64,000 nucleotides of DNA. Origin: Bordetella genomosp. 12. Its GTDB lineage: Bacteria; Pseudomonadota; Gammaproteobacteria; Burkholderiales; Burkholderiaceae_B. Positions 1 through 64,000 of this stretch are shown here, one piece after another; the first letter of the stretch is position 1, and the number at the start of each line of letters is the position of its first letter. The notes under the pieces are model-generated. The model had not been told where the DNA came from. It saw only the letters and a list, made by a program, of their open reading frames with translations, and ran no database searches. The position numbers were made by a program, and so were the translations under genes. The stretch spans positions 1,302,001-1,366,000 of the forward strand of contig NZ_NEVU01000003.1 of assembly GCF_002261355.1 (NCBI RefSeq). Reading direction: 5' to 3'.

Positions 1-906
1 GGCGAAATCCGCCGGGCTTTTGCGGTCCAGCACAAATCCCTGGGCCAGCAGTTTGGCGCGGATGTCCGCGTCGGCCAGTACTTGCGACGTGGCCTGATCC
101 AGCCGCTGCACCACGGCCTCGGGCACGCCGGCGGGGCCGGATATTCCCACGAAGTTTTCGGCGATCAACTCCGGCAACCCGAGCTCGCCCACCGCCGGGA
201 TCTGCGGCGCCTGCGGCACGCGCTCGGCCGTCGTCACGGCCAGCAGGCGCAATTGGCCCGAGCGCAGAAACGGCAGGTTCTGCGGCAAGGCATCCACTGC
301 GACCCGGATCTGACCGCCCAGCAGATCATTGCGCATCGCCCCCGAGCCCTTGTAAGGAATGTGCTGCAGCCGCAGCCCGGCGCGCTGGGCATAGATTTCG
401 CCCACGATCTGCCCCACCGAGGCCAGGCCGCCGCTGCCGTACTGCACCGCTTCGGGCTGCGCCCGTATCCAGGCCGTCAGTTCGGCCAAACTCCCGACGG
501 GCACGTCGGGACGAACGACAAACGCCGTCGGCACCGCACCGACATAGGCGATATGCCGAAAACTCGTCACGGGATCGTAGCTGCGTCCCGGCATCAGGGC
601 CGGCGAGATCGACAGCGGCGCGGAATTCGACATCAACAAGGTGTAGCCATCGGCTGGCGCCTGCGCCACCAGCGCCGCGCCCAGCGTGGAGCCGGCGCCG
701 GGCTTGTTCTCGATCACGACGCTCTGGCCCAGACGCTCGGCCAGCGCCGGCGCGATCAGTCGCGCGGCGATGTCGCTGGCGCCGCCGGGCGGAAACGTCA
801 CGATCACACGCACGGGGCGTTGCGGCCAGGAAGCCGAGGCGCGCGCCAGGCGCGACAGCGGCAGCGCGGCGCTGGCAAGGAGGAGTTGGCGGCGGGAAAA
901 CATCAT
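1..906 (-). CDS. Bug/TctC-family tricarboxylate transporter substrate-binding protein (3' end outside window)
   Basis: Periplasmic solute receptor of the Bug family, which feeds tripartite tricarboxylate transporters or acts as a lone carboxylate receptor. The frame opens at ATG 906 and stays open for 302 codons to the window edge, so only a short C-terminal piece is missing. The N-terminus carries an export signal with an SRRQLLL core, which is Tat-like, followed by an Ala/Leu-rich stretch. The mature part begins with WPQRPVRVIVTFPPGG, the usual Bug opening, followed by ASDIAARLIAPALAERLGQ and the VIENKPGAGS segment typical of the ligand-loop region. It lies 85 bp downstream of the sensor kinase gene on the same strand. 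In Bordetella some Bug receptors signal through adjacent two-component systems (the BctC/BctDE model), so a signalling link is possible but is only inferred from position. The ligand cannot be read from the sequence. Confidence 0.9.
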   Translation of the reverse strand, partial: MMFSRRQLLLASAALPLSRLARASASWPQRPVRVIVTFPPGGASDIAARLIAPALAERLGQSVVIENKPGAGSTLGAALVAQAPADGYTLLMSNSAPLSISPALMPGRSYDPVTSFRHIAYVGAVPTAFVVRPDVPVGSLAELTAWIRAQPEAVQYGSGGLASVGQIVGEIYAQRAGLRLQHIPYKGSGAMRNDLLGGQIRVAVDALPQNLPFLRSGQLRLLAVTTAERVPQAPQIPAVGELGLPELIAENFVGISGPAGVPEAVVQRLDQATSQVLADADIRAKLLAQGFVLDRKSPADFA

Positions 907-991
907 GAAGGCTCGGCGAAAAAGCCCTCACTCTAGGAAACCCGCACACGCGCGACAAAGACTTTATGGCCTTTTGTTTATGGGTGTTTGC

Positions 992-2311
992 TTATGCGCT
1001 AGCGCCCAGGAACAGCGTGAAGCGGGTCCCGCGCGCGGGACCCTCGCGCGCGGAGTCCACCGTCAGTTTCCAGCCCTGCATATCGCAGACCTGTTTGGCG
1101 ATGGCCAGCCCCAGCCCGCGCGGCAGCTCATGGTCATTGGGAGCGTTGCCGGTATCGTGCAGGCGGCTGCTGTAATAGCGCTGAAACACAAAGGGCAGCT
1201 CTTCGGGCGCGATACCGCGGCCATCGTCGGCCAGCACCAGATTGCCGGCCCCATCCAGACTGGCGCGCAGCTGCGCGGGCGCGGCGTGTTCGATGGCATT
1301 GCGCACCAGGTTGCGCAGCACCGTCAGCAGCGCATAGCGGTCCAGCTGCCTTGCGGCCTCGGCGTCGATATCGTTGGCAAAGCTCAGGCCCGCCAGTTCG
1401 GCGCTGCCGGCAAAGCCCTGCCAGGCGGCCTGCATGCAATCGGCCAGCTTGACGCTCTCGGGCGCGCGCGGCTCTTCGCGCGCCATGGCGCGGGCGCTCT
1501 CGAGCGAGGAGGAAATGCTGTCGACGTCGCCGACGATGCGGGCCAGCCGGCGTTGCGTATCGGCCGGCAGGCGCAGGTCCATCTGCATCATCTCGCTGTC
1601 GGAGCGGATGCTGGCCAGCGGCGTGCGGATTTCATGGCTCAGGTTGGCGGCGAACTCACGCTGGCGCGCGATGGACCGGTCCACCTGGTTCTGCACCCGG
1701 TTAAAGGCCTCGACCAGACGGCCGGCCTCGTCATCGCGCGTGACCGCCATGTCCGGCGCGCCGGGCGCCCAGTTGGCGAGATGGTCGGTCACGTCGAGCA
1801 AGGGCCCCACCACATACCCCGCCAGGCGGCGCGCCAGGCCATAGGCCACGACGATGCAGACCGCCCCCACGCCCAGCACGAAGAGCCCGAAATTCTGCAC
1901 CCGCTCTTCGTTGTCGGTCGCGTCGTACATAACATAGACCTTGCCTCGGCCCTGGCTGGCATCGGCCACCATGACATGCCAGGTATCGGAACCGGGCTCG
2001 AGCAGATGCAAGCCATTGTCCAGCCCGCGCAGCGGCTCGGGCATATCGTCATCGATCTCGCCGGGCACGTGCAGCCAGGCGTGCATGGCGCCCCCCAGTT
2101 CGCGCGAACCGCGATCGGGCACATACGCCGGCTCGGAGGCCAGATGCTGAATCACCCGCTCGGTCTCCGTGGTGAGGATGTCATTGACCAGATCGTCCTC
2201 CATCTGGTCGAACGTCAGGTAGGCCAACAGCGCCAGCACCGTCACGAAGACCGATACGATCCCAGTCAGCGCCCAGACCACGCGCTGCGTCAATGTGCCG
2301 TTGCCGGTCAT
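992..2311 (-). CDS. Two-component sensor histidine kinase
   Basis: Inner-membrane sensor kinase of 439 aa. A transmembrane segment spans about residues 11-32, a periplasmic domain about 33-140, and a second transmembrane segment about 141-163. A HAMP region follows, then HisKA with the phospho-accepting His226 in NLSHEIRTPL, and an HATPase domain with N box LRNLVRNAIEHA (332-343), ADDGRGIAPE (361-370) and RGLGLAIAK (398-406). The start was set at ATG 2311 because it overlaps the response-regulator stop as ATGA; an upstream in-frame start would run deep into that gene. The short periplasmic domain has no recognised ligand fold. It pairs with the upstream regulator and is followed by a Bug receptor. 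The signal is unknown. Confidence 0.93.
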   Translation of the reverse strand: MTGNGTLTQRVVWALTGIVSVFVTVLALLAYLTFDQMEDDLVNDILTTETERVIQHLASEPAYVPDRGSRELGGAMHAWLHVPGEIDDDMPEPLRGLDNGLHLLEPGSDTWHVMVADASQGRGKVYVMYDATDNEERVQNFGLFVLGVGAVCIVVAYGLARRLAGYVVGPLLDVTDHLANWAPGAPDMAVTRDDEAGRLVEAFNRVQNQVDRSIARQREFAANLSHEIRTPLASIRSDSEMMQMDLRLPADTQRRLARIVGDVDSISSSLESARAMAREEPRAPESVKLADCMQAAWQGFAGSAELAGLSFANDIDAEAARQLDRYALLTVLRNLVRNAIEHAAPAQLRASLDGAGNLVLADDGRGIAPEELPFVFQRYYSSRLHDTGNAPNDHELPRGLGLAIAKQVCDMQGWKLTVDSAREGPARGTRFTLFLGASA

Positions 2312-2997
2312 GATGTCTGCGGCGCGACGAGCCGCCACCCCGTGCCGTGGACGGTCTCGATGCCGTCGAAACCCGCTTCGGCCAGGGCGCGCCGCAACAG
2401 ATGGACCTGGCTGCGCAGCGCATCGGAGGCCGGCGGCTCATCGCCCCAGAGCGCGTTCTCGAGCGTTTCGCGAGAGACGACCTTGCCCGGGTCGCGCAAC
2501 AGCATCTCGACGATGAGCACCGACTTGCGCGCCAGATGCACGGGCTTGCCCTGCACGCTGACCTCGCGGCTGCGGCTGTCCAGCGCCAGGGGACCGTAGC
2601 GGTAGACCGCATCGACCACCGATCGGCGCGCACGTTGAATCAGCGCCAGCAGGCGCGCCTTGACTTCGGCCAGCGCAAAAGGCTTGGTCAGGTAGTCGTC
2701 CGCGCCATGCGAAAAGCCCGCCAGCTTGTCCTCCAGGCCATCACGGGCCGTGAGCACCAGCACGGGAACGGGTTTGCGCAGCTCCTGGCGCAGCGCATGC
2801 AACACCGCATAACCGTCCTTGCCCGGCAGGCCGATATCCAGGACCACGGCGTCGAACTCCTGGCGCTGCAGCATGGCCAGCGCTGCGTGGCCGTCATACG
2901 CGATGTCGGGCGTAAACCCCTGCCCCTGCAGATAATCATAAAGATTGCCGGCAATGGTGAGGTTGTCCTCGACAATGAGCACACGCGCGGCCGTCAT
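2308..2997 (-). CDS. OmpR-family response regulator
   Basis: DNA-binding response regulator of 229 aa, cognate partner of the overlapping kinase. The receiver has the acidic pocket in VEDN (residues 9-12), phospho-acceptor Asp54 in VVLDIGLPGKDG and Lys105 in DYLTKPF. The C-terminal half is a winged-helix Trans_reg_C domain ending in the usual FDGIETVHGTGWRLV stretch. ATG 2997 is preferred; a TTG two codons upstream (3003) is also possible. The gene begins at the stop codon of the flavoprotein gene and ends in an ATGA overlap with the kinase gene, so the three genes are probably co-transcribed. Confidence 0.93.
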   Translation of the reverse strand: MTAARVLIVEDNLTIAGNLYDYLQGQGFTPDIAYDGHAALAMLQRQEFDAVVLDIGLPGKDGYAVLHALRQELRKPVPVLVLTARDGLEDKLAGFSHGADDYLTKPFALAEVKARLLALIQRARRSVVDAVYRYGPLALDSRSREVSVQGKPVHLARKSVLIVEMLLRDPGKVVSRETLENALWGDEPPASDALRSQVHLLRRALAEAGFDGIETVHGTGWRLVAPQTS

Positions 2998-2999
2998 CG

Positions 3000-4418
3000 T
3001 CAACCCGCCTGCAGGACTTTGCCCGGATTCATTAGCCCCTCGGGGTCCAGCGCGGATTTGATGCGCTTCATCAGGGCCAGTTCCACGGCGCTTTTGTAGC
3101 GGGGCAATTCATCGCGCTTGAGCTGGCCCACGCCATGCTCGGCGCTGATGGAGCCGCTATGGGCCTGCACGCTGCGGTGCACGACATCGTAAATGGCGGG
3201 CTGCAGCGCCAGCAGGTCGGCTTCGGTCTGGCCGGCGCCGCGCGCCACGTTGTAATGCAGATTGCCGTCACCCAGGTGGCCGAAGATGACATGGCGCACA
3301 CCGGCGAAATGGGTTTGCAGCTCAGCGTTGGTGACGCGCACGAAATGCGCAATGGAGGAAATCGGGATGGAGACGTCGTGTTTGACGGCCTTGCCCAGCT
3401 CGGCTTCGGCCAGGGGAATACTCTCGCGCAGATGCCATAGGGCCTGACTCTGCGCGAGATTCTCCGCGATGGCCGCATCGCCCACCAGGCCGTCCTCGAT
3501 GGCCGCTCCCAGCACGGCTTCGAATCGCTCGCGGGCATGCGTTTCGCTTTCGCTGTCGGAGAGTTCGAGCAGCGCGAACCACGGCGCCTGCAGCGAGGCG
3601 CCTTCGAACGGCAGGCGCTGTTGCGGAAACAACCGCACCACGGCGTGCAGGCAATCCGCCGCCATGAGTTCGAAGCCGGTCAGCGAGGCGCCGAAGCCGG
3701 CACGGGCCCGGCCCAGCAACTCGACCGCGTCCTCCACGCTGGCCACGGTCAGCAGCGCCGTGCAACGGGCCACCGGCAAGGGATAGAGCTTGAGCGTTGC
3801 CGCGGTGATCACGCCCAACGTGCCTTCGCTGCCGATGTACAAATCGCGCAGATCGTATCCGGTGTTGTCTTTGCGCAGGCCGCGCAAGCCCTCCCAGATC
3901 TCGCCTTCGGCGGTCACGACTTCCAGCCCCAGCGCCAGCTCGCGCGCGTTGCCATACCGCAGCACTTGGGTGCCACCGGCATTGGTCGCCAGATTGCCGC
4001 CGATGGTGCAACTGCCTTCGGCGGCCAGGCTCAGGGGAAACAGCCGGCCCGCCTGCTCGGCGGCGTCCTGCACGGCCTGCAGCACACAGCCGGCCTCGAC
4101 GGTGATGGTGTCATTGGCGGTGTCGATGGCACGCACGCGGTTCAGGCGCGCGGTCGACAGGATGATGGCCGTGCCGCTGTCATCGGGGGTCGCGCCGCCG
4201 CACAGACCGGTATTGCCGCCCTGCGGCACTACCGGCGCGCCATGCCGGCGGCACAGGCGCACGACGGCGGCGACTTCCTCGGTGGAGCCTGGCCGGGCGA
4301 CGGCCAGCGCACGGCCGCGGTAGCGGCGGCGCCAGTCCAGCACATAGGGTTCGGCATCTTCGCCGGCCAGCACATGGGCCGGACCCAGCAACGACTGGAG
4401 TTCTTGCAGCAGAGTCAT
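3000..4418 (-). CDS. FAD-binding 2-hydroxyacid dehydrogenase (GlcD/D-lactate or D-2-hydroxyglutarate dehydrogenase type)
   Basis: Flavoprotein of 472 aa in the GlcD/D-LDH (cytochrome) family, which oxidises D-2-hydroxyacids and passes electrons to a carrier or the respiratory chain. The N-terminal FAD domain (PF01565 type) has the pyrophosphate-binding VVPQGGNTGLCGGATP and EGSCTIGGNLATNAGG segments. The C-terminal substrate domain (PF02913 type) has the metal-site stretches HLGDGNLHYN and SAEHGVGQLKRDEL. ATG 4418 was taken rather than an upstream TTG because homologues start near this point. It heads the group with the two-component system. Substrate (lactate, 2-hydroxyglutarate or glycolate) cannot be decided by eye. 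Confidence 0.9.
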   Translation of the reverse strand: MTLLQELQSLLGPAHVLAGEDAEPYVLDWRRRYRGRALAVARPGSTEEVAAVVRLCRRHGAPVVPQGGNTGLCGGATPDDSGTAIILSTARLNRVRAIDTANDTITVEAGCVLQAVQDAAEQAGRLFPLSLAAEGSCTIGGNLATNAGGTQVLRYGNARELALGLEVVTAEGEIWEGLRGLRKDNTGYDLRDLYIGSEGTLGVITAATLKLYPLPVARCTALLTVASVEDAVELLGRARAGFGASLTGFELMAADCLHAVVRLFPQQRLPFEGASLQAPWFALLELSDSESETHARERFEAVLGAAIEDGLVGDAAIAENLAQSQALWHLRESIPLAEAELGKAVKHDVSIPISSIAHFVRVTNAELQTHFAGVRHVIFGHLGDGNLHYNVARGAGQTEADLLALQPAIYDVVHRSVQAHSGSISAEHGVGQLKRDELPRYKSAVELALMKRIKSALDPEGLMNPGKVLQAG

Positions 4419-4493
4419 GTCAGGCGCACTCGCGGTTACGTCCGGCCCCAAGGCCGGCCGGGGTACAGCGCCTTATTGTAGGAGCATCCCGAC

Positions 4494-5138
4494 TCAACTG
4501 GCGGCGCGGTGATCGCTCCAATCAGAGATGCGGGCCAAGCGGGTGCCGGTCAGGCCCGAGCAAAAGGCCGGAGAGGCGATGCGGTTGAGCAGAAAAGCGC
4601 GCTCAGGAACGGCCAGGCCCGGCATGTCGCCGATGGCCTGATAGGCGCGCCGCAAGGCTTCGCCGCGGGTGCTGCCCCACACCAGCAGGCTCGCGCCGGG
4701 CCGGCCCGAGGCCGCGCAAGCGCCGATACCGACTTCCAGCGCATGGGCGGCCATCGGCTCCATCAGGGCTGCCTTGCCGCTGCGGCCCTGCAAAGTCGCC
4801 TCGATCAGGCGGAACTGTCCGCTCTGGTCATCCAGCGCGAACACCACGGTGCCCAGGCCCAGCCAGTCGCGGTCGAGCGCGATGCATGAAGCCACCTCGC
4901 GCAGCGTGGCTTCCATGCGCGCAGACAGCCGCGGCGCCGGGCACTCGGCAATCAACACCCGCTGGTCGCGCCAGACGCTGCGCTCCCAGGCGCGCCCTGT
5001 ATCGACGTGGCCGTCCTCCCGGACCAGCACGTGGATATCCAGCCTGCGTTCGGCACCGCCGACAGGACCGCCTGGCGGCTGACGGCGTTTACCGACGACA
5101 CCGGCCGAGGGGGTGACGAACGAAACCTTGGCACCCAT
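4494..5138 (-). CDS. Short biotin-carboxylase-like protein (distal ATP-grasp and C-terminal region only)
   Basis: Protein of 214 aa. From about residue 28 it tracks the second half of biotin carboxylase: RRLDIHVLVREDGHV resembles the carboxylase RHIEIQVLAD.GNV strand, VLIAECPAPRLS resembles the EEAPAP stretch, LGLGTVVFALD resembles VGAGTVEF, and the tail LLVWGSTRGEALRRA ... LLNRIASPAFCSG resembles the C-terminal domain. The glycine-rich ATP loop and N-terminal domain are absent, and the catalytic FLEMNTR-like segment reads RLIEATLQG, so activity is unlikely. ATG 5138 is supported by a strong ribosome binding site (GGGAGGTGG) about six bases upstream, so this is a designed start and not an obvious decayed 5' end. 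No carboxyltransferase or biotin carrier gene is nearby. Function unknown; the similarity is my reading and needs a profile search. Confidence 0.75.
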   Translation of the reverse strand: MGAKVSFVTPSAGVVGKRRQPPGGPVGGAERRLDIHVLVREDGHVDTGRAWERSVWRDQRVLIAECPAPRLSARMEATLREVASCIALDRDWLGLGTVVFALDDQSGQFRLIEATLQGRSGKAALMEPMAAHALEVGIGACAASGRPGASLLVWGSTRGEALRRAYQAIGDMPGLAVPERAFLLNRIASPAFCSGLTGTRLARISDWSDHRAAS

Positions 5139-5363
5139 GAGCCACCTCCCGTTCAAGTTCATACAGATAAGCGTAGCACTTCTGCGAAGACGCAATATTC
5201 ATGCCGCCTGCGGCCCCCCGGGCAAACCGGCCCGCATTGGCCGTCCGGGCACCGCCGCGAAGCATTGCGCATGCACCACGAGCGCTCCCCGGACAGAAAT
5301 AGGGGATAATTCCAGCTTGGCTGCCGCTGGCAGCTCAGCTCGCCCGCGCCTGAAGGAAGCCTC

Positions 5364-6749
5364 GTGAAAAACACATACCCTGCCTCGGTATTCAAAGCTT
5401 ACGACATCCGTGGCACTGTCCCAGATCTCATCGACACGCAGTTTGCGCGCGCATTGGGATTTTCCCTGGCCAAGCGGGCGCGGCTATCGGGCAATACCGA
5501 ATTGGTCGTCGGCTATGACGGCCGCCTGAGCAGTCCGGATCTCGCCGTGGCGCTGCAGGAAGGCATCCTGGAAGGCGGCGTCAACACCTTCGACATCGGA
5601 CGCGTGCCCACCCCCCTGGTCTACTTCGCGGCCTACAGCGGCCAGATCGGCGCGGGGGTGGCCATCACCGGCAGCCACAATCCGCCCAAGTACAACGGCT
5701 TCAAGATGATGCTCGGCGGGCGCGCCCTGTACGGCGATGACGTACAGGATCTGCGCGCGGACATGGAAGCGCCCGAAGGCCTGTCGGCCGATCGCGCCGG
5801 CACACGCCGCACCGCCAACGTCATCCCCGACTACATCAAGCGCATCGTCTCGGACGTCCAGCTCGCGCGGCCCATGAAGATCGCCATCGATTGCGGCAAC
5901 GGCGTAGCCGGCGCGGTCGCGCCGCAGTTGTTCCGGGCGCTGGGCTGCGAGGTCACCGAGCTGTTCTGCGAGGTCGACGGCAACTTTCCCAACCACCATC
6001 CCGATCCGGCCGATCCGCACAATCTGCAGGATCTCATCCATTGCCTGGCCACCACCGACTGCGAGCTCGGGCTGGCCTTTGACGGCGACGGCGACCGCCT
6101 GGGGGTGGTGACCAAATCCGGACAGATCATCTGGCCCGACCGCCAGCTCATCCTCTTCGCGCGCGACGTGCTGCAACGCTGCCCGGGCGAAACCATCATC
6201 TATGACGTGAAATGCAGCCGTCATGTGGGCCTGGCCGTGGAGCAGGCCGGCGGCAAGCCGCTCATGTGGCAGACCGGCCATTCGCTGGTCAAGGCCAAGC
6301 TGGCCGAGACCGGCGCGCCGCTGGCCGGCGAAATGAGCGGCCATATTTTCTTCAAGGAACGTTGGTACGGTTTCGACGACGGCCTGTATACGGGCGCGCG
6401 CCTGCTGGAGATCGTCTCACGCCAGGCGGATCCCTCGGCCCTGCTCGAAGCGCTGCCGACGGCCGAATCCACCCCTGAGCTCAAGCTCGAAATGGAAGAA
6501 GGCCAGCCGCACGCCCTGATCCGCGAACTGCAGGCGCACGGCCGCTTCGACGACGCCACGCAGCTCATCACCATCGATGGCGTGCGCGCCGAGTTCAGCG
6601 ACGGCTTCGGCCTGGCGCGCGCGTCGAACACCACCCCGGTGGTCGTGCTGCGCTTCGAAGCCGAAAACGCCGCCGCGCTGGCTCGCATCCAGGATGTTTT
6701 CAAACGGGAACTCCTGCGCCTGGCGCCTCAGGCTCGCCTGCCCTTCTGA
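5364..6749 (+). CDS. algC: Phosphomannomutase/phosphoglucomutase
   Basis: Alpha-D-phosphohexomutase of 461 aa, the usual length, interconverting mannose-6-P/mannose-1-P and glucose-6-P/glucose-1-P for nucleotide sugar synthesis. The phosphoserine loop is ITGSHNPPKY with Ser104, the metal loop is DGDGDR (240-245), and the sugar-binding loop GEMSGH follows near residue 325. The start is GTG 5364, supported by GAAGGAAG five bases upstream; no ATG fits as well. It is followed after eight bases by the isomerase gene and lies next to the polysaccharide locus, which it would supply. The symbol is by family (AlgC/ManB/Pgm naming varies between genomes). Confidence 0.92.
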   Translation: MKNTYPASVFKAYDIRGTVPDLIDTQFARALGFSLAKRARLSGNTELVVGYDGRLSSPDLAVALQEGILEGGVNTFDIGRVPTPLVYFAAYSGQIGAGVAITGSHNPPKYNGFKMMLGGRALYGDDVQDLRADMEAPEGLSADRAGTRRTANVIPDYIKRIVSDVQLARPMKIAIDCGNGVAGAVAPQLFRALGCEVTELFCEVDGNFPNHHPDPADPHNLQDLIHCLATTDCELGLAFDGDGDRLGVVTKSGQIIWPDRQLILFARDVLQRCPGETIIYDVKCSRHVGLAVEQAGGKPLMWQTGHSLVKAKLAETGAPLAGEMSGHIFFKERWYGFDDGLYTGARLLEIVSRQADPSALLEALPTAESTPELKLEMEEGQPHALIRELQAHGRFDDATQLITIDGVRAEFSDGFGLARASNTTPVVVLRFEAENAAALARIQDVFKRELLRLAPQARLPF

Positions 6750-6757
6750 GCTTCATC

Positions 6758-8338
6758 ATGACCGCGTCTCTTTCTTCGAGCCCCGCCTGGCAATCCTATG
6801 CGGATGCCGTGCACGGGGCGTCGCACCGTGGCGACCATCTGCGCGTGATCGAGGCCGCCGGCCTGTCCGTCGACCTGACCGCCCAGGCTTATTCCCCCGA
6901 GCTCGACGCCGCGGCGCTCGACCTGTGCGCCCAACAGGGTCTGACGCAGGCCATCGCCCAGCTGTTTGACGGCGGCCAGGCCAACTGGACCGAACATCGT
7001 CCGGCCTGGCACACGGCACTGCGCGCGGCCGAACCGCCGCCCAGCGTGGCGGGCCCCATCCTCACCGAGCGCCAGCGCGTGCGCGACTTCGTCGCCGCGG
7101 CCAACGCCAACGGCGATTACAAATACGTACTGCATCTGGGCATCGGCGGCAGCGACTGGGGCCCGCGCATGATTCTGCGCGCGTTACGCCACCAGGGCAT
7201 CAGCCGGGAAGTCCGCTTCGCCTCCAATGTGGACTCGCATGCGGTGGCCGACTCGATGCATCAGCTCGATCCGCACAGCACGCTGATCATCATCGCCTCG
7301 AAATCCTTCACCACGACCGAGCCGCTGGCCAACGCGCAAGTGGCCATCCACTGGCTGGAAGACGCTGGCGTGGCCGATCCGCTCAAGCAAGTGGTGGCCA
7401 TCACGGCCAATGTGCAGGCCGCGCGCGACTTCGGCATCGCGCCCGAACGCATCTTCCAGTTCTGGGACTGGGTGGGCGGCCGCTACTCCTTGTGGTCGGC
7501 CATCGGCGCCCTGCCCGTCTCCCTGGCCCTGGGCTGCGACACCTTCGACCAGCTGCTGGCCGGGGCGGCCGCCATGGATGACCACTTCCAGCATGCGCCG
7601 CTGAGCCAGAACGCACCGGTGCAGATGGCGCTGGCCGGCATGGCCAACCGCAGCGTGATGGGATTCGAAACGTTGGCCGTCGCGCCATACGACTCCCGCC
7701 TGACGCATCTGGTCCCCTGGGCCCAACAGCTGGAAATGGAGTCCCTGGGCAAAGTGGCCACCCGCGATGGCAGCCCGGCCGGCGTTCCGACCGGCCCGGT
7801 GGTCTGGGGCATGACGGGCACGGACTGCCAGCACACCTTCTTTCAGTGGCTGCATCAGGATACGGCGGGCGCACCCGTCGATTTCATCTTCTGTGAGCGT
7901 CCCGACCACCGCTATGAAGAGCATCATCGCCTGTTGATCGCCAACTGCCTGGCGCAGCGCGCCGCGCTGCTGCGCGGCAAGTCCTTCGACGAAGCCCTGA
8001 TCGAATGCAGCGCCCTGACCTCCGATCCGCAAGAGGCGCGCGTGCTGGCGCAGCACCGTATTCATCCCGGCCGCCGTCCCTCCAATCTCATTGTGCTGCC
8101 GCGCCTGACCGGACACGCCATGGGCGCGCTGTTGGCGCTGTATGAGCACAAAGTCTTCACGCAGGGCGTGCTCTGGGGCATCAACCCCTTTGATCAATGG
8201 GGCGTGGAGTTCGGCAAGGCGCTGGCGCGCCGCATCATCGACGAGCTCGGCCAGCCGGGGCATGCGCCCGAACTGGAAGACCCGTCCACCCGCCATTGGA
8301 TCGAGGTGCTGTCCCGATCCGCCAAACCCGGCGCTTAA
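6758..8338 (+). CDS. pgi: Glucose-6-phosphate isomerase
   Basis: Cytoplasmic phosphoglucose isomerase of 526 aa. It shows the sugar-phosphate site GIGGSDWGPRM, the SKSFTTTEP motif, the family signature FWDWVGGRYSLWSAIG, the catalytic Glu/His region ERPDHRYEEHH, GRRPSNL, and the C-terminal catalytic lysine segment QWGVEFGKALA. It interconverts glucose-6-P and fructose-6-P, feeding UDP-GlcNAc synthesis among other routes. It follows the hexomutase by eight bases and probably forms an operon with it. Its TAA stop is embedded in CTTAAG, shared with the stop of the converging glycosyltransferase gene, so the two genes overlap by four bases tail to tail. Confidence 0.97.
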   Translation: MTASLSSSPAWQSYADAVHGASHRGDHLRVIEAAGLSVDLTAQAYSPELDAAALDLCAQQGLTQAIAQLFDGGQANWTEHRPAWHTALRAAEPPPSVAGPILTERQRVRDFVAAANANGDYKYVLHLGIGGSDWGPRMILRALRHQGISREVRFASNVDSHAVADSMHQLDPHSTLIIIASKSFTTTEPLANAQVAIHWLEDAGVADPLKQVVAITANVQAARDFGIAPERIFQFWDWVGGRYSLWSAIGALPVSLALGCDTFDQLLAGAAAMDDHFQHAPLSQNAPVQMALAGMANRSVMGFETLAVAPYDSRLTHLVPWAQQLEMESLGKVATRDGSPAGVPTGPVVWGMTGTDCQHTFFQWLHQDTAGAPVDFIFCERPDHRYEEHHRLLIANCLAQRAALLRGKSFDEALIECSALTSDPQEARVLAQHRIHPGRRPSNLIVLPRLTGHAMGALLALYEHKVFTQGVLWGINPFDQWGVEFGKALARRIIDELGQPGHAPELEDPSTRHWIEVLSRSAKPGA

Positions 8339-9483
8339 GCCCTGGCGGACACCAGTAAGCTGGCGTAAATCGCCAGATGGCGCGCGCAGACATCCTCGAT
8401 CGAGAACTCGCGTTCGGCCAAAGCCCGGCCGGCGCGGCCCAGGCGCTGCCGCAATGGGGTGTCCATGACCAGGCGCGCCAGCGCCGCGGCCAGCGCCGTG
8501 GCATCGCGCGGCGGCACGAGCAGGCCGGTCTCACCCGGGTCGATCGCATCGCGGCAGCCAGGCACGTCGGTGGTCACCACGGCCCGGCCGCAAGCGGCGG
8601 CCTCTATCAGCGATTTGGACAGCCCTTCACGATAGGAAGGCAACACGGCGATATGCGCGGCGGCGTAGAGTTCGGCCACGTCCTTGCGTTCGCCCAAGAG
8701 TTCGACCAGATCGTCCTGCCGCCAGGCCTGCACCTCTTCAGCGGTGATGGACGCCGGATTGCCGGCATCGATATCACCCGCCAGACGCATCCGCACGTTC
8801 AGCCCCTGTTGGCGCAGCAAGGCGGCCGCCGCGACGAACTCGCGTACGCCCTTGTCGCGCAGCAAGCGCGCCACCATCAATGCCACCACGGGCGGCTCGG
8901 GCGGCTCGGGCTCGGCGCGATATTGCGTCAAGTCCACCCCCGAACCGCGGATGAGCTCGATCTGCGCAGGACGCACCACGCCCAGCTTGCTGAGCACGTC
9001 GCGGTCATTGGTGTTCTGAAAAATCACGCGGCTGTTGGGATGCCCGAGCGCCAGCCGGTAGAAGGCGCGCACCACGGCGCGCACCAGGCGGGCTCGCAGC
9101 CCTTCGGCCACGAAGACATAACCCAGGCCGGAAATGGCGGCCACCATGGCGGGCACGCGAGCCAGCCGCGCGGCGATGCCGCCATACAGCACGGGTTTGA
9201 TGGTCACCAGATGCACCAGATCCGGACGCACGGCCTTGAACAAGCGCTTCAAGGCCCACAGCGTCTGGAGTTCCTGCACGGGATTCTTGCCGCTGCGGCT
9301 CATGGGGATCACATGATGCGTGATGCCCATGGCCTGAATGCGCGGCACCGAAGGGCCGTCCATGGTCGCAACGTGCACCTCATCGCCCTCGGCCAGCGCC
9401 GCCTCGGCCAGCGCGGCGCGATGAGAGAGGAAAAAGGCCGGATTGTTCACCACGAACAACAGGCGTCGGGCGCGAGCCTCCAT
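8335..9483 (-). CDS. Glycosyltransferase family 4, polysaccharide locus
   Basis: GT-B retaining glycosyltransferase of 382 aa. The N-terminus RRLLFVVNNPAFFLSHRAALAEAA and the segment HLVTIKPVLYGGIAAR are typical of PglA/CapM-like enzymes that add N-acetylhexosamines to undecaprenyl-linked sugars. The C-terminal donor-binding half has the EX7E signature in YREGLSKSLIEAAACG. ATG 9483 was chosen because it overlaps the upstream stop as TGATG, showing translational coupling. It is the last gene of the minus-strand polysaccharide locus and converges on pgi. Donor and acceptor are not known. Confidence 0.88.
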   Translation of the reverse strand: MEARARRLLFVVNNPAFFLSHRAALAEAALAEGDEVHVATMDGPSVPRIQAMGITHHVIPMSRSGKNPVQELQTLWALKRLFKAVRPDLVHLVTIKPVLYGGIAARLARVPAMVAAISGLGYVFVAEGLRARLVRAVVRAFYRLALGHPNSRVIFQNTNDRDVLSKLGVVRPAQIELIRGSGVDLTQYRAEPEPPEPPVVALMVARLLRDKGVREFVAAAALLRQQGLNVRMRLAGDIDAGNPASITAEEVQAWRQDDLVELLGERKDVAELYAAAHIAVLPSYREGLSKSLIEAAACGRAVVTTDVPGCRDAIDPGETGLLVPPRDATALAAALARLVMDTPLRQRLGRAGRALAEREFSIEDVCARHLAIYASLLVSARA

Positions 9484-10616
9484 CAGCGATCTCCGGCAAT
9501 GCGTCGCCACACCGCTTCATAGGCGCGCACCATGCGGCCAAGGTCAAAAAGCGCCAGCACCCGCTCGCGCGCGGCGCCGCCCACCGCGGCACGGCCGCGC
9601 CGGGCCACGTCGTCCAGCGCCTGCGCGATGCCGCGCGCCAGCGCTTCGGGCTGCTCGGCGGGCACGACCACGCCGGTCTCGCCCACGATATGCGCCGCAT
9701 CGCCCACATCGGTCACCACGCAAGGCGTGCCGCAGGCCATCGCCTCGGCCACCACGTTCGGAAAGCCTTCGGCGCAGCTCGACAACACGTGCAGGTCGAG
9801 ACTGTTCATGATGGTGGCGACATCGTCGCTGGGCCCGGTCAGCAGCACGCGACCTTGCAGGCCTTCGGCTTCGATCAAGGCGACCAGGGCCGAATTGCCA
9901 GGCGTCATGCCGCGGCCCACCAGCACGCATTTGAGATCCTGTCCTTGGCGCACCAAGCGGCCCAGGGCCGCCAGCAGATTGCGGTGATCTTTCAGGGGAT
10001 CCCAGCGCGCCACGCACCCGATCAGCGGCGTATCCGCGCTCACGCCCCACAACGCACGCATGCGGGCGCCGGCTTCGGCCTGCGGGGCGTAACGCGACAG
10101 ATCGTAGCCATTGGGAATGACGACCATGGCCTTGCCGCGGTAGCCCAGAGCCTGATGCCGCTGGGCGGCATCCTGAGCGGCGCACACAATGGCGCGCGGA
10201 ATCCAGCCCGACAGCGCGGCGCAGGCGCGCAGCACCAGGCGCGCCGAGCGGCTGCTGCGATTGAGGTGATTGCCGGAGTTGCGTATCCCCCAGGCCACCG
10301 CCTTGATGCCGGCCAGCCGTGCGGCCACGCCGCCGATGAGATCCGCGTGGTACATCCAGGTCTGCACCGCATCGGGCGCCTCGGCGCGCAACAGGGAACG
10401 CAAAGCCAGCACGCCCGACAGTGTCACGCGGCCGCGCGGCATGCCCAGCGCATGCACGGTGATGCCGGCAGCGCGCAGCCGCGCGCCATACACGCCCTCA
10501 TCGGTCAGCGAAATGACCACGTGCCGGGTGCTGGTGTCGGTATAGCTGGCCAGGCGGTACAGGACGGACTCGGCGCCGCCCTGCCCCAACCCGGTGATGA
10601 TGTGAGCAATCCGCAT
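9483..10616 (-). CDS. Glycosyltransferase family 4, polysaccharide locus
   Basis: GT4 enzyme of 377 aa. The N-terminal acceptor-side domain begins MRIAHIITGLGQGGAESVL, and the donor-side signature is CAEGFPNVVAEAMACGTPC. ATG 10616 sits seven bases after the upstream stop, with GAGG overlapping that stop serving as ribosome binding site. The stop overlaps the ATG of the next gene by one base. Tight packing with three other transferases places it in assembly of one lipid-linked oligosaccharide. Sugar specificity cannot be predicted. Confidence 0.88.
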   Translation of the reverse strand: MRIAHIITGLGQGGAESVLYRLASYTDTSTRHVVISLTDEGVYGARLRAAGITVHALGMPRGRVTLSGVLALRSLLRAEAPDAVQTWMYHADLIGGVAARLAGIKAVAWGIRNSGNHLNRSSRSARLVLRACAALSGWIPRAIVCAAQDAAQRHQALGYRGKAMVVIPNGYDLSRYAPQAEAGARMRALWGVSADTPLIGCVARWDPLKDHRNLLAALGRLVRQGQDLKCVLVGRGMTPGNSALVALIEAEGLQGRVLLTGPSDDVATIMNSLDLHVLSSCAEGFPNVVAEAMACGTPCVVTDVGDAAHIVGETGVVVPAEQPEALARGIAQALDDVARRGRAAVGGAARERVLALFDLGRMVRAYEAVWRRIAGDR

Positions 10617-10623
10617 ACTGGCC

Positions 10624-11724
10624 TCAATGGCGCGCAAGCGCGAACAAGTCATCCCACTGCGCCAGCACCACCGGCAGCGCATAACGCTCACGCACCGATT
10701 GCGCGGCGCGCTGGCCCAGATCGGCACGCAGCGCGGCGTCGCTCATGAGCCGGCCCAGCGCGTCGCGCATGCCGGCCGGATCGCGCAACAGCAAGGCATC
10801 CTGCCCGTCGCGCGTCATCTCGCGCGGCCCGCTGGGGCAATCGAAGGCCGCGCAAGGCAGGCCCTTGGCCATGGCTTCGAGCAGGACATTGGGAAAACCC
10901 TCCACGGCCGAACTGAGCACGAAAGCACTGGATTGCGCCAAGGCATCCCAGGGTTCGCTGGTCCGCCCGGGCAGATGGATGCGGTCTTGCAGGCCCAGCC
11001 CCGCGATCTGCGCTTCAAGCACCTGGCGCTGCGGCCCCTCCCCCCATATCCACAAATCCCATTCGGGATGCGCGGGCGCCAGACCGGCAAACAGGTCGAT
11101 CAACAGACCGAACTGCTTATCGGGCACCAGGCGCCCCATGGCCATGAGACGCCGCCGCCCGCGCGCATCGGGCGCCAGCGTGGCCAGCGGCGCATGCAAC
11201 AAGTCGCCGGGCAGCGGATTCGGGATGACGGCCAGGTGGCGTAGGCCAGGCACCTGCGCGGCAAAGGGTGCGACCGTATCTTCGGCCTGCACGGTGACCA
11301 CGTCGGCGCGCGGATACAGCCAACGGCGCAGGCGCCGCCAGGTCTTGCCGGTCGTGGTGTCGACGACGGGATTGGTGCGTTCGCAGACGATGAGCGGCGA
11401 CGGCAGGCCGCGCGTCGCCAGGATGGCGCCCACATTGACGTTGGTCAGAAAAGACACCACCACATCGGGTCGGCGCTCGCGAATCAGGCGCCGCAAGCCC
11501 AGCAAGCGCTTGAGCGGCGCCAGCGCGCCGGCGGCGGGCACGGCCCGCGCCAGCCACAACAACTCGACCTCGGGCGCCAGCGGATAGAAACACTCACCGC
11601 CGCCCGAGTAGGTCGGCAATAAGGTGACCTCATCGCCCCGCGCCGCCCACGCGTTGGCCAGCGTCGCTGCCACGCGCTCGGCGCCGCCGGCATTCATGGA
11701 GCTGACCGCCAGCAGAATTTTCAT
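10624..11724 (-). CDS. Glycosyltransferase family 4 (PglH/PglJ-like), polysaccharide locus
   Basis: GT4 enzyme of 366 aa with the N-terminal glycine loop in MNAGGAERVAATLANAW and the donor signature VEGFPNVLLEAMAKGLPC followed by PSGPREM. It resembles N-acetylgalactosamine transferases of the PglH/PglJ kind, which would suit a locus that makes UDP-GalNAcA. ATG 11724 overlaps the asnB stop as ATGA. It resembles the transferase at 13655-14779 in order of motifs and in the C-terminal (P/T)GPRE segment, so the two are probably paralogues flanking asnB. Confidence 0.88.
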   Translation of the reverse strand: MKILLAVSSMNAGGAERVAATLANAWAARGDEVTLLPTYSGGGECFYPLAPEVELLWLARAVPAAGALAPLKRLLGLRRLIRERRPDVVVSFLTNVNVGAILATRGLPSPLIVCERTNPVVDTTTGKTWRRLRRWLYPRADVVTVQAEDTVAPFAAQVPGLRHLAVIPNPLPGDLLHAPLATLAPDARGRRRLMAMGRLVPDKQFGLLIDLFAGLAPAHPEWDLWIWGEGPQRQVLEAQIAGLGLQDRIHLPGRTSEPWDALAQSSAFVLSSAVEGFPNVLLEAMAKGLPCAAFDCPSGPREMTRDGQDALLLRDPAGMRDALGRLMSDAALRADLGQRAAQSVRERYALPVVLAQWDDLFALARH

Positions 11725-13640
11725 TGTTCGCCGTCCGCGCCGTTGCGCTGATAGCGGTCCAGCCAGGCCTGCATCATCAACACGCCCCACAAATGGCTGT
11801 CCCATTTGCGATGGCCGCTCAGATGCTCGCGCCACTTGCACAAAATGGGCTCCGGCTCGAACCAGCCCTCCTGGCGCAGGCGCGCCGGGTCCAGCAACGA
11901 TTCGGCCCAGTCGCGCAAGGGCCCGCGCAGCCACGCCGCCAGCGGCACGGCAAAACCGCGCTTGGGCCGCTCGACCAGGTTCTGCGGCACATGGCGATGC
12001 AGCACCTGGCGCAGCAGCCATTTGCCGGTTCCGCCCCGCACCTTGTACTCAAAGGGCAGGCTCCAGGCGAACTCATACACCCGATGGTCGATGAGCGGCA
12101 CCCGGGTCTCCAGGCTCACGGCCATGGCGGCGCGATCCACCTTGACCAGGATATCGTCGGGCAGATAGGTGATGGTGTCGAGCTTCATCATGGCTTCGTA
12201 CAGCGGCCCTGCCAGCGGCGCCTCGAAGGGCGACGGCGGCTCGGTCGCGCCCTTGACCACTCGCGCGGGATCCGACCAATACGACACGAAGCGGCGATAG
12301 AACTCGCCCTCGGATTCGGCGCCCAACAGCTCGCCCATCTTGCCGACTTTGCCGCGCCAGGCGCCTCCGCCCGGCAGGCCCGCCGACGCACGCATCATGC
12401 TGCCCGCCAGTTGGCGCAAGGGACCGGGCAGGCGAGCGCACTTTTCCCACCAATTGGCCACGCGCGGATAACGCGAATAGCCGCCAAAGAGTTCGTCGCC
12501 GCCGTCGCCCGACAGCGCCACCGTGACATGCTGGCGCGCCATGCGCGTGACCAGCGCTGTCGGGATCTGCGACGAATCGGCAAAGGGCTCGTCATAGATG
12601 TCGGCCAGACCCGGCACGACGTCCAGCGCATCCTGGGCACTGACGTAAAGCTCGGAATGATCCGTTCCCAGATGAGCGGCCACGGCCTTGGCGTAGGGCG
12701 CCTCGTCGTATTCCTTTTCGTGAAAGCCGATGGCGAAAGTGCGCACCGGCACATTGCTCTGGCTTTGCATGAGCGCGGCGATGGTCGATGAATCGATCCC
12801 GCCCGACAGGAAAGCGCCCAGGCTCACGTCCGACAACATCTGCCCGCGCACGGCCTGCGTGAGCACGCCCTGCAGCGCATCGGTGGCCTCGGCGTCGCTG
12901 GCATAGCGCAGCGGCCGGCGCTGGCCGGCATCGGCCACCTGCATGGCCGACCAATACGCTTGCGGCGCCGGCATCTCGCGCTGGCGCAACTGCGCTTCGC
13001 TGATTTCGACCAGGCTGGCCGCAGGCAGTTTGCGTATGCCCTCGTAGATGGATTGCGGCGCCGGCACGTAGTTGTGCCGCATGAACGAAGCGAGGGCATT
13101 GCGGTCTATCTGCCGGCCAAAGCCCGGCACGGGCGACAGGCCCTTGAGCTGCGACGAAAACACGAGGGTGGCGCCGACATAACCGTAATACAGCGGCTTT
13201 TCGCCCATGCGGTCTCGGGCCAGCGTCAGGGTGCGCAGCTCGCGATCCCACAGTGCGATCGCCCACATGCCGACCGCCGCGCGCAACATGTCCGGCACGC
13301 CGAAGGCGGCGGCATACGCCAAGATGGTTTCGGTATCGGAATGCCCACGCCAGGCCGGCGCATGGCCGGCTTTCTCCAGCTCGGCGCGCATGTCCATGTG
13401 GTTGTAGACCTCACCGTTGAAGGTGAGGACGTAACGGCCGCAAGCCGAGACCATGGGCTGATGGCCCGCCTCGGTCAGATCCTGGATGGCCAGCCGCACA
13501 TGGCCAAACGCCACCGCGGCCTGGCTGTCTTCCCAGAAGCCCTTGCTGTCCGGGCCGCGCTGGCGGATGCGACGGCAGCTTTCCGCCAGTATCTGCGCCT
13601 TGCCTTCAAGAGGCCCCCAAAGACCGACGATTCCGCACAT
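11721..13640 (-). CDS. asnB: Glutamine-hydrolysing asparagine synthase-like amidotransferase (WbpS-type)
   Basis: AsnB-family enzyme of 639 aa. The class II glutaminase domain starts at Cys2 (MCGIVGLWG), which becomes the N-terminal nucleophile; the synthetase domain has the PP-loop LSGGIDSSTIAALM and the downstream SGDGGDELFGGYSRY segment. In polysaccharide loci this family amidates uronic acids (for example WbpS in Pseudomonas and the uronamides of Bordetella O antigens). Here it sits among glycosyltransferases, just downstream of genes for UDP-GalNAcA synthesis, so formation of a galactosaminuronamide is the favoured role. Housekeeping asparagine synthesis is the alternative. It ends in an ATGA overlap with the next transferase gene. 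Confidence 0.9.
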   Translation of the reverse strand: MCGIVGLWGPLEGKAQILAESCRRIRQRGPDSKGFWEDSQAAVAFGHVRLAIQDLTEAGHQPMVSACGRYVLTFNGEVYNHMDMRAELEKAGHAPAWRGHSDTETILAYAAAFGVPDMLRAAVGMWAIALWDRELRTLTLARDRMGEKPLYYGYVGATLVFSSQLKGLSPVPGFGRQIDRNALASFMRHNYVPAPQSIYEGIRKLPAASLVEISEAQLRQREMPAPQAYWSAMQVADAGQRRPLRYASDAEATDALQGVLTQAVRGQMLSDVSLGAFLSGGIDSSTIAALMQSQSNVPVRTFAIGFHEKEYDEAPYAKAVAAHLGTDHSELYVSAQDALDVVPGLADIYDEPFADSSQIPTALVTRMARQHVTVALSGDGGDELFGGYSRYPRVANWWEKCARLPGPLRQLAGSMMRASAGLPGGGAWRGKVGKMGELLGAESEGEFYRRFVSYWSDPARVVKGATEPPSPFEAPLAGPLYEAMMKLDTITYLPDDILVKVDRAAMAVSLETRVPLIDHRVYEFAWSLPFEYKVRGGTGKWLLRQVLHRHVPQNLVERPKRGFAVPLAAWLRGPLRDWAESLLDPARLRQEGWFEPEPILCKWREHLSGHRKWDSHLWGVLMMQAWLDRYQRNGADGEQ

Positions 13641-13654
13641 GATTTTTCTGTTCT

Positions 13655-14779
13655 CTAAGTCGAGGAACGCCCGAGGGCGTCGTCAAAAAGTTGTTGCCAC
13701 AGGCTCAGAACGTGGCGCGCCGAGAAACGCTCGCGCACGGTGACCGCCTCGGCGGCCAGCCCGGCCCGCGCCTGAGGATCGCTCATGAGGGCGGCCAACG
13801 CGTCGGCCAGTGCCTCGGCCTGACCGGCCGGGCGCACGAGCACGCCGTCGACGCCTTCGCGAATGATTTCCCGGGGACCAGTATCGCAATCAAAGCTCAC
13901 GGGCGCCAGCCCGCTGGCCATGGCCTCGAGCAAGGTGTTGGACAGCCCTTCGAAACGCGAACTCAGCACATACACATCCGCCGCTTCATACCAGTCGGCG
14001 ACGTTGCCGCCGCGCCCGGGCAGATAAACCCGCTCGTCCAGGCTGGCGGCGCTCACCTGCCGAGTCAGGGCGGCGCGCTCCTCGCCCTCGCCCAGGATGA
14101 GCAGGTCCCAGTCGCCAAACCGCCCGGCCAGCCTCGCATAGGCCTCGATCAGGACATCAAACCCCTTGTCCGGATGCAGGCGGCCGACAGCCAGCAGATA
14201 ATGCCGGCCAGGCACGGCCGGCGGCGCCAGACGGGGCTCGCTGCGCGGCAGCGGCCAGTGCACGGGATTGGGAATGACGGCCAGGCGCGAACCCGGCACA
14301 TGGCGCTCGAGCCACTCGGCCGTGCCCCGCGTCAGCGCCACCACACGCGCAGCGCGCGGATACGTCAGACGCCGCAAACGCTGCCACATGCCCGATAGCT
14401 GCTGCGACGGCGGGTGCGTATGTTCGGTGGCGATGACCTTGACGGGCAGGCCCCAGGCGGCCAATACGGCCAGAATGGAAGACGTCGTCATCATGCCCAG
14501 CACGATATCGGGCTGGAACTCGCGGATCACCGCGCGCAGCGCGCGCACGCGGCGCAGATTATCCAGAATGCCGCGCAGCCCGCCACCGCCCTGGCCGTCG
14601 GTGCCCAGCACGCGGCGCTGCACGCCCGGCCGCACCGGATAGGCATCGCCCTCGGCCTGGGTCAGGATCATGACCTCGCGGCCGGCGGCGGCCCAATGCC
14701 CGGCGAGATCCACCGCCACGCGCTCGGCGCCTCCGCCATGCAGGGAATGGATGAAGATCAGCGTGCGGGGGCCGGACAT
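13655..14779 (-). CDS. Glycosyltransferase family 4, polysaccharide locus
   Basis: GT4 enzyme of 374 aa, N-terminus LIFIHSLHGGGAERVAVDLA, donor signature FEGLSNTLLEAMASGLAP followed by DTGPREIIREG. The ATG directly abuts the TAG stop of the flippase gene (TAGATG), so translation is probably coupled. Similar in layout to the product of 10624-11724. Probably adds an N-acetylated aminosugar or uronic acid to the growing lipid-linked oligosaccharide; specificity unknown. Confidence 0.88.
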   Translation of the reverse strand: MSGPRTLIFIHSLHGGGAERVAVDLAGHWAAAGREVMILTQAEGDAYPVRPGVQRRVLGTDGQGGGGLRGILDNLRRVRALRAVIREFQPDIVLGMMTTSSILAVLAAWGLPVKVIATEHTHPPSQQLSGMWQRLRRLTYPRAARVVALTRGTAEWLERHVPGSRLAVIPNPVHWPLPRSEPRLAPPAVPGRHYLLAVGRLHPDKGFDVLIEAYARLAGRFGDWDLLILGEGEERAALTRQVSAASLDERVYLPGRGGNVADWYEAADVYVLSSRFEGLSNTLLEAMASGLAPVSFDCDTGPREIIREGVDGVLVRPAGQAEALADALAALMSDPQARAGLAAEAVTVRERFSARHVLSLWQQLFDDALGRSST

Positions 14780-16135
14780 CTAGGCAGTCTCCTCGGGGTC
14801 TTCGGCCGGCCGCAAGGCCGCCACCGTATAGCAGACGAAGGACAGGAAATACATCAGGCTGGTGGCCAGCATGATGCCTTCGGTGCCCATACGCGGCGCG
14901 AGCACCGCGTTGAGCACGGCTTTGAGCAGAAAGTTGGCCACCGCGATCAGCGACATGATGCGATAGCGGTTCTGGCTGGCCAGCAGTTGCACCAGAATCA
15001 GCACGCCGAAATAAAACGGCAGCTGCAACAGTCCCCAGCGCAGCACGCTGGCCACGGCTTCGGTGTTCTGGGCCGTGAAGGCGCCGCGCTCGAACAACAG
15101 AGCCACGCCCCAGGGCGCAAGCGCCCAGCCGATGGCCACCGCGAGAATCCCCGCGCCCACCATCATCCAGGACCACTTCAGCGCCATGCTGCGCGCGCGG
15201 CGCACATCGCCGCGATGTTGAACGTCGGCCAGCACGGGCAAGGCGGCCCGTCCGACCGACACCGCGCCGATGCCCAGCACCAGCGACAACAGCCGGCTGG
15301 CATAGCCCAGCGTGGCGTTGGCGTTGCCGCCCAGATTGGCCGCGGCGTATTGATCCAGGGGATTGACGAAGCTCATCGCCACCTGCCCGATGAGCATCAC
15401 GCCCGCCGCGCTCATCAGCTCGGGCCAATGGGGCGAATGCAGGCTCAGGCGCGGCGCGCCCCAGAAGCCCTGATCGGCGCGCGCGGCCAGCCACGCCAGC
15501 CATACGGCCTGGATCACATAGCCGACCAAGGTGCCCCACAGCAAGGGACCGATCTGATCGGCCCCCGCGGTGGCCAGCATGACCCAACCCAGCGTCGTGA
15601 CGGCGGGGACGCTGTCGAGCAAGGTATTGACGTGACGCTCATGCGAGCGCAGGCGCGCGGCACTGATGCCGGCAATGAGCAACAGGGCGCTGACGGGCAC
15701 GAAGGCCCACAGCAGCTCGTGCGTCATCCTGGCCACCGCGCCGGGCAGCCCCGGCCCCAGCCAGGCCAGCACATACGGCCAGGCCAGCCAGGTCAGTCCG
15801 GCCAGCACCAGGCCGGCCAGCAGGGTCCAGCCCTGCAGCTCGCTGACGAAGACATTGCGCTCGGCGCCGCCCTCGCGCCGCAGGCGCACCAGCACCGGAA
15901 TCAGCACCACGGACAGCACGCCCACGATGGTGACCGGCAGCCAGGTGGCCATGGTCATCGTGAACTGATAGGCGTCCACGGCATCGCTGATGCCGTAGCG
16001 ATAGGCCACCGCCATCTCCTTGATGGCGCCGGCGGCCTTGCCGAGAATAAGAAAGACGGCTACCCGGAACGCGCCCTTGAAGATGCGCTGGTGGTCCGGG
16101 TGGATTCTGCCGAGTCTGCTCAGTAGGGCTTTCAA
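14780..16135 (-). CDS. MurJ/MviN-like lipid-linked oligosaccharide flippase (Wzx candidate)
   Basis: Polytopic membrane protein of about 451 aa with roughly 12-14 hydrophobic segments and the MOP-superfamily/MurJ-like N-terminal part LGKAAGAIKEMAVAYRYGIS. In a locus with an initiating transferase and four glycosyltransferases, but no other flippase, it is the candidate Wzx moving the undecaprenyl-linked unit across the inner membrane. The start is uncertain: TTG 16135, just after the upstream stop, gives a normal N-terminal length, whereas ATG 16174 would overlap the epimerase gene by 38 bases. The housekeeping MurJ would be expected elsewhere on the chromosome. Confidence 0.85.
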   Translation of the reverse strand: MKALLSRLGRIHPDHQRIFKGAFRVAVFLILGKAAGAIKEMAVAYRYGISDAVDAYQFTMTMATWLPVTIVGVLSVVLIPVLVRLRREGGAERNVFVSELQGWTLLAGLVLAGLTWLAWPYVLAWLGPGLPGAVARMTHELLWAFVPVSALLLIAGISAARLRSHERHVNTLLDSVPAVTTLGWVMLATAGADQIGPLLWGTLVGYVIQAVWLAWLAARADQGFWGAPRLSLHSPHWPELMSAAGVMLIGQVAMSFVNPLDQYAAANLGGNANATLGYASRLLSLVLGIGAVSVGRAALPVLADVQHRGDVRRARSMALKWSWMMVGAGILAVAIGWALAPWGVALLFERGAFTAQNTEAVASVLRWGLLQLPFYFGVLILVQLLASQNRYRIMSLIAVANFLLKAVLNAVLAPRMGTEGIMLATSLMYFLSFVCYTVAALRPAEDPEETA

Positions 16136-16136
16136 A

Positions 16137-17162
16137 TCAACGCAGGAATTGCGTGTACCAGGGCATGGCCGCATCCAGGCCACGCAGGATGTCGAAGGCG
16201 GGCTGATAGCCCAGCAGCTTGCCTGCTTTGCTGATATCCGCCTGCGAATGACGCACGTCGCCGGCGCGGAAGTCCGCGTGTTCGGCCGACTTGTCGTACT
16301 GCACGCCCTGGCGGCCCAGCGACTCCTTGAGGAAATCGAAGAGCTGGTTGAGCGTGCTGCGTCCGCCGAACGCGACGTTATAAACCTGGTTGCGGCCTTC
16401 GGCCGGCGCCATGGCGCCGAGGATGTTGGCCTGCACCGCGTTGTCGACGTAGCAGAAATCGCGGCTGGTCTCGCCGTCGCCGTTGATCACCACGGTCTGG
16501 CCCTGGATCATCGCGGCCGTCCACTTGGGAATCACCGCCGCATAGGCGCCGTTGGGATCCTGGCGGCGGCCAAAGACGTTGAAGTAACGCAGCCCCACCG
16601 TCTCGAAGCCGTATGAGCGCGCAAACACGTCCGCGTAGAGCTCATTGACGAATTTGGTCACCGCGTAGGGCGACAGCGGCCGGCCGATGTTGGGTTCCAT
16701 CTTGGGCAACGCCGGATGGTCGCCGTAGGTGGAGCTGGAAGCCGCGTACACAAAGGCCCCCACGCCCGCGTCGCGCGCGGCCACGAGCATGTTCAGAAAG
16801 CCGTCGATATTGACGGCGTTGCTGGTGATCGGGTCTTTGAGCGAGCGGGGCACCGAACCCAGCGCCGCCTGGTGCAGCACTTTGTCCGCGCCTTCCACGG
16901 CACGCCGGCAGGTATCCAGGTCGCGGATGTCCCCTTCGATGAAGGTAAAGCGCGCCCATTGCTCCGGGCTCACCAGATCGCGCACCTCGTCGAGGTTGCG
17001 CCGGTGGCCGGTGGCAAAGTTGTCCAGGCCCACCACCGTCTGATCCAGTTTGAGCAAGGTTTCCAACAGGTTGGAGCCGATGAATCCGGCGCAACCGGTC
17101 ACCAGCCACTTGCGTGGCTGGGCTTGCAATTCGGCGCGGACGACTTCGTAGCGGGTGGTCAT
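16137..17162 (-). CDS. wbpP: UDP-N-acetylglucosamine (uronic acid) C4-epimerase, WbpP/TviC type
   Basis: NAD-dependent extended short-chain dehydrogenase of 341 aa. It matches, from memory, the WbpP/TviC group almost along its length: [16 protein letters not shown] at the N-terminus, [19 protein letters not shown] for NAD binding, [14 protein letters not shown], and the catalytic YAVTK with the following [19 protein letters not shown]. It converts UDP-GlcNAc(A) to UDP-GalNAc(A). GGAGG lies eleven bases before ATG 17162. It follows the dehydrogenase gene by 26 bases, and together these two make UDP-GalNAcA. Confidence 0.94.
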
Positions 17163-17188
17163 TATGGCGATTCCTCCAGCGATAAAAC

Positions 17189-18463
17189 TTACAGGCGCAG
17201 ATCCGACTCTTCGGCCGTCAGCACGTATTTCAGGTCATACAGCACATGGTCGGGCTTGCCCAGCTTGCGGATGGCCGCCGCCCCCATGTCCACGAACTGG
17301 TGGTGCGACACCGCCAGGATGATGGCGTCATAGCTGCCCTCGGCAGGCTGGGCCACCGGCGTGATGCCGTACTCGTGGCGGGCTTCGTCGGCATCGACCC
17401 AGGGATCGTAGACATCGACGTCGACGCTGTACTCGCCCAGTTCCTTGATGATGTCGACCACGCGGGTGTTGCGCAGATCGGGGCAGTTTTCCTTGAAGGT
17501 CAGGCCCATCACCAGCACGCGCGCGCCCTGCACATGCAGGCGCTTCTTGGTCATGCACTTGACCAGCTGCGACACGACATAGCCGCCCATGGAGTCGTTC
17601 AGGCGCCGGCCGGCCAGAATGATCTCGGGGTGGTAGCCGATAGACTGCGCTTTGTGCGTCAGGTAGTAGGGATCCACGCCGATGCAGTGCCCGCCCACCA
17701 GGCCAGGACGGAAAGGCAGGAAGTTCCACTTCGTGCCGGCGGCTTGCAGCACGGCCTCGGTATCGATGCCCATCTTGTTGAAGATCAGGGCCAGCTCGTT
17801 GATGAGCGCGATGTTGACGTCGCGCTGGGTGTTCTCGATCACCTTGGCGGCCTCGGCCACGCGGATGCTCGAGGCCTTGTGGGTGCCGGCGACGATGATC
17901 TCTTTGTAGAGCTGGTCCACCAACTCGGCGACCTCGTCGGTCGAGCCCGAGGTCACCTTCTTGATGGTCGAGACGCGATGCGCCTTGTCGCCCGGGTTGA
18001 TGCGCTCGGGGCTGTAGCCGGCAAAGAAATCCTCGTTGAATTTCAGGCCCGACACGCGCTCGAGCACCGGCACGCAGTCTTCTTCGGTGGCGCCCGGATA
18101 AACGGTCGATTCGTAGATGACGATGTCGCCGCGCTTGAGCACCGCGCCGATGGTTTCGCTGGCCTTGATGAGCGGCGTGAGGTCCGGCTGCTTGTACTCG
18201 TCGATCGGCGTGGGCACCGTCACGATAAAGACGTTGGCGCGGCCCAGTTCGGCGCGGTCGGTCGTATAGCTCAGGTGCTTGGCCTCGGCCAGCTCCTTGT
18301 CGTCGACTTCCAGCGTATGGTCATGACCACGGCGCAGCTCTTCAATGCGGCGCGCGTTGATGTCAAACCCGACGACGGGGCGCTTCTTGCCGAACTCCAC
18401 CGCCAGCGGCAGACCGACATAGCCCAGGCCCACTATGGCCAGTTTCACATCTTGAATACGCAA
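17189..18463 (-). CDS. wbpO: UDP-N-acetylhexosamine 6-dehydrogenase, WbpO/TviB type
   Basis: Nucleotide-sugar dehydrogenase of 424 aa that oxidises C6 of UDP-GlcNAc or UDP-GalNAc to the uronic acid with two NAD. The Rossmann motif is [17 protein letters not shown], the middle domain has [18 protein letters not shown], and the catalytic cysteine is in [12 protein letters not shown]. The start appears to be TTG 18463, with GGGAG eight bases upstream; there is no ATG close to the conserved N-terminus. Followed by the WbpP/TviC-type epimerase. WbpO and TviB differ in preferred substrate, and this cannot be decided from motifs alone. Confidence 0.93.
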
Positions 18464-18532
18464 GATAAATCTCCCAGTTACCGTACAACGGCTACGGCAT
18501 CGATAAAAGTTTCAGGAAGTCGTTGGGGAAGT

Positions 18533-18554
18533 GCCCGCCGCGGCTGCGGCGGGC
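18533..18554. repeat. GC-rich hairpin between the initiating transferase and dehydrogenase genes
   Basis: GCCCGCCGC and GCGGCGGGC form a perfect 9 bp stem with a 4-base loop, just after the stop of the WecA-like gene on the minus strand. There is no T-tract on the minus strand, so it is unlikely to be a strong terminator. It could protect the 3' end of the upstream cistron or set relative expression within the locus. Confidence 0.6.
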
Positions 18555-18563
18555 GCACGCCTT

Positions 18564-19667
18564 TCAATCGGTGCGCAACACCGAGGGCAGCAACAGCCAG
18601 CCCGGGCGGCGCCAGGACACCAGGCGCATATACAACCAGGTGTAGACGAGGGCAAAGACCAACAGGCTGGCGCACAGCGCCCAGGCGTTGTCCCACCAGA
18701 TCGTGGCCGGCACCAGCCCGATCAGCGCCAACACCCACATATAGGGCGAGGCCAGGGCATTGCACAGCGCCGGCACGGCATGCCGGCTGCGGCGGCTGAA
18801 GGTCACGCGCACGAGGCGGCGAAACACCAGCTGATGCAAGTGCAAGGCGTCGGGCTGATCCACCGGCACGCCCCGCTTGAAGCGGCGCCGCCAGATGGAA
18901 AAGCCGGTTTCGAACACCGGGTAAAACAACACGGCCAGGGCGTAGAAGGGCGACACCGAAGGATTGCGCACGACCAGCAGCACCGCCAGCTCGGCCAGCA
19001 TGAAGCCGAGAAAATACGCGCCGCCATCGCCCAGGAACACCCGCCCGAAGGGGAAGTTCCAGACCAGGAAACCCAGTGTGGCCGAGGCCAGCGCGGCGGA
19101 AATCATGAAGATCGGCATATCGCCCACCTGCAGGGCCACCAGGCTGATGGAGACGGCCATCAGCGTGGCGATCATGCCGGCCAGGCCGTTCATGCCGTCG
19201 ACGATATTCAGGGCGTGCGTACACCCGCCCACGGCGAAGACCGTGAACAACAGCGACACAGGCCAGAACGACAGCACCCAGTCCACCGGGGCGATGCCCA
19301 CGCGCGACACGCCGCCCAGCAGCCACCAGGCAATAGCGGCCGAGGCGAACGCGGCGAACAGGCGCTTGCTCGCGCCGATGTCCTTGGTGATGTCTTCGAG
19401 CAAGCCGGCCACGAACACCGGCATGGCGGCCACGAACAGCGCGGGCCACAGCCAGGTCAGGGTCATGTTGCTGGGGCCCAGCACCAAGAGGCCGGCCAGC
19501 GTGCCCGCCAGAACGGCCAAGCCGCCGACGCGAGGTGTGGCGCGCGTATGGGATGCCTGGGGTTTGTTGAGGTCGCTGTCGCCAGTGAAGGCGCCATGCC
19601 AACGCTCCGACGCGACGATGAGTCCCCCCACCATGAACGCGACCACGCAGATATACAGCCAGGTCAC
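18564..19667 (-). CDS. WecA/WbpL-like undecaprenyl-phosphate N-acetylhexosamine-1-phosphate transferase
   Basis: Polyprenyl-phosphate sugar-1-phosphate transferase of 367 aa, with about ten hydrophobic segments. It starts glycan assembly by loading a HexNAc-1-P onto undecaprenyl phosphate. Family motifs are GLLEDITKDIG (Asp-rich loop), the catalytic NIVDGMNGLAGM, FLGDGGAYFLGF and the basic loop ALHLHQLVF. It is the first gene of the minus-strand polysaccharide locus, preceded by about 285 bp with inverted repeats. Whether it transfers GlcNAc, GalNAc or a modified sugar (FucNAc/QuiNAc as WbpL does) is not decidable here. Confidence 0.92.
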   Translation of the reverse strand: MTWLYICVVAFMVGGLIVASERWHGAFTGDSDLNKPQASHTRATPRVGGLAVLAGTLAGLLVLGPSNMTLTWLWPALFVAAMPVFVAGLLEDITKDIGASKRLFAAFASAAIAWWLLGGVSRVGIAPVDWVLSFWPVSLLFTVFAVGGCTHALNIVDGMNGLAGMIATLMAVSISLVALQVGDMPIFMISAALASATLGFLVWNFPFGRVFLGDGGAYFLGFMLAELAVLLVVRNPSVSPFYALAVLFYPVFETGFSIWRRRFKRGVPVDQPDALHLHQLVFRRLVRVTFSRRSRHAVPALCNALASPYMWVLALIGLVPATIWWDNAWALCASLLVFALVYTWLYMRLVSWRRPGWLLLPSVLRTD

Positions 19668-19727
19668 AGGATCACCTTTGGTTGGTCTATCGAAACAGGT
19701 CCGCCATTATGTGCGGCAGGTGTAACG

Positions 19728-19739
19728 CCCATATATGGG
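19728..19739. repeat. Perfect 12-bp palindrome upstream of the polysaccharide locus
   Basis: CCCATATATGGG, 61 bases upstream of the WecA-like start codon. Its AT core is flanked by G/C triplets, and it overlaps a weak minus-strand promoter-like arrangement (TTGCAC-N16-TATATG). It may be a protein-binding site; no regulator can be assigned. Confidence 0.4.
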
Positions 19740-19801
19740 AGTGATATTCAAGTGCAAGTCGCAAGTACAGAAAGTAACGCCTGAGTCACAGGCCGCTGCC
19801 C

Positions 19802-19825
19802 TATCGGACGAAGATATGTCCGATA
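19802..19825. promoter_or_regulatory. Inverted repeat, candidate operator for the polysaccharide locus
   Basis: TATCGGAC and GTCCGATA are perfect 8-base arms separated by 8 bases (centre-to-centre 16 bp, about one and a half helical turns). It lies about 135 bases upstream of the first gene of the polysaccharide locus, in non-coding sequence. The geometry fits a dimeric regulator site or a leader hairpin. I see no JUMPstart or ops element in this region. Confidence 0.45.
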
Positions 19826-19952
19826 CAAAACGATTGTAGAGCTTTCCTAGAGGGAGCGCCGGGAAATTCCAGGGAAAACACCTAGTTGTTTGTCCCAATT
19901 TTTAACAAACCGGGGACGCGGAGGTTACATCCAGGGCCGCGCATTTTAGGCG

Positions 19953-19985
19953 AAAAAAAAGCCCGAGATCTAACGATCTCGGGCT
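19953..19985 (-). terminator. Intrinsic terminator of the putative small RNA
   Basis: On the minus strand an 11-bp perfect stem (AGCCCGAGATC / GATCTCGGGCT) with a 4-base loop is followed by eight T. This is an ideal Rho-independent terminator reading leftward. It separates the small RNA from the polysaccharide locus downstream, which therefore needs its own promoter. Confidence 0.92.
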
Positions 19986-20141
19986 AAATCCACCAAAGGA
20001 GGAGGGTGGAGGAGACAACCGTGGCATGCCTGGGTAACCCAGACGATCCAGGGAGCGCGGGAGGGGAAAAACCACTGCCTCTTTGCTTCTACCTTGGACC
20101 GCTTCGCTTGGTGCTTGCACCGTCGCGTTTCGGCATCCGTT
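19953..20141 (-). ncRNA. Putative trans-acting small RNA with anti-Shine-Dalgarno loops
   Basis: A free-standing transcription unit of about 189 nt, with a close-to-consensus promoter (20148-20176) and a perfect intrinsic terminator (19953-19985), and no convincing protein-coding frame. Visible structure from the 5' end: GGTGC/GCACC hairpin; a C-rich stretch TTTTTCCCCTCCC; CTGGG/CCCAG hairpin; then TGTCTCCTCC and a CCACC/GGTGG hairpin whose ten-base loop is CTCCTCCTTT; then the terminator. C/U-rich CCUCC motifs in loops are a known feature of bacterial small RNAs that pair with ribosome binding sites. A 102-codon frame through the region (19902-20210) has unlikely composition and runs through the terminator. 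Family, targets and Hfq dependence are inference. Confidence 0.72.
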
Positions 20142-20147
20142 GAATGA

Positions 20148-20176
20148 ATAGTAGAGGATTCTTTTGTGCGTTGCAA
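20148..20176 (-). promoter_or_regulatory. Sigma-70 promoter of the putative small RNA
   Basis: Reading leftward: -35 TTGCAA (20176-20171), 17-base spacer, -10 TACTAT (20153-20148), with an A seven bases further at 20141 as likely start of transcription. This is one of the best sigma-70 matches I saw in this GC-rich window, and the surrounding 100 bases are unusually AT-rich. Confidence 0.75.
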
Positions 20177-20414
20177 GATTTTTTTCGGAATCTGCTTTCA
20201 CTATGTGCAATTGTGGGATTCTTGCCGCAATGTCGTGAAAAACCGTGTGTTGGCAAGGGCTTGCGGCCGGGCCGCACGGTGCGTCCCTGATTACTATCCG
20301 CTGACTTGAAGGGGGAAACCCTTGGGGACTTACCCCTAGAAATTCCCCCGTGGCCCCATCCCGGCTGCCGGCGCGCCGGGCAATATGCGGCAGCGCACCA
20401 TAAGCATATGCCGG

Positions 20415-21074
20415 CTACAGGTGATAGGCCGTCGTGGTCATCACCTTGGACATAGCGCGCATGATGCCGCGCACCGGCGCGGGCAGCGGCACGCCACCGG
20501 CGCGTTCGGCGCTTTCGCGGTGCCCGACCTCGTCGTCCTTCATCTGGCGCACGATCTCGCGCGAGCGCTCATCGGCCGGCGGCAAGGTGTGCAGATGCTC
20601 GTCCAGATGGGCCTCGACCTGCCGCTCGGTCTCGGCCATGAAGCCGAGATTGCGCGGCACGCCGGCCACGCTGGCGGCGATGCCCAGCACGAAAGACCCC
20701 GCATACCAGAACGGATTGAGCAGGCTCGGGCGGCTGCCCAGCTCCTTGAGCCGCAAGTCGCACCACACCAGATGGTCCACCTCCTCGGCGGCGGCCTCGC
20801 GCAACAGATGGCGCGTGCCGCCATCGCGGCAGACCACGGCCTGCCCGCGGTAGAGCGCCTGCGCGCAGACCTCGCCGACATGATTGACCCGCATGAGGCC
20901 GGCGGCATGGCGCTTTTCCGCCTCGCTGAGCGTTTCGGCCGTTTCGGCGGCGCGGGCAGGATAAGCCCGCCCGGCCACGGCCGAACGCGACAGAACCTGC
21001 AAGGCACGGTCTACCTCGACCAGCAAGGCATCCAGAGGACCCTCGCGACGCGCGAGCGGGATGGCGGAAATCAT
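20415..21074 (-). CDS. coq7: 2-polyprenyl-3-methyl-6-methoxy-1,4-benzoquinone monooxygenase
   Basis: Di-iron hydroxylase of 219 aa catalysing the last ring hydroxylation in ubiquinone synthesis, membrane-associated through a short hydrophobic segment (SFVLGIAASVAGV). Diiron ligands are visible in LMRVNHVGEVCAQALY, EEVDHLVWC and MKDDEVGHRE. AAGGAGCC precedes ATG 21074. It is divergent from the OsmC-like gene. About 275 bp separate its stop from the promoter of the putative small RNA, and I see no clear terminator of its own. Confidence 0.95.
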   Translation of the reverse strand: MISAIPLARREGPLDALLVEVDRALQVLSRSAVAGRAYPARAAETAETLSEAEKRHAAGLMRVNHVGEVCAQALYRGQAVVCRDGGTRHLLREAAAEEVDHLVWCDLRLKELGSRPSLLNPFWYAGSFVLGIAASVAGVPRNLGFMAETERQVEAHLDEHLHTLPPADERSREIVRQMKDDEVGHRESAERAGGVPLPAPVRGIMRAMSKVMTTTAYHL

Positions 21075-21200
21075 AAGCGGCTCCTTCGGTACGGCCGCCC
21101 CTCAAAGCAGCCGGGCGGCACCGGTGTCTATTCTAGCGAACAGGTATGATCGTCCTTTGACCGGGCGCAAAGCGCCCTTTCCCGCACAAGGATTCCCGCG

Positions 21201-21632
21201 ATGGAATGCACGATCGATTGGGGCGGCCCCTCGGGCATGCTCTTCATGGCCAGCACTGGCAGCGGCCACATCACCGCCATGGACGGCGCCGTCGAGGGCG
21301 GCGGCCACAATCTCGCCCCCCGCCCGATGGAAATGCTGCTGGCCGGCACCGGCGGCTGCACCGCCTATGATGTCGTGCTCATTCTCAAACGCGGCCGCCA
21401 TGATGTCACCGGCTGCAGCGTCAAGCTCGAAGCCGACCGCGCCGAGACGGATCCGAAAGTTTTCACGCGGATTCACTTCGCCTTCACCGTGACCGGCAAC
21501 AAGCTGCCGCAGGCCGCCGTCGAACGGGCTGTCCAGCTGTCGCACGAGAAATACTGCTCGGCCTCGGCCATGCTGGAAAAAACCGCCGAAATGACCTTCT
21601 CGGTCCAGATCGTCGACACGGCCGCCGCCTGA
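21201..21632 (+). CDS. OsmC-family protein
   Basis: OsmC/YhfA-like protein of 143 aa, usual length, a small cytoplasmic peroxidase-type fold with two reactive cysteines: one in [10 protein letters not shown] and one in [11 protein letters not shown]. Family members reduce organic hydroperoxides, but the YhfA branch is poorly defined. It is 43 bases upstream of thyA and may be co-transcribed with it. Confidence 0.88.
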
Positions 21633-21675
21633 TTCCCACCCGTTTTGCCCAGGGCGCGCCGCGCCCGACACCGCG

Positions 21676-22647
21676 ATGAAACAGTATCTCGACCTCGTTC
21701 AGTCCATCCTCGATCAGGGCGCCTGGCAGGAAAACCGCACCGGCGTGCGGACCCTGTCGATGCCCGGCGCCATGCTGCGCTTTGACCTGCAGCAGGGCTT
21801 TCCGGCGGTCACCACCAAGAAACTGGCCTTCAAGTCCGCCATCGGCGAACTGGTGGGCTTCATGCGGGGCGCGCGCAGCGCGGCGGACTTCCGGGCCTTG
21901 GGCTGCAAGGTCTGGGACCAGAATGCCAACGAAAACAGCCAATGGCTGGCCAATCCCTATCGCGAAGGCCCCGACGACCTGGGCCCGGTCTATGGCGTGC
22001 AATGGCGCCAGTGGCCGGCCTACAAGCTTTTGCCCGCCACGCGCCAGGCCCAGATCGACGACGCCCTCGGCCGGGGCTACGCACGCGTGGCCGAAGTCGT
22101 CGAAGACGGCGCGCCGCACGTGCTGCTCTACAAGGCCGTCGATCAGCTGCGGCAGTGTCTGGACACCATCCACCGCAACCCGGCGGACCGGCGCATCCTG
22201 TTTCATGGCTGGAATTGGGCGCAAATCGAAGAAATGGCGCTGCCGCCCTGCCATTTGCTTTATCAATTCCTGCCCAACGCCAGCACGGGCGAGATCTCGC
22301 TCTGCCTGTATATCCGCTCTAACGATGTCGGGCTGGGCACTCCCTTTAACCTCACCGAAGGCGCAGCCCTGCTGCATCTGGTGGGGCGCCTGACGGGCTA
22401 CAAGCCGCGCTGGTTCACGTATTTCATTGGCGACGCGCACATCTACGAGAACCATCTGGACATGCTGCGCGAGCAGCTCACGCGCGAGCCGTACGAATCG
22501 CCCCGCCTGGTGCTGTCGGATCGCATCCCTGATTTCAGCCAGACCGGGCGCTATGAGCCCGAATGGCTGGAGCGCGTCGAGCCCGGCGACTTCACGCTCG
22601 AGGGCTATCGGCACCATGCGCCCCTGACCGCGCCGATGGCGGTGTAA
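21676..22647 (+). CDS. thyA: Thymidylate synthase (long form)
   Basis: Converts dUMP and 5,10-methylene-THF to dTMP and dihydrofolate. Catalytic Cys192 is in [11 protein letters not shown]; the dUMP-binding [18 protein letters not shown] and C-terminal [13 protein letters not shown] are present. At 323 aa it is longer than the 264-aa E. coli enzyme because of an insertion of about 35-40 residues after VYGVQWR (roughly 113-155), a form seen in many betaproteobacteria. Two bases separate it from folA, which recycles the dihydrofolate it makes. Confidence 0.97.
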
Positions 22648-22649
22648 TC

Positions 22650-23132
22650 ATGGCGACATTGATTCTCGTCGTCGCCTACGCCCGCAACCGCGTCATCGGG
22701 CGCGACAACACCCTGCCCTGGCGCCTGCCGGGCGACCTGGCGCACTTCAAGCGCACCACGCTGGGCCACCCCATCGTGATGGGCCGCAACACCTGGGAAT
22801 CCCTGGGCCGTCCCTTGCCAGGACGCCAGAACATCGTGATCAGCCGCAATCCGGACTACCGGGCAGAGGGCGCCCTGGTCGTGCCCGACCTGCAGGCCGC
22901 GCTGGACGCTGCCCAGGCCGATGATGTCTACGTCATCGGCGGCGCGCAGATCTACACCCAGGCCCTCCCGCTGGCCCGCCGCATCGTCGCCACCGAGATC
23001 CAGGCCGATGTCGACGGCGACGCCTGGTTTCCGCTGCTGCCGGGGCATGCCTGGAAGGAAACCTCGCGCGACCCGCAACCCGAGGAAAACGGCTATCGCT
23101 ATGACTTCGTGGTGTACGACCGGGCCGACTGA
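22650..23132 (+). CDS. folA: Dihydrofolate reductase
   Basis: NADPH-dependent dihydrofolate reductase of 160 aa. Motifs: VVAYARNRVIGRDNTLPWRL, with the acidic residue expected at the substrate site replaced by the LPGDL segment, MGRNTWESLGRPLPGR, and the NADPH-binding VIGGAQIY. ATG 22650 lies two bases after the thyA stop, so the pair is clearly an operon. It is convergent with the MocR regulator gene nine bases further. Confidence 0.96.
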   Translation: MATLILVVAYARNRVIGRDNTLPWRLPGDLAHFKRTTLGHPIVMGRNTWESLGRPLPGRQNIVISRNPDYRAEGALVVPDLQAALDAAQADDVYVIGGAQIYTQALPLARRIVATEIQADVDGDAWFPLLPGHAWKETSRDPQPEENGYRYDFVVYDRAD

Positions 23133-23141
23133 CCCGGGCGC

Positions 23142-24545
23142 CTAGCCGCCGGCCCGGCGCATGAAGCGCCACAAGGCCGGTTTGCCGGCATACGCGACAT
23201 TGAAACGCATCCAGGGTGTATCGGCCTGCCCGGCGTCGAAGTAGCAGCCCGGCGCCAGCCAGATGCCATCGCGCAGCGCCTCCTCGGCCACCGCCAGCGC
23301 GCCCTGCTCCCGGCCCGGCAGCCGGGCCCACAGAAACAGCCCGGCCTGCGGACGCGCAGCGATCTCCAGACCGCATTCATCCATCTGCCGCATGACCTGC
23401 GCATGCGCCTGGGCCAGGCGGTCACGCGTGCGCAGGATGTGCGCACGCAAACGCCCTTCGCGGATCACCTGGTGCACCACCCGCTCCATGATTTCGGGCG
23501 AGGTCAGGCCCACCGCCATTTTGGTGCGGGCGATATCGCGCGCCAGATCGCGGTGCGCAATGACGTAACCCACCCGCACCGAGGGGCTGATGATCTTGGA
23601 GTATCCGCCCAGATAGATCACACGCTCGGCGCCATCCAGCGCGGCCAGCAGCGGCGCCAGTTGCGGCTGCAGTTCGCGCGAAATATCGTCTTCGATGATC
23701 CAGTAGTCATGCCGGCTGGCCGATTGCAGCAAGCGAAAGGCGTTGGCCATGGGCAGCGACATGCCCGAAGGATTCTGCAGCACCGTATTGACGAACAATG
23801 CGCGCGGGCGATGGTCGCGCACGGCGGCATCGAGCGCATCGAGGTCCAGCCCGGCCTCGCCGCGCGGCACCACGACGGCCTTCATGCCGGCCAGGCGCAG
23901 CAACTGCAATAGATTGGCGTAACAGGGCTGCTCGACCAGCACGGTGTCGCCCGGGCGCAGTACGGTGCGTATGACCACATCCAAGCCATGCGTCACGCCC
24001 TGCGTCAGCACGACCTGATCGGCATCGGCCTGCAGCCCGTGCTGCGCCATGGCGGCCACCACGCTCTCGCGCAGCGGGGCGTAGCCCTGCGGATGCCCAT
24101 AACCCGAAATACGCAATGCCGGCACCCGCCCCATGTGACGCAACGCCAGATGCAGGCCCTCCTCATTGAGCCATTCGCCGGGCAGCCAGCCGCAGCCGGC
24201 CTTGATGGGAATGGAGTGATCCGCATAGATATCCGACAGCAGCCAGTCGGTATTGAGCCGCGGCGGCACCCAGGCCGGTGGCCGGGGCGCGGCCGGGCGC
24301 GCGGGGGCCAGCACGCGGTAGCCGGACCCCGGGCGGGCGGCCAGCCAGCCCTGCGCGACCAGGCGGTGATAGGCGCTGGCAACGGTGAAGGTACTCAGCC
24401 CGTGCTCGCGCGCGAACTCCCGCACCGATGCTACGGGCATACCCGGACGCAAGACCTGTTGTTCGATGGCACGCGCGAACGCCTGCACGACCTGCTCCAC
24501 CAGGGTGACGCCCTGTTTGCGCGACCGGTTAGGGGTGAATTCCAT
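23142..24545 (-). CDS. MocR-type (GntR/aminotransferase) transcriptional regulator
   Basis: Regulator of 467 aa: N-terminal GntR winged helix (about residues 14-80, with ASVREFAREHGLSTFTVASAY) joined by a Pro/Ala-rich linker to a fold-type I aminotransferase-like domain with the NPSG and GGYSKIISPSVRVGY segments, whose lysine would bind PLP. Such regulators sense PLP adducts or amino-acid ligands. It is divergent from the aminotransferase-dehydrogenase pair across 159 bp, so it most likely controls that operon, perhaps with beta-alanine or a related omega-amino acid as effector. ATG 24545 was chosen over an upstream TTG. Confidence 0.9.
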   Translation of the reverse strand: MEFTPNRSRKQGVTLVEQVVQAFARAIEQQVLRPGMPVASVREFAREHGLSTFTVASAYHRLVAQGWLAARPGSGYRVLAPARPAAPRPPAWVPPRLNTDWLLSDIYADHSIPIKAGCGWLPGEWLNEEGLHLALRHMGRVPALRISGYGHPQGYAPLRESVVAAMAQHGLQADADQVVLTQGVTHGLDVVIRTVLRPGDTVLVEQPCYANLLQLLRLAGMKAVVVPRGEAGLDLDALDAAVRDHRPRALFVNTVLQNPSGMSLPMANAFRLLQSASRHDYWIIEDDISRELQPQLAPLLAALDGAERVIYLGGYSKIISPSVRVGYVIAHRDLARDIARTKMAVGLTSPEIMERVVHQVIREGRLRAHILRTRDRLAQAHAQVMRQMDECGLEIAARPQAGLFLWARLPGREQGALAVAEEALRDGIWLAPGCYFDAGQADTPWMRFNVAYAGKPALWRFMRRAGG

Positions 24546-24704
24546 ACGATTTCTGTACAGCTTTATAAATTTAGCCAATACGGTTTAGGACTTTTGACCT
24601 GATTGTATATTTTCATTCGGCCACCCGAGGCAGAGAATTCCCGGCATCCCCTATGAGCATGAGCCCGCAAGCGCCGTGCTGAGTCATTCCCCTGGAGCCC
24701 TGCC

Positions 24705-26030
24705 ATGAACGCGCCCGCCGGCCTGCCCGACCTGTCCCATCTTTGGATGCCGTTTACGGCGAACCGCCAATTCAAGGCCGAGCCCCGCCTGCTGGCGCGC
24801 GCCAAGGGCATGCACTACACCGCGGTCGACGGCCGCGAGATTCTGGATGGCACGGCCGGACTGTGGTGCGTCAACGCCGGCCATGGCCGCGAGGAAATCG
24901 TGGCGGCCATCGCCAGGCAGGCAAGCGAACTCGATTACGCCCCGGGCTTTCAGCTCGGGCACCCGGGCGCCTTCGAGGCGGCCAACGCCGTGGCCGCCTT
25001 CATGCCCGAAGGTCTGGACCGGATTTTCTTCACCAACTCCGGCTCGGAGTCCGTGGACACGGCCCTGAAGATCGCGCTGGCCTACCACCGCGCGCGCGGC
25101 GAAGGCCAGCGCACGCGCCTGATCGGCCGCGAGCGCGGCTACCACGGTGTGGGCTTCGGCGGCATTTCGGTCGGCGGCATCGCGACCAACCGCAAGACCT
25201 TCTCGGGTGCGCTGCTGCCATCGGTCGACCACCTGCCGCATACCCACAATCTGGAGAAAAACGCCTTCACGCAGGGCCAGCCGGAATGGGGCGCGCATCT
25301 GGCCGACGATCTGGAGCGCCTGATCGCGCTGCATGACGCCTCGACCATTGCCGCGGTGGTGGTCGAACCCATGGCGGGCTCGACCGGCGTACTGGTTCCG
25401 CCCAAAGGATATCTGCAACGCCTGCGCGAGATCACCTCGCGCCACGGCATCTTGCTGATCTTCGACGAAGTCATCACGGCCTATGGCCGGCTGGGCTCGG
25501 CCACGGCGGCGGAGCACTTCGGCGTCACGCCCGACCTCATCACCATGGCCAAGGGCATCAGCAATGCCGCCGTACCGGCCGGTGCGGTTGCCGTGCGCCG
25601 CGAGGTCCACGACGCCATCATCAATGGCGCGCAAGGCGGTATCGAGTTTTTCCATGGCTATACCTACTCGGCCCACCCGCTGGCCACGGCGGCCATCCTG
25701 GCCACGCTGGATATTTACCGGCGCGAGCAATTGTTTGCCCGGGCACGCGAGCTGGCTCCCGCCTTCGAGCGCGCCGCGCATGGCTTGCGCGGCGCCAACC
25801 ATGTCATCGACGTGCGCAACATCGGCCTGGTCGCCGGCATAGAGTTGGCGCCGCGGACCGGCGCGCCGGGCGCACGCGCCGCGCAGGCCTTCCAGAACTG
25901 CTTCGATCGCGGGCTGCTGGTGCGGTACACCGGCGATATTCTCGCCATCTCTCCGCCGCTCATCATCAATGAGGCGCAAATCACCGAAATCTTCGATACG
26001 ATCGGCCAGGTTCTCAAGGAAATCGCCTGA
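24705..26030 (+). CDS. Omega-amino acid (beta-alanine):pyruvate aminotransferase
   Basis: Class III PLP aminotransferase of 441 aa. N-terminus [15 protein letters not shown] is characteristic of the BauA/AptA group. Key sites: [14 protein letters not shown] for the PLP phosphate, [13 protein letters not shown] with the PLP-ring aspartate, and [15 protein letters not shown] with the Schiff-base lysine. It would transfer the amino group of beta-alanine or similar amino acids to pyruvate, giving malonate semialdehyde. The next gene, 31 bases on, encodes the matching semialdehyde dehydrogenase. Confidence 0.92.
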
Positions 26031-26061
26031 GCCCGCAGCGCTCCCACCTCCGAACGCCACT

Positions 26062-27555
26062 ATGAACAAGCTCAATCACTACATCAACGGCCAGCGTCAC
26101 GAAGGCCGTGCCGGCCGCTACACCGAGGGCTACAACCCGGCCACCGGCGAAGTCATCAACTCCGTCGCGCTGGCCTCGGCCGAAGACGTGGGCACGGCCG
26201 TGGCCGCGGCCAAGGCCGCCTACCCCGCCTGGTCCGAAACGCCCGCGCTCAAGCGCGCCCGCATCCTGTTCAACTTCAAGGCCCTGCTGGACCAGCATCA
26301 GGACGAACTGGCCGCCCTCATCACGCGCGAGCACGGCAAAGTGTTCTCCGACGCCAAGGGGGAAGTCACCCGCGGCATCGAGGTGGTCGAATTTGCTTGC
26401 GGCATTCCGCAATTGCTCAAGGGCCAGTACAGCGACCAGATCGGCGGCGGCATCGACAACTGGAGCATGCGCCAGCCGCTGGGCGTGGTGGCCGGGATCA
26501 CGCCCTTCAATTTCCCCATGATGGTGCCGTGCTGGATGTTCCCCGTGGCACTGGCCTGCGGCAACACCTTCATTCTCAAACCCTCCGAACGCGATCCCTC
26601 CGTATCGCTGCGCCTGGCCGAGCTCCTCAAGGAGGCCGGGCTGCCCGATGGCGTGTTCAACGTGGTGCAGGGCGACAAGATCGCCGTGGACGCGCTCATC
26701 GCCCACCCGGATGTGGAGGCGCTGTCCTTCGTCGGGTCGACGCCCATCGCCGAGTACATCTACGCCGAAGGCACGCGCCGGGGCAAACGCGTGCAGGCCC
26801 TGGGCGGCGCCAAGAATCACCTGGTGGTGATGCCTGACGCCGATCTGGATCAGGTCACCGACGCGCTCATGGGCGCGGCCTATGGCTCGGCCGGCGAACG
26901 CTGCATGGCCATCTCGGTCGCGGTGGTGGTCGGCGACGTGGCCGACAAAGTCATCGAGCGCCTCAAGCCCCGCGTGGCCGCCCTCATCGTCAAGGACGGC
27001 ATGCAGGCCGACGCCGAAATGGGGCCGCTGGTCACCGCGCAGCATCGCAAGAAGGTGCTGGGTTACATCGAAGACGGCATTGCCGCCGGCGCCACGCTGG
27101 TGGCCGATGGCCGCGACCTGACGGTGCCCGGCAATGAGCAGGGCTTCTTCCTGGGCGGCACGCTGTTTGACCACGTCACGCCACAGATGAACGTCTACCG
27201 CGAAGAGATCTTCGGACCGGTGCTGTGCGTGGTGCGCGTGCCGGATTTCGCCGCGGCGGTCGAGCTCATCAACAGCCATGAATTCGGCAACGGCGTGTCC
27301 TGCTTCACGTCGGATGGCGGCATCGCACGCGCCTTCGCGCGCCAGATCAAGGTCGGCATGGTGGGCATCAACGTGCCCATCCCCGTGCCCATGGCGTGGC
27401 ACTCCTTCGGCGGCTGGAAGCGCTCGCTGTTTGGCGACCACCACGCCTATGGCGAAGAAGGCGTGCGCTTCTATTCGCGCTACAAGAGCGTGATGCAGCG
27501 CTGGCCCGACAGCATCGCCAAAGGCGCGGAGTTCACCATGCCGGTCGCCAAGTAA
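26062..27555 (+). CDS. mmsA: CoA-acylating methylmalonate-semialdehyde dehydrogenase
   Basis: Aldehyde dehydrogenase of 497 aa in the MmsA/IolA group, converting malonate or methylmalonate semialdehyde to acetyl- or propionyl-CoA. Typical segments: NHYINGQ at the N-terminus, [37 protein letters not shown], and the catalytic cysteine in [11 protein letters not shown]. With the aminotransferase upstream it completes degradation of beta-alanine-type substrates. Start at ATG 26062. A strong terminator follows. Confidence 0.95.
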
Positions 27556-27566
27556 AACCGGCTGGC

Positions 27567-27592
27567 AAAGGCGGGCCCCGGCCCGCCTTTTT
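27567..27592 (+). terminator. Intrinsic terminator after mmsA
   Basis: AAGGCGGGCC and GGCCCGCCTT form a 10-bp stem around a CC loop, with the run of T starting in the stem and continuing after it. It ends the aminotransferase-mmsA operon, 11 bases after the mmsA stop. Confidence 0.9.
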
Positions 27593-27662
27593 CTATGCGG
27601 CGGACGGCGCGCATTCTTATGCTGCGTTCTTCCGCGAAGACGTTTCCCGAAGAGGTCTGGCA

Positions 27663-29165
27663 ATGCGTATTGGCATAGGCGGTTTTCAGCACGAAACGAA
27701 TACTTTCGCCCCCTCCCGGGCCGCGTGGGAAGATTTCGCGGACAAAGGCGGCGGCTGGCCCAAGCTGGTGAGCGGGCCAGCCCTGTTCGAGGCCGTCGCC
27801 GGCGCCAATATCCCCATCGCGGGCTTTATCGACGCGATGCGCGGCCACACCCTGCTGCCGACGACCTGGGCGGCGGCCAGCCCGTCGGGCCCGGTCACCC
27901 GCGATGCCTTCGAACGCATCAGCACCCTGATTCTGGAAGGCCTGCGCCAGGCCATGCCCCTGGACGGCGTCTACCTCGACCTGCACGGCGCGATGGTCAC
28001 CGAGCACCTGGACGATGGCGAAGGCGAGTTGCTGCGCCGCGTGCGGGCGCTGATCGGCCCGGACATCCCGCTGGTGGCCAGCCTGGACCTGCACGCCAAC
28101 GTGACACGCAACATGCTGCGCCACGCCGATGGCATGGTCTGTTATCGCACCTACCCGCATGTGGACATGGCCGACACGGGTGCCCGCAGCGCACGCTTTC
28201 TGCAACAGCGGCTCGACGGCATGCCACGGCCCTATGCCGCCTGGCGCAGCCTGCCCTACCTGATCTCGCTATGTTGGCAATCGACGGATATCGAGCCGGC
28301 GCGCAGCCTGTACCGCCTGCTCGATGAACTGGAAGGGCGCGCCGCCTTCAGCCTGTCTTTTGCCACCGGTTTTCCCGCCGCCGACTTCCCTGATTGCGCA
28401 CCATCGGTCTGGGCCTACGGGCATAGCCAGAGCGACGCCGATGCGGCCGCCGATGAAATGACGCGCGCGGTCCTCAACGCCGAGGACGACTTTGGCGGAC
28501 ACCTCTACACCCCCGACGAAGCGGTGCTGGAAGCCATGCGCGTGGCCGGCTCGGCCACCAAGCCCGTGGTGATCGCCGATGCCCAGGACAACCCGGGCGC
28601 AGGCGGCAGTTCGGACACCACCGGCCTGTTGCGCGCCTTGATCCGCAACCGCGCCCGCCAGGCGGCCATCGGCCTGATCGTCGACCCCGAGGCGGCGCTT
28701 GCGGCGCATCGCGCGGGCGTGGGCAAGACAGTGCGCATTGCACTGGGTGGACACTCGGGTATTCCCGATGACGAGCCGCTGGTCGCGGACTTTATCGTCG
28801 AGAAGATTTCCGATGGCCGCTTCGACACGCATGGTCCTTTCTATCGCGGCTTTCACATGGATCTGGGGCCCAGCGCCTGCCTGCGCATCGACGATGTGCG
28901 CATTGTGGTGGCCAGCGTCAAGGTCCAGATGGCCGATCAGGAGATGTTCCGCTTTGCCGGCATAGAGCCGCAGCGCGCCGCCATTCTCGTGCTCAAGAGC
29001 ACGGCGCATTTCCGCGCCGACTTCACCGGAATCGCCGATCGCATTCTCGTCTGCGCGGCACCGGGTTCCATGCTCATGGATGCGGCCAAACAACCGTGGA
29101 CACGGCTGCGACACGGCATCAGAATGGCACCTTGCGGTCCGGAGTTCACGCATCCGACCGCGTGA
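27663..29165 (+). CDS. MlrC-like M81 family metallopeptidase (first copy)
   Basis: Protein of 500 aa of the M81/MlrC family, named for the microcystin linear-peptide hydrolase. Visible metal-site candidates are GGFQHETNTF near the N-terminus, VYLDLHGAMV, SLDLHANVTRNML, YRTYPHVDMADTG and ADAQDNPGAGGSSDTTGLL, all usual for the family. It is placed directly before a peptide/opine ABC importer and has a counterpart after it. It would be cytoplasmic, as no signal peptide is visible. True substrates of this family in non-microcystin degraders are unknown. Confidence 0.88.
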   Translation: MRIGIGGFQHETNTFAPSRAAWEDFADKGGGWPKLVSGPALFEAVAGANIPIAGFIDAMRGHTLLPTTWAAASPSGPVTRDAFERISTLILEGLRQAMPLDGVYLDLHGAMVTEHLDDGEGELLRRVRALIGPDIPLVASLDLHANVTRNMLRHADGMVCYRTYPHVDMADTGARSARFLQQRLDGMPRPYAAWRSLPYLISLCWQSTDIEPARSLYRLLDELEGRAAFSLSFATGFPAADFPDCAPSVWAYGHSQSDADAAADEMTRAVLNAEDDFGGHLYTPDEAVLEAMRVAGSATKPVVIADAQDNPGAGGSSDTTGLLRALIRNRARQAAIGLIVDPEAALAAHRAGVGKTVRIALGGHSGIPDDEPLVADFIVEKISDGRFDTHGPFYRGFHMDLGPSACLRIDDVRIVVASVKVQMADQEMFRFAGIEPQRAAILVLKSTAHFRADFTGIADRILVCAAPGSMLMDAAKQPWTRLRHGIRMAPCGPEFTHPTA

Positions 29166-29247
29166 AAACCCTTATCACCGCCGCGCGCGGTTCGTTCACA
29201 ACAAAGGCGTCCGCAAGGCGCCTGCTTGCAGAATCAGGGGAATATCC

Positions 29248-30813
29248 ATGTTGAAGATCGTTCGAGCGGCTTTCGTTGCAGGCGCAACGTTGATGGCGGC
29301 GCACGGCGCATATGCCGACACCACCATCAAGGCCGTCATGCATTCGCCTTTGCGCCTGACCGACCCGCATGCCACGACGGCGTACATCACGACCTGGCAT
29401 GGCTACATGATCTACGACACCTTGCTGGCGACCGACGCGGACAACAAGATCCAGCCGCAGATGCTGGAGAAGTGGGAAGTCTCGCCCGATGGCAAGACCT
29501 ACACCATGACCTTGCGCGACGGCCTGAAGTGGCACGACGGCAAGCCGGTCACTTCGGACGACTGTGTGGCTTCGATCAAGCGCTGGGCCGCCGGCGACGG
29601 CATGGGACGCACCCTGCTCAAGTTCACCGACAGCATCGAAAAGGTGGATGACAAGCACTTCCGCATTGTCATGAAAGAGCCCACGGATCTGGCGTTGCGC
29701 GCCCTGTCCAAGCCCACGGGCACGGCCGCCTTCATGATGCCCAAGCGCGTGGCCGACCAGCCCATCGGCCAGCCGATCACCGACATGACCGGTTCGGGTC
29801 CGTTCAAGGTGGCGGAGTTCAAGCCGGGCGTCAAGACGGTCTATGTCAAGAACGCCGATTACGTGCCGCGCAAAGAGCCGGCCAGCGGCCTGGCGGGCGG
29901 CAAAGTGGTCAACGTGGACCGCGTCGAATGGGAAGTCATGCCGGATGCGCTGACCACGGCCAACTCGCTGCTCAACGGCGAGATCGATTTCGTGGAGCAA
30001 TTCCCCTACGACCTGCTGCCCATGGTCGAGGGCCACAAAGAGCTCAAGGAAGAGACCTTGAGCCCGGTGGGTTACTTCACGATGTACCGCTTCAATTTCA
30101 AGTATCCCCCGTTCGACAACAAGAAGATCCGCCAGGCCGCCATGTACGCCATCGGCCAGGAGGATGTCATGCGCGCGCTGGTCGGCAACCCCAAGTACTG
30201 GCAGACCTGCGCCTCGCTGTGGGGTTGCGGCACGCCGCTGCAAAGCGATATCGGCAAGGAAATGACCGTTCCGTCCAATATCGAGAAAGCCAAGGCGCTG
30301 CTCAAGGAGGCCGGCTACGACAACACCCCCATCCTCATCATGCATGCCACCGACGTCGGCACGCTCAGCGCTCAGCCGGTGGTGATGGCCCAGGCCCTGC
30401 GCAAGGCGGGCTTTAACGTCAATCTGCAGGCCATGGACTGGCAAAGCGTGGCCACGCGCCGCGCCTCCAAGGCCGCGCCCGCCGAAGGCGGCTGGAACAT
30501 GCTGAACACCAACTGGTACGCCACCGACATCATGGATCCGGTGCGTTCGGCCCCCGCCGCGGCCAACGGCGACAACGCCTGGTTCGGCTGGCCCGATCTG
30601 CCGGAGATCGAAGCGCTGCGCACCAAATTCGCGCTGACCTCCGATCCGGCCGAGCAAAAGAAAATCGCCGACGAGGCGCAACGCGTCGGTATCGACGAAG
30701 GCCTCTACGTGCCGCTGGGCCAGATGGCCGTGCCGACGGTCTACTCCGACAAACTCAGCGGTCTGGTGCACGCCCCCGTCTTTGCTTTCTGGAACGTGAA
30801 GAAGGCCCCCTGA
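29248..30813 (+). CDS. ABC transporter substrate-binding protein (DppA/OppA family)
   Basis: Periplasmic solute-binding protein of 521 aa (SBP_bac_5 fold). Signal peptide MLKIVRAAFVAGATLMAAHG with cleavage after AYA. Mature features include DPHATTAYITTWHGYMIYDTL, the YTMTLRDGLKWHDGKPVTSDD segment typical of the family, and a late KKIADEAQRVG stretch. ATG 29248 has AGGGGAA upstream. It leads the transporter genes. The ligand is probably a peptide, opine or amino-acid derivative. Confidence 0.93.
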   Translation: MLKIVRAAFVAGATLMAAHGAYADTTIKAVMHSPLRLTDPHATTAYITTWHGYMIYDTLLATDADNKIQPQMLEKWEVSPDGKTYTMTLRDGLKWHDGKPVTSDDCVASIKRWAAGDGMGRTLLKFTDSIEKVDDKHFRIVMKEPTDLALRALSKPTGTAAFMMPKRVADQPIGQPITDMTGSGPFKVAEFKPGVKTVYVKNADYVPRKEPASGLAGGKVVNVDRVEWEVMPDALTTANSLLNGEIDFVEQFPYDLLPMVEGHKELKEETLSPVGYFTMYRFNFKYPPFDNKKIRQAAMYAIGQEDVMRALVGNPKYWQTCASLWGCGTPLQSDIGKEMTVPSNIEKAKALLKEAGYDNTPILIMHATDVGTLSAQPVVMAQALRKAGFNVNLQAMDWQSVATRRASKAAPAEGGWNMLNTNWYATDIMDPVRSAPAAANGDNAWFGWPDLPEIEALRTKFALTSDPAEQKKIADEAQRVGIDEGLYVPLGQMAVPTVYSDKLSGLVHAPVFAFWNVKKAP

Positions 30814-30827
30814 TTCACGTCTTACTC

Positions 30828-30869
30828 GGCCCGCGCGCGGCGATGCGCGGGCCGGCCGCCGCGGCGGCC
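30828..30869. repeat. Two adjacent GC hairpins between binding-protein and permease genes
   Basis: GGCCCGCGC/GCGCGGGCC (30828-30853, 9-bp stem) is followed at once by a 16-base perfect palindrome, GGCCGCCGCGGCGGCC (30854-30869). There is no T-tract. Placement after the binding-protein gene of an ABC operon fits a known pattern, in which such hairpins stabilise the 5' cistron or partly block read-through so that the receptor is made in excess. Confidence 0.65.
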
Positions 30870-30888
30870 CATTCAAGGGGAAAACAAT

Positions 30889-31830
30889 ATGCTGGCTTTC
30901 GTATTGCGCCGGCTGCTGGCCACCATTCCGGTTCTCATCATGGTGGCGGTAGTCGTCTTTGCTATCTTGCGTTTCAGCCCGGGGGATCCGGCCATCATCA
31001 TGGCCGGCGACGGCGCCACACCGGACCGTGTCGCGCAGATCCGCCAGACCATGGGGCTGGACCAGCCCCTGATCAAGCAGTTCTTCATCTGGGGCGGCAA
31101 TCTGCTGCAAGGCGATATGGGCACCTCCCTGATGTCCGGTGTTCCCGTGCGGCAACTCATCGGCCAGCGCCTGGAACCGTCGCTCAGCTTGGCCGTGATC
31201 ACGCTCATTCTTACGTTGATCATTGCCATTCCGCTGGGCGTGCTGGCGGCCTGGCGGCGCGGCAAGCTGCTCGACCGCATGGTCATGGGCTTTTCCGTAC
31301 TGGGTTTTTCGGTGCCGGTATTCGTGACGGGCTACCTGCTCATCTGGGCTTTCGCGATCAAGCTGGGGTGGTTCAACGTCCAGGGCTACACACCGCTGGC
31401 GCAAGGCTTCTGGCCGTATCTGCACCGTCTGATCCTGCCCTCGCTGGCCCTGTCGACGGTCTACATCGCGCTGATCGCGCGCATCACGCGCACCAGTGTG
31501 ATCGAAGTCATGGGAGAGGACTATATCCGCACCGCGCGGGCCAAAGGCCTGGGCGAGACCGGCGTTCTGCTGGGCCATGCGCTGCGTAACGCCGCCGTCC
31601 CCATCGCCACGGTGGTCGGCGTCGGGGTGGCGCTGCTGATCAGCGGCGTGGTGGTCACCGAGTCGGTCTTCAACATCCCTGGTCTGGGCCGTCTGGTCGT
31701 CGAAGCCGTGCTGGCGCGCGACTATCCCGTGATTCAGGGCCTGACTTTGTTCTTCGCCTTCGTTTACGTATTCATCAATCTGCTTGTCGATTGCGCCTAT
31801 ACGGTGTTCGACCCGCGCATCCGGTACTGA
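30889..31830 (+). CDS. ABC transporter permease (DppB family)
   Basis: Inner-membrane permease of 313 aa with about six hydrophobic segments. The N-terminus MLAFVLRRLLATIPVLIMVA is standard for DppB/OppB, and the EAA loop reads DYIRTARAKGLGETGVLLGHALRN. AAGGGGAAAA precedes ATG 30889. The partner permease follows after two bases. Confidence 0.94.
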   Translation: MLAFVLRRLLATIPVLIMVAVVVFAILRFSPGDPAIIMAGDGATPDRVAQIRQTMGLDQPLIKQFFIWGGNLLQGDMGTSLMSGVPVRQLIGQRLEPSLSLAVITLILTLIIAIPLGVLAAWRRGKLLDRMVMGFSVLGFSVPVFVTGYLLIWAFAIKLGWFNVQGYTPLAQGFWPYLHRLILPSLALSTVYIALIARITRTSVIEVMGEDYIRTARAKGLGETGVLLGHALRNAAVPIATVVGVGVALLISGVVVTESVFNIPGLGRLVVEAVLARDYPVIQGLTLFFAFVYVFINLLVDCAYTVFDPRIRY

Positions 31831-31832
31831 AC

Positions 31833-32726
31833 ATGCAGACAGACGCCCTGAACGATCACGCGCTGCCCGGCAGCGGCAGCCCGAACGCCGGCGCCTGGCA
31901 GCGCCTGCGCGCGGAACTGCGCAGCTGGCCCGTCCTGATTTCTCTGGCCATTCTCGTGCTGGTGGTGGCCGCCGCCGTGTTCGCCCCCTGGATAGGCACC
32001 ACCGACCCGACCGCCATCAACCCGGGCGCCCGCCTCAAGCCCCCCTTTGGCGAATACTTCTTCGGCACCGACGCTTTCGGCCGCGATGTCTGGTCGCGCG
32101 TGGTCTACGGCGCACGCATCTCGCTGGTCGCGGGCCTGGGCGCGGCGCTCATCAGCGTGGGGCTGGGGCTGGTCATCGGCGTCATCGCCGGCTGGTTCCG
32201 CAGCCTGGACGGCATCATCATGCGCACCATGGACGCCATCATGGCCATCCCCGGCATTTTGCTGGCCATCGCCCTGGTGTCGGTCGGCGGCGCCAGCCTG
32301 ACGACGGTGCTCGTGGCCATCACCATCCCGGAGATCCCGCGTGTGGTGCGCCTGGTGCGCGGCCAGATCCTGAGCGTGCGTGAAGAGCCTTATGTCGAGG
32401 CCGCGCTGGCGCTGGGCACCCCGCTGCCCTTGCTGCTGTGGCGGCACATGGTGCCCAGCACCATTGCGCCCCTCACCGTGCAGGGCACCTACGTCTTCGC
32501 CTCAGCCATGCTGACCGAGGCCATCCTGAGTTTCCTCGGCGCGGGCATCCCGCCCGAGATTCCCTCCTGGGGCAACATCATGTCCGAAGGCCGCATGTAC
32601 TTCCGCATGCTGCCCGGGCTGATTCTTTTCCCCGGGCTGATGCTGTCGCTGACCGTGCTGTCGGTCAACATGCTGGGCGACGCCCTGCGCGACGCGCTCG
32701 ACCCCAAGATGGTCCGACGGAGCTGA
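31833..32726 (+). CDS. ABC transporter permease (DppC family)
   Basis: Second permease, 297 aa, with a transmembrane anchor at about residues 28-50, the conserved FFGTDAFGRDVWSRVVYGAR segment after it, and the EAA loop EPYVEAALALGTPLPLLLWRHM. ATG 31833 is two bases after the upstream stop. The C-terminus NMLGDALRDALDPKM is typical of DppC. Confidence 0.94.
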   Translation: MQTDALNDHALPGSGSPNAGAWQRLRAELRSWPVLISLAILVLVVAAAVFAPWIGTTDPTAINPGARLKPPFGEYFFGTDAFGRDVWSRVVYGARISLVAGLGAALISVGLGLVIGVIAGWFRSLDGIIMRTMDAIMAIPGILLAIALVSVGGASLTTVLVAITIPEIPRVVRLVRGQILSVREEPYVEAALALGTPLPLLLWRHMVPSTIAPLTVQGTYVFASAMLTEAILSFLGAGIPPEIPSWGNIMSEGRMYFRMLPGLILFPGLMLSLTVLSVNMLGDALRDALDPKMVRRS

Positions 32727-32728
32727 TC

Positions 32729-34378
32729 ATGCACACCTCTTCCAGCGATGCCGTCCTGTCCATCCAGCACCTCACCGTGCAGGTACAGGGCGCTGGCACT
32801 TGCGTCGTGAACGACCTCAGCCTGCAAGTCCGGCCCGGTGAAACGGTCTGTGTCGTGGGCGAGTCCGGTTCCGGCAAGTCCGTGACCTCGCTCGCCACGA
32901 TGGGCCTGTTGCCGCCCGGGGTGCTCAAGGTGCAACGCGGCAGCATCCAGGTCGACGGCGAGGACGTCGTGCAGGCCACGCCGCGCCGCCTGCGCCAGAT
33001 GCGCGCCACCCACATGGCCATGGTGTTTCAGGAGCCCATGACGGCGCTCAACCCGGTGCACACCGTGGGCCGCCAGGTCGATGAGGTGCTGCGGCTGCAC
33101 CGCAAGCAGATGAGTCGCGCGCAACGCCACGATAAGGTGCTGGACATGTTCCGGTCGGTGCATCTGCCCGATGTCGAACGCGTCTACGACTCCTATCCGC
33201 ACCAGCTCTCGGGCGGCCAGCGCCAGCGCATCGTCATCGCCATGGCGCTCATCCTCGAGCCCCGCCTGCTGATCGCCGACGAGCCCACCACGGCCCTCGA
33301 CGTCACCACGCAAAAGCAAATCCTGGCGCTCATCAAGGAGCTGCAGGACAAGCACGGCACGGCCGTGCTGTTCATCACGCACGACTTCGGCGTAGTGGCC
33401 GAGATCGCCGACCATATCGTGGTGATGAACCGCGGCAATCTCGTCGAGGCCGGCACCCGCGACGACATCCTGGCGCGGCCCCGTCAGGAGTACACCCGGC
33501 GCCTGGTGTCCTCCGTGCCCAGCCTGGTGCCCACCGAACGCGCCGCCCCCGATGGGCAGCCGGTGCTGCATGTCCAGAAGCTCGGGCGCACCTACTCCAG
33601 CAAACGCGGCCTGCTTGGCTCGGCCGGCCACTCGGTCGTGGCGGCCACCGACGTCAATCTCACGCTGCGCCGCGGCGAGATCCTCGGCATCGTGGGCGAA
33701 TCCGGCTCGGGCAAGTCCACCGTCGCACGCTGCATCATGCGTTTGATCGAGCCGACCGAAGGCTCGCTGTGCCTGGGCGGCGAGGACGTCGCGCGCGTAC
33801 AAGGCGCGGCACTGCGGCCCTTGCGCCGCCGCATTCAGATCGTGTTTCAGGATCCCTATCGCTCGCTCAATCCCCGGCGGCCGGTGGGCGAATCCATCAT
33901 CGAGGGCCTGCTCAACTTCGGCACGCCGCGCGCGCAGGCCGAAGCGCGCGCGGCCGAGATGCTGCGCGTGGTCGGCCTGAGCCCGGACGTGATGCAGCGC
34001 TACCCCCATCAATTCTCCGGCGGCCAACGCCAGCGCATCTGCATTGCGCGCGCACTGGTCATGGAGCCGGAGGTGCTGGTGGCCGACGAGGCCGTGTCGG
34101 CCCTGGACGTCTCCGTGCAGGCCCAAGTCCTCGATTTGCTCGAAGAGGTGCGCCAGCGCACCGGCGTGGGCGTGCTCTTCATCACGCATGACCTGCGGGT
34201 GGCGGCCCAGATCTGCGACACCATCATGGTGATGCAAAGCGGGCGCGTCGTGGAAACCGGCAGCGCCGCCACCGTCCTGACCCAGCCTCAACACCCCTAT
34301 ACGCGCGCCTTGATCGACGCGGCGCCAGGCCGGGGTTGGGACTTCCGTCATTTCCGTCCTCTGCAGACGGCCGCCTGA
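32729..34378 (+). CDS. Dual-domain ABC transporter ATPase (DppD-DppF fusion, GsiA-like)
   Basis: Protein of 549 aa with two complete nucleotide-binding domains, replacing separate DppD and DppF subunits. Domain 1: Walker A GESGSGKS (44-51), signature LSGGQRQRI, Walker [13 protein letters not shown]. Domain 2: Walker [10 protein letters not shown] near residue 315, signature [14 protein letters not shown], Walker [13 protein letters not shown], where Ala replaces the usual Pro. Start ATG 32729 is two bases after the permease stop. It energises import for the adjacent permease pair. Confidence 0.94.
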
Positions 34379-34394
34379 GCCGCCCGCACAGCAT

Positions 34395-34415
34395 GGCCGG
34401 CCGCCGGGGCCGGCC
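34395..34415. repeat. GC hairpin between ATPase gene and second MlrC-like gene
   Basis: GGCCGGCC repeated as an inverted pair around GCCGG gives an 8-bp stem with a 5-base loop. No T-tract follows, so transcription probably continues into the metallopeptidase gene 24 bases on, though at a reduced level. Confidence 0.55.
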
Positions 34416-34439
34416 CCCATCAGAAAGAAGGAGCAGTAA

Positions 34440-35915
34440 ATGCGTTGGCTGTTGGCAATGATCAAGCACGAGACCAATACTTTCTCTCCCGTGCCTACGC
34501 CGCTTGCGCGTTTTTTCCGCGGCAATCCGGAGATCCTGTCGGGCGACAGCGCGATACGCGCCTACGAGAACACCGACAGTGGCCTGGGCGGCTATATCGA
34601 GGTGGCGCGGCGCGAGGGCGCGCAGATGGTGGTGCCGGTGGCGGCCGAATCCTGGCCCAGCTCGCCCACCGACGCGGCCACGCACGAAAGGCTGTGCGGC
34701 CTGATTCTGGACGAAGTGCGCAAGGGCGGGTATGACGCCATCTTGCTGGATCTGCATGGCGCCATGGTCGCCGAAGGCGTGGAGGATGCCGAAGGCGATC
34801 TGCTGCGCCGGCTGCGCGAAATCGACCCCCACACGCCGGTGGGCGTGACGCTGGACATGCACGCCAACCTCTACGAAGACATCGTCAAGAACGCCACGGT
34901 GATCACGGGCTTCCACACCTATCCGCACGTCGACATCCGCGAAAGCGGCGTGCGCGCCGCCGATGTCATCGTGCGCACCCTCAAAGGCGAGATCAAACCT
35001 GTCATGCGCTGGGGCAATGTCCCCATGCTGCCGCACATCATGTGCCAGGGCACGCACGCCGATCCGAACAAATCGCTGCAGGCGCGCTGTATCGAGCTCG
35101 AGCAAGGCGCCGTGCTGGCCGCCTCGGTCTTCGTCGGGTTTCCTCATGCGGACATCAGCGAGGCCGGGCTGTCGGCCGTGGTCTGCACCGATGACAATGC
35201 CGCGGCGGCCGAACAGTATCGCGACGAACTGCTCGACACGGCCTGGACGCGCCGTGAGCAATGGGTGTTCCATCCCGAACCGCTGGAGCCCACGATCGCG
35301 CATGCCAAGACCCTGACCGAAGGGCCGGTCGTGCTGCTGGATCACTTCGACAACACCGGCTCGGGCGGCACCATGGACACCACGGCCGTTCTGGCCGAAA
35401 TCCTGCGCCAGGGCCTGGAGAACGTGGCCTTCTATGCGCTTTGCGACCCGCAAGCCGCCGAGGCCGCGGCCGCGGCGGGCGTAGGCCAGACCATCACGCT
35501 CGAGGTGGGCGGCAAAGTAGCCATGCCGGCCCTGAAGGTCCAGAGCGCGCCGCTGACGGTCACCGGCCGCGTCAAGCTGGTCTTCGACGGGGTGTATCTG
35601 AACCGCGGCCCCATGTACCGGGGCGTGCGCAACGACACCGGGCTGACGGTAGTACTGGACACGGGCAAGGTGGAGATCGTCATCGTCTCGCGCCATCAGG
35701 AGCCTTTCGACATCAATTGCCTGCTGTCGGCCGGCATCGATCCCTTGCAGAAGCGCTACGTCGTGCTGAAGTCACGCGTGCATTGGCGGGCCGGTTTCGC
35801 CGCGATGGCCAGCGCCATCATCGAATGCACCGGCGTCGGCGTCACGACGTCGGATTACAGCCAGATTGATTTCAAACACGTCAGGCGGCCCATCTACCCG
35901 CTCGACGCCATGTGA
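34440..35915 (+). CDS. MlrC-like M81 family metallopeptidase (second copy)
   Basis: Protein of 491 aa with the same landmarks as the first copy: MIKHETNTFSP, ILLDLHGAMVAEG, TLDMHANLYEDIV, FHTYPHVDIRESG and LDHFDNTGSGGTMDTTAV. The two copies diverge outside these motifs, so they are not a recent duplication and may act on different substrates or steps. AAGGAGCAGTAA precedes the ATG. It ends the transporter module. Confidence 0.88.
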   Translation: MRWLLAMIKHETNTFSPVPTPLARFFRGNPEILSGDSAIRAYENTDSGLGGYIEVARREGAQMVVPVAAESWPSSPTDAATHERLCGLILDEVRKGGYDAILLDLHGAMVAEGVEDAEGDLLRRLREIDPHTPVGVTLDMHANLYEDIVKNATVITGFHTYPHVDIRESGVRAADVIVRTLKGEIKPVMRWGNVPMLPHIMCQGTHADPNKSLQARCIELEQGAVLAASVFVGFPHADISEAGLSAVVCTDDNAAAAEQYRDELLDTAWTRREQWVFHPEPLEPTIAHAKTLTEGPVVLLDHFDNTGSGGTMDTTAVLAEILRQGLENVAFYALCDPQAAEAAAAAGVGQTITLEVGGKVAMPALKVQSAPLTVTGRVKLVFDGVYLNRGPMYRGVRNDTGLTVVLDTGKVEIVIVSRHQEPFDINCLLSAGIDPLQKRYVVLKSRVHWRAGFAAMASAIIECTGVGVTTSDYSQIDFKHVRRPIYPLDAM

Positions 35916-35950
35916 GCCAAGCACCCCCGCGCTATACTTTCTCGGGTTTA

Positions 35951-35973
35951 CCCTTGCCGCGATGCGGCAAGGG
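35951..35973. terminator. Hairpin downstream of the transporter module
   Basis: CCCTTGCCGC and GCGGCAAGGG form a 10-bp perfect stem with a 3-base GAT loop, 35 bases after the stop of the second MlrC-like gene. No T run follows, so termination may be incomplete or need Rho. A TATACT hexamer at 35934-35939 just before it could be the -10 of a promoter for the next gene, in which case the hairpin would lie in its leader. Confidence 0.5.
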
Positions 35974-36013
35974 GCCGGCGCAGCAGGCGTCAACAACACC
36001 AACGAGGAAGAAT

Positions 36014-37456
36014 ATGAAAAAAGGCGTAGCGATAGGCGCTGGCGTAATCGTAGTGGTGGTGGGCGCCTGGCTCGGGGGCACGTGGTACACCGGCGAGCGC
36101 CTGGCCGACGAAAGCCAGGCACGGCTGGATGAAGTCAATGCCTACCTGGACGCCACCTACCCCGGCACCGGCCTGAAAGTCGAACAGCTTGCGTTCGAGC
36201 GCGGGTTTTTCTCCACCTCGGCGCGCTATGGCCTGGTGGCCACGGCGCTGCCTGGCAGCCCCCTCAAACCCGGCGAGCGCCTGGAATTCGATGCCCGCAT
36301 CGATCACGGCCCCCTGCCGGCCGGCGCGCTGGCCCAGGGCCATTTGCTGCCGTCGATGGCCTTTGTCCACACCGCCATGGCCGACACCGAGGCCGCGCGC
36401 CCCTTCTTTACGGCGGCGCAGGGCAAGAACCCCCTGATCACCGATCTGGTGCTCGCCTACGGCGGCAGTGCCGCGGTCAAGGCCGAGGCGGCCGCGCTGA
36501 AATGGGCCGACCCGCAAGTGGATTTCGGCGGTGCGCGCTTCGAAGGCGATATCGGCAAGAATCTCAGCAGCATGAAAGGGCAGTTGCAGGCCCAGCCCAT
36601 CGCGATCTTCCTGCCGCGCGACGAGCGCATGCCGGCCACCCAGATCATGCTGGGCAACAGCCGCACGGAAGTCGATGGCAAGAAGGGCCAGTATGGTTAT
36701 CAGATCGGCACCAGCAACCTGCATATCGACCGCGTGGAAATCCGATCGCAGGGCGAGGCAGGCACCTGGCTGAGCGAAGACGTCAACTACAAGGGCGTCG
36801 TCAAGGAGGATGACCGCTTCCTCAACGGGCAGGTCGAATTCTCCGCCGACAAACTCGTCTTCAATGGCGCCGCGCTCGGCAGCCAGCACGGCACGATGAA
36901 ATTCTCCCGGCTCGATGGCGCCAAGCTCAAGGCCGTCAACGAGGTCTATCTGCGGCTGGCCAACGAGGCGGCCGCTCAAGGCCGCAGGCGCGGTGAGTTC
37001 AGCCCCGAACAGACGCAGCAGTTGGCCCAGGCGGCCGCGCCCTTGCTGGCTGACAATCCCACGCTGGCCCTGGAACCCTTCGCCTGGAAGAACGACAAAG
37101 GCGAGAGCCGGCTCAACCTGACGGTCACGCTGGCCCAACCCGTCAATCCTCAGGCCCAGGGCAGCGAGCTCATGCGCGAGCTGATCAAAAAGCTCGACGC
37201 ACGGCTGGTGCTGAACAAGCCCATGATGACCGCGCTGGGCACCTCGGTGATCCAGATGCAAGGCAAGAGCGAAGAAGAAGCCGCCACACTGGCCGCGCGC
37301 CAGGTCAACAACCTCGCCGGCATCGCCCTGATGCTGAACCTGGGCCGTGCCGAAGGCGAAGACATCGTGGGCACGCTGCAGTACGGCGACGGCAAGCTCA
37401 ACCTCAACGGTCGCGAGATGCCCACCGACGCCGTGCTGGGCGCCCTGCCCCACTGA
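36014..37456 (+). CDS. DUF945/YdgA-like protein (first paralogue)
   Basis: Protein of 480 aa with an N-terminal uncleaved-looking membrane segment (GVAIGAGVIVVVVGAWLGGTWY) followed by YTGERLADESQARLDEVNAYL, the standard opening of the DUF945/YdgA family, then a long periplasmic part with IDHGPLP and MAFVHTAM family stretches. Function of the family is not established; the fold is predicted to be a lipid- or polymer-associated periplasmic protein anchored in the inner membrane. GAGGAAG precedes ATG 36014. A strong terminator separates it from its paralogue, so the two are transcribed separately. Confidence 0.87.
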   Translation: MKKGVAIGAGVIVVVVGAWLGGTWYTGERLADESQARLDEVNAYLDATYPGTGLKVEQLAFERGFFSTSARYGLVATALPGSPLKPGERLEFDARIDHGPLPAGALAQGHLLPSMAFVHTAMADTEAARPFFTAAQGKNPLITDLVLAYGGSAAVKAEAAALKWADPQVDFGGARFEGDIGKNLSSMKGQLQAQPIAIFLPRDERMPATQIMLGNSRTEVDGKKGQYGYQIGTSNLHIDRVEIRSQGEAGTWLSEDVNYKGVVKEDDRFLNGQVEFSADKLVFNGAALGSQHGTMKFSRLDGAKLKAVNEVYLRLANEAAAQGRRRGEFSPEQTQQLAQAAAPLLADNPTLALEPFAWKNDKGESRLNLTVTLAQPVNPQAQGSELMRELIKKLDARLVLNKPMMTALGTSVIQMQGKSEEEAATLAARQVNNLAGIALMLNLGRAEGEDIVGTLQYGDGKLNLNGREMPTDAVLGALPH

Positions 37457-37469
37457 ACGCGCCGCCCTG

Positions 37470-37517
37470 CCGTCCGGCTGCGTTTCTGCGCGCCTTGGCC
37501 GCACCGGACGGTGTTTT
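37470..37517 (+). terminator. Intrinsic terminator after first DUF945 gene
   Basis: CCGTCCGG and CCGGACGG pair, extended inwards by TGCG/CGCA with one bulged base, and the stem is followed by TGTTTT. It lies 13 bases after the stop. Confidence 0.75.
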
Positions 37518-37522
37518 GCAAT

Positions 37523-37577
37523 TTGACATGGCTGGTAACCGGCCACGGTACTGTCGCGCAGCGGCCATGGCTATACT
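37523..37577 (+). promoter_or_regulatory. Candidate promoter region of second DUF945 gene
   Basis: A consensus -35 TTGACA (37523-37528) is followed 17-18 bases later only by a weak -10 (GGTACT). A better -10, TATACT (37572-37577), sits in the motif GGCTATACTCGC, similar to CGCTATACTTTC upstream of the first paralogue (35934-35939). Either could start transcription before ATG 37637. Confidence 0.4.
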
Positions 37578-37636
37578 CGCCGCGGACTGAACCCGGGCCG
37601 CGTGCGCGCGCCGCGTGATTACTCAGGAACACCAAA

Positions 37637-39526
37637 ATGAAGAAAAGCGTTGCAATCACCTCAGGCGTGATCATCGTGGCAGTGGGCGCCTGGCTCGGCG
37701 CCACGTGGTACACCGGCAAGCGCATCGAAGCGCAGACGCATCAGTATCTGGCCCAGGCCAACGACAAACTGGCCGCCGCCGTGCCCGGCGTGGGTATCCG
37801 CATCGAGCAGGATCGCTATGAGCGCGGTTTTTTCCACAGCCAGGCGCGCTACACGATTACGTTCACGACGGAAAAAACCGAAGAAGACAACAAACCGCTG
37901 ACCATCGCCGTCGTCAGCGATATCGAGCATGGCCCCTTCCCCGCGGGGGCCCTCAAGCGCGGCAAGTGGCTGCCTCAGCTGGCCTTCGTCCACTCGCAGC
38001 TGGACAACAACGATGTGGTCAAGCCCTTCTTTGATATGGCGCAAGGCAAGCCGCCGCTCTGGAGCGATACCATCCTGAGCTATGACGGCAAGGCCGACGG
38101 CACCGGCGGCGTCGCCGCGCTCAGTTTCAAGGATGACCGGGGCGCGTTCCATTTCAGCGGCGCCACGGTCCACTCGGTCTACGACAACCACGACCAGAGC
38201 GTCAAAGGCCGTATCGAAGCCGATGAGCTCAAGCTCGACGTGGTCGAGGACGGCGATCAGGTCCATGCCCGCATCAGCGGCGTGGGCATGGATATCGACA
38301 GCCACATGGGCAAGTTCGGGCTGTCCGTCGGCACCTCGGCGCTGCTGGTCAAAACGCTCGAAGTCTCCTCGCCCGGGCTGGGCTCGACGCTCACCCTGGA
38401 CAACCTGGGCTACGCTCTGGACATCAGCGAGGACGACACCTTCGTGGCCGGCAAGGCCGTGTACAAGGTCGGCAAGCTCGCCGTGGGCAAGGACGATTTC
38501 GGCGGCGGCGAACTGGCCTTGTCGGTGGCCCATCTGGACGGCCAGACCATGAAGGTTTTCTCCGACACGTACAAGCAGATGGTGCGCGGCCTGATGGCCG
38601 GGCGCGGCACGGACGAAGGCCTGCGCGACGAGCAGATCGCCTCCCTGATGGAAAACGGCGGCAAGCTGCTGGCCGCCAAGCCCAGCCTCGCCATCGACCA
38701 GCTCGTCTGGCGCAACAGCGCGGGCGAAAGCCGGTTCAGCCTCAAGCTGGACCTGGCCAAGCCGCAAAGCGAGGCCGGCGACGACTTCATCCAGAGCGGC
38801 GCGGAGTTCGTGCAGAAAGCGATCAAGCGCATCGACGCCAATCTACTGATCTCCAAGCCCATGGCCATTGCCCTGACCGAACAGTTTCTGCGCCTGCGCG
38901 GCGCGGACGCCGAGTCGGCCAAGCAAGAGGCCGAAGAGAATATCCAGGCCGTGGCCGGCATGGCCGAAATGATGAATCTGGGCCGCAATGACGGCGACAA
39001 CATCGTCAGCAAGTTCAACTATGCCGATGGCCGGGGCGAACTCAATGGCAAGGAAGTGCCCGTCAAGGAATGGCTGGCCGATCTGGCCAACGCGGGCGGC
39101 GACACCATGGACGACGACGACGAGTCGCCGGTCGTCGATGAGCTGGACGCGGAAACCGTGGCGGACATCATCGATGCCGCCGGCTATGAGTACGGCTACA
39201 ACGAAGACAAGAAGATCTTCACCGTGCTGGCAGAGGAACTCTCCCCCACCGATATCACCGTGGCGCTGATCTGCGCGCCGGACTGCGACAAGCTGCGTCT
39301 GACCGCCGTCTATGGCGACCAGCCGCCGCCGTCGGCCGCTGTCATCAAGCAATGGAATGCCGAGTACAGCAGCTTCGGCCAGGCCTCGCTGAACAAGCGC
39401 GGCAAGGCCATGCTGCAGTACGAGGTCGACGTCTCGGAAGGCATGTCCCTGGACACCATCCAGATGTTCCTGGAAACCTTTCTGGCGGTGGCGGACGACT
39501 TCCCCCAGCCGCCTGACGACCAATAA
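37637..39526 (+). CDS. DUF945/YdgA-like protein with C-terminal YbjN-like domain (second paralogue)
   Basis: Protein of 629 aa. Residues 1-485 parallel the first paralogue: membrane anchor VAITSGVIIVAVGAWLGATW, then YTGKRIEAQTHQYLAQANDKL, DIEHGPFPAGALKRG and PQLAFVHSQL. After an acidic linker (MDDDDESPVVDELD) about 130 extra residues follow, with AGYEYGYNEDKKIFTVLAEE, SSFGQASLNKRGKAMLQYEV and FLETFLAVADDF; these look like a YbjN-type domain (chaperone-like fold). Such a fusion to DUF945 is unusual. The fused domain would be in the periplasm if the anchor is oriented as usual, which is odd for YbjN. Function unknown. Confidence 0.82.
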   Translation: MKKSVAITSGVIIVAVGAWLGATWYTGKRIEAQTHQYLAQANDKLAAAVPGVGIRIEQDRYERGFFHSQARYTITFTTEKTEEDNKPLTIAVVSDIEHGPFPAGALKRGKWLPQLAFVHSQLDNNDVVKPFFDMAQGKPPLWSDTILSYDGKADGTGGVAALSFKDDRGAFHFSGATVHSVYDNHDQSVKGRIEADELKLDVVEDGDQVHARISGVGMDIDSHMGKFGLSVGTSALLVKTLEVSSPGLGSTLTLDNLGYALDISEDDTFVAGKAVYKVGKLAVGKDDFGGGELALSVAHLDGQTMKVFSDTYKQMVRGLMAGRGTDEGLRDEQIASLMENGGKLLAAKPSLAIDQLVWRNSAGESRFSLKLDLAKPQSEAGDDFIQSGAEFVQKAIKRIDANLLISKPMAIALTEQFLRLRGADAESAKQEAEENIQAVAGMAEMMNLGRNDGDNIVSKFNYADGRGELNGKEVPVKEWLADLANAGGDTMDDDDESPVVDELDAETVADIIDAAGYEYGYNEDKKIFTVLAEELSPTDITVALICAPDCDKLRLTAVYGDQPPPSAAVIKQWNAEYSSFGQASLNKRGKAMLQYEVDVSEGMSLDTIQMFLETFLAVADDFPQPPDDQ

Positions 39527-39540
39527 GCCGCACGGCCTGA

Positions 39541-39567
39541 ACGCGCCCACCGGGGCGCGTTTTTTTA
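39541..39567 (+). terminator. Intrinsic terminator after second DUF945 gene
   Basis: ACGCGCCC pairs with GGGCGCGT around a short loop, and seven T follow. It ends the plus-strand unit before the converging gcvP gene. Confidence 0.9.
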
Positions 39568-39590
39568 TGCCTGGATACCGCCGCCTCAAA

Positions 39591-39630
39591 TGACCGGGGC
39601 CCCGGCTCTGACGAGCAGGGGCCCCGGTCA
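39591..39630 (-). terminator. Long hairpin after gcvP
   Basis: TGACCGGGGCCCC and GGGGCCCCGGTCA form perfect 13-base arms around a 14-base loop, starting 16 bases after the gcvP stop on the minus strand. It lacks a good T run on either strand. It probably acts as a 3' end stabiliser or part of a bidirectional termination region together with the neighbouring plus-strand terminator. Confidence 0.6.
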
Positions 39631-39646
39631 GACCGAAACGAAACGA

Positions 39647-42520
39647 TCAGAGATAGGCTTCCATGGGCAGGCAAGCGCACACGAGGTTGCGATCGCCATA
39701 GGCATTATCCACCCGCGCCACGGGCGGCCAGTACTTGGCCTCGCGCAGCGTGGCGACCGGATAGGCGGCCTGCTGGCGCGGATAGTCGTGGTCCCACTCA
39801 TCGGCCAGCAACATCTGCGCAGTATGCGGCGCGTTCTTCAGGACGTTGTCCTCACGATCGCGCTCGCCACGCTCGATCTGGGCGATCTCGGCGCGGATGG
39901 CGACCATCGCATCGATGAAACGCTCGAGCTCGGCCAGTCCTTCGGACTCGGTCGGCTCGACCATGAGCGTGCCAGCCACCGGGAAGCTCATGGTCGGCGC
40001 GTGGAAGCCATAATCCATCAGGCGCTTGGCAATGTCTTCGGCGCTCACGCCGCTGCTGTCCTTGAGCGGACGCACGTCCAGAATGCATTCGTGCGCCACA
40101 CGGCCGTGACGGCCCGCGTACAGCACCGGATAGTGCTCACGCAGGCGCGTGGCCACGTAGTTGGCGTTCAGGATGGCCACTTCGGTGGCGCGGCGCAGCC
40201 CTTCGGCCCCCATCAGGGCGATATAAACGAAGGGAATGGCCAGGATGCCGGCCGAACCATAGGGCGCAGCCGACACCGGGCCCACCTTGGCCTGGGCGTC
40301 CAGCTTGCCTTGCTCATTGACCACGCCCGGCAGATAGGGCGCCAGGTGAGCACGAACCGCCACCGGACCCACGCCGGGGCCGCCGCCGCCATGCGGGATG
40401 CAGAACGTCTTGTGCAGGTTCAGGTGCGACACATCGGAGCCGAACTTGCCCGGTTTGGCCACGCCCACCATGGCATTCATGTTGGCGCCGTCGAGATAGA
40501 CCTGGCCGCCGGCCGCATGCACGCGTTCGCAGATCTCGGTGACCGCTTCTTCGAACACGCCGTGTGTCGAAGGATAGGTGATCATGAGGGCCGCCAGACG
40601 GTCGCCGACTTGCTCGATCTTGGCCTGCAGGTCGGCCAGATCGACGTTGCCCTGCGCGTCGGAGGCCACCACGACCACGTCCATGCCGGCCAGTTGCGCC
40701 GAGGCCGGGTTGGTGCCGTGCGCCGAAGCCGGAATCAGGCAGACGTTGCGCTGATGCTCGCCACGCGCCTGATGGTAGCCGCGAATGGCCAGCAGGCCGG
40801 CGTACTCGCCCTGCGCGCCGGAGTTGGGCTGCAGGCTGATGTTGTCGTAGCCGGTGATCTCGCACAACGCCGCCGACAGGCGATCGATGAGCTCGCGGTA
40901 GCCCGTGGTCTGCGCGGCCGGCGCAAACGGGTGGATCAGCGCGAACTCCGGCCAGGTGATGGGGATCATCTCGGCCGTGGCATTGAGCTTCATGGTGCAC
41001 GAGCCCAGCGGGATCATGCTGCGATCCAGCGCCAGGTCCTTGTCGGCGAGCTTGCGCAGGTAGCGCAGCATGTCGGTTTCGGATTGCACGCTGGAGAAAA
41101 TCGGGTGCGCCAGGATGGGCGAGGTGCGCACGGTGCCCGGCGGCAGCGCGGCGCCGGCCTCGGCCGCCAGCGACTGGCTGTCCAGGCGCGCGGCCGGCTT
41201 GCCCACGGCAGCGGCGAACACATCGACCAGCGCCTGCAGATCCTCGAGCGTGACGGTTTCGTCCAGCGACACCGCCACCTGAGCGTCGTTGACGCGGCGC
41301 AGATTGATCTGCGCGCCTTCGGCGGCGGCCACGATGGCCGCGGTCGATGCGCCGGCTTGGATCAGCAAGGTGTCGAAATAGCTGTCGTTCTGCACCGTCA
41401 GGCCCAAGGCCAGCAGTTGTTCGCGCAGCGCGCCGGTAAAGCTGTGAACCCGCGTGGCAATGCGGCGGATGCCCGCCGGGCCATGCCAGACGGCGTACAA
41501 GCCGGCCATCACCGCCAGCAGCACCTGCGCCGTGCAGATGTTCGAGGTGGCCTTTTCGCGGCGGATGTGCTGCTCGCGCGTTTGCAGCGCCAGGCGCAAG
41601 GCCGGATTGCCCTGGGCGTCCTTGGACACGCCCACCAGGCGGCCAGCCATATTGCGCTTGAACGCGTCGCGGCATGCCATGAAGCCGGCGTGCGGGCCGC
41701 CGAAGCCGAAAGGCACGCCGAAGCGCTGAGCGGTGCCGATGGCGATGTCGGCGCCCCACTCGCCCGGCGGCGTCAGCAGCGCCAGGGCCAGCAGATCGGT
41801 CGCGCACGCGACCACGGCGCCCTGCGCATGCGCGGCCTCGGCCAGATCACGATAATTGACCACGCCGCCCAGGCTGTGCGGGTATTGCAGCAACACGCCA
41901 AAACACTCGGGCAAGCCTTGCGCTTCGTCACCGATGACGATCTCGATGCCCAGGCCCTCGGCGCGCGTGCGCACGACTTCGATGGTCTGGGGATGGCAGT
42001 GCTGCGAAATGAAGAAGACCTGGCTTTTGGACTTGGCGCCCCGGCGCGCCAGCGTCATGGCTTCGGCCGCGGCCGTGCCCTCATCCAGCAACGAGGCATT
42101 GGAGATGTCCAGCCCCGTCAGGTCGGCGACCATGGTCTGGTAGTTGAGCAACGCCTCCAGGCGGCCTTGCGAAATTTCGGGCTGGTAGGGCGTGTAAGCC
42201 GTGTACCAGGCGGGATTCTCGAGCACGTTGCGCAGCACCACATTGGGCGTGTGCGTGCCGTAATAACCCTGGCCGATATAGTTGCGGAACACCTTGTTGC
42301 GCGCGGCCACCTGTTTGAGTTCGGCCAGCACGTCCGGCTCGCTGCGCGAGGCCGGCAGCGCCAGCGGCGCCTCGTTGCGGATACGGGGCGGAACGACTTC
42401 CTCGATCAGGGCATCCAGGCTGGCGCAGCCGATGACGGCCAGCATTTTGGCCTGATCGGCATCGGATGGGCCGATATGGCGGGGGATGAAGTCGGAGTGG
42501 GTGTCTAGGGCGCGCGACAT
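39647..42520 (-). CDS. gcvP: Glycine dehydrogenase (decarboxylating), P protein
   Basis: PLP-dependent P protein of the glycine cleavage complex, 957 aa, single-chain form. N-terminus [19 protein letters not shown]-terminal half carries the PLP-lysine segment [18 protein letters not shown] near residue 710 and the preceding [10 protein letters not shown]. It decarboxylates glycine and passes the aminomethyl group to the lipoyl arm of GcvH. It is last in the gcvT-gcvH-gcvP order, 50 bases after gcvH, under the glycine riboswitch. Confidence 0.98.
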
Positions 42521-42570
42521 GGTGTTCTCGAAAATTCGGGTAAGGCGCGGGCCGCGGCCCGCGCGGCCGG

Positions 42571-42948
42571 TCAGCCGTTGGCGACCGCTTCGTAGCCGGC
42601 TGCGTCCAGCAGCTTGTCGGCGTCGGCGGCATTGGCCGGCTTGATCTTGAAGATCCAGGCCGTGAAGGCCGATTCGTTGATCAGGTTGGGATTGGCTTCG
42701 AGCTCGTCATTGAAGGCGACGATTTCGCCGTCGACCGGCGCGTAGATGTCCGAGGCCGCTTTGACGGACTCGACCACGCCAGCGGTTTCGCCCGCATTGA
42801 GCGTGGCGCCGACATTGACGTCGCCCACGAAAACCAGGTCGCCCAGTTGATCCTGGGCGTTGTCGGTGATGCCGACGACGAAGACGTCGCCTTCGGCTTT
42901 GACCCACTCATGGGACGAGGTGTATTTGCGATCGGTAGGCAGACTCAT
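42571..42948 (-). CDS. gcvH: Glycine cleavage system H protein
   Basis: Lipoyl carrier of 125 aa that shuttles the aminomethyl group between P, T and L proteins. The lipoylated lysine is in [15 protein letters not shown]; the N-terminal KYTSSHEWV is characteristic. AGGAG five to six bases before ATG 42948 fixes the start and excludes an upstream in-frame extension. Confidence 0.98.
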
Positions 42949-43035
42949 GGGAGCTCCTGAAGAAATCCGGTGGTATGGGTATAGAAAAAATGCTGCGCGC
43001 CTTGCGCGCGGGCAGGCCGCGCGCAAGCCGCCAGT

Positions 43036-44136
43036 TTACGAGTGTTCGACAGCTTTGCCGTGACGCACGAAAGGCAGTTTGACCACGGTGGCGGGCACCC
43101 ATTTGCCGCGGATGTCGACCTCGACCGCGTCGCCGGGCTTGACGGCCAGCGGCAGGCGGGCAAAGGCGATGGAGACGCCCAGCGTCGGCGACATGGTGCC
43201 GCTGGTGATCTCGCCCGGGCCCTGCGGGGTGCGCACGGCCATGTGCGCGCGCATCACGCCGCGTTCGGCAAGCCGCAGCCCCAGAAAGGCGCGGGGCGTG
43301 GCGAATTGCTCGAGCGCATCCCGGCCGATGAAGCGGCGCGCGTCGTCCTTGAGCGACACCGTCCACGTCAGGCCAGCCTGATCGGGATGGATGAGTTCGT
43401 CCATGTCCTGGCCGTAGAGATTCATGCCGGCTTCCAGGCGCAGGGTATCGCGCGCGCCCAGCCCGCAAGGGCGTACGCCCTGGGCGGTGAGGTCTTGCCA
43501 GAGCGCGACCGCTGCGCTGGCCGGCAGCACGATCTCGAAGCCATCCTCGCCGGTGTAGCCGGTGCGGGCGACGAGCGTGTCCTCGGGCTGGCGCGCCGCG
43601 CTAAACGGCGTCAGGGCCTCGGTGGCGGCCTGCCAGCCCGGGCGGGCCGACCACACCTTGGCGCGGGCGTTGGGGCCTTGCACCGCGATCATGGCCAGAT
43701 CGCGGCGCGGGGTGATGCTGACGGCGAAATCGCCGGCCGCCGCCACGCGTGTCATCCAGGCGATGTCTTTGTCGGCGGTGCCGGCATTGACCACCACGCG
43801 CCAGTTATCCGCCGCGAAGTAATAAATGATCAGATCGTCGATCACCCCGCCTTGCGGGTTGAGCATGCAGGAATACAGCGCCTTGCCGGGCGTGCTCAGG
43901 CGGGCGACGTCGTTGGCCACCAGACGGCGCAGAAAGGCCGTGGCATCGGCGCCAGTGACATCGACGTTGAGCATGTGCGACACATCGAACATGCCGGCAT
44001 CCTGGCGCACCGCGTGATGCTCCTCCAGCTGCGAGCCATAGGCCAGCGGCATTTCCCAGCCGCCGAAATCGACCATGCGGGCGCCGGCGCCCAGGTGGGT
44101 TTCGGCCAGGGGAGTACGTTTCAAAGAGGCGGACAT
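43036..44136 (-). CDS. gcvT: Aminomethyltransferase, T protein of glycine cleavage system
   Basis: Folate-dependent aminomethyltransferase, 366 aa, releasing ammonia and 5,10-methylene-THF. Motifs: [28 protein letters not shown], the folate-site [15 protein letters not shown], and [18 protein letters not shown]. Start ATG 44136, with GGAG nine bases upstream, is preferred to ATG 44157, which has no binding site. First gene of the operon, about 75 bases downstream of the riboswitch. Confidence 0.97.
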
Positions 44137-44209
44137 GCGAGGGCGCTCCAATGGCATAGAGAATGCCGGCCCCAGGGATGCGGAAAACGCCCGGTAGCCG
44201 GTCGGGTTT

Positions 44210-44430
44210 CCGCCCCTCTGTCCTTTTGCCTGAGAGTTGCCCCGCGCGCATGGCGGGTTTGCACCTTCGGCGCCTGGGCTGACCGCTGCGCGGCGCCAGG
44301 TCTCTCCAGAGTGCTGTTACGGCCAACCGCCAGGCGGCTGGGCGTGCAATGCGCGGTATGGGTTACCTGAGCGATTCCGGGCGAATTGCGCCTTCGGCGG
44401 CGGACCTCAAGGCCCGCTCTCTCCCGCGAC
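44210..44430 (-). promoter_or_regulatory. Tandem glycine riboswitch in the gcvT leader
   Basis: Two aptamers in series on the minus strand. The first runs from GCGGGAGAGAGCGGG through GCCGAAGGCGCAA to CGCTCAGGTAACCC; the second from CTCTGGAGAGACC through GCCGAAGGTGCAAAC to the hallmark CTCAGGCAAAAGGACAGAG. This matches the known glycine riboswitch class in which both aptamers bind glycine; a short linker separates them. It controls the glycine cleavage operon, probably turning it on when glycine is plentiful. Confidence 0.95.
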
Positions 44431-44448
44431 ATGCATGACAGCGTGCGA

Positions 44449-44477
44449 AGCATACAACGAAAGCGCGGGGCGGCAAA
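44449..44477 (-). promoter_or_regulatory. Candidate promoter of the gcvTHP operon
   Basis: Reading leftward: TTTGCC (44477-44472), 17-base spacer, TATGCT (44454-44449). Transcription would start about a dozen bases before the first riboswitch aptamer, the expected position. Match to consensus is moderate. Confidence 0.5.
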
Positions 44478-44564
44478 ACCCGGGTTCTCCCGCCGCTCGG
44501 ACGCGGCATCGCCGAGCGTTCGGCCATGGCCGCGCGCGCCCAGGCCGGGCGGCAGGCCCCAGGG

Positions 44565-45758
44565 TCAGAGCGCCCGGCCGCAGGCCACCGCCGACGCCCA
44601 GGCCCACTGGAAGTTGTAGCCCCCCAGCCAGCCCGTCACGTCCACCGTCTCGCCGATGAAATACAGCCCCGGAACGGCCCGCGCCTGCAGGGATTTCTGA
44701 TCCAGCGCGCGGGTATCGACGCCGCCGCGCATGACCTCGGCCTTTTTGTAGCCGGCCGTGCCGGTCGGCGCGAGCGACCAGTGATGAATGCGCGCGGCCA
44801 GATCGAGCAATTTGCGGTCGGGCACGTCGGCCAGCCGCGCCTGCGCCAGGCCCGCGTCGCCCGATTGCGCCAGCCAGGCGTCGGCCAGGCGCTTGGGCCA
44901 CAGGCCCGCCAGCACGGTATGCATCTGCTGCCGCGCCCCCGACTTGGCCTGCAGCAATTCCTTAGCCAGATCCCGGCCCGGCGCCAGATCGATCTCGATG
45001 GCCGTGCCCGGCTTCCAATAACTGGAGATCTGCAGAATCGCCGGCCCCGACAACCCCCGGTGCGTAAAGAGCAGATCCTCGAGGAACTCCCCGCGCGCCT
45101 TGCCCTGCCCGGTGCCCAGGCTGACCTCCAGCGCGACCCCGGACAACTCGGCGAACGGCTGCCACTGTTGCGCGTCGAAGGTCAGCGGCACCAGCGCGGG
45201 CCGGGGCTCGACCACCTTTAAGCCGAACTGGCGCGCGACCTTCAAGCCAAAGTCCGTCGCGCCCAGCTGGGGGATGGCCATACCGCCAGTGGCGATGACC
45301 AGCCGCGCCGCGCGCAATGGCGCGCCATCGGTGGCCAGGGCCCAGGACTCGCCATCGCGCGTGATCTCCCGCACCGCACAGGGCATGCGCCAGGTCACCC
45401 GGCCGCGCTCGCATTCGCGCCGCAGCATCTCGATGATGTCTTCGCTGCTGTGGTCGCAGAACAATTGCCCGCGATGTTTTTCGTGCCAGGCGATGCGGTG
45501 CTCGCGCATCAGCCCGAGAAAATCCTGCGGCGTATAGCCCGCCAGCGCCGAGCGGCAGAAATGCAGATTCTCGGAAAGAAACTGCGCGGGGCTGGCGCCC
45601 AGGTTGGTGAAATTACAGCGCCCGCCGCCGGAGATGCGGATCTTCTCGGCCAGCCGGCTGGCGTGGTCGATGAGCACCACGGACAGGCCGCGCTGGCCGG
45701 CCACGGCCGCGCACATCATGCCGGCCGCCCCGGCGCCAATTATCGCAACGTCAAACAT
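44565..45758 (-). CDS. BaiN/HI0933-family FAD-dependent oxidoreductase
   Basis: Flavoprotein of 397 aa. N-terminal dinucleotide fold DVAIIGAGAAGMMCA, the family block KIRISGGGRCNFTN, VIATGGMAIPQLGATD, and the C-terminal GLYFIGETVDVTGWLGGYNFQWAWASG-like stretch (here ending ASAVACGRAL). The family includes BaiN and YhiN proteins, whose general bacterial role is not settled. ATG 45758 is 14 bases after the decarboxylase stop, so they may be co-transcribed. Confidence 0.9.
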   Translation of the reverse strand: MFDVAIIGAGAAGMMCAAVAGQRGLSVVLIDHASRLAEKIRISGGGRCNFTNLGASPAQFLSENLHFCRSALAGYTPQDFLGLMREHRIAWHEKHRGQLFCDHSSEDIIEMLRRECERGRVTWRMPCAVREITRDGESWALATDGAPLRAARLVIATGGMAIPQLGATDFGLKVARQFGLKVVEPRPALVPLTFDAQQWQPFAELSGVALEVSLGTGQGKARGEFLEDLLFTHRGLSGPAILQISSYWKPGTAIEIDLAPGRDLAKELLQAKSGARQQMHTVLAGLWPKRLADAWLAQSGDAGLAQARLADVPDRKLLDLAARIHHWSLAPTGTAGYKKAEVMRGGVDTRALDQKSLQARAVPGLYFIGETVDVTGWLGGYNFQWAWASAVACGRAL

Positions 45759-45772
45759 GCCGGCAGACAAGC

Positions 45773-48043
45773 TCAGGGAGCGTCGCTCTCTTTGAGGCAA
45801 TCCACGTAATAACGCTTGGCGCCGTCCGGCCCCACATCCTGGGCCAGCCCGTGGATATAGGTTTCGAAGCCCGGGAACCGCTCATTGAACTCGCGCGCGA
45901 ACTGCAGGTATTGAACGATGGTGCGGTTGAAGCGCTCGCCGGGGATCAGCAAGGGAATGCCCGGCGGGTAAGGCGTGAGCAGCACACCGGTCACTCGGCC
46001 TTCGAGCTGATCGATCTCCACGCGCTCGACCTGACGGTGCGCCATGCGGGCAAAGGCGTCCGACGGCTTGAGGGCCGGAACCATGTCGCTCAAATACATT
46101 TCGGTGGTCAGGCGTGCCACATCGCGCTGGCGATAGGCTTCGTGGATGACCTGGCACAGATCGCGCAGCCCCAGGCGTTCGTACTGCCGGTGTTCGCGGC
46201 AGAAGTCCGGCAGGATGCGCCACAAGGGCTGGTTGCGGTCGTAATCGTCCTTGAACTGCTGCAAGGCGGTCAACAGCGTATTCCAGCGGCCCTTGGTGAT
46301 GCCGATGGTAAAGAGAATGAAGAAGGAGTAGAGGCCGGTTTTCTCGACCACCACGCCGTGCTCGGTGAGGTATTTGGACACCAGGGCCGCGGGAATACCG
46401 GTTTCACCGAAGCTGCCGGACATGTCCAGCCCCGGGGTGATGATGGTGGCCTTGATCGGATCCAGCATGTTGAAGTCTTCGGCCAGTTCGCCAAAGCCAT
46501 GCCAATGATCGTTGGCTTCCAGGATCCATTCGTCGCGGTTGCCGATCCCCTCGGAAACCAGGCGGTTGGGCCCCCAGACCTTGAACCACCAGTCATTCCT
46601 GCCGAACTCCGACTCCACCTTGCGCATGGCGCGGCGGAAATCCAGGGCTTCGCGGATGCTCTCTTCGACCAGCGCGGTGCCGCCCGGCGGCTCCATCATC
46701 GCGGCGGCCACATCGCAGGAGGCGATGATGGCGTACTGCGGCGAGGTCGAGGTGTGCATCAGATACGCTTCATTGAACACGTTGCGGTCCAGTTTGCGCG
46801 ACTCCGACTCCTGCACGATGATTTGCGAGGCCTGCGAAATACCGGCCAGCAGTTTGTGGGTGGAGTGCGTGGCGAAGACCATCGCGTCTTTGTTACGCGG
46901 ACGGTCCTGGCCTATGGCGTGCATGTCCTGGTAGTACTCGTGAAACGCCGCATGCGGCAGCCAGGCCTCGTCGAAGTGCAGCGTATCCACATAGCTGCCC
47001 AGCTTTTCCTTGATCATCTCGACGTTATAGATCACGCCGTCATAGGTGCTCTGGGTGAGCGTGAGGATGCGCGGGTTCTTGTTGACCGCCTCGCGCGCAA
47101 ACGGGTTGGCTTCGATCTTCTTGCGGATGTTCTCGGGATCGAACTCGGCCAGCGGGATGGGGCCGATGATGCCCAGGTGGTTGCGCGTCGGGCGCAAGAA
47201 CACCGGGATGGCGCCCGTCATGGTGATGGCGTGCAGGATGGACTTGTGGCAGTTGCGGTCCACCACCACCACATCGCCGGCGGCCACGTTGGCGTGCCAG
47301 ACGACCTTGTTCGAGGTCGAGGTGCCGTTGGTCACGAAAAAGCAGTGATCGGCGTGGAAAATGCGCGCGGCATTGACTTCCGACTCGGCCACCGGGCCGG
47401 TGTGGTCCAGCAACTGGCCCAATTCGTCCACCGCGTTGCAGACGTCGGCGCGCAGCATGTTCTCGCCAAAAAACTGGTGGAACATCTGGCCCACCGGGCT
47501 TTTCAGGAAGGCGACGCCGCCCGAGTGGCCCGGGCAGTGCCAGGAGTAGGAACCATCCTGAGCGTACTTGACCAGTTCGCGGAAAAACGGCGGCGGCAGG
47601 CTGTCGACGTAGCTGCGCGCCTCGCGGATGATGTGCCGCGCGACGAACTCGGGCGTGTCTTCAAACATATGAATGAAGCCATGCAGTTCGCGCAGGATGT
47701 CGTTCGGGATGTGCTCCGACGTGCGCGTCTCGCCATACAGATAGATGGGGATGTCGGCATTGCGAAAGCGCAGCTCACCGATGAAGGTGCGCAGATTCTT
47801 GATGGCGCTGGCCACGTCCTCGGGCGAGTCGACGTCGAACTCTTCGTCGTCGATGGACAGGATGAACGCGCTCGCACGGCTTTGCTGCTGGGCAAAGGAG
47901 CTCAGGTCACCATAGCTGGTCACGCCGATGACTTCCACGCCCTCGGCCTCGATGGCCGACGCCAGGGCACGTATCCCCAGACCCGAGGCGTTCTCGGAGC
48001 GGAAGTCTTCGTCGATGATGAATATGGGGAAGCGAAATTTCAT
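45773..48043 (-). CDS. Arginine/lysine/ornithine decarboxylase (large AdiA/LdcI-type)
   Basis: PLP-dependent decarboxylase of 756 aa with three parts: an N-terminal receiver-like wing (residues 1-130, IFIIDEDFRSENASGLGIRAL), the PLP core with Lys397 in FATHSTHKLLAGISQ and HFDEAWLPHAAF before it, and a C-terminal domain with LLTPYPPGIPLLIPGER. Biodegradative enzymes of this type form decamers and help in acid resistance or polyamine formation. Whether it prefers arginine or lysine is unclear; the E/DEAW and THST segments resemble both. Confidence 0.92.
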   Translation of the reverse strand: MKFRFPIFIIDEDFRSENASGLGIRALASAIEAEGVEVIGVTSYGDLSSFAQQQSRASAFILSIDDEEFDVDSPEDVASAIKNLRTFIGELRFRNADIPIYLYGETRTSEHIPNDILRELHGFIHMFEDTPEFVARHIIREARSYVDSLPPPFFRELVKYAQDGSYSWHCPGHSGGVAFLKSPVGQMFHQFFGENMLRADVCNAVDELGQLLDHTGPVAESEVNAARIFHADHCFFVTNGTSTSNKVVWHANVAAGDVVVVDRNCHKSILHAITMTGAIPVFLRPTRNHLGIIGPIPLAEFDPENIRKKIEANPFAREAVNKNPRILTLTQSTYDGVIYNVEMIKEKLGSYVDTLHFDEAWLPHAAFHEYYQDMHAIGQDRPRNKDAMVFATHSTHKLLAGISQASQIIVQESESRKLDRNVFNEAYLMHTSTSPQYAIIASCDVAAAMMEPPGGTALVEESIREALDFRRAMRKVESEFGRNDWWFKVWGPNRLVSEGIGNRDEWILEANDHWHGFGELAEDFNMLDPIKATIITPGLDMSGSFGETGIPAALVSKYLTEHGVVVEKTGLYSFFILFTIGITKGRWNTLLTALQQFKDDYDRNQPLWRILPDFCREHRQYERLGLRDLCQVIHEAYRQRDVARLTTEMYLSDMVPALKPSDAFARMAHRQVERVEIDQLEGRVTGVLLTPYPPGIPLLIPGERFNRTIVQYLQFAREFNERFPGFETYIHGLAQDVGPDGAKRYYVDCLKESDAP

Positions 48044-48233
48044 GCGGGCGCTCCTGGGGCGGGCAAGGCAAAACGGACGCGAGTGTACTTCGGGACGCCC
48101 GGCTGAAATCCTCAGTCGGGCGCGAGGCCGGCGATTCGGGGGGGATTGTAGGACGGATTCTTAGCCACGCGGATGACAGCCTCGAAATTGCCTCGTCCGG
48201 CATCCGTCATGCGCACGGCCAACCCCGCGCAGG

Positions 48234-48683
48234 TCAGCGCAGGGTCGCCGGCGCGGCGGCCGCCACGGCAGCCTCGTAATGGCGGTAAAAGGCCTGCACC
48301 GACTCGTCTTCCTTGCCGCTGAGCGTGCGCTCGATGCGCGAAATGCCGCACAGGCACACGTCGAAATCGGGCTGCCCGGTGACCAGCACGACCGGATCAT
48401 CGTTATCGCAAACCTCGTACTGCCCGCCGTGGGCGCGCCGCGCGACTTCATACAGATAGGCGGCCATGCCGACCCGTTGCATGGGCGTGAGCGACAGTTC
48501 GCCGGCGCGCACCTGCGCGGCCACGCCGTCGAGCAGGCCCACGCTGGCCGGCTGATAGTCGAAACGGGAGGTATCCGGCAACGCTGCGAGAAAATCGGCC
48601 GCGGCCGCGTTCACGCGCTCGCTGAACTCGGCCTGAACTTGCGGATCGGCTTCAGGCGCTTGCTTCTTGAAGAAACCAAACAT
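48234..48683 (-). CDS. Conserved-looking hypothetical protein
   Basis: Protein of 149 aa, not recognised. It begins MFGFFKKQAPEADPQVQAEF, a short basic N-terminus with no signal peptide, and continues with a mixed helical region and a central VVLVTGQPDFDVCLCGISRIERTL. Codon use (G/C-rich third positions) is like that of neighbours, supporting a real gene. It is divergent from the GNAT gene. About 190 bases between this gene and the decarboxylase start hold nothing I can identify. Confidence 0.7.
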   Translation of the reverse strand: MFGFFKKQAPEADPQVQAEFSERVNAAAADFLAALPDTSRFDYQPASVGLLDGVAAQVRAGELSLTPMQRVGMAAYLYEVARRAHGGQYEVCDNDDPVVLVTGQPDFDVCLCGISRIERTLSGKEDESVQAFYRHYEAAVAAAAPATLR

Positions 48684-48765
48684 CGGGCGACTCCTGCATT
48701 CGGGTATCTTCCATTATAGGAAGCCACAGAGCAGTTCCGCCCGCTCCACAAGCAAAGGATCGTCA

Positions 48766-49275
48766 ATGCAAACCTTCAGCATACGCCCGCTCGGCCCGCA
48801 AGATGCTTCAGATTTCAAGGCATTGCGGCTGGCCGCCCTGCGCGAGACGCCCGAGGCTTTTGGATCGAGTTACGAAGAGGAGCAGCTTGTCACGGTGGAG
48901 GAATGGGCCCGCAAGCTCGAATCCTGCTCCAGCCGGGCCGTGCTCGGCGCCTGGGAACAGGGGCTGCTGGTGGGCTGCGCCGGCCTGATGCGCCTGGGTA
49001 CGCTGAAACAAATGCACAAGGCCGTGATCTGGGGCATCTACGTTGCGCCCGCGCAACGGCGGCAAGGGCTGGGGCGCCGTCTGCTGGCCGCCATCGTCGC
49101 GCAGGCGGGCCGCTGGGACGGCGTGCGCCAGGTGCTGCTGACCGTGGCCGAGGGCAATCCCGCCGCCTCGCGGCTGTACGAGACCCTCGGTTTTACCGCC
49201 TACGGGCGCGAACCGGCCGCGCTGTGCGTGGACGGCCGCTACCTGGAAGAAACGCTGATGATCCTGCGGCTGTGA
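48766..49275 (+). CDS. GNAT-family N-acetyltransferase
   Basis: Acetyltransferase of 169 aa with the standard fold: DFKALRLAALRETPEAFGSSYEEE at the N-terminus, the acetyl-CoA loop VAPAQRRQGLGRRLLAAIV near residues 93-112, and NPAASRLYETLGFTAYG in motif B. Substrate unknown (small molecule or protein N-terminus). Its stop codon directly abuts that of dcd, converging. Confidence 0.9.
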   Translation: MQTFSIRPLGPQDASDFKALRLAALRETPEAFGSSYEEEQLVTVEEWARKLESCSSRAVLGAWEQGLLVGCAGLMRLGTLKQMHKAVIWGIYVAPAQRRQGLGRRLLAAIVAQAGRWDGVRQVLLTVAEGNPAASRLYETLGFTAYGREPAALCVDGRYLEETLMILRL

Positions 49276-49839
49276 TTACGTGCGCGGCAAGGTCACGCCG
49301 CGCTGGCCCTGGTACTTGCCGCCCCGGTCACGGTAGGAGGTCTCGCAGACCTCGTCGCTTTCCAGGAAGAGCATCTGCGCGCACCCCTCGCCGGCGTAGA
49401 TCTTGGCCGGCAGCGGCGTGGTGTTGGAGAACTCCAGCGTCACGTGGCCCTCCCACTCCGGTTCGAGCGGGGTGACGTTGACGATGATGCCGCAACGCGC
49501 GTAGGTGCTCTTGCCCAGGCAGATGGTCAGGATGCTGCGCGGGATGCGGAAGTACTCCACCGTGCGCGCCAGGGCGAACGAGTTGGGCGGAATGATGCAG
49601 ACATCGCCCTTGAAGTCCACGAACGAGCCCTCGTCGAAGTTCTTGGGATCGACGATGGTGGAATTGATGTTCGTGAAAATTTTGAACTCGTCGGCGCAAC
49701 GCACATCGTAGCCGTAGCTGCTCGTGCCATAGCTGACGATGCGTCCGCCGTTCGCGGTGCGCACCTGGCCTGCCTCGAACGGTTCGATCATGCCGCCCTC
49801 GGCCGCGCGGCGGATCCAGCGGTCGCTTTTGATGCTCAT
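49276..49839 (-). CDS. dcd: dCTP deaminase
   Basis: Homotrimeric dCTP deaminase of 187 aa making dUTP for dTMP synthesis. Motifs: [24 protein letters not shown], the nucleotide-binding [10 protein letters not shown] and the catalytic [20 protein letters not shown] with its glutamate, ending [14 protein letters not shown]. It sits 70 bases downstream of tamB, the same order apbC-tamA-tamB-dcd continuing on the minus strand. Confidence 0.97.
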
Positions 49840-49909
49840 GAATGGGTACCCCTATGCAATGCGCGATATTTTATCGCGTCGCCGCCGCGGCCTGGCGAGG
49901 AGCCCCGGT

Positions 49910-52900
49910 TCATTCGCCCACCACCCAACGGTAGATGAGTTCGATGCCGTTGACCGAGCCGCCCTTGAGGTCCAGCGACAGGCCCTGGGCCAGCCGGTAA
50001 CTGGCCCGGCCCACGGTCTCGCTGCCGGCCATGGCCTGCTCCACGCTCAACGTGATGCCATTGGCGAAATTCTTGCTCGCCACCAGAAACTGGGTGGCCA
50101 GGTCGGCGTCGGCGTCGCGGTTGACCGAACTGGCCACGGTGCGGTCGGGCAACAGGCTGCCGGAGCTGCCGATCGCGCCAGTGCGCATGCTGACGTCATC
50201 CAGGCCGAACTGCTTATACAGCGGCTCGCCGCCGCCCAACAGGGCCGTGCCGATGGACAGCAGCAGCGCCGTGTCGCCGCCGCCGGAGTCCGGCCCCCGG
50301 CCCAGCACCAGCCAGGAGAGTTTTTCCACATCGCTGACGTCCGGGTAGGAGACCAGATCGATGCGCGGCCGCTGAGCCGTGCCGGTCACCTGCACGCCGG
50401 CTTCGACCGTTTCGCCCGTGCGCAGGGCCAGAATATCCAGGATGGGGTTATCCAGCCGGCCCTGGAAGGTCAGCGTGCCGCGCCGCAGGCGCAGCTTCTG
50501 GCCATAGGCTTCGATGCCGCCGGCCCGGGTGTGCAAAGCTCCCATGCCGGTGAGGCGTCCGCCCTGCATCAGAATCTGCAGATTGCCGACCAGACCGGCG
50601 TCCAGGCCCATGCCGGTAATGTAAAAGCGCGGGCCCATATCGACTTTCAGGTCCATCTCCACCTGGATGGGCGTTGCGGACTTCTGGTCGTCACCGGGCC
50701 GGACCACGCGCACGTCGTCGTCCAGCGAGGGCACGCCCTGCAGGATTTCCAGGCTGATCCACCCGGCATCGGCGGTGATATCGCCGTTGATGGAGATGCG
50801 CGGCAGGGCAATGTCGATGTCCACGCGGCCGCTGACCATGGCGTAACGATCCGAGCGTTGCAGCGCCGGGAAGCGATACAAGGTCACGCCGATGCGGCCC
50901 GCCATGCTGGTGAGATTCCATTCTCCCTTGGCCTCGGCATAACCGCCCTTGGCCTCGGGATTGGTGGTGATCCACTCCTTGGTGCGCCATTCGTCGGGCA
51001 TGACACGCAGCACCGCCGGAAACCGCAGCGAATCCAGCACCAGCCGGTCGCCGATCAGGCGTGCGCGCAGCGTGCCGTCGACCAGCCGCACGCCGTCGTC
51101 GATACGCACGACGCGCAATTTGTCGCCCTCGATGTTGCCCGTGGCATTCCAGCCGCCGGACAGCGTGCCGTCGACCTGCGCCTTGGCGCGCAGCGAGCCG
51201 CCGACTTCCAGCGTATCGCCCACGAACAGGCTCAGCCAGGTCAGGTCAGCGACATCGGCGCTGATATCGGCGCGCACGGGCTGGCGCGGGTCCAGCGTCA
51301 AGCCCTTGATCTGGGTGTTGGCGGTAGCCGTGACATGCCCCATCTTCTCGGTGCTCAGCTCCAGCGCCGCATTGATGCGGCTGGCATCTCCCTGACCGGC
51401 CGTGGCGGTGACATCGAGCTGCAGTGCCTTCAGGCCCAGGGGCACGGGCGGGTCGCCCGGAATGCGCAGGTCGCCGCTGCGCCGCGCCAGCCGGGCGCGG
51501 CCCGACAACGCGCCGGCGTATTTCAGATCCCAGGAGAAATCCAGGGCGATCCGCCGCTGCTCATCCGCGATCACGGCGTTGACCCGGTTGGCCTGGGCGT
51601 TTTTGTTTTCCTGGCCCAGGGCGGTCATCAGTTGGCGCAGCATGGTGGCGCGCAGCTCGAAATTCTCGGCGCGGCCGGCCGTCTCCCAACGGCCCTGCCC
51701 GCCGCGCGAGCCGCCATGGGACAAGGACAGACGTTGCTTGTCGGGGAAGGTGGCCTGCAGCTCGGCGGCGCCCACCTGCCACTGCCAGGCCGGCGCCACC
51801 GCATCGGGCTGATACGCCAGCGCCAGCGCGCCCGGGATGGCGAGCGTGAACCCGGCGCTTTGCGCCGACAGGCCCGTGACCCGGCCACGCCACCCGGCCA
51901 GACCGTCCTGCGCCGCCCAGCCGCCTTCGAACGCCAGGCGGGCCTCGACCGGCGCGTTGCCCAAGCGCTTGGGCTGCGGTTTGGGGGGGGTGTAGCGCGC
52001 TTCGACCTTGCCTTTGTGGCGGGCCAGCTCGCCATCCAGGTCGGCCTTGAGCGCCACGCCGCCGCCCGGCAGATCCGGCCAGAAAGCAGCCAGATCCGGC
52101 GCCTGCACGTCGAGCGCCAGTTTGGCCTGCACCTCCTGCAAGGCGCCTTGGGCGCGCACGCGGTTCTTGCCCAACGTGAGATCCACGTCCAGCAAGGGCA
52201 CCCGCAGACCGGGCGGCAGGCCCGGCGCGAAGGCCGCGCCGCCTTCCTGGCTGCGCAACTGCGCGGCCACGGTGCCGGCCAGCGCTTGCTTGTTCCAGCG
52301 GCTGTCCGGCGCGATCCGCAGTTGCAGATCCGCCGACCGCAACACGCTCAGATCCTGGAGTTCGGCCTTGATGTCGGCCTGGGCGCTCAGGACCGCCGGC
52401 GGCAGCCAATCTCCCAGCAGGCGCTTGAGATCCAGGCGGTCGGAGACCACATGCGCCTGGATGCGGTCCGGCGCGCCGGCCTCGGCGGCCGACTCCCAGT
52501 CGACCACGGCGCTCAGGCCGGAGCCGTCATCGCGCTTGAGTTCCAGGCGCGCGTCGCGCAACGGAAAACTGGCCAGCGGCTTGACCGCGGCCTGCGCGTC
52601 GACCACCAGGCCCGCGCCGCTGCCTTGCAGCGTGACCGCGAGCTGTTCCAGCGTGCCCTGCGCCTGGGCGGACAGCGCAATCGGGCACAACTGCCGCACC
52701 GCCTCGCGCCAACGCTCGCGCCGCAAGTCGGCCTCGGCCGCGCCCGGCGCCTGGCCACCCAGCGCGCTGGCGGCGCCCTGGACCACCTCCGGGCGCGTCA
52801 CGAGATAGGCACCCTGTTGGCCAGCGCGGGCGGCCTCGTCCTGCGCTTTCTGGCTGGCCTTCAGGTCGCCCAATTCCATGCAGAAGGTGGCGTCCGGACG

Positions 52901-53563
52901 CGCGGCCGCGATGCGGGCTTCCAGGCGCGCGGCCACGGGCCAGGGCGCAGCCAGCTTCTGCACATCGAGCAAACCGTTCAGGCGCACCCGCCCTTCGGGA
53001 TGATCCACGCGCAGGCTCTGGATATCCAGCCGGGCGGCAGCCTCGCGCTGCACATGCAGCCCCAGCGCAATGTCGTGCACACTGACCGGCAACGGTTGGC
53101 CGGCCCGGGTCAGCGCGAACTCGCCGACGGCCAGGCGATCCACGTCGATGGAGACCGGCAAAGACAGCGCATCGGGAAGGCCGGCAGACGTTTGCTGAGC
53201 CGGGTCTTCCGGCGAGGAGGCCGGCAGGCCGACGGCCAGGCGATCCGCCGTCAGCGCCCGGACATAGGCGCGACGGTGGCCCAGCTCGCTCCAATCCACG
53301 TCCAGCCAGAGGTTGCTTGCCTCGATGCGGGTGTCGGCCACCGTGAGGTCGAGCCGCCCGACGCGCAAGCCCTTGAGCACCGAGCCCTCGATGGCTTCCA
53401 CTTCGCCGCCCAACATCGACACGGCCGAATCCAGCAGCAGGCGGCTGCCGGTTTGCGAGGCCACCAGCCAGAACACAAACGAAGCGGCCAGCGCCGCCAG
53501 GATGGCCAGTCCCGGCAGCCACCAGATCAGCAGATGCCGCAATACGGCGCGCAGCTTGGTCAA
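49910..53563 (-). CDS. tamB: Translocation and assembly module subunit TamB
   Basis: Large inner-membrane-anchored periplasmic protein of 1217 aa: an N-terminal signal anchor (LLIWWLPGLAILAALAASFVFWL, about 11-33), a long beta-taco-like middle, and the conserved C-terminal DUF490/TamB domain (WLVLGRGPDSGGGD ... ending IELIYRWVVGE). It partners TamA and, in other bacteria, moves phospholipid or autotransporters to the outer membrane. The start is TTG 53563, overlapping the tamA stop as TTGA; no ATG occurs before the anchor, so coupled translation from TTG is the best reading. Confidence 0.93.
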   Translation of the reverse strand: MTKLRAVLRHLLIWWLPGLAILAALAASFVFWLVASQTGSRLLLDSAVSMLGGEVEAIEGSVLKGLRVGRLDLTVADTRIEASNLWLDVDWSELGHRRAYVRALTADRLAVGLPASSPEDPAQQTSAGLPDALSLPVSIDVDRLAVGEFALTRAGQPLPVSVHDIALGLHVQREAAARLDIQSLRVDHPEGRVRLNGLLDVQKLAAPWPVAARLEARIAAARPDATFCMELGDLKASQKAQDEAARAGQQGAYLVTRPEVVQGAASALGGQAPGAAEADLRRERWREAVRQLCPIALSAQAQGTLEQLAVTLQGSGAGLVVDAQAAVKPLASFPLRDARLELKRDDGSGLSAVVDWESAAEAGAPDRIQAHVVSDRLDLKRLLGDWLPPAVLSAQADIKAELQDLSVLRSADLQLRIAPDSRWNKQALAGTVAAQLRSQEGGAAFAPGLPPGLRVPLLDVDLTLGKNRVRAQGALQEVQAKLALDVQAPDLAAFWPDLPGGGVALKADLDGELARHKGKVEARYTPPKPQPKRLGNAPVEARLAFEGGWAAQDGLAGWRGRVTGLSAQSAGFTLAIPGALALAYQPDAVAPAWQWQVGAAELQATFPDKQRLSLSHGGSRGGQGRWETAGRAENFELRATMLRQLMTALGQENKNAQANRVNAVIADEQRRIALDFSWDLKYAGALSGRARLARRSGDLRIPGDPPVPLGLKALQLDVTATAGQGDASRINAALELSTEKMGHVTATANTQIKGLTLDPRQPVRADISADVADLTWLSLFVGDTLEVGGSLRAKAQVDGTLSGGWNATGNIEGDKLRVVRIDDGVRLVDGTLRARLIGDRLVLDSLRFPAVLRVMPDEWRTKEWITTNPEAKGGYAEAKGEWNLTSMAGRIGVTLYRFPALQRSDRYAMVSGRVDIDIALPRISINGDITADAGWISLEILQGVPSLDDDVRVVRPGDDQKSATPIQVEMDLKVDMGPRFYITGMGLDAGLVGNLQILMQGGRLTGMGALHTRAGGIEAYGQKLRLRRGTLTFQGRLDNPILDILALRTGETVEAGVQVTGTAQRPRIDLVSYPDVSDVEKLSWLVLGRGPDSGGGDTALLLSIGTALLGGGEPLYKQFGLDDVSMRTGAIGSSGSLLPDRTVASSVNRDADADLATQFLVASKNFANGITLSVEQAMAGSETVGRASYRLAQGLSLDLKGGSVNGIELIYRWVVGE

Positions 53564-55470
53564 AACGCGATCCCCAGCGAAAAATGCAAACGCAGGTCAT
53601 GCTCGCGCTGGCCATAGGCCACGTCCAGGAACAGCGGGCCGGCCGGGGTGCGCACCCGCGCGCCCACGCCATAACCCACCGCGACGTCCATGCCGCCGAA
53701 CGACTCCGCCGCGTCACCCGCATCGACGAAAAAGCCCACGCCCCAGCGCTCGTTGAAATAGTGGTCGTACTCCACGCTGGCCACCGCCAGTGTGGGCGCG
53801 CCGACCGTGGCGTCATCCTGCTTCAGGCCGATGCTCTGATAGCGATAGCCGCGGATGGAGCGTGCTCCGCCGGTACGAAAGCCGAAATCATCCGGCACAC
53901 GGGTTTTGCTGTTGGACCACACCCGGCCCACTTCGCCGCGTAGCGTGAGCACGTCGCGCTCGCCGATGGGCCACCACTTCTGGCCGCGCAGGCGCAGCCT
54001 GAAAAACGGGTCGCCGCTATCGAGCACCGTGCCGACGCCGCCGCCCACGGCGATCAGATTGCCCTCGCGCGGGTCGTATTTGCTGTCCACATCGCGGCGC
54101 AGCCAATCCGCCGTCACCGTGGCGGTGGGCAGGTCGTAGGTGTCGCCCCCGTCGATCTGGACGTGGTCGTGCGCCAGCAGCGCCCCCCAGCGGGTCTCGT
54201 ACTCGACCCGGCTGTCGCCCGCGCCCTTGCGCTCTTGCATGCGCGTAAAGCCCAGGGCGTAGCGGGTCACTTCCAGGCCCTGAATATCGGATCGCTGCGC
54301 CAGCACGCCGACGGAATCGCGCCGGCCCCGGCTGTCGGGCGGCAGCGTGAAATCCATGAAGGCGCGCTGCCGCAGCCGGTCCACGCCCAGGCCGGTTTCC
54401 ATCGTGACCGGCTGGCCGAAGACGATGTTCTGGCGGTAGAGCGTCTCGAAACGGGCGCCGGCCGTGTCATCGACCCCGATGGCCACGGCGGCGCGCTTGG
54501 CCGGGGCTTCGACCACGCGGACATCGACGGGCAATGTCACCTCGCCGTCCGGGTCATAGACCGCGGGCGGCGCGGCGCCGGGCGCGCCCGAAACCTTGGC
54601 CTCGCCGGCCGGCTGCGCCGCCGCCAGACCACTGGCGCCCGGCGCGCGCGCCTTGACGTCGCCATCCGGCGTGTTGGCCACCGGCGCATCGGCCAGCTGG
54701 CCGCCCGAGCGGCGCAAGGATACGAAGGCGCCGCGGAAAAACGCCGTCGATTGCAGCTCCTGCTGCCAATCGTCGAGCTGATCCTGGCTGTAGGACTCGC
54801 CCTCGCTATACCGGACATAGCGGGTGATGAGGCTTTCCGGTACGCGCTTGAGTCCCTGGGTCTGCAACTCGCCCAGGCGCACCAACGGCCCGCTGTCGAT
54901 GCGCACCGAAAGATCCACCATGGCGCTGTCGGCATGGACCTCGGCCTGCGATTCGGTCATGGTGGCCAGCAGAAAGTCGCGCGACGAAACGCTGTCGAGC
55001 AGATGCGCCTTGGCTTTGTTCCACTCGCCATTGATGAAGGGCTGGCCAGGCTTGAGGCTCCAGGCCTGGCGCCACTGATCGATGCGCGCGGCGTACTCGG
55101 GCCGCAGCACCCTGCCCGTGAAATTCAGGTCGACCGAACGGATGACCGCCCGCGGACCGGCCTGAATCGAAATATCCCAGGTATCGCCGCCGACGTCGGT
55201 GCCGGGCGCCAGGGTCACCGTGGGGGTGAAATACCCCTGGGTGGCCAGCGCGGCGACCGTCGCATCGCGGGCGCGGCGCCGCAGGCGGGTGATTTCACCG
55301 CCATCCTGATCTTCCGCCAGGCGCGCGATGGCGTCGACGGCCTCGGTGATGACGGTCAGCGCCTGCGGCGTGACACCGCCCGGATCGATGATGATCTCGG
55401 GACGGCTTGCATGCGCCTGCACAGACCACGCCAGGACTGCCAGGGCTAGAGCGGCGCGATACCTCCGCAT
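53560..55470 (-). CDS. tamA: Translocation and assembly module outer-membrane subunit TamA
   Basis: Omp85-family barrel of 636 aa. Signal peptide (1-22, cleaved after AHA), POTRA region to about residue 330, then a C-terminal barrel ending LRLHFSLGIAF with the terminal Phe of outer-membrane proteins; the family GVGARVRTPAGPLFLDVAYGQ and RGYRYQSIG blocks are present. An Ala/Pro/Gly-rich insertion at about 255-310 breaks the last POTRA and is not normal for TamA. The gene is three bases downstream of apbC. Confidence 0.92.
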   Translation of the reverse strand: MRRYRAALALAVLAWSVQAHASRPEIIIDPGGVTPQALTVITEAVDAIARLAEDQDGGEITRLRRRARDATVAALATQGYFTPTVTLAPGTDVGGDTWDISIQAGPRAVIRSVDLNFTGRVLRPEYAARIDQWRQAWSLKPGQPFINGEWNKAKAHLLDSVSSRDFLLATMTESQAEVHADSAMVDLSVRIDSGPLVRLGELQTQGLKRVPESLITRYVRYSEGESYSQDQLDDWQQELQSTAFFRGAFVSLRRSGGQLADAPVANTPDGDVKARAPGASGLAAAQPAGEAKVSGAPGAAPPAVYDPDGEVTLPVDVRVVEAPAKRAAVAIGVDDTAGARFETLYRQNIVFGQPVTMETGLGVDRLRQRAFMDFTLPPDSRGRRDSVGVLAQRSDIQGLEVTRYALGFTRMQERKGAGDSRVEYETRWGALLAHDHVQIDGGDTYDLPTATVTADWLRRDVDSKYDPREGNLIAVGGGVGTVLDSGDPFFRLRLRGQKWWPIGERDVLTLRGEVGRVWSNSKTRVPDDFGFRTGGARSIRGYRYQSIGLKQDDATVGAPTLAVASVEYDHYFNERWGVGFFVDAGDAAESFGGMDVAVGYGVGARVRTPAGPLFLDVAYGQREHDLRLHFSLGIAF

Positions 55471-55473
55471 GCC

Positions 55474-56568
55474 TTACGAAGGCCGCTGCTGCTGGACGAC
55501 GACGCCCGGCATCTTGCCTGCCATGTCCTTGGGCAAAGCCGCGACCTGGGCGGCCACCTTGCGCGCGATGGCGCGATACAAGCCGGCGGCCTCGCCTTGC
55601 GGATCGGCCACGACGGTGGGTGTGCCCGCGTCGGTCTGCTCGCGGATGGCCAGCGTCAGCGGCAGGCTGCCCAGCCAGGGTACGTCGTACTGATCGGCCA
55701 TGCGCTGGCCCCCGCCTTCGCCAAAGATATGCTCGGCGTGGCCGCACTGCGTGCAAATATGGATGGCCATGTTTTCGACCACGCCCAGGATGGGCACCTC
55801 GACCTTCTGGAACATGCGCAAGCCCTTGCGCGCATCCAGCAGCGCGACGTCCTGCGGGGTGGTGACGATGACCGCGCCGACGACCGGCACCTTCTGCGCC
55901 AGCGTGAGCGCCACATCGCCCGTGCCCGGCGGCATATCGACGATGAGATAGTCGAGGTCGCGCCAGTTGGTCTGGCGCAGCAACTGCTCCAGCGCCTGCG
56001 TGACCATGGGGCCGCGCCAGATGGCCGGAGAATCGGCATCGATCAGAAAGCCGATGGAGTTGGCCTGGATGCCATGGCCGACCAGCGGCTCCATGGATTT
56101 GTTGTCCAGGCTCTCGGGCCGGCCCGAGATGCCCAGCATGGTGGGGATGCTGGGGCCATAGATGTCGGCGTCGAGCACGCCCACGCTGGCGCCTTCGGCG
56201 GCCAGCGCCAGCGCCAGGTTGACCGACGTGGTGCTTTTGCCCACCCCGCCTTTGCCGGAGGCCACGGCGATGATGTTGCGCACGTTGGGCAGGGGCTTGA
56301 GCCCGCGTTGCACCGCGTGCGGCTGCACGCGCACGGCCACCGAGATTTCGGCCTGGCTCACGCCGGCGGCGGCCAGCGCCGAGCGGGCGATCTCCGCCAG
56401 CTGGGCCTGCGCCTCGCGCCCGGGATAGCCCTGTTCGATCAGGACGCGGACCAGGCCGCCCTCGACCTGGATGTCACGATCTTTTACAGAAGCCCCCAGG
56501 GGCAGGCCGGTATTGGGGTCGGAAACACTGCGCAATACGCCGCGGATTTGGTCTATCGTTATACTCAT
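55474..56568 (-). CDS. apbC: Mrp/ApbC iron-sulfur cluster carrier ATPase
   Basis: P-loop ATPase of 364 aa that delivers Fe-S clusters to apoproteins. An N-terminal MIP18-like domain (1-90) precedes the deviant Walker A SGKGGVGKSTTSVNLALALA (residues about 103-122), LDADIYGPSIPTMLG, the MPPGTGD block, and the metal-binding CTQCG. It is the first gene of the apparent apbC-tamA-tamB-dcd run and is divergent from a small membrane protein gene. Confidence 0.95.
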   Translation of the reverse strand: MSITIDQIRGVLRSVSDPNTGLPLGASVKDRDIQVEGGLVRVLIEQGYPGREAQAQLAEIARSALAAAGVSQAEISVAVRVQPHAVQRGLKPLPNVRNIIAVASGKGGVGKSTTSVNLALALAAEGASVGVLDADIYGPSIPTMLGISGRPESLDNKSMEPLVGHGIQANSIGFLIDADSPAIWRGPMVTQALEQLLRQTNWRDLDYLIVDMPPGTGDVALTLAQKVPVVGAVIVTTPQDVALLDARKGLRMFQKVEVPILGVVENMAIHICTQCGHAEHIFGEGGGQRMADQYDVPWLGSLPLTLAIREQTDAGTPTVVADPQGEAAGLYRAIARKVAAQVAALPKDMAGKMPGVVVQQQRPS

Positions 56569-56670
56569 GTCACTATGATTTCAGAGGCGCTGCGGGAAAT
56601 ACGTCAGCCATTACCCACAAGGATAGCGGATGCGACGGAACCTTTTGCCCTGTTTTTACATCCTAATTTC

Positions 56671-56943
56671 ATGACCAACGCTCTCATTCGCTTTCTTCGC
56701 GCCATTCCCGTCATCGTGCTGGGCTTGATCGGCATGCTGATGGCGCTGGTCTTCATGGCCTCCACCGCGATTGCGCTGGGCATTCTGTACGTGGTGGCCA
56801 AGGTGCGCGGCAAACCTTTCGGGGTGCGCGCCTACTGGAGCCAACGCCAGGCCGGCCGCCCCTTCCAGGGCCAGCCGCCCTTTGCCACGGCCCCGGCCCG
56901 CGGCGGCGACGTCATCGACGTCGAAGCCCGCGAAGTCCGCTAA
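56671..56943 (+). CDS. Small hypothetical membrane protein
   Basis: Predicted protein of 90 aa with a hydrophobic stretch (AIPVIVLGLIGMLMALVFMA, then STAIALGILYVVAKV) that can form two short membrane segments, then a basic region and an Asp-Val-rich tail (GGDVIDVEAREVR). Third codon positions are strongly G/C, as in real genes here. ATG 56671 lacks a good ribosome binding site; an in-frame ATG at 56575 would add 32 residues. No family recognised. The 195 bases to metG hold only a weak TAAAAT -10-like site at 57080. Confidence 0.6.
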   Translation: MTNALIRFLRAIPVIVLGLIGMLMALVFMASTAIALGILYVVAKVRGKPFGVRAYWSQRQAGRPFQGQPPFATAPARGGDVIDVEAREVR

Positions 56944-57138
56944 GCGCCCCCGGCCCGGCCATCCGGGCCCGCGTGGCCCTGCTGCGCGCCTGCTCCAGGC
57001 GCGTACCGTTTACTATGTCCCTTTCGGCGGCAGGCCCTCGCAGGCTTGGCCGCCCGCCCGTGCCCGCCGCGCCTGGCTCTAAAATAGCCGGCTTCTGCCC
57101 GGCGGACTACCCGCCTTCTTCCCACCGTCAAATCCGTC

Positions 57139-59214
57139 ATGTCACGCACGCTATTTGTCACTACTGCCCTTCCCTACGCCAACGGTTCGTTCCATATCGG
57201 CCACATCATGGAGTACATCCAGGCCGACATCTGGGTCCGTTCGATGCGTATGGCGGGTCATACCGTGCATTTCGTGGGTGCTGACGACGCGCACGGCGCG
57301 CCCATCATGCTCAAGGCCGAAAAGGAAGGCATCAGCCCGCAGCAGCTGGTGGCCCGCTACGCCGCCGAGCGGCCGCGCTATCTGGATGGCTTTCACGTCC
57401 GCTTCGATCACTGGCACACCACCGACTCGGCCGAAAATGTCGCCCTCTCGCATGAGATCTATGGCGCGCTCAAGGCCGCCGGGCTGATCGAGACGCGCTC
57501 CATCGAGCAGTTCTTCGACCCGGTCAAGGGCATGTTCCTGGCCGACCGTTATATCAAGGGCGAATGCCCGCGCTGCCACGCCAAGGACCAGTATGGCGAC
57601 TCCTGCGAGGTCTGCGGCGCGGTCTATGCCCCGACCGAGCTGATCCAGCCCTACTCCGCGCTGACGGGTGCGACCCCCGTGCTCAAGCGCTCGGATCACT
57701 TCTTCTTCAAGCTGTCGGATCCGCGTTGCGTGGAGTTTCTGCAGCAATGGACCACCGGCAGCAACCGCAACGGCAACCGGCATCTGCAAAGCGAAGTCCA
57801 GGCCAAAACCCGCGAATGGCTGGGCACCGATGACGGCCAGGCCAAGCTGGGCGACTGGGACATTTCGCGCGACGCCCCCTATTTCGGTATTGAAATCCCC
57901 GATGCGCCGGGCAAGTATTTTTATGTCTGGCTGGACGCGCCGGTGGGCTACCTCGCCTCACTGAAGTCGTATTGCGCCAAAACCAGCATGGATTTCGATG
58001 CATTGCTCGACCCGGCCGGCCCGACCGAGCAGGTCCATTTCATCGGCAAGGACATCATTTACTTCCACGCCCTCTTCTGGCCCGCGATGCTGAAGTTTGC
58101 GGGCCGCAAGACGCCCGACGCGCTGAATGTCCACGGCTTTATCACCGTGAGCGGCGAAAAAATGTCCAAGAGCCGCGGCACCGGCATTTCGCCGCTGCGT
58201 TACCTGGACGTGGGCATGGATGCCGAGTGGCTGCGCTATTACATGGCCGCCAAGCTGAATGCGCGCGTCGAGGACATGGACTTCAACCCCGACGACTTCA
58301 TCGCCCGCGTCAACAGCGATCTGGTCGGCAAGTACGTCAATATCGCCAGCCGCGCGGCCAACTTCATCACGCGTTACTTCGACGGCCGGCTCGCCTACCT
58401 GGGTGATACGGCAGCCTTGTCGGCCGAGTTCGCGCAACAGGCCGAATCCATCCGCGCCGCGCTGGAAAGCCGTGAGTACAACCGCGCCATCCGCGAGATC
58501 ATGGCCTATGCCGACGGCATCAATCAGGCCTTCGACGCCGCCCAGCCCTGGGTGCTGGCCAAGAATTTCGCCGAAGCGGACGAGGCGCGCCGCGCCCAGT
58601 TGCAGGATGTGTGCTCGCGCGCGCTGGCCGGCTTCAAGGCCTTGTCGGTGATGCTGGCCCCGGTGCTCCCGGCCCTGGCCGCGCGCGTGGCGCGCGAGCT
58701 CTTCGGCGCGCAGCGCGACTTCGTCTGGACCGATGCGGCCGAACTGCCCACGCAGGTTGCGCCCTTCAAGCACTTGATGCAGCGCGTGGACCCCAAGATG
58801 CTGGATGCGCTGTTCGAAGCGCCCGAGCCGCAAGCCGAACCGGCGGCCACGCCGGGCGGCGAAGCGCTGGCCGATACCATCTCCATCGATGACTTCGCCA
58901 AGGTCGATCTGCGCATCGCCAGGATCGTCAATTGCGAAGAGGTGGAGGGCTCGACCAAGCTGCTGCGCCTGACGCTGGATGCCGGCGAGGGCCGCCATCG
59001 CAATGTGTTCTCGGGCATCAAGTCGGCCTACGCCCCGCAAGACCTCATCGGCAAGCTCACCGTGCTGGTGGCCAACCTGGCTCCGCGCAAAATGAAGTTC
59101 GGCGTCTCCGAAGGCATGGTGCTGGCGGCCAGCCATGCCGACGACAAGGTCGATGCCGGCATCTATGTGCTGGAACCCTGGCCGGGCGCGCAGCCCGGCA
59201 TGCGCATCCATTGA
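57139..59214 (+). CDS. metG: Methionyl-tRNA synthetase
   Basis: Class I synthetase of 691 aa charging tRNA-Met. HIGH-type motif in [19 protein letters not shown] (residues 12-30), a zinc knuckle with two Cys pairs ([18 protein letters not shown]), KMSKS in [11 protein letters not shown], the anticodon-binding helical domain, and a C-terminal tRNA-binding domain ([16 protein letters not shown] onward) joined by a linker rich in Glu, Pro and Ala. This is the long dimeric form found in E. coli and many proteobacteria. Confidence 0.98.
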
Positions 59215-59221
59215 TGCCGAC

Positions 59222-59253
59222 AAGCGCCGCGGAGAGATCCGCGGCGCTTTTTT
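59222..59253 (+). terminator. Intrinsic terminator after metG
   Basis: AAGCGCCGCGGA and TCCGCGGCGCTT form a 12-bp stem with a GAGA loop, followed by T residues. It starts eight bases after metG and touches the stop codon of the converging trhO gene. Confidence 0.92.
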
Positions 59254-59984
59254 CAGACCACCGGCTTGAGAGCCGGGTCCAGCGCCACGCGCTCATCGAA
59301 CACGAAGCAGGCGCCCTCGTAGCCAGGGCCACCGGTTTCCTCGAAGTATTTCAGGATGCCGCCTTCGAGCTGATAGACGTGCTCGATGCCAAGCTCGCCC
59401 ATGAAGATCGCGGCCTTCTCGCAGCGTATCCCGCCGGTGCAGAAGCTGACCACGGTTTTGCCCTCCAGCTCGGCGCGATGCGCGCGCACCGCGTCGGGAA
59501 ACTGCGTGAAGCGCTCGATACGCCAATCGATGGCATTGCGAAAGGTGCCCACATCCACCTCGAAGGCGTTGCGGGTGTCGAGCATGACGACGTCGCGCCC
59601 GGCGTCGTCGCGCCCTTGCTCCAACCAACGCGCCAGCGTGCGGGCGTCCACGCTGGGCGCGCGCCCGGCCTCCGGCCGGATGGCCGGGTGATCCATGCGG
59701 ATGATTTCGCGCTTGAGTTTGACGCGCAGCTTGCCGAAGGGCACGTCCTGCGAGAGGCTGAACTTGACCTCCAGATCCGCAAAGCGCGCGTCCTGACGCA
59801 GGCTGGCCAGAAAATCGTCGATCGCCGCGCCGGCGCCCGCCAGGAAAAGATTGATGCCTTCGGGCGCGAGCAGGATGGTGCCCTTGAGCGACAGGGCGTG
59901 CGCTTGCGCCTGCATCGACTCGCGCAGCTCGGCGGTGTCGGTCAGGCTCACGAATTTATAGGCAGCAATATTGACGATGGACAT
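59253..59984 (-). CDS. trhO: tRNA uridine(34) hydroxylase / rhodanese-like protein
   Basis: Rhodanese-domain protein of 243 aa of the TrhO/YceA family, which introduces the 5-hydroxyl on uridine 34 of tRNA. The N-terminal ferredoxin-like part ([25 protein letters not shown]) is followed by a rhodanese domain with active-site cysteine in [15 protein letters not shown]. Start ATG 59984. A META lipoprotein gene lies 43 bases upstream in the same direction. Confidence 0.92.
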
Positions 59985-60027
59985 GGCAACAACAGGAATG
60001 ACGCGAACGATCGGGAAATGCAGGCAA

Positions 60028-60522
60028 TCAACGGCGGGCGAAGTCCAGCACATCGCCTGACGACAGCGTCAGGCTCATGCGGCTGGGGTTGCCGACATTA
60101 TCGAACTGCGTCTTGGTGATGCGGGTCAGGCCGGCAAGATAGTCCTGCTCCAGCTGCATGTTGGCGGCCGGGCAAGCCATGCGCGTGGACACGGGGGTGT
60201 CTTGCAGCAGCAGCGAGCCATTGGCCACCACATATTGCGCCGCATAGTTGTTGCAGCCGCCGAACCCGGAGACCTGGCCCTTGCCCTGCTGGCGATTGAA
60301 GTCCAGCGTGATGGGACGCTCGTTGCTGTGTGCGTGCGGCACGGGCCGCAATGCGCCGCCCGGCTTGGTCCAGCGCGCCAGCTCCCAGCTGGTCTGGGCC
60401 AGCACGTCCGATTGCTGTCCGGGCTGCTGCCCCACGATGGGCGGCGCGGCCGGCCGCGAGGCGCAGGCCGCAAGACTGAACACGAACACCAAAGCACCCA
60501 GAGGGCGGAGAGAAACGGGCAT
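60028..60522 (-). CDS. META/HslJ-domain lipoprotein (first of two)
   Basis: Lipoprotein of 164 aa: signal with lipobox LAAC (VFSLAACAS), then a META domain with [31 protein letters not shown] and [21 protein letters not shown]. The conserved FxGCNxY and MAC segments are the core of the META/HslJ fold. Start ATG 60522 is supported by GGAGG seven bases upstream. Followed by trhO. Envelope role unknown; HslJ in E. coli is heat-induced and affects novobiocin tolerance. Confidence 0.88.
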
Positions 60523-60597
60523 GGCTGCCTCCATCGATTACTGACCGGTCGAACCGGCTGGAGGCGCTATTTTAGGCCCGCCCGGCCCGCCACCGCC

Positions 60598-61122
60598 TCA
60601 GGGGGTGGGCGGGTCTTTGCGGCGCGTGAAGTCCAGCACGTCGCCGGATGCCACATTGAAGGTCAGGTGCCGCGGCGCGCCGCTGGCGTCCAGCGTGAAC
60701 GAACGGATATCGGCCAGCGCCCGCAGGTAGTCGGCCTCGAGTTGGGCGCGTTGCGCATCGGTGCAGGCCATGCGCGTAGAGGCCGGCGCGGAGATGCTGA
60801 GTTTGCCGGCCTCAAGCTTGTAGGTGCTGCTGTAACGATTGCAGCCCGAGAACCCCTGCGCGATGTAACGCTTGCCATCGGCCAGGAAGGTCAGCGAGAT
60901 CGGCTCGCCATTGTCGCCATGCGGAATATTGCGCTGATTGCCCAGGGCGTCGACCCAGCTGGTGAGCTCCCACCGGGTTTGCGCCAGCGAATCGGCACTG
61001 GTGGCGGCATTGGCGGCGGCCGCCCCCTCGGGACGCGCCTGGCCGGTATGCGTGGCGCAACCGGCCATCGCCACCAGCACGCCTGCGCACACCATTGCCC
61101 GAGGGATGGAAATGAAAGACAT
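60598..61122 (-). CDS. META/HslJ-domain lipoprotein (second of two)
   Basis: Lipoprotein of 174 aa with lipobox MAGC (GVLVAMAGCATH) and META core: LAQTRWELTSW, AQGFSGCNRYSSTYKLEAGKL and STRMACTDAQRAQLEADYLRAL, ending SGDVLDFTRR. It parallels the next gene throughout, so the pair is a tandem duplication. GGAGAG precedes ATG 61122. It is probably first in a three-gene run ending in trhO. Confidence 0.88.
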   Translation of the reverse strand: MSFISIPRAMVCAGVLVAMAGCATHTGQARPEGAAAANAATSADSLAQTRWELTSWVDALGNQRNIPHGDNGEPISLTFLADGKRYIAQGFSGCNRYSSTYKLEAGKLSISAPASTRMACTDAQRAQLEADYLRALADIRSFTLDASGAPRHLTFNVASGDVLDFTRRKDPPTP

Positions 61123-61214
61123 CGCACTCTCTCCGTGTGTAGCACTTCGGCCTACTGTAACCGCGCGACCGGAATCCGGCCAGCCGGCCCGGCGAGCGTC
61201 AGCGGGGCACAGAA

Positions 61215-61240
61215 AGATACATATAGAAACTAATGTATCT
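61215..61240. promoter_or_regulatory. Inverted repeat upstream of META lipoprotein genes
   Basis: AGATACAT and ATGTATCT are perfect 8-base arms 10 bases apart, in an AT-rich island 93 bases upstream of the lipoprotein start. Next to it on the minus strand is TATAAC, a possible -10. It looks like a dimeric operator. Confidence 0.45.
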
Positions 61241-61329
61241 CTGTTATACAAAACTGGCAGAAAAAAGCGATAAGTAACCGGCAAAGCGCATAATCCGGCG
61301 GCCTCTATTTCAAAATGGAAACTTATATT

Positions 61330-61349
61330 CACAAATAAACACATTTGTG
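61330..61349. promoter_or_regulatory. Inverted repeat in the lipoprotein/regulator intergenic region
   Basis: CACAAAT and ATTTGTG are perfect 7-base arms 6 bases apart. Along with the repeat at 61215-61240 it accounts for most of the visible structure in the 350-base divergent gap 61123-61474. A consensus TTGACA at 61374-61379 follows but has no -10 at the right distance. Confidence 0.45.
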
Positions 61350-61474
61350 CTTAAATTGGCCACAGGCATGCGCTTGACAGGGCAAAGGCCATGCTGCGCC
61401 GCCAGGCTCAGGAGACAGCCGCGCCCACGGCCCCAGCCAGCCGCCGGCAGCCGCCCATGCACTCGGATAAACGA

Positions 61475-62257
61475 ATGAACAGTACGCTGGATGTCATCTT
61501 TCTCATCAAAGACGATGCCACGCATGAAGAACAACTGGGCAGCCTGAGCCGCCTCGGTTTCCGGGTGCGCGTCTGTCAGGATCTGACCGGGCTGTACGAG
61601 CACTACGGCAGGCAAACCTGCCCCCTGCTGGTGTTGTGCGCGCCGCTGGCCGACATCCACATCGCGGCCGTGCGCCTGCGCGCCATGGACCGCGCGATCG
61701 GCATCATCGCGCTGGCCCGGTTTGCCGACAGCGAGGCGCGGGTGCGCACGCTGTTGTGCGGCGCCGATGCCTGCCTGGACCGCGACGCCAGCGGACTGGA
61801 ACTGGCCGCCGTGCTGCAATCCTTGCTGCGCCGCATCGCCGGCCTGGCCGCGCTGGCCGCCGACACCGAAGAACGCCTGGAAAGCCCCGCCGAGATGGCT
61901 CCGGAGATCACCGAGCTGCGCGGCTGGCCGGGCGCGGTGGCCAAATGGCGCTTGGCCAACCAGGGCTGGACACTGGTGAACCCGAGCGGACGCAGCATGG
62001 GCCTGACCACCGGAGAACGCGCCTTCATGACGCGCCTGATGACCGCCCCCGAGCGCAAGCTCAGCCGCGACGCCCTGCAACCGGAAGAGCTGGGCGCGGA
62101 GGCGGGCACCCAGCGCAGCCGCTTTGTGGACGTTATGGTCAGCCGCTTGCGCCGCAAGGCGGCCCTGCAACATATGGCTCTGCCCATCCGGGCGGTCCAC
62201 GGGTGGGGCTATATGTTCGCGGCCGAGGTTGAGCCCGACACGGCCGAGCCGGCCTGA
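61475..62257 (+). CDS. Response-regulator-like transcription factor with degenerate receiver
   Basis: Protein of 260 aa: receiver-like N-terminal part and OmpR-type winged helix (about 165-255, with RSRFVDVMVSRLRRKA and PIRAVHGWGYMFA). The acidic pair is kept (Asp13-Asp14), but the phospho-acceptor position is Cys55 (LLVLCAPLAD), the Thr/Ser position is Ala, and the usual Lys is Arg103 (GADACLDRD). Phosphorylation in the normal way is therefore unlikely. No kinase gene is adjacent. It is 143 bases upstream of a fimbrial subunit gene in the same direction. ATG 61475 is favoured; ATGs at 61391 and 61457 would add low-complexity residues. Confidence 0.85.
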   Translation: MNSTLDVIFLIKDDATHEEQLGSLSRLGFRVRVCQDLTGLYEHYGRQTCPLLVLCAPLADIHIAAVRLRAMDRAIGIIALARFADSEARVRTLLCGADACLDRDASGLELAAVLQSLLRRIAGLAALAADTEERLESPAEMAPEITELRGWPGAVAKWRLANQGWTLVNPSGRSMGLTTGERAFMTRLMTAPERKLSRDALQPEELGAEAGTQRSRFVDVMVSRLRRKAALQHMALPIRAVHGWGYMFAAEVEPDTAEPA

Positions 62258-62400
62258 CGCGCCCCGGAAACGACCGGAAAACCTGTCTGATTCGGCTCGA
62301 CGTTAATCACTATAGTAATAATCAAAACCGGCGTTTTTAGGGCATGTCCGACGAAGCTGCCTCGGCATACTGAAGGCTCTTCCGCAAGACAGGTATAGCC

Positions 62401-63027
62401 ATGAACGACCGCAATACCCCAACCCCGTTTGAATGTGTCAAGGCCGCCACGGCATCGTTGATGGTGGTCACCATGATGGCCGCCCCCGCCGCTCACGCCG
62501 TGGACGGCACCATCACCATCAACGGCGAGATCACCGATCAGACGTGCAAGATCAATGGCAATCAGCCGCCGTACAACCTGGTGGTCACGCTGCCCAAGAT
62601 CGGCACGAAAGCCATCCCTAACGTCAATGACACGGCGGGCGCCACGCCATTTGAAATCAAGCTGAGCGAATGCCCTGACTCGCTCAACACCAAGATGCTG
62701 AAAGCGTATTTCGAACCCGGGCTGACCACCGACTATGACTCGGGCAATCTGCTCGCCTACTCGACGACCAGCGCAGCGACCAAGCAGACGTCGATCCCGA
62801 ATTCCCCTGGAAACGTCTTTAGCAACGTGCAGATCCAGTTGGCCAACCCGAATGGCTCAACCCTCAAGGTGGGCGTCGACGAGACGGCCCAAGCCGCCCA
62901 AGGCGCGACAGTCACCGGCAAAGCGGCCACGCTTCGCTATCTGGCCCGGTATGTGAGAACCGGCGCCAGCAACGTGACCCCTGGCAAACTCGTCAGCTAC
63001 GTGCAGTACTCCATCGTCTACCCCTGA
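62401..63027 (+). CDS. Type 1-like fimbrial major subunit (Bordetella Fim2/Fim3 group)
   Basis: Chaperone-usher pilin of 208 aa. Signal peptide 1-33, cleaved after AHA; mature start VDGTITINGEITDQTCKING, the pilin disulfide pair in DQTCKI and LSECPDSL, KAYFEPGLTTDYDSGNL, and the C-terminal beta-strand VSYVQYSIVYP with penultimate tyrosine. These blocks match Bordetella Fim2/Fim3/FimX as I recall them. No chaperone or usher gene is near, as for the scattered fim genes of Bordetella. The promoter region lacks a run of C; a TATAGT at 62311-62316 may be the -10. Confidence 0.92.
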   Translation: MNDRNTPTPFECVKAATASLMVVTMMAAPAAHAVDGTITINGEITDQTCKINGNQPPYNLVVTLPKIGTKAIPNVNDTAGATPFEIKLSECPDSLNTKMLKAYFEPGLTTDYDSGNLLAYSTTSAATKQTSIPNSPGNVFSNVQIQLANPNGSTLKVGVDETAQAAQGATVTGKAATLRYLARYVRTGASNVTPGKLVSYVQYSIVYP

Positions 63028-63941
63028 CGCCGGATCAACGTCGACTTGCCGAACAGGCTCTCGACCAGTTCGGCAGCCGCGATCGCGGTTTTATTGCGCA
63101 CATCCAGCGCGGGGTTGAGCTCCACGATGTCCAGCGACGCCATGCGGCCCGTGTCGGCGATCATCTCCATGCAAAGCTGGGCTTCGCGATAGGTGGCGCC
63201 GCCCGGCACCGGGGTACCTACGCCCGGCGCGACCTCCGGATCCAGAAAGTCCACATCGAAGCTGACGTGCAGATGCGTGCCCTCATCGAGGCCGGCCAAC
63301 GCGGCCTGCATGGTGGCGCGCATGCCGGCCTCGTCAATATGACGCATGTCATACACCGCCAGCGCTGCCTGCTCGACCAGGCAGCGCTCGCCCTCGTCCA
63401 CGCTGCGTATTCCGATCTGCCGCAACCAGGCGGGCTGCAGCGCCGGGCAGACGCCCGACAGATGGGTCAGGGCCTGCGGCCCGCTGCCGCACAAGCAGGC
63501 CACCGGCATGCCATGCAGATTGCCGCTGGGCGTGAGCAACTGGGTATTGAAGTCGGTATGCGCATCCAGCCACAGCACGCGCAGGGTTTTGCCGGCGGCC
63601 CGGCAATGGCGCGCGACCGCGCTGATCGAGCCGATGGCCAGGCAGTGATCGCCGCCCAGCATGATAGGGAAATGGCCGCGCTGCAATTCCGCATACACGG
63701 CGTCGTGCACGCGCTGGTTCCAGGCGATGACTTCGTCCAGATGGCGATAGCCCTGCTCGGCAGGCAGCCAGGGATTGGGCGGGCCGGCAAGATTGCCGCG
63801 ATCATGCACCCGCTGCCCGCGGCGCTGCAGCCTGGCTGTCAGGCCCGCCACGCGCAAGGCCTCCGGGCCCATGGACGCCCCCCGGGCCCCGGCTCCCACG
63901 TCGGTGGGCACCCCGATCAAACTGACATCCCAGGCCTGCAT
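63018..63941 (-). CDS. rocF: Arginase
   Basis: Manganese ureohydrolase of 307 aa, converting arginine to ornithine and urea. Binuclear metal ligands: MLGGDHCLAIG, WLDAHTDFNT, and SFDVDFLDPEVAPGVGTP; GNLHGMP for substrate. AAGGAG precedes ATG 63941. The 3' end overlaps the fimbrial gene by 10 bases, converging. The 59 bases to the window edge show nothing clear. Confidence 0.95.
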   Translation of the reverse strand: MQAWDVSLIGVPTDVGAGARGASMGPEALRVAGLTARLQRRGQRVHDRGNLAGPPNPWLPAEQGYRHLDEVIAWNQRVHDAVYAELQRGHFPIMLGGDHCLAIGSISAVARHCRAAGKTLRVLWLDAHTDFNTQLLTPSGNLHGMPVACLCGSGPQALTHLSGVCPALQPAWLRQIGIRSVDEGERCLVEQAALAVYDMRHIDEAGMRATMQAALAGLDEGTHLHVSFDVDFLDPEVAPGVGTPVPGGATYREAQLCMEMIADTGRMASLDIVELNPALDVRNKTAIAAAELVESLFGKSTLIRRQG

Positions 63942-64000
63942 GGCGTCTCCTTGGCGCGGTTTGGCCCATCTTCAGCCAAGACCACGCCCCGCGCAAGCGC

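Follow-up and report, generated by a model that had tools for sequence, protein, structure and literature searches.

The closest described relative of the locus analysed here is S17 of Bordetella pertussis, a small RNA (sRNA) whose gene adjoins coq7 and is transcribed from a sigma-A promoter with a 17-bp spacer, the start having been placed by RACE 7 bp after TACTAT (PMC11722255). A 190-nt precursor, S17L, is cut by RNase E to the 67-nt, Hfq-bound S17S; its C-rich single-stranded stretches repress by pairing with ribosome binding sites, the level of S17 is higher in the Bvg+ mode, the sigma-54 activator BP2158 is directly repressed, and of the 92 genes that rise without S17, 70 match its Sites 1 or 2 at or near the ribosome binding site (RBS) (PMC11722255). 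The same work postulated a repressor of the S17 promoter. In B. cenocepacia, the sRNAs ncS03, ncS05, ncS27 and ncS62 are double-hairpin RNAs with unpaired CU-rich stretches complementary to RBSs, and an upstream motif is common to three of them (PMC5688073). Overexpressed ncS27 slows growth, S17S is only mildly growth-inhibitory in Escherichia coli (PMC11722255), and a role for NcS27 in metabolic shutdown on nutrient deprivation has been proposed (PMC10987360).

A separate line of work concerns PhaR, a repressor that moves to the granule and off its operators when polyhydroxybutyrate (PHB) is made (PMC9049629). Consensus operators deduced from footprints are available from Bradyrhizobium (TGCRNYGCASMA; PMC6201568) and from Ralstonia eutropha (YTKNTGCRNYGCANMAR; PMC12849132), where the phaP1 sites lie upstream of the -35 element and around the transcription start. 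In Sinorhizobium meliloti, PhaR (AniA) represses the PHB-linked sRNA MmgR (PMC12542648). Here we describe an S17 gene in which these two lines may meet.

The gene lies in a 64,000-nt stretch of the Bordetella genomosp. 12 genome (contig NZ_NEVU01000003.1, positions 1,302,001 to 1,366,000), referred to below as the window, and comprises the following features:

20171..20176, minus strand: -35 element TTGCAA, from the sequence.
20164..20175, minus strand: putative PhaR-type operator TGCAACGCACAA, assigned by sequence, extending from the -35 element into the spacer.
20148..20153, minus strand: -10 element TACTAT; hexamer and 17-nt spacer identical to published S17.
19953..20141, minus strand: S17L-type precursor RNA, 189 nt; start at A20141 by homology, 7 nt after the -10 element.
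20132..20138, minus strand: 5' strand of the long-range helix P1, GGAUGCC, from fold and covariation.
20023..20030, minus strand: 3' strand of P1, GGCAUGCC, in which G20025 is bulged; the strand ends 5 nt short of the processing site.
19953..20017, minus strand: S17S-type mature RNA and RF02278 domain, from the RF02278 match; processing site inferred from S17.
20008..20017, minus strand: Site 1, C-rich anti-RBS sequence UGUCUCCUCC with which the mature RNA starts; in the centroid fold, the seven 5'-most bases are unpaired.
19989..20010, minus strand: hairpin 1, UCCACC/GGUGGA with loop CUCCUCCUUU (Site 2); stem 20010-20005 with 19994-19989.
19953..19985, minus strand: hairpin 2, an intrinsic terminator with 8 T; 11-pair stem, 7 of the pairs G-C.
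20415..21074, minus strand: neighbouring coq7-like ORF, a syntenic landmark outside the sRNA; the coq7 name comes from the first-pass annotation.

On the other side of the sRNA from the coq7-like ORF lies an ORF (18564-19667) that we take to encode a glycosyltransferase of the WecA kind. Elsewhere in the window, a tandem glycine riboswitch (RF00504, 58.8 and 52.7 bits) occupies 44208-44436 on the minus strand.

An Rfam search matches the mature domain to RF02278 (Betaproteobacteria toxic sRNA) at 69.6 bits against a cut-off of 50, over positions 1-64 of 64, and a genome search finds this single copy in 4.5 Mb. Like S17 of B. pertussis, which is located between coq7 and a glycosyltransferase gene, the gene has a coq7-like ORF as its neighbour, the -10 element TACTAT, a 17-nt spacer, a precursor of about 190 nt, Sites 1 and 2 and a terminator; it differs in a run of eight rather than nine T and in a -35 element that reads TTGCAA here and TTGCAT there. 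Because the RF02278 score is above the cut-off, the copy is single, promoter spacing, -10 element and length are alike, and the neighbourhood appears to be so too, we consider it virtually certain that the locus is the Bordetella S17 sRNA, an anti-RBS RNA of the RF02278 family. The B. cenocepacia RNAs resemble it in their two hairpins and CU-rich anti-RBS stretches, and ncS27 is likewise cut from a longer RNA, although B. cenocepacia has four copies and this genome one. Two other families were tried and rejected: Neisseria NmsRb (RF02877), whose UCUCCUC stretches and hairpin layout align, scores 38.1 bits against a cut-off of 52 (E 7.5e-4), and MmgR (RF00519) scores 19.1 bits against 41 (E 0.62).

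The first-pass annotation had read 19953-20176 of the minus strand as a self-contained sRNA gene, and this was borne out by the RF02278 score and by conservation. The -35 element (20176-20171), the 17-nt spacer, the -10 element (20153-20148) and the 189-nt transcript are where it had placed them, as are the 11-pair terminator stem (19985-19960, 7 G-C) with its eight T (19960-19953) and the CUCCUCC motif, displayed in a 10-nt loop on the 6-bp UCCACC/GGUGGA stem. Its view of an anti-Shine-Dalgarno RNA acting on ribosome binding sites agrees with the published account of the B. pertussis orthologue (PMC11722255). It erred in calling the gene unannotated: the family is in Rfam, the orthologue has been characterised as S17, and the gene is already known. 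While the small RNA unit stood, the processing of a precursor to a product, the long-range helix and the promoter operator were absent from that account.

The family is widely conserved. RF02278-type matches occur in 14 of 15 genomes of the genus, the sole miss being rated 73% complete, and S17 matches in 186 of 200 sampled genomes of the family; at the level of the order, 80 of 120 genomes have an RF02278 match, 49 of them above the cut-off, and none of the 14 control genomes has one. Some genomes carry many copies, with nine RF02278 matches in one (G209) and eight in another (G257; together L206 and L242-L256). Of the 14 family genomes that lack S17, 13 also lack PhaR, and eight of those 13 belong to one genus with genomes of 0.7-0.8 Mb. 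The small family genomes in which neither the sRNA nor PhaR is found comprise genus g8, G037, G052 and G071 (0.7-1.7 Mb). A strict co-occurrence of S17 and PhaR was rejected, since the tiny-genome genus dominates the family cases and all 18 scored PhaR-less genomes of the order keep the sRNA; for the same reasons, the argument for PhaR draws on the promoter box instead.

The predicted fold of the 189-nt RNA has a free energy of -71.3 kcal/mol (z = -2.78), which one of 200 shuffled sequences equals. Its long-range helix P1 was assessed in 100 sequences. Four lacked a called promoter, and among the other 96 there were 12 without a GGNNG anchor, which were not counted; the 84 anchored loci gave 62 distinct sequences, with four poor fits (L035, L076, L083 and L094) kept in. 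The eight pairs are formed in 94.4% of 496 cells (62 sequences), and double-sided changes occupy 41 cells against 9.0 (sd 2.5) in shuffles, none of 500 shuffles reaching 41; of the eight 5' positions, three are constrained by the anchor, and the double changes fall mostly at inner pairs. When the partner is slid along the sequence, pairing drops to 23-55%. Examples of strand pairs are GGAUGUCG/CGACAUGCC, GGAAGUUAAG/CUUAACUUGCC and GGAUGUUGG/CCAACAUGCC. As a structure, P1 is well supported, and with its covariation, of which the main text of PMC11722255 makes no mention, it adds to the published work on S17. The helix places the 5' triphosphate end beside the cleavage site, and we infer that it may set the place or the timing of the RNase E cut.

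The second addition concerns the promoter. The putative operator TGCAACGCACAA fits the Bradyrhizobium consensus TGCRNYGCASMA exactly and departs from the Ralstonia eutropha consensus YTKNTGCRNYGCANMAR at 2 of 17 positions. The family-wide sequence of the -35 region is TCTTGCAWYGCACAAA. Among 96 loci with the strict pattern, which itself fixes TGC and GCA, the free letters are kept as well, with C at -2 in 95, T at -3 in 93 and A at +12 in 80. The conservation extends to CAAA within the promoter spacer, where sigma factors, sigma-A included, demand no sequence. A pattern, TTGCRNYGCAMMA, was drawn from S17 promoters before the PhaR literature was consulted, and PhaR as the owner of the box was a lead that was then tested. 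In the genome of the window, TTGCRNYGCAMMA matches 26 times, at 24 places, and the reversed pattern 8 times; two boxes 53 bp apart flank the promoter of the only phasin gene (P about 1e-6). The genome has one PhaR match (PF07879, 108.3 bits), whose own gene has no box within 450 nt upstream. The two phasin boxes resemble the arrangement at the Ralstonia eutropha phaP1 promoter, with PhaR sites around the promoter (PMC12849132), whereas the sRNA promoter has a single box, at the -35 element. The genus member L004, which has TTGCAT, TACTAT, a 17-nt spacer and nine T as published for S17 and is probably B. pertussis or a close relative, carries the box TGCATCGCACAA.

Further PhaR-like boxes were seen in passing. 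At L133, a second one lies 56 bp upstream of the -35 box, and comparable boxes can be made out by eye at L023 and L025. In the genome of the window, such boxes stand 51 bp (L115, C2:396964) and 110 bp (L117, C2:607714) before ORFs, which we take to encode, respectively, an electron-transfer flavoprotein beta-like and an HU-like protein.

Comparison across genomes suggests that the box follows the presence of PhaR, with exceptions. The family survey took in 100 of the 186 genomes that carry S17, plus three further members of the genus, with the box sought up to 260 nt upstream of the core and two loci with short upstream DNA (L067 and L079) left out. The strict box is present at 90 of 92 PhaR-bearing loci, the exceptions being G165 and G179, compared with three of six PhaR-less loci (Fisher 0.001, kinship ignored); adding G005, G011 and G013, which lie outside the PhaR survey, brings the count to 93 of 95, against 0 of 95 for the reversed control. 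Two of the six PhaR-less genomes are rated 100% complete, and both belong to the three without the box. Of these three, G118 and G129 keep TCTTGC and the -10 element and have lost the remainder of the box; G070, with neither PhaR nor box, has a PHB synthase. The three PhaR-less genomes with the box (G192, G198 and G199) are in 210-310 contigs and 86-97% complete, and two of them have a PHB synthase; in these fragmented assemblies, PhaR may have been missed.

The order survey scored a single copy in each of 59 genomes out of the 80 with a match, including two from the family of the window (G019 and G048); the other 21 are the genome of the window itself, G028, six with phaP-linked matches and 13 with weaker matches. 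Taking as PhaR-less the genomes absent from 83 PhaR rows, the strict box occurs in 28 of 41 PhaR-bearing and 0 of 18 PhaR-less genomes (Fisher 3e-7, kinship ignored), and a looser pattern, chosen after the misses had been seen, in 35 of 41 and 0 of 18, with none for the reversed control. Within family f9, PhaR-less G211 lacks the box and PhaR-bearing G259 and G302 have it. Extra copies in the many-copy genomes often lack it: 6 of 17 stretches have it, one of them a copy already scored, with the first of two copies scored at L256. Upstream of phasin genes, the box is present at 31 of 31 loci against 0 of 31 for the reversed control, these loci being the genome's own phasin and 30 fetched from a subset of the phasin matches. 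PhaR-less genomes of the order tend to have another palindrome, ATTAGANNATNCTNA, at the sRNA promoter (13 of 18, against 1 of 41 PhaR-bearing; L178, L189, L192, L226-L230 and others), perhaps the operator of another regulator.

A different arrangement was found in six genomes of families f20, f22 and f29 (L199-L204), in which a weak RF02278 match lies 0-66 nt after the stop codon of a phasin gene. These matches score 30-40 bits, below the cut-off, and have the double hairpin and a terminator of their own; five of the six phasins score above the Pfam cut-off and one narrowly below it (23.4 against 24.9), and PhaR boxes lie upstream of phaP in all six genomes. For five of the six matches, phaR is no more than 1.5 kb away, against a chance expectation of about 0.1; this figure assumed 131 matches where the list holds 134, and the test was made after the nearness had been seen. 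At five of these loci, a divergent phaR lies beyond the phasin. A match in G219 is separated from a phasin by 1.8 kb and by other frames, and was left out of this group. Given boxes at sRNA promoters and sRNA matches directly after phasin genes, the family appears to be tied to PhaR in two ways, through its own promoter or through the phasin transcript.

Three other explanations bear on this account, two of them on the RNA itself. That the unit is no gene, and consists of chance hairpins behind a spurious promoter, could be argued from a promoter scan of 19400-20700, which lists no site at a threshold of 9 of 12 consensus letters where TTGCAA/TACTAT has 8; since the scan lists none, our promoter call is based on conservation and on the start mapped for S17. 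A score of 69.6 bits and presence in 186 of 200 family genomes exclude a chance origin, which we hold to be next to impossible, and the B. pertussis orthologue has been seen by Northern blot, RACE and in vitro transcription (PMC11722255). Only slightly less improbable is a dual-function RNA that is also the messenger for a small peptide, either 15 aa from the ATG at 20136, 5 nt past the transcript start, or the 32-residue frame mentioned for B. pertussis S17 (Sim et al., PMC11722255). An ATG does recur in the 5' strand of P1 in 76 of the 84 anchored loci and in its 3' strand in 61 of 84, but these ATGs are the two halves of the helix and change with it, GGAUG to GGAAG being accompanied by CAUGCC to CUUGCC in the partner. 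Because P1 accounts for the conserved ATGs, a peptide is unlikely; the first frame, moreover, is unconserved: in 36 of 76 loci it is closed by a stop at a length of 1 to 31 codons, and in 40 it stays open to the processing site. This supports the first-pass annotation, which saw no plausible protein frame.

The weightiest alternative accepts the sRNA and P1 and holds that the conserved TTGCAT-GCACAA box serves another regulator, or is an unusual -35 element and spacer, with the apparent link to PhaR reflecting shared ancestry and genome size. The statistics above ignore kinship, eight of the 13 genomes without both genes come from the one genus of 0.7-0.8 Mb, and the sharing of ATTAGANNATNCTNA among PhaR-less lineages indicates that the promoter may be re-wired by lineage. 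Yet the box fits the published PhaR consensus and stands upstream of every one of the 31 phasin loci, it has been lost from G118 and G129 where the promoter is otherwise kept, and the contrast between G211 and its f9 relatives G259 and G302 runs the same way; we therefore regard this alternative as unlikely, though far less so than the other two. Direct control of the S17 promoter by PhaR is, judged from these sequence comparisons, probable. Control of S17 by the Bvg mode counts against it, as PhaR alone does not account for that; so do the exceptions in the family and order surveys, the extra copies that lack the box and the missing box upstream of phaR itself. Nothing linking RF02278 or S17 with PhaR appeared among the literature matches listed: the main text of PMC11722255 contains no PhaR, PHB, polyhydroxy or phasin, and PMC7377471 mentions ncS27 and polyhydroxyalkanoate in unrelated places.

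Our best explanation as a whole, an S17 sRNA with the helix P1 and a PhaR-repressed promoter, has in our estimate a probability of roughly 75%. Under this explanation, a housekeeping promoter would give a precursor of about 189 nt, whose 5' end would fold back through P1 onto the stretch that immediately precedes the processing site, and a cut by RNase E at about 20017 would release a stable 65-nt double-hairpin RNA. With Hfq, the C-rich 5' end and loop of this RNA would pair with purine-rich ribosome binding sites and lower the expression of many transport and metabolic genes. PhaR would repress the promoter until PHB synthesis drew it from the DNA, so that sRNA and phasin would rise together, and the sRNA made during carbon storage would damp nutrient uptake and catabolism. 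Masking of the RBSs of transport and metabolic genes during PHB synthesis agrees with the shutdown role proposed for NcS27 (PMC10987360) and with the repressor postulated for S17 (PMC11722255). The wiring proposed is that of MmgR, with a PhaR site at an sRNA promoter, although MmgR is alphaproteobacterial.

To what is known of S17, the present analysis adds the covarying helix P1 and the link to PhaR. The family is widespread, and the S17 and NcS27 literature, in the parts available, describes growth and starvation phenotypes without naming a direct regulator. We lean, with less assurance than for the S17 promoter itself, toward a broader reading in which the betaproteobacterial 'toxic sRNA' would be the RNA arm of the PHB storage programme, controlled by PhaR through a promoter box or the phasin 3' end, so that carbon storage would shut down uptake and catabolism by RBS masking. 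If this is true, the S17 repressor postulated by Sim et al. would be PhaR, the circuit would be a betaproteobacterial counterpart of that of PhaR and MmgR, and the masking of ribosome binding sites would be tied to the state of carbon storage.
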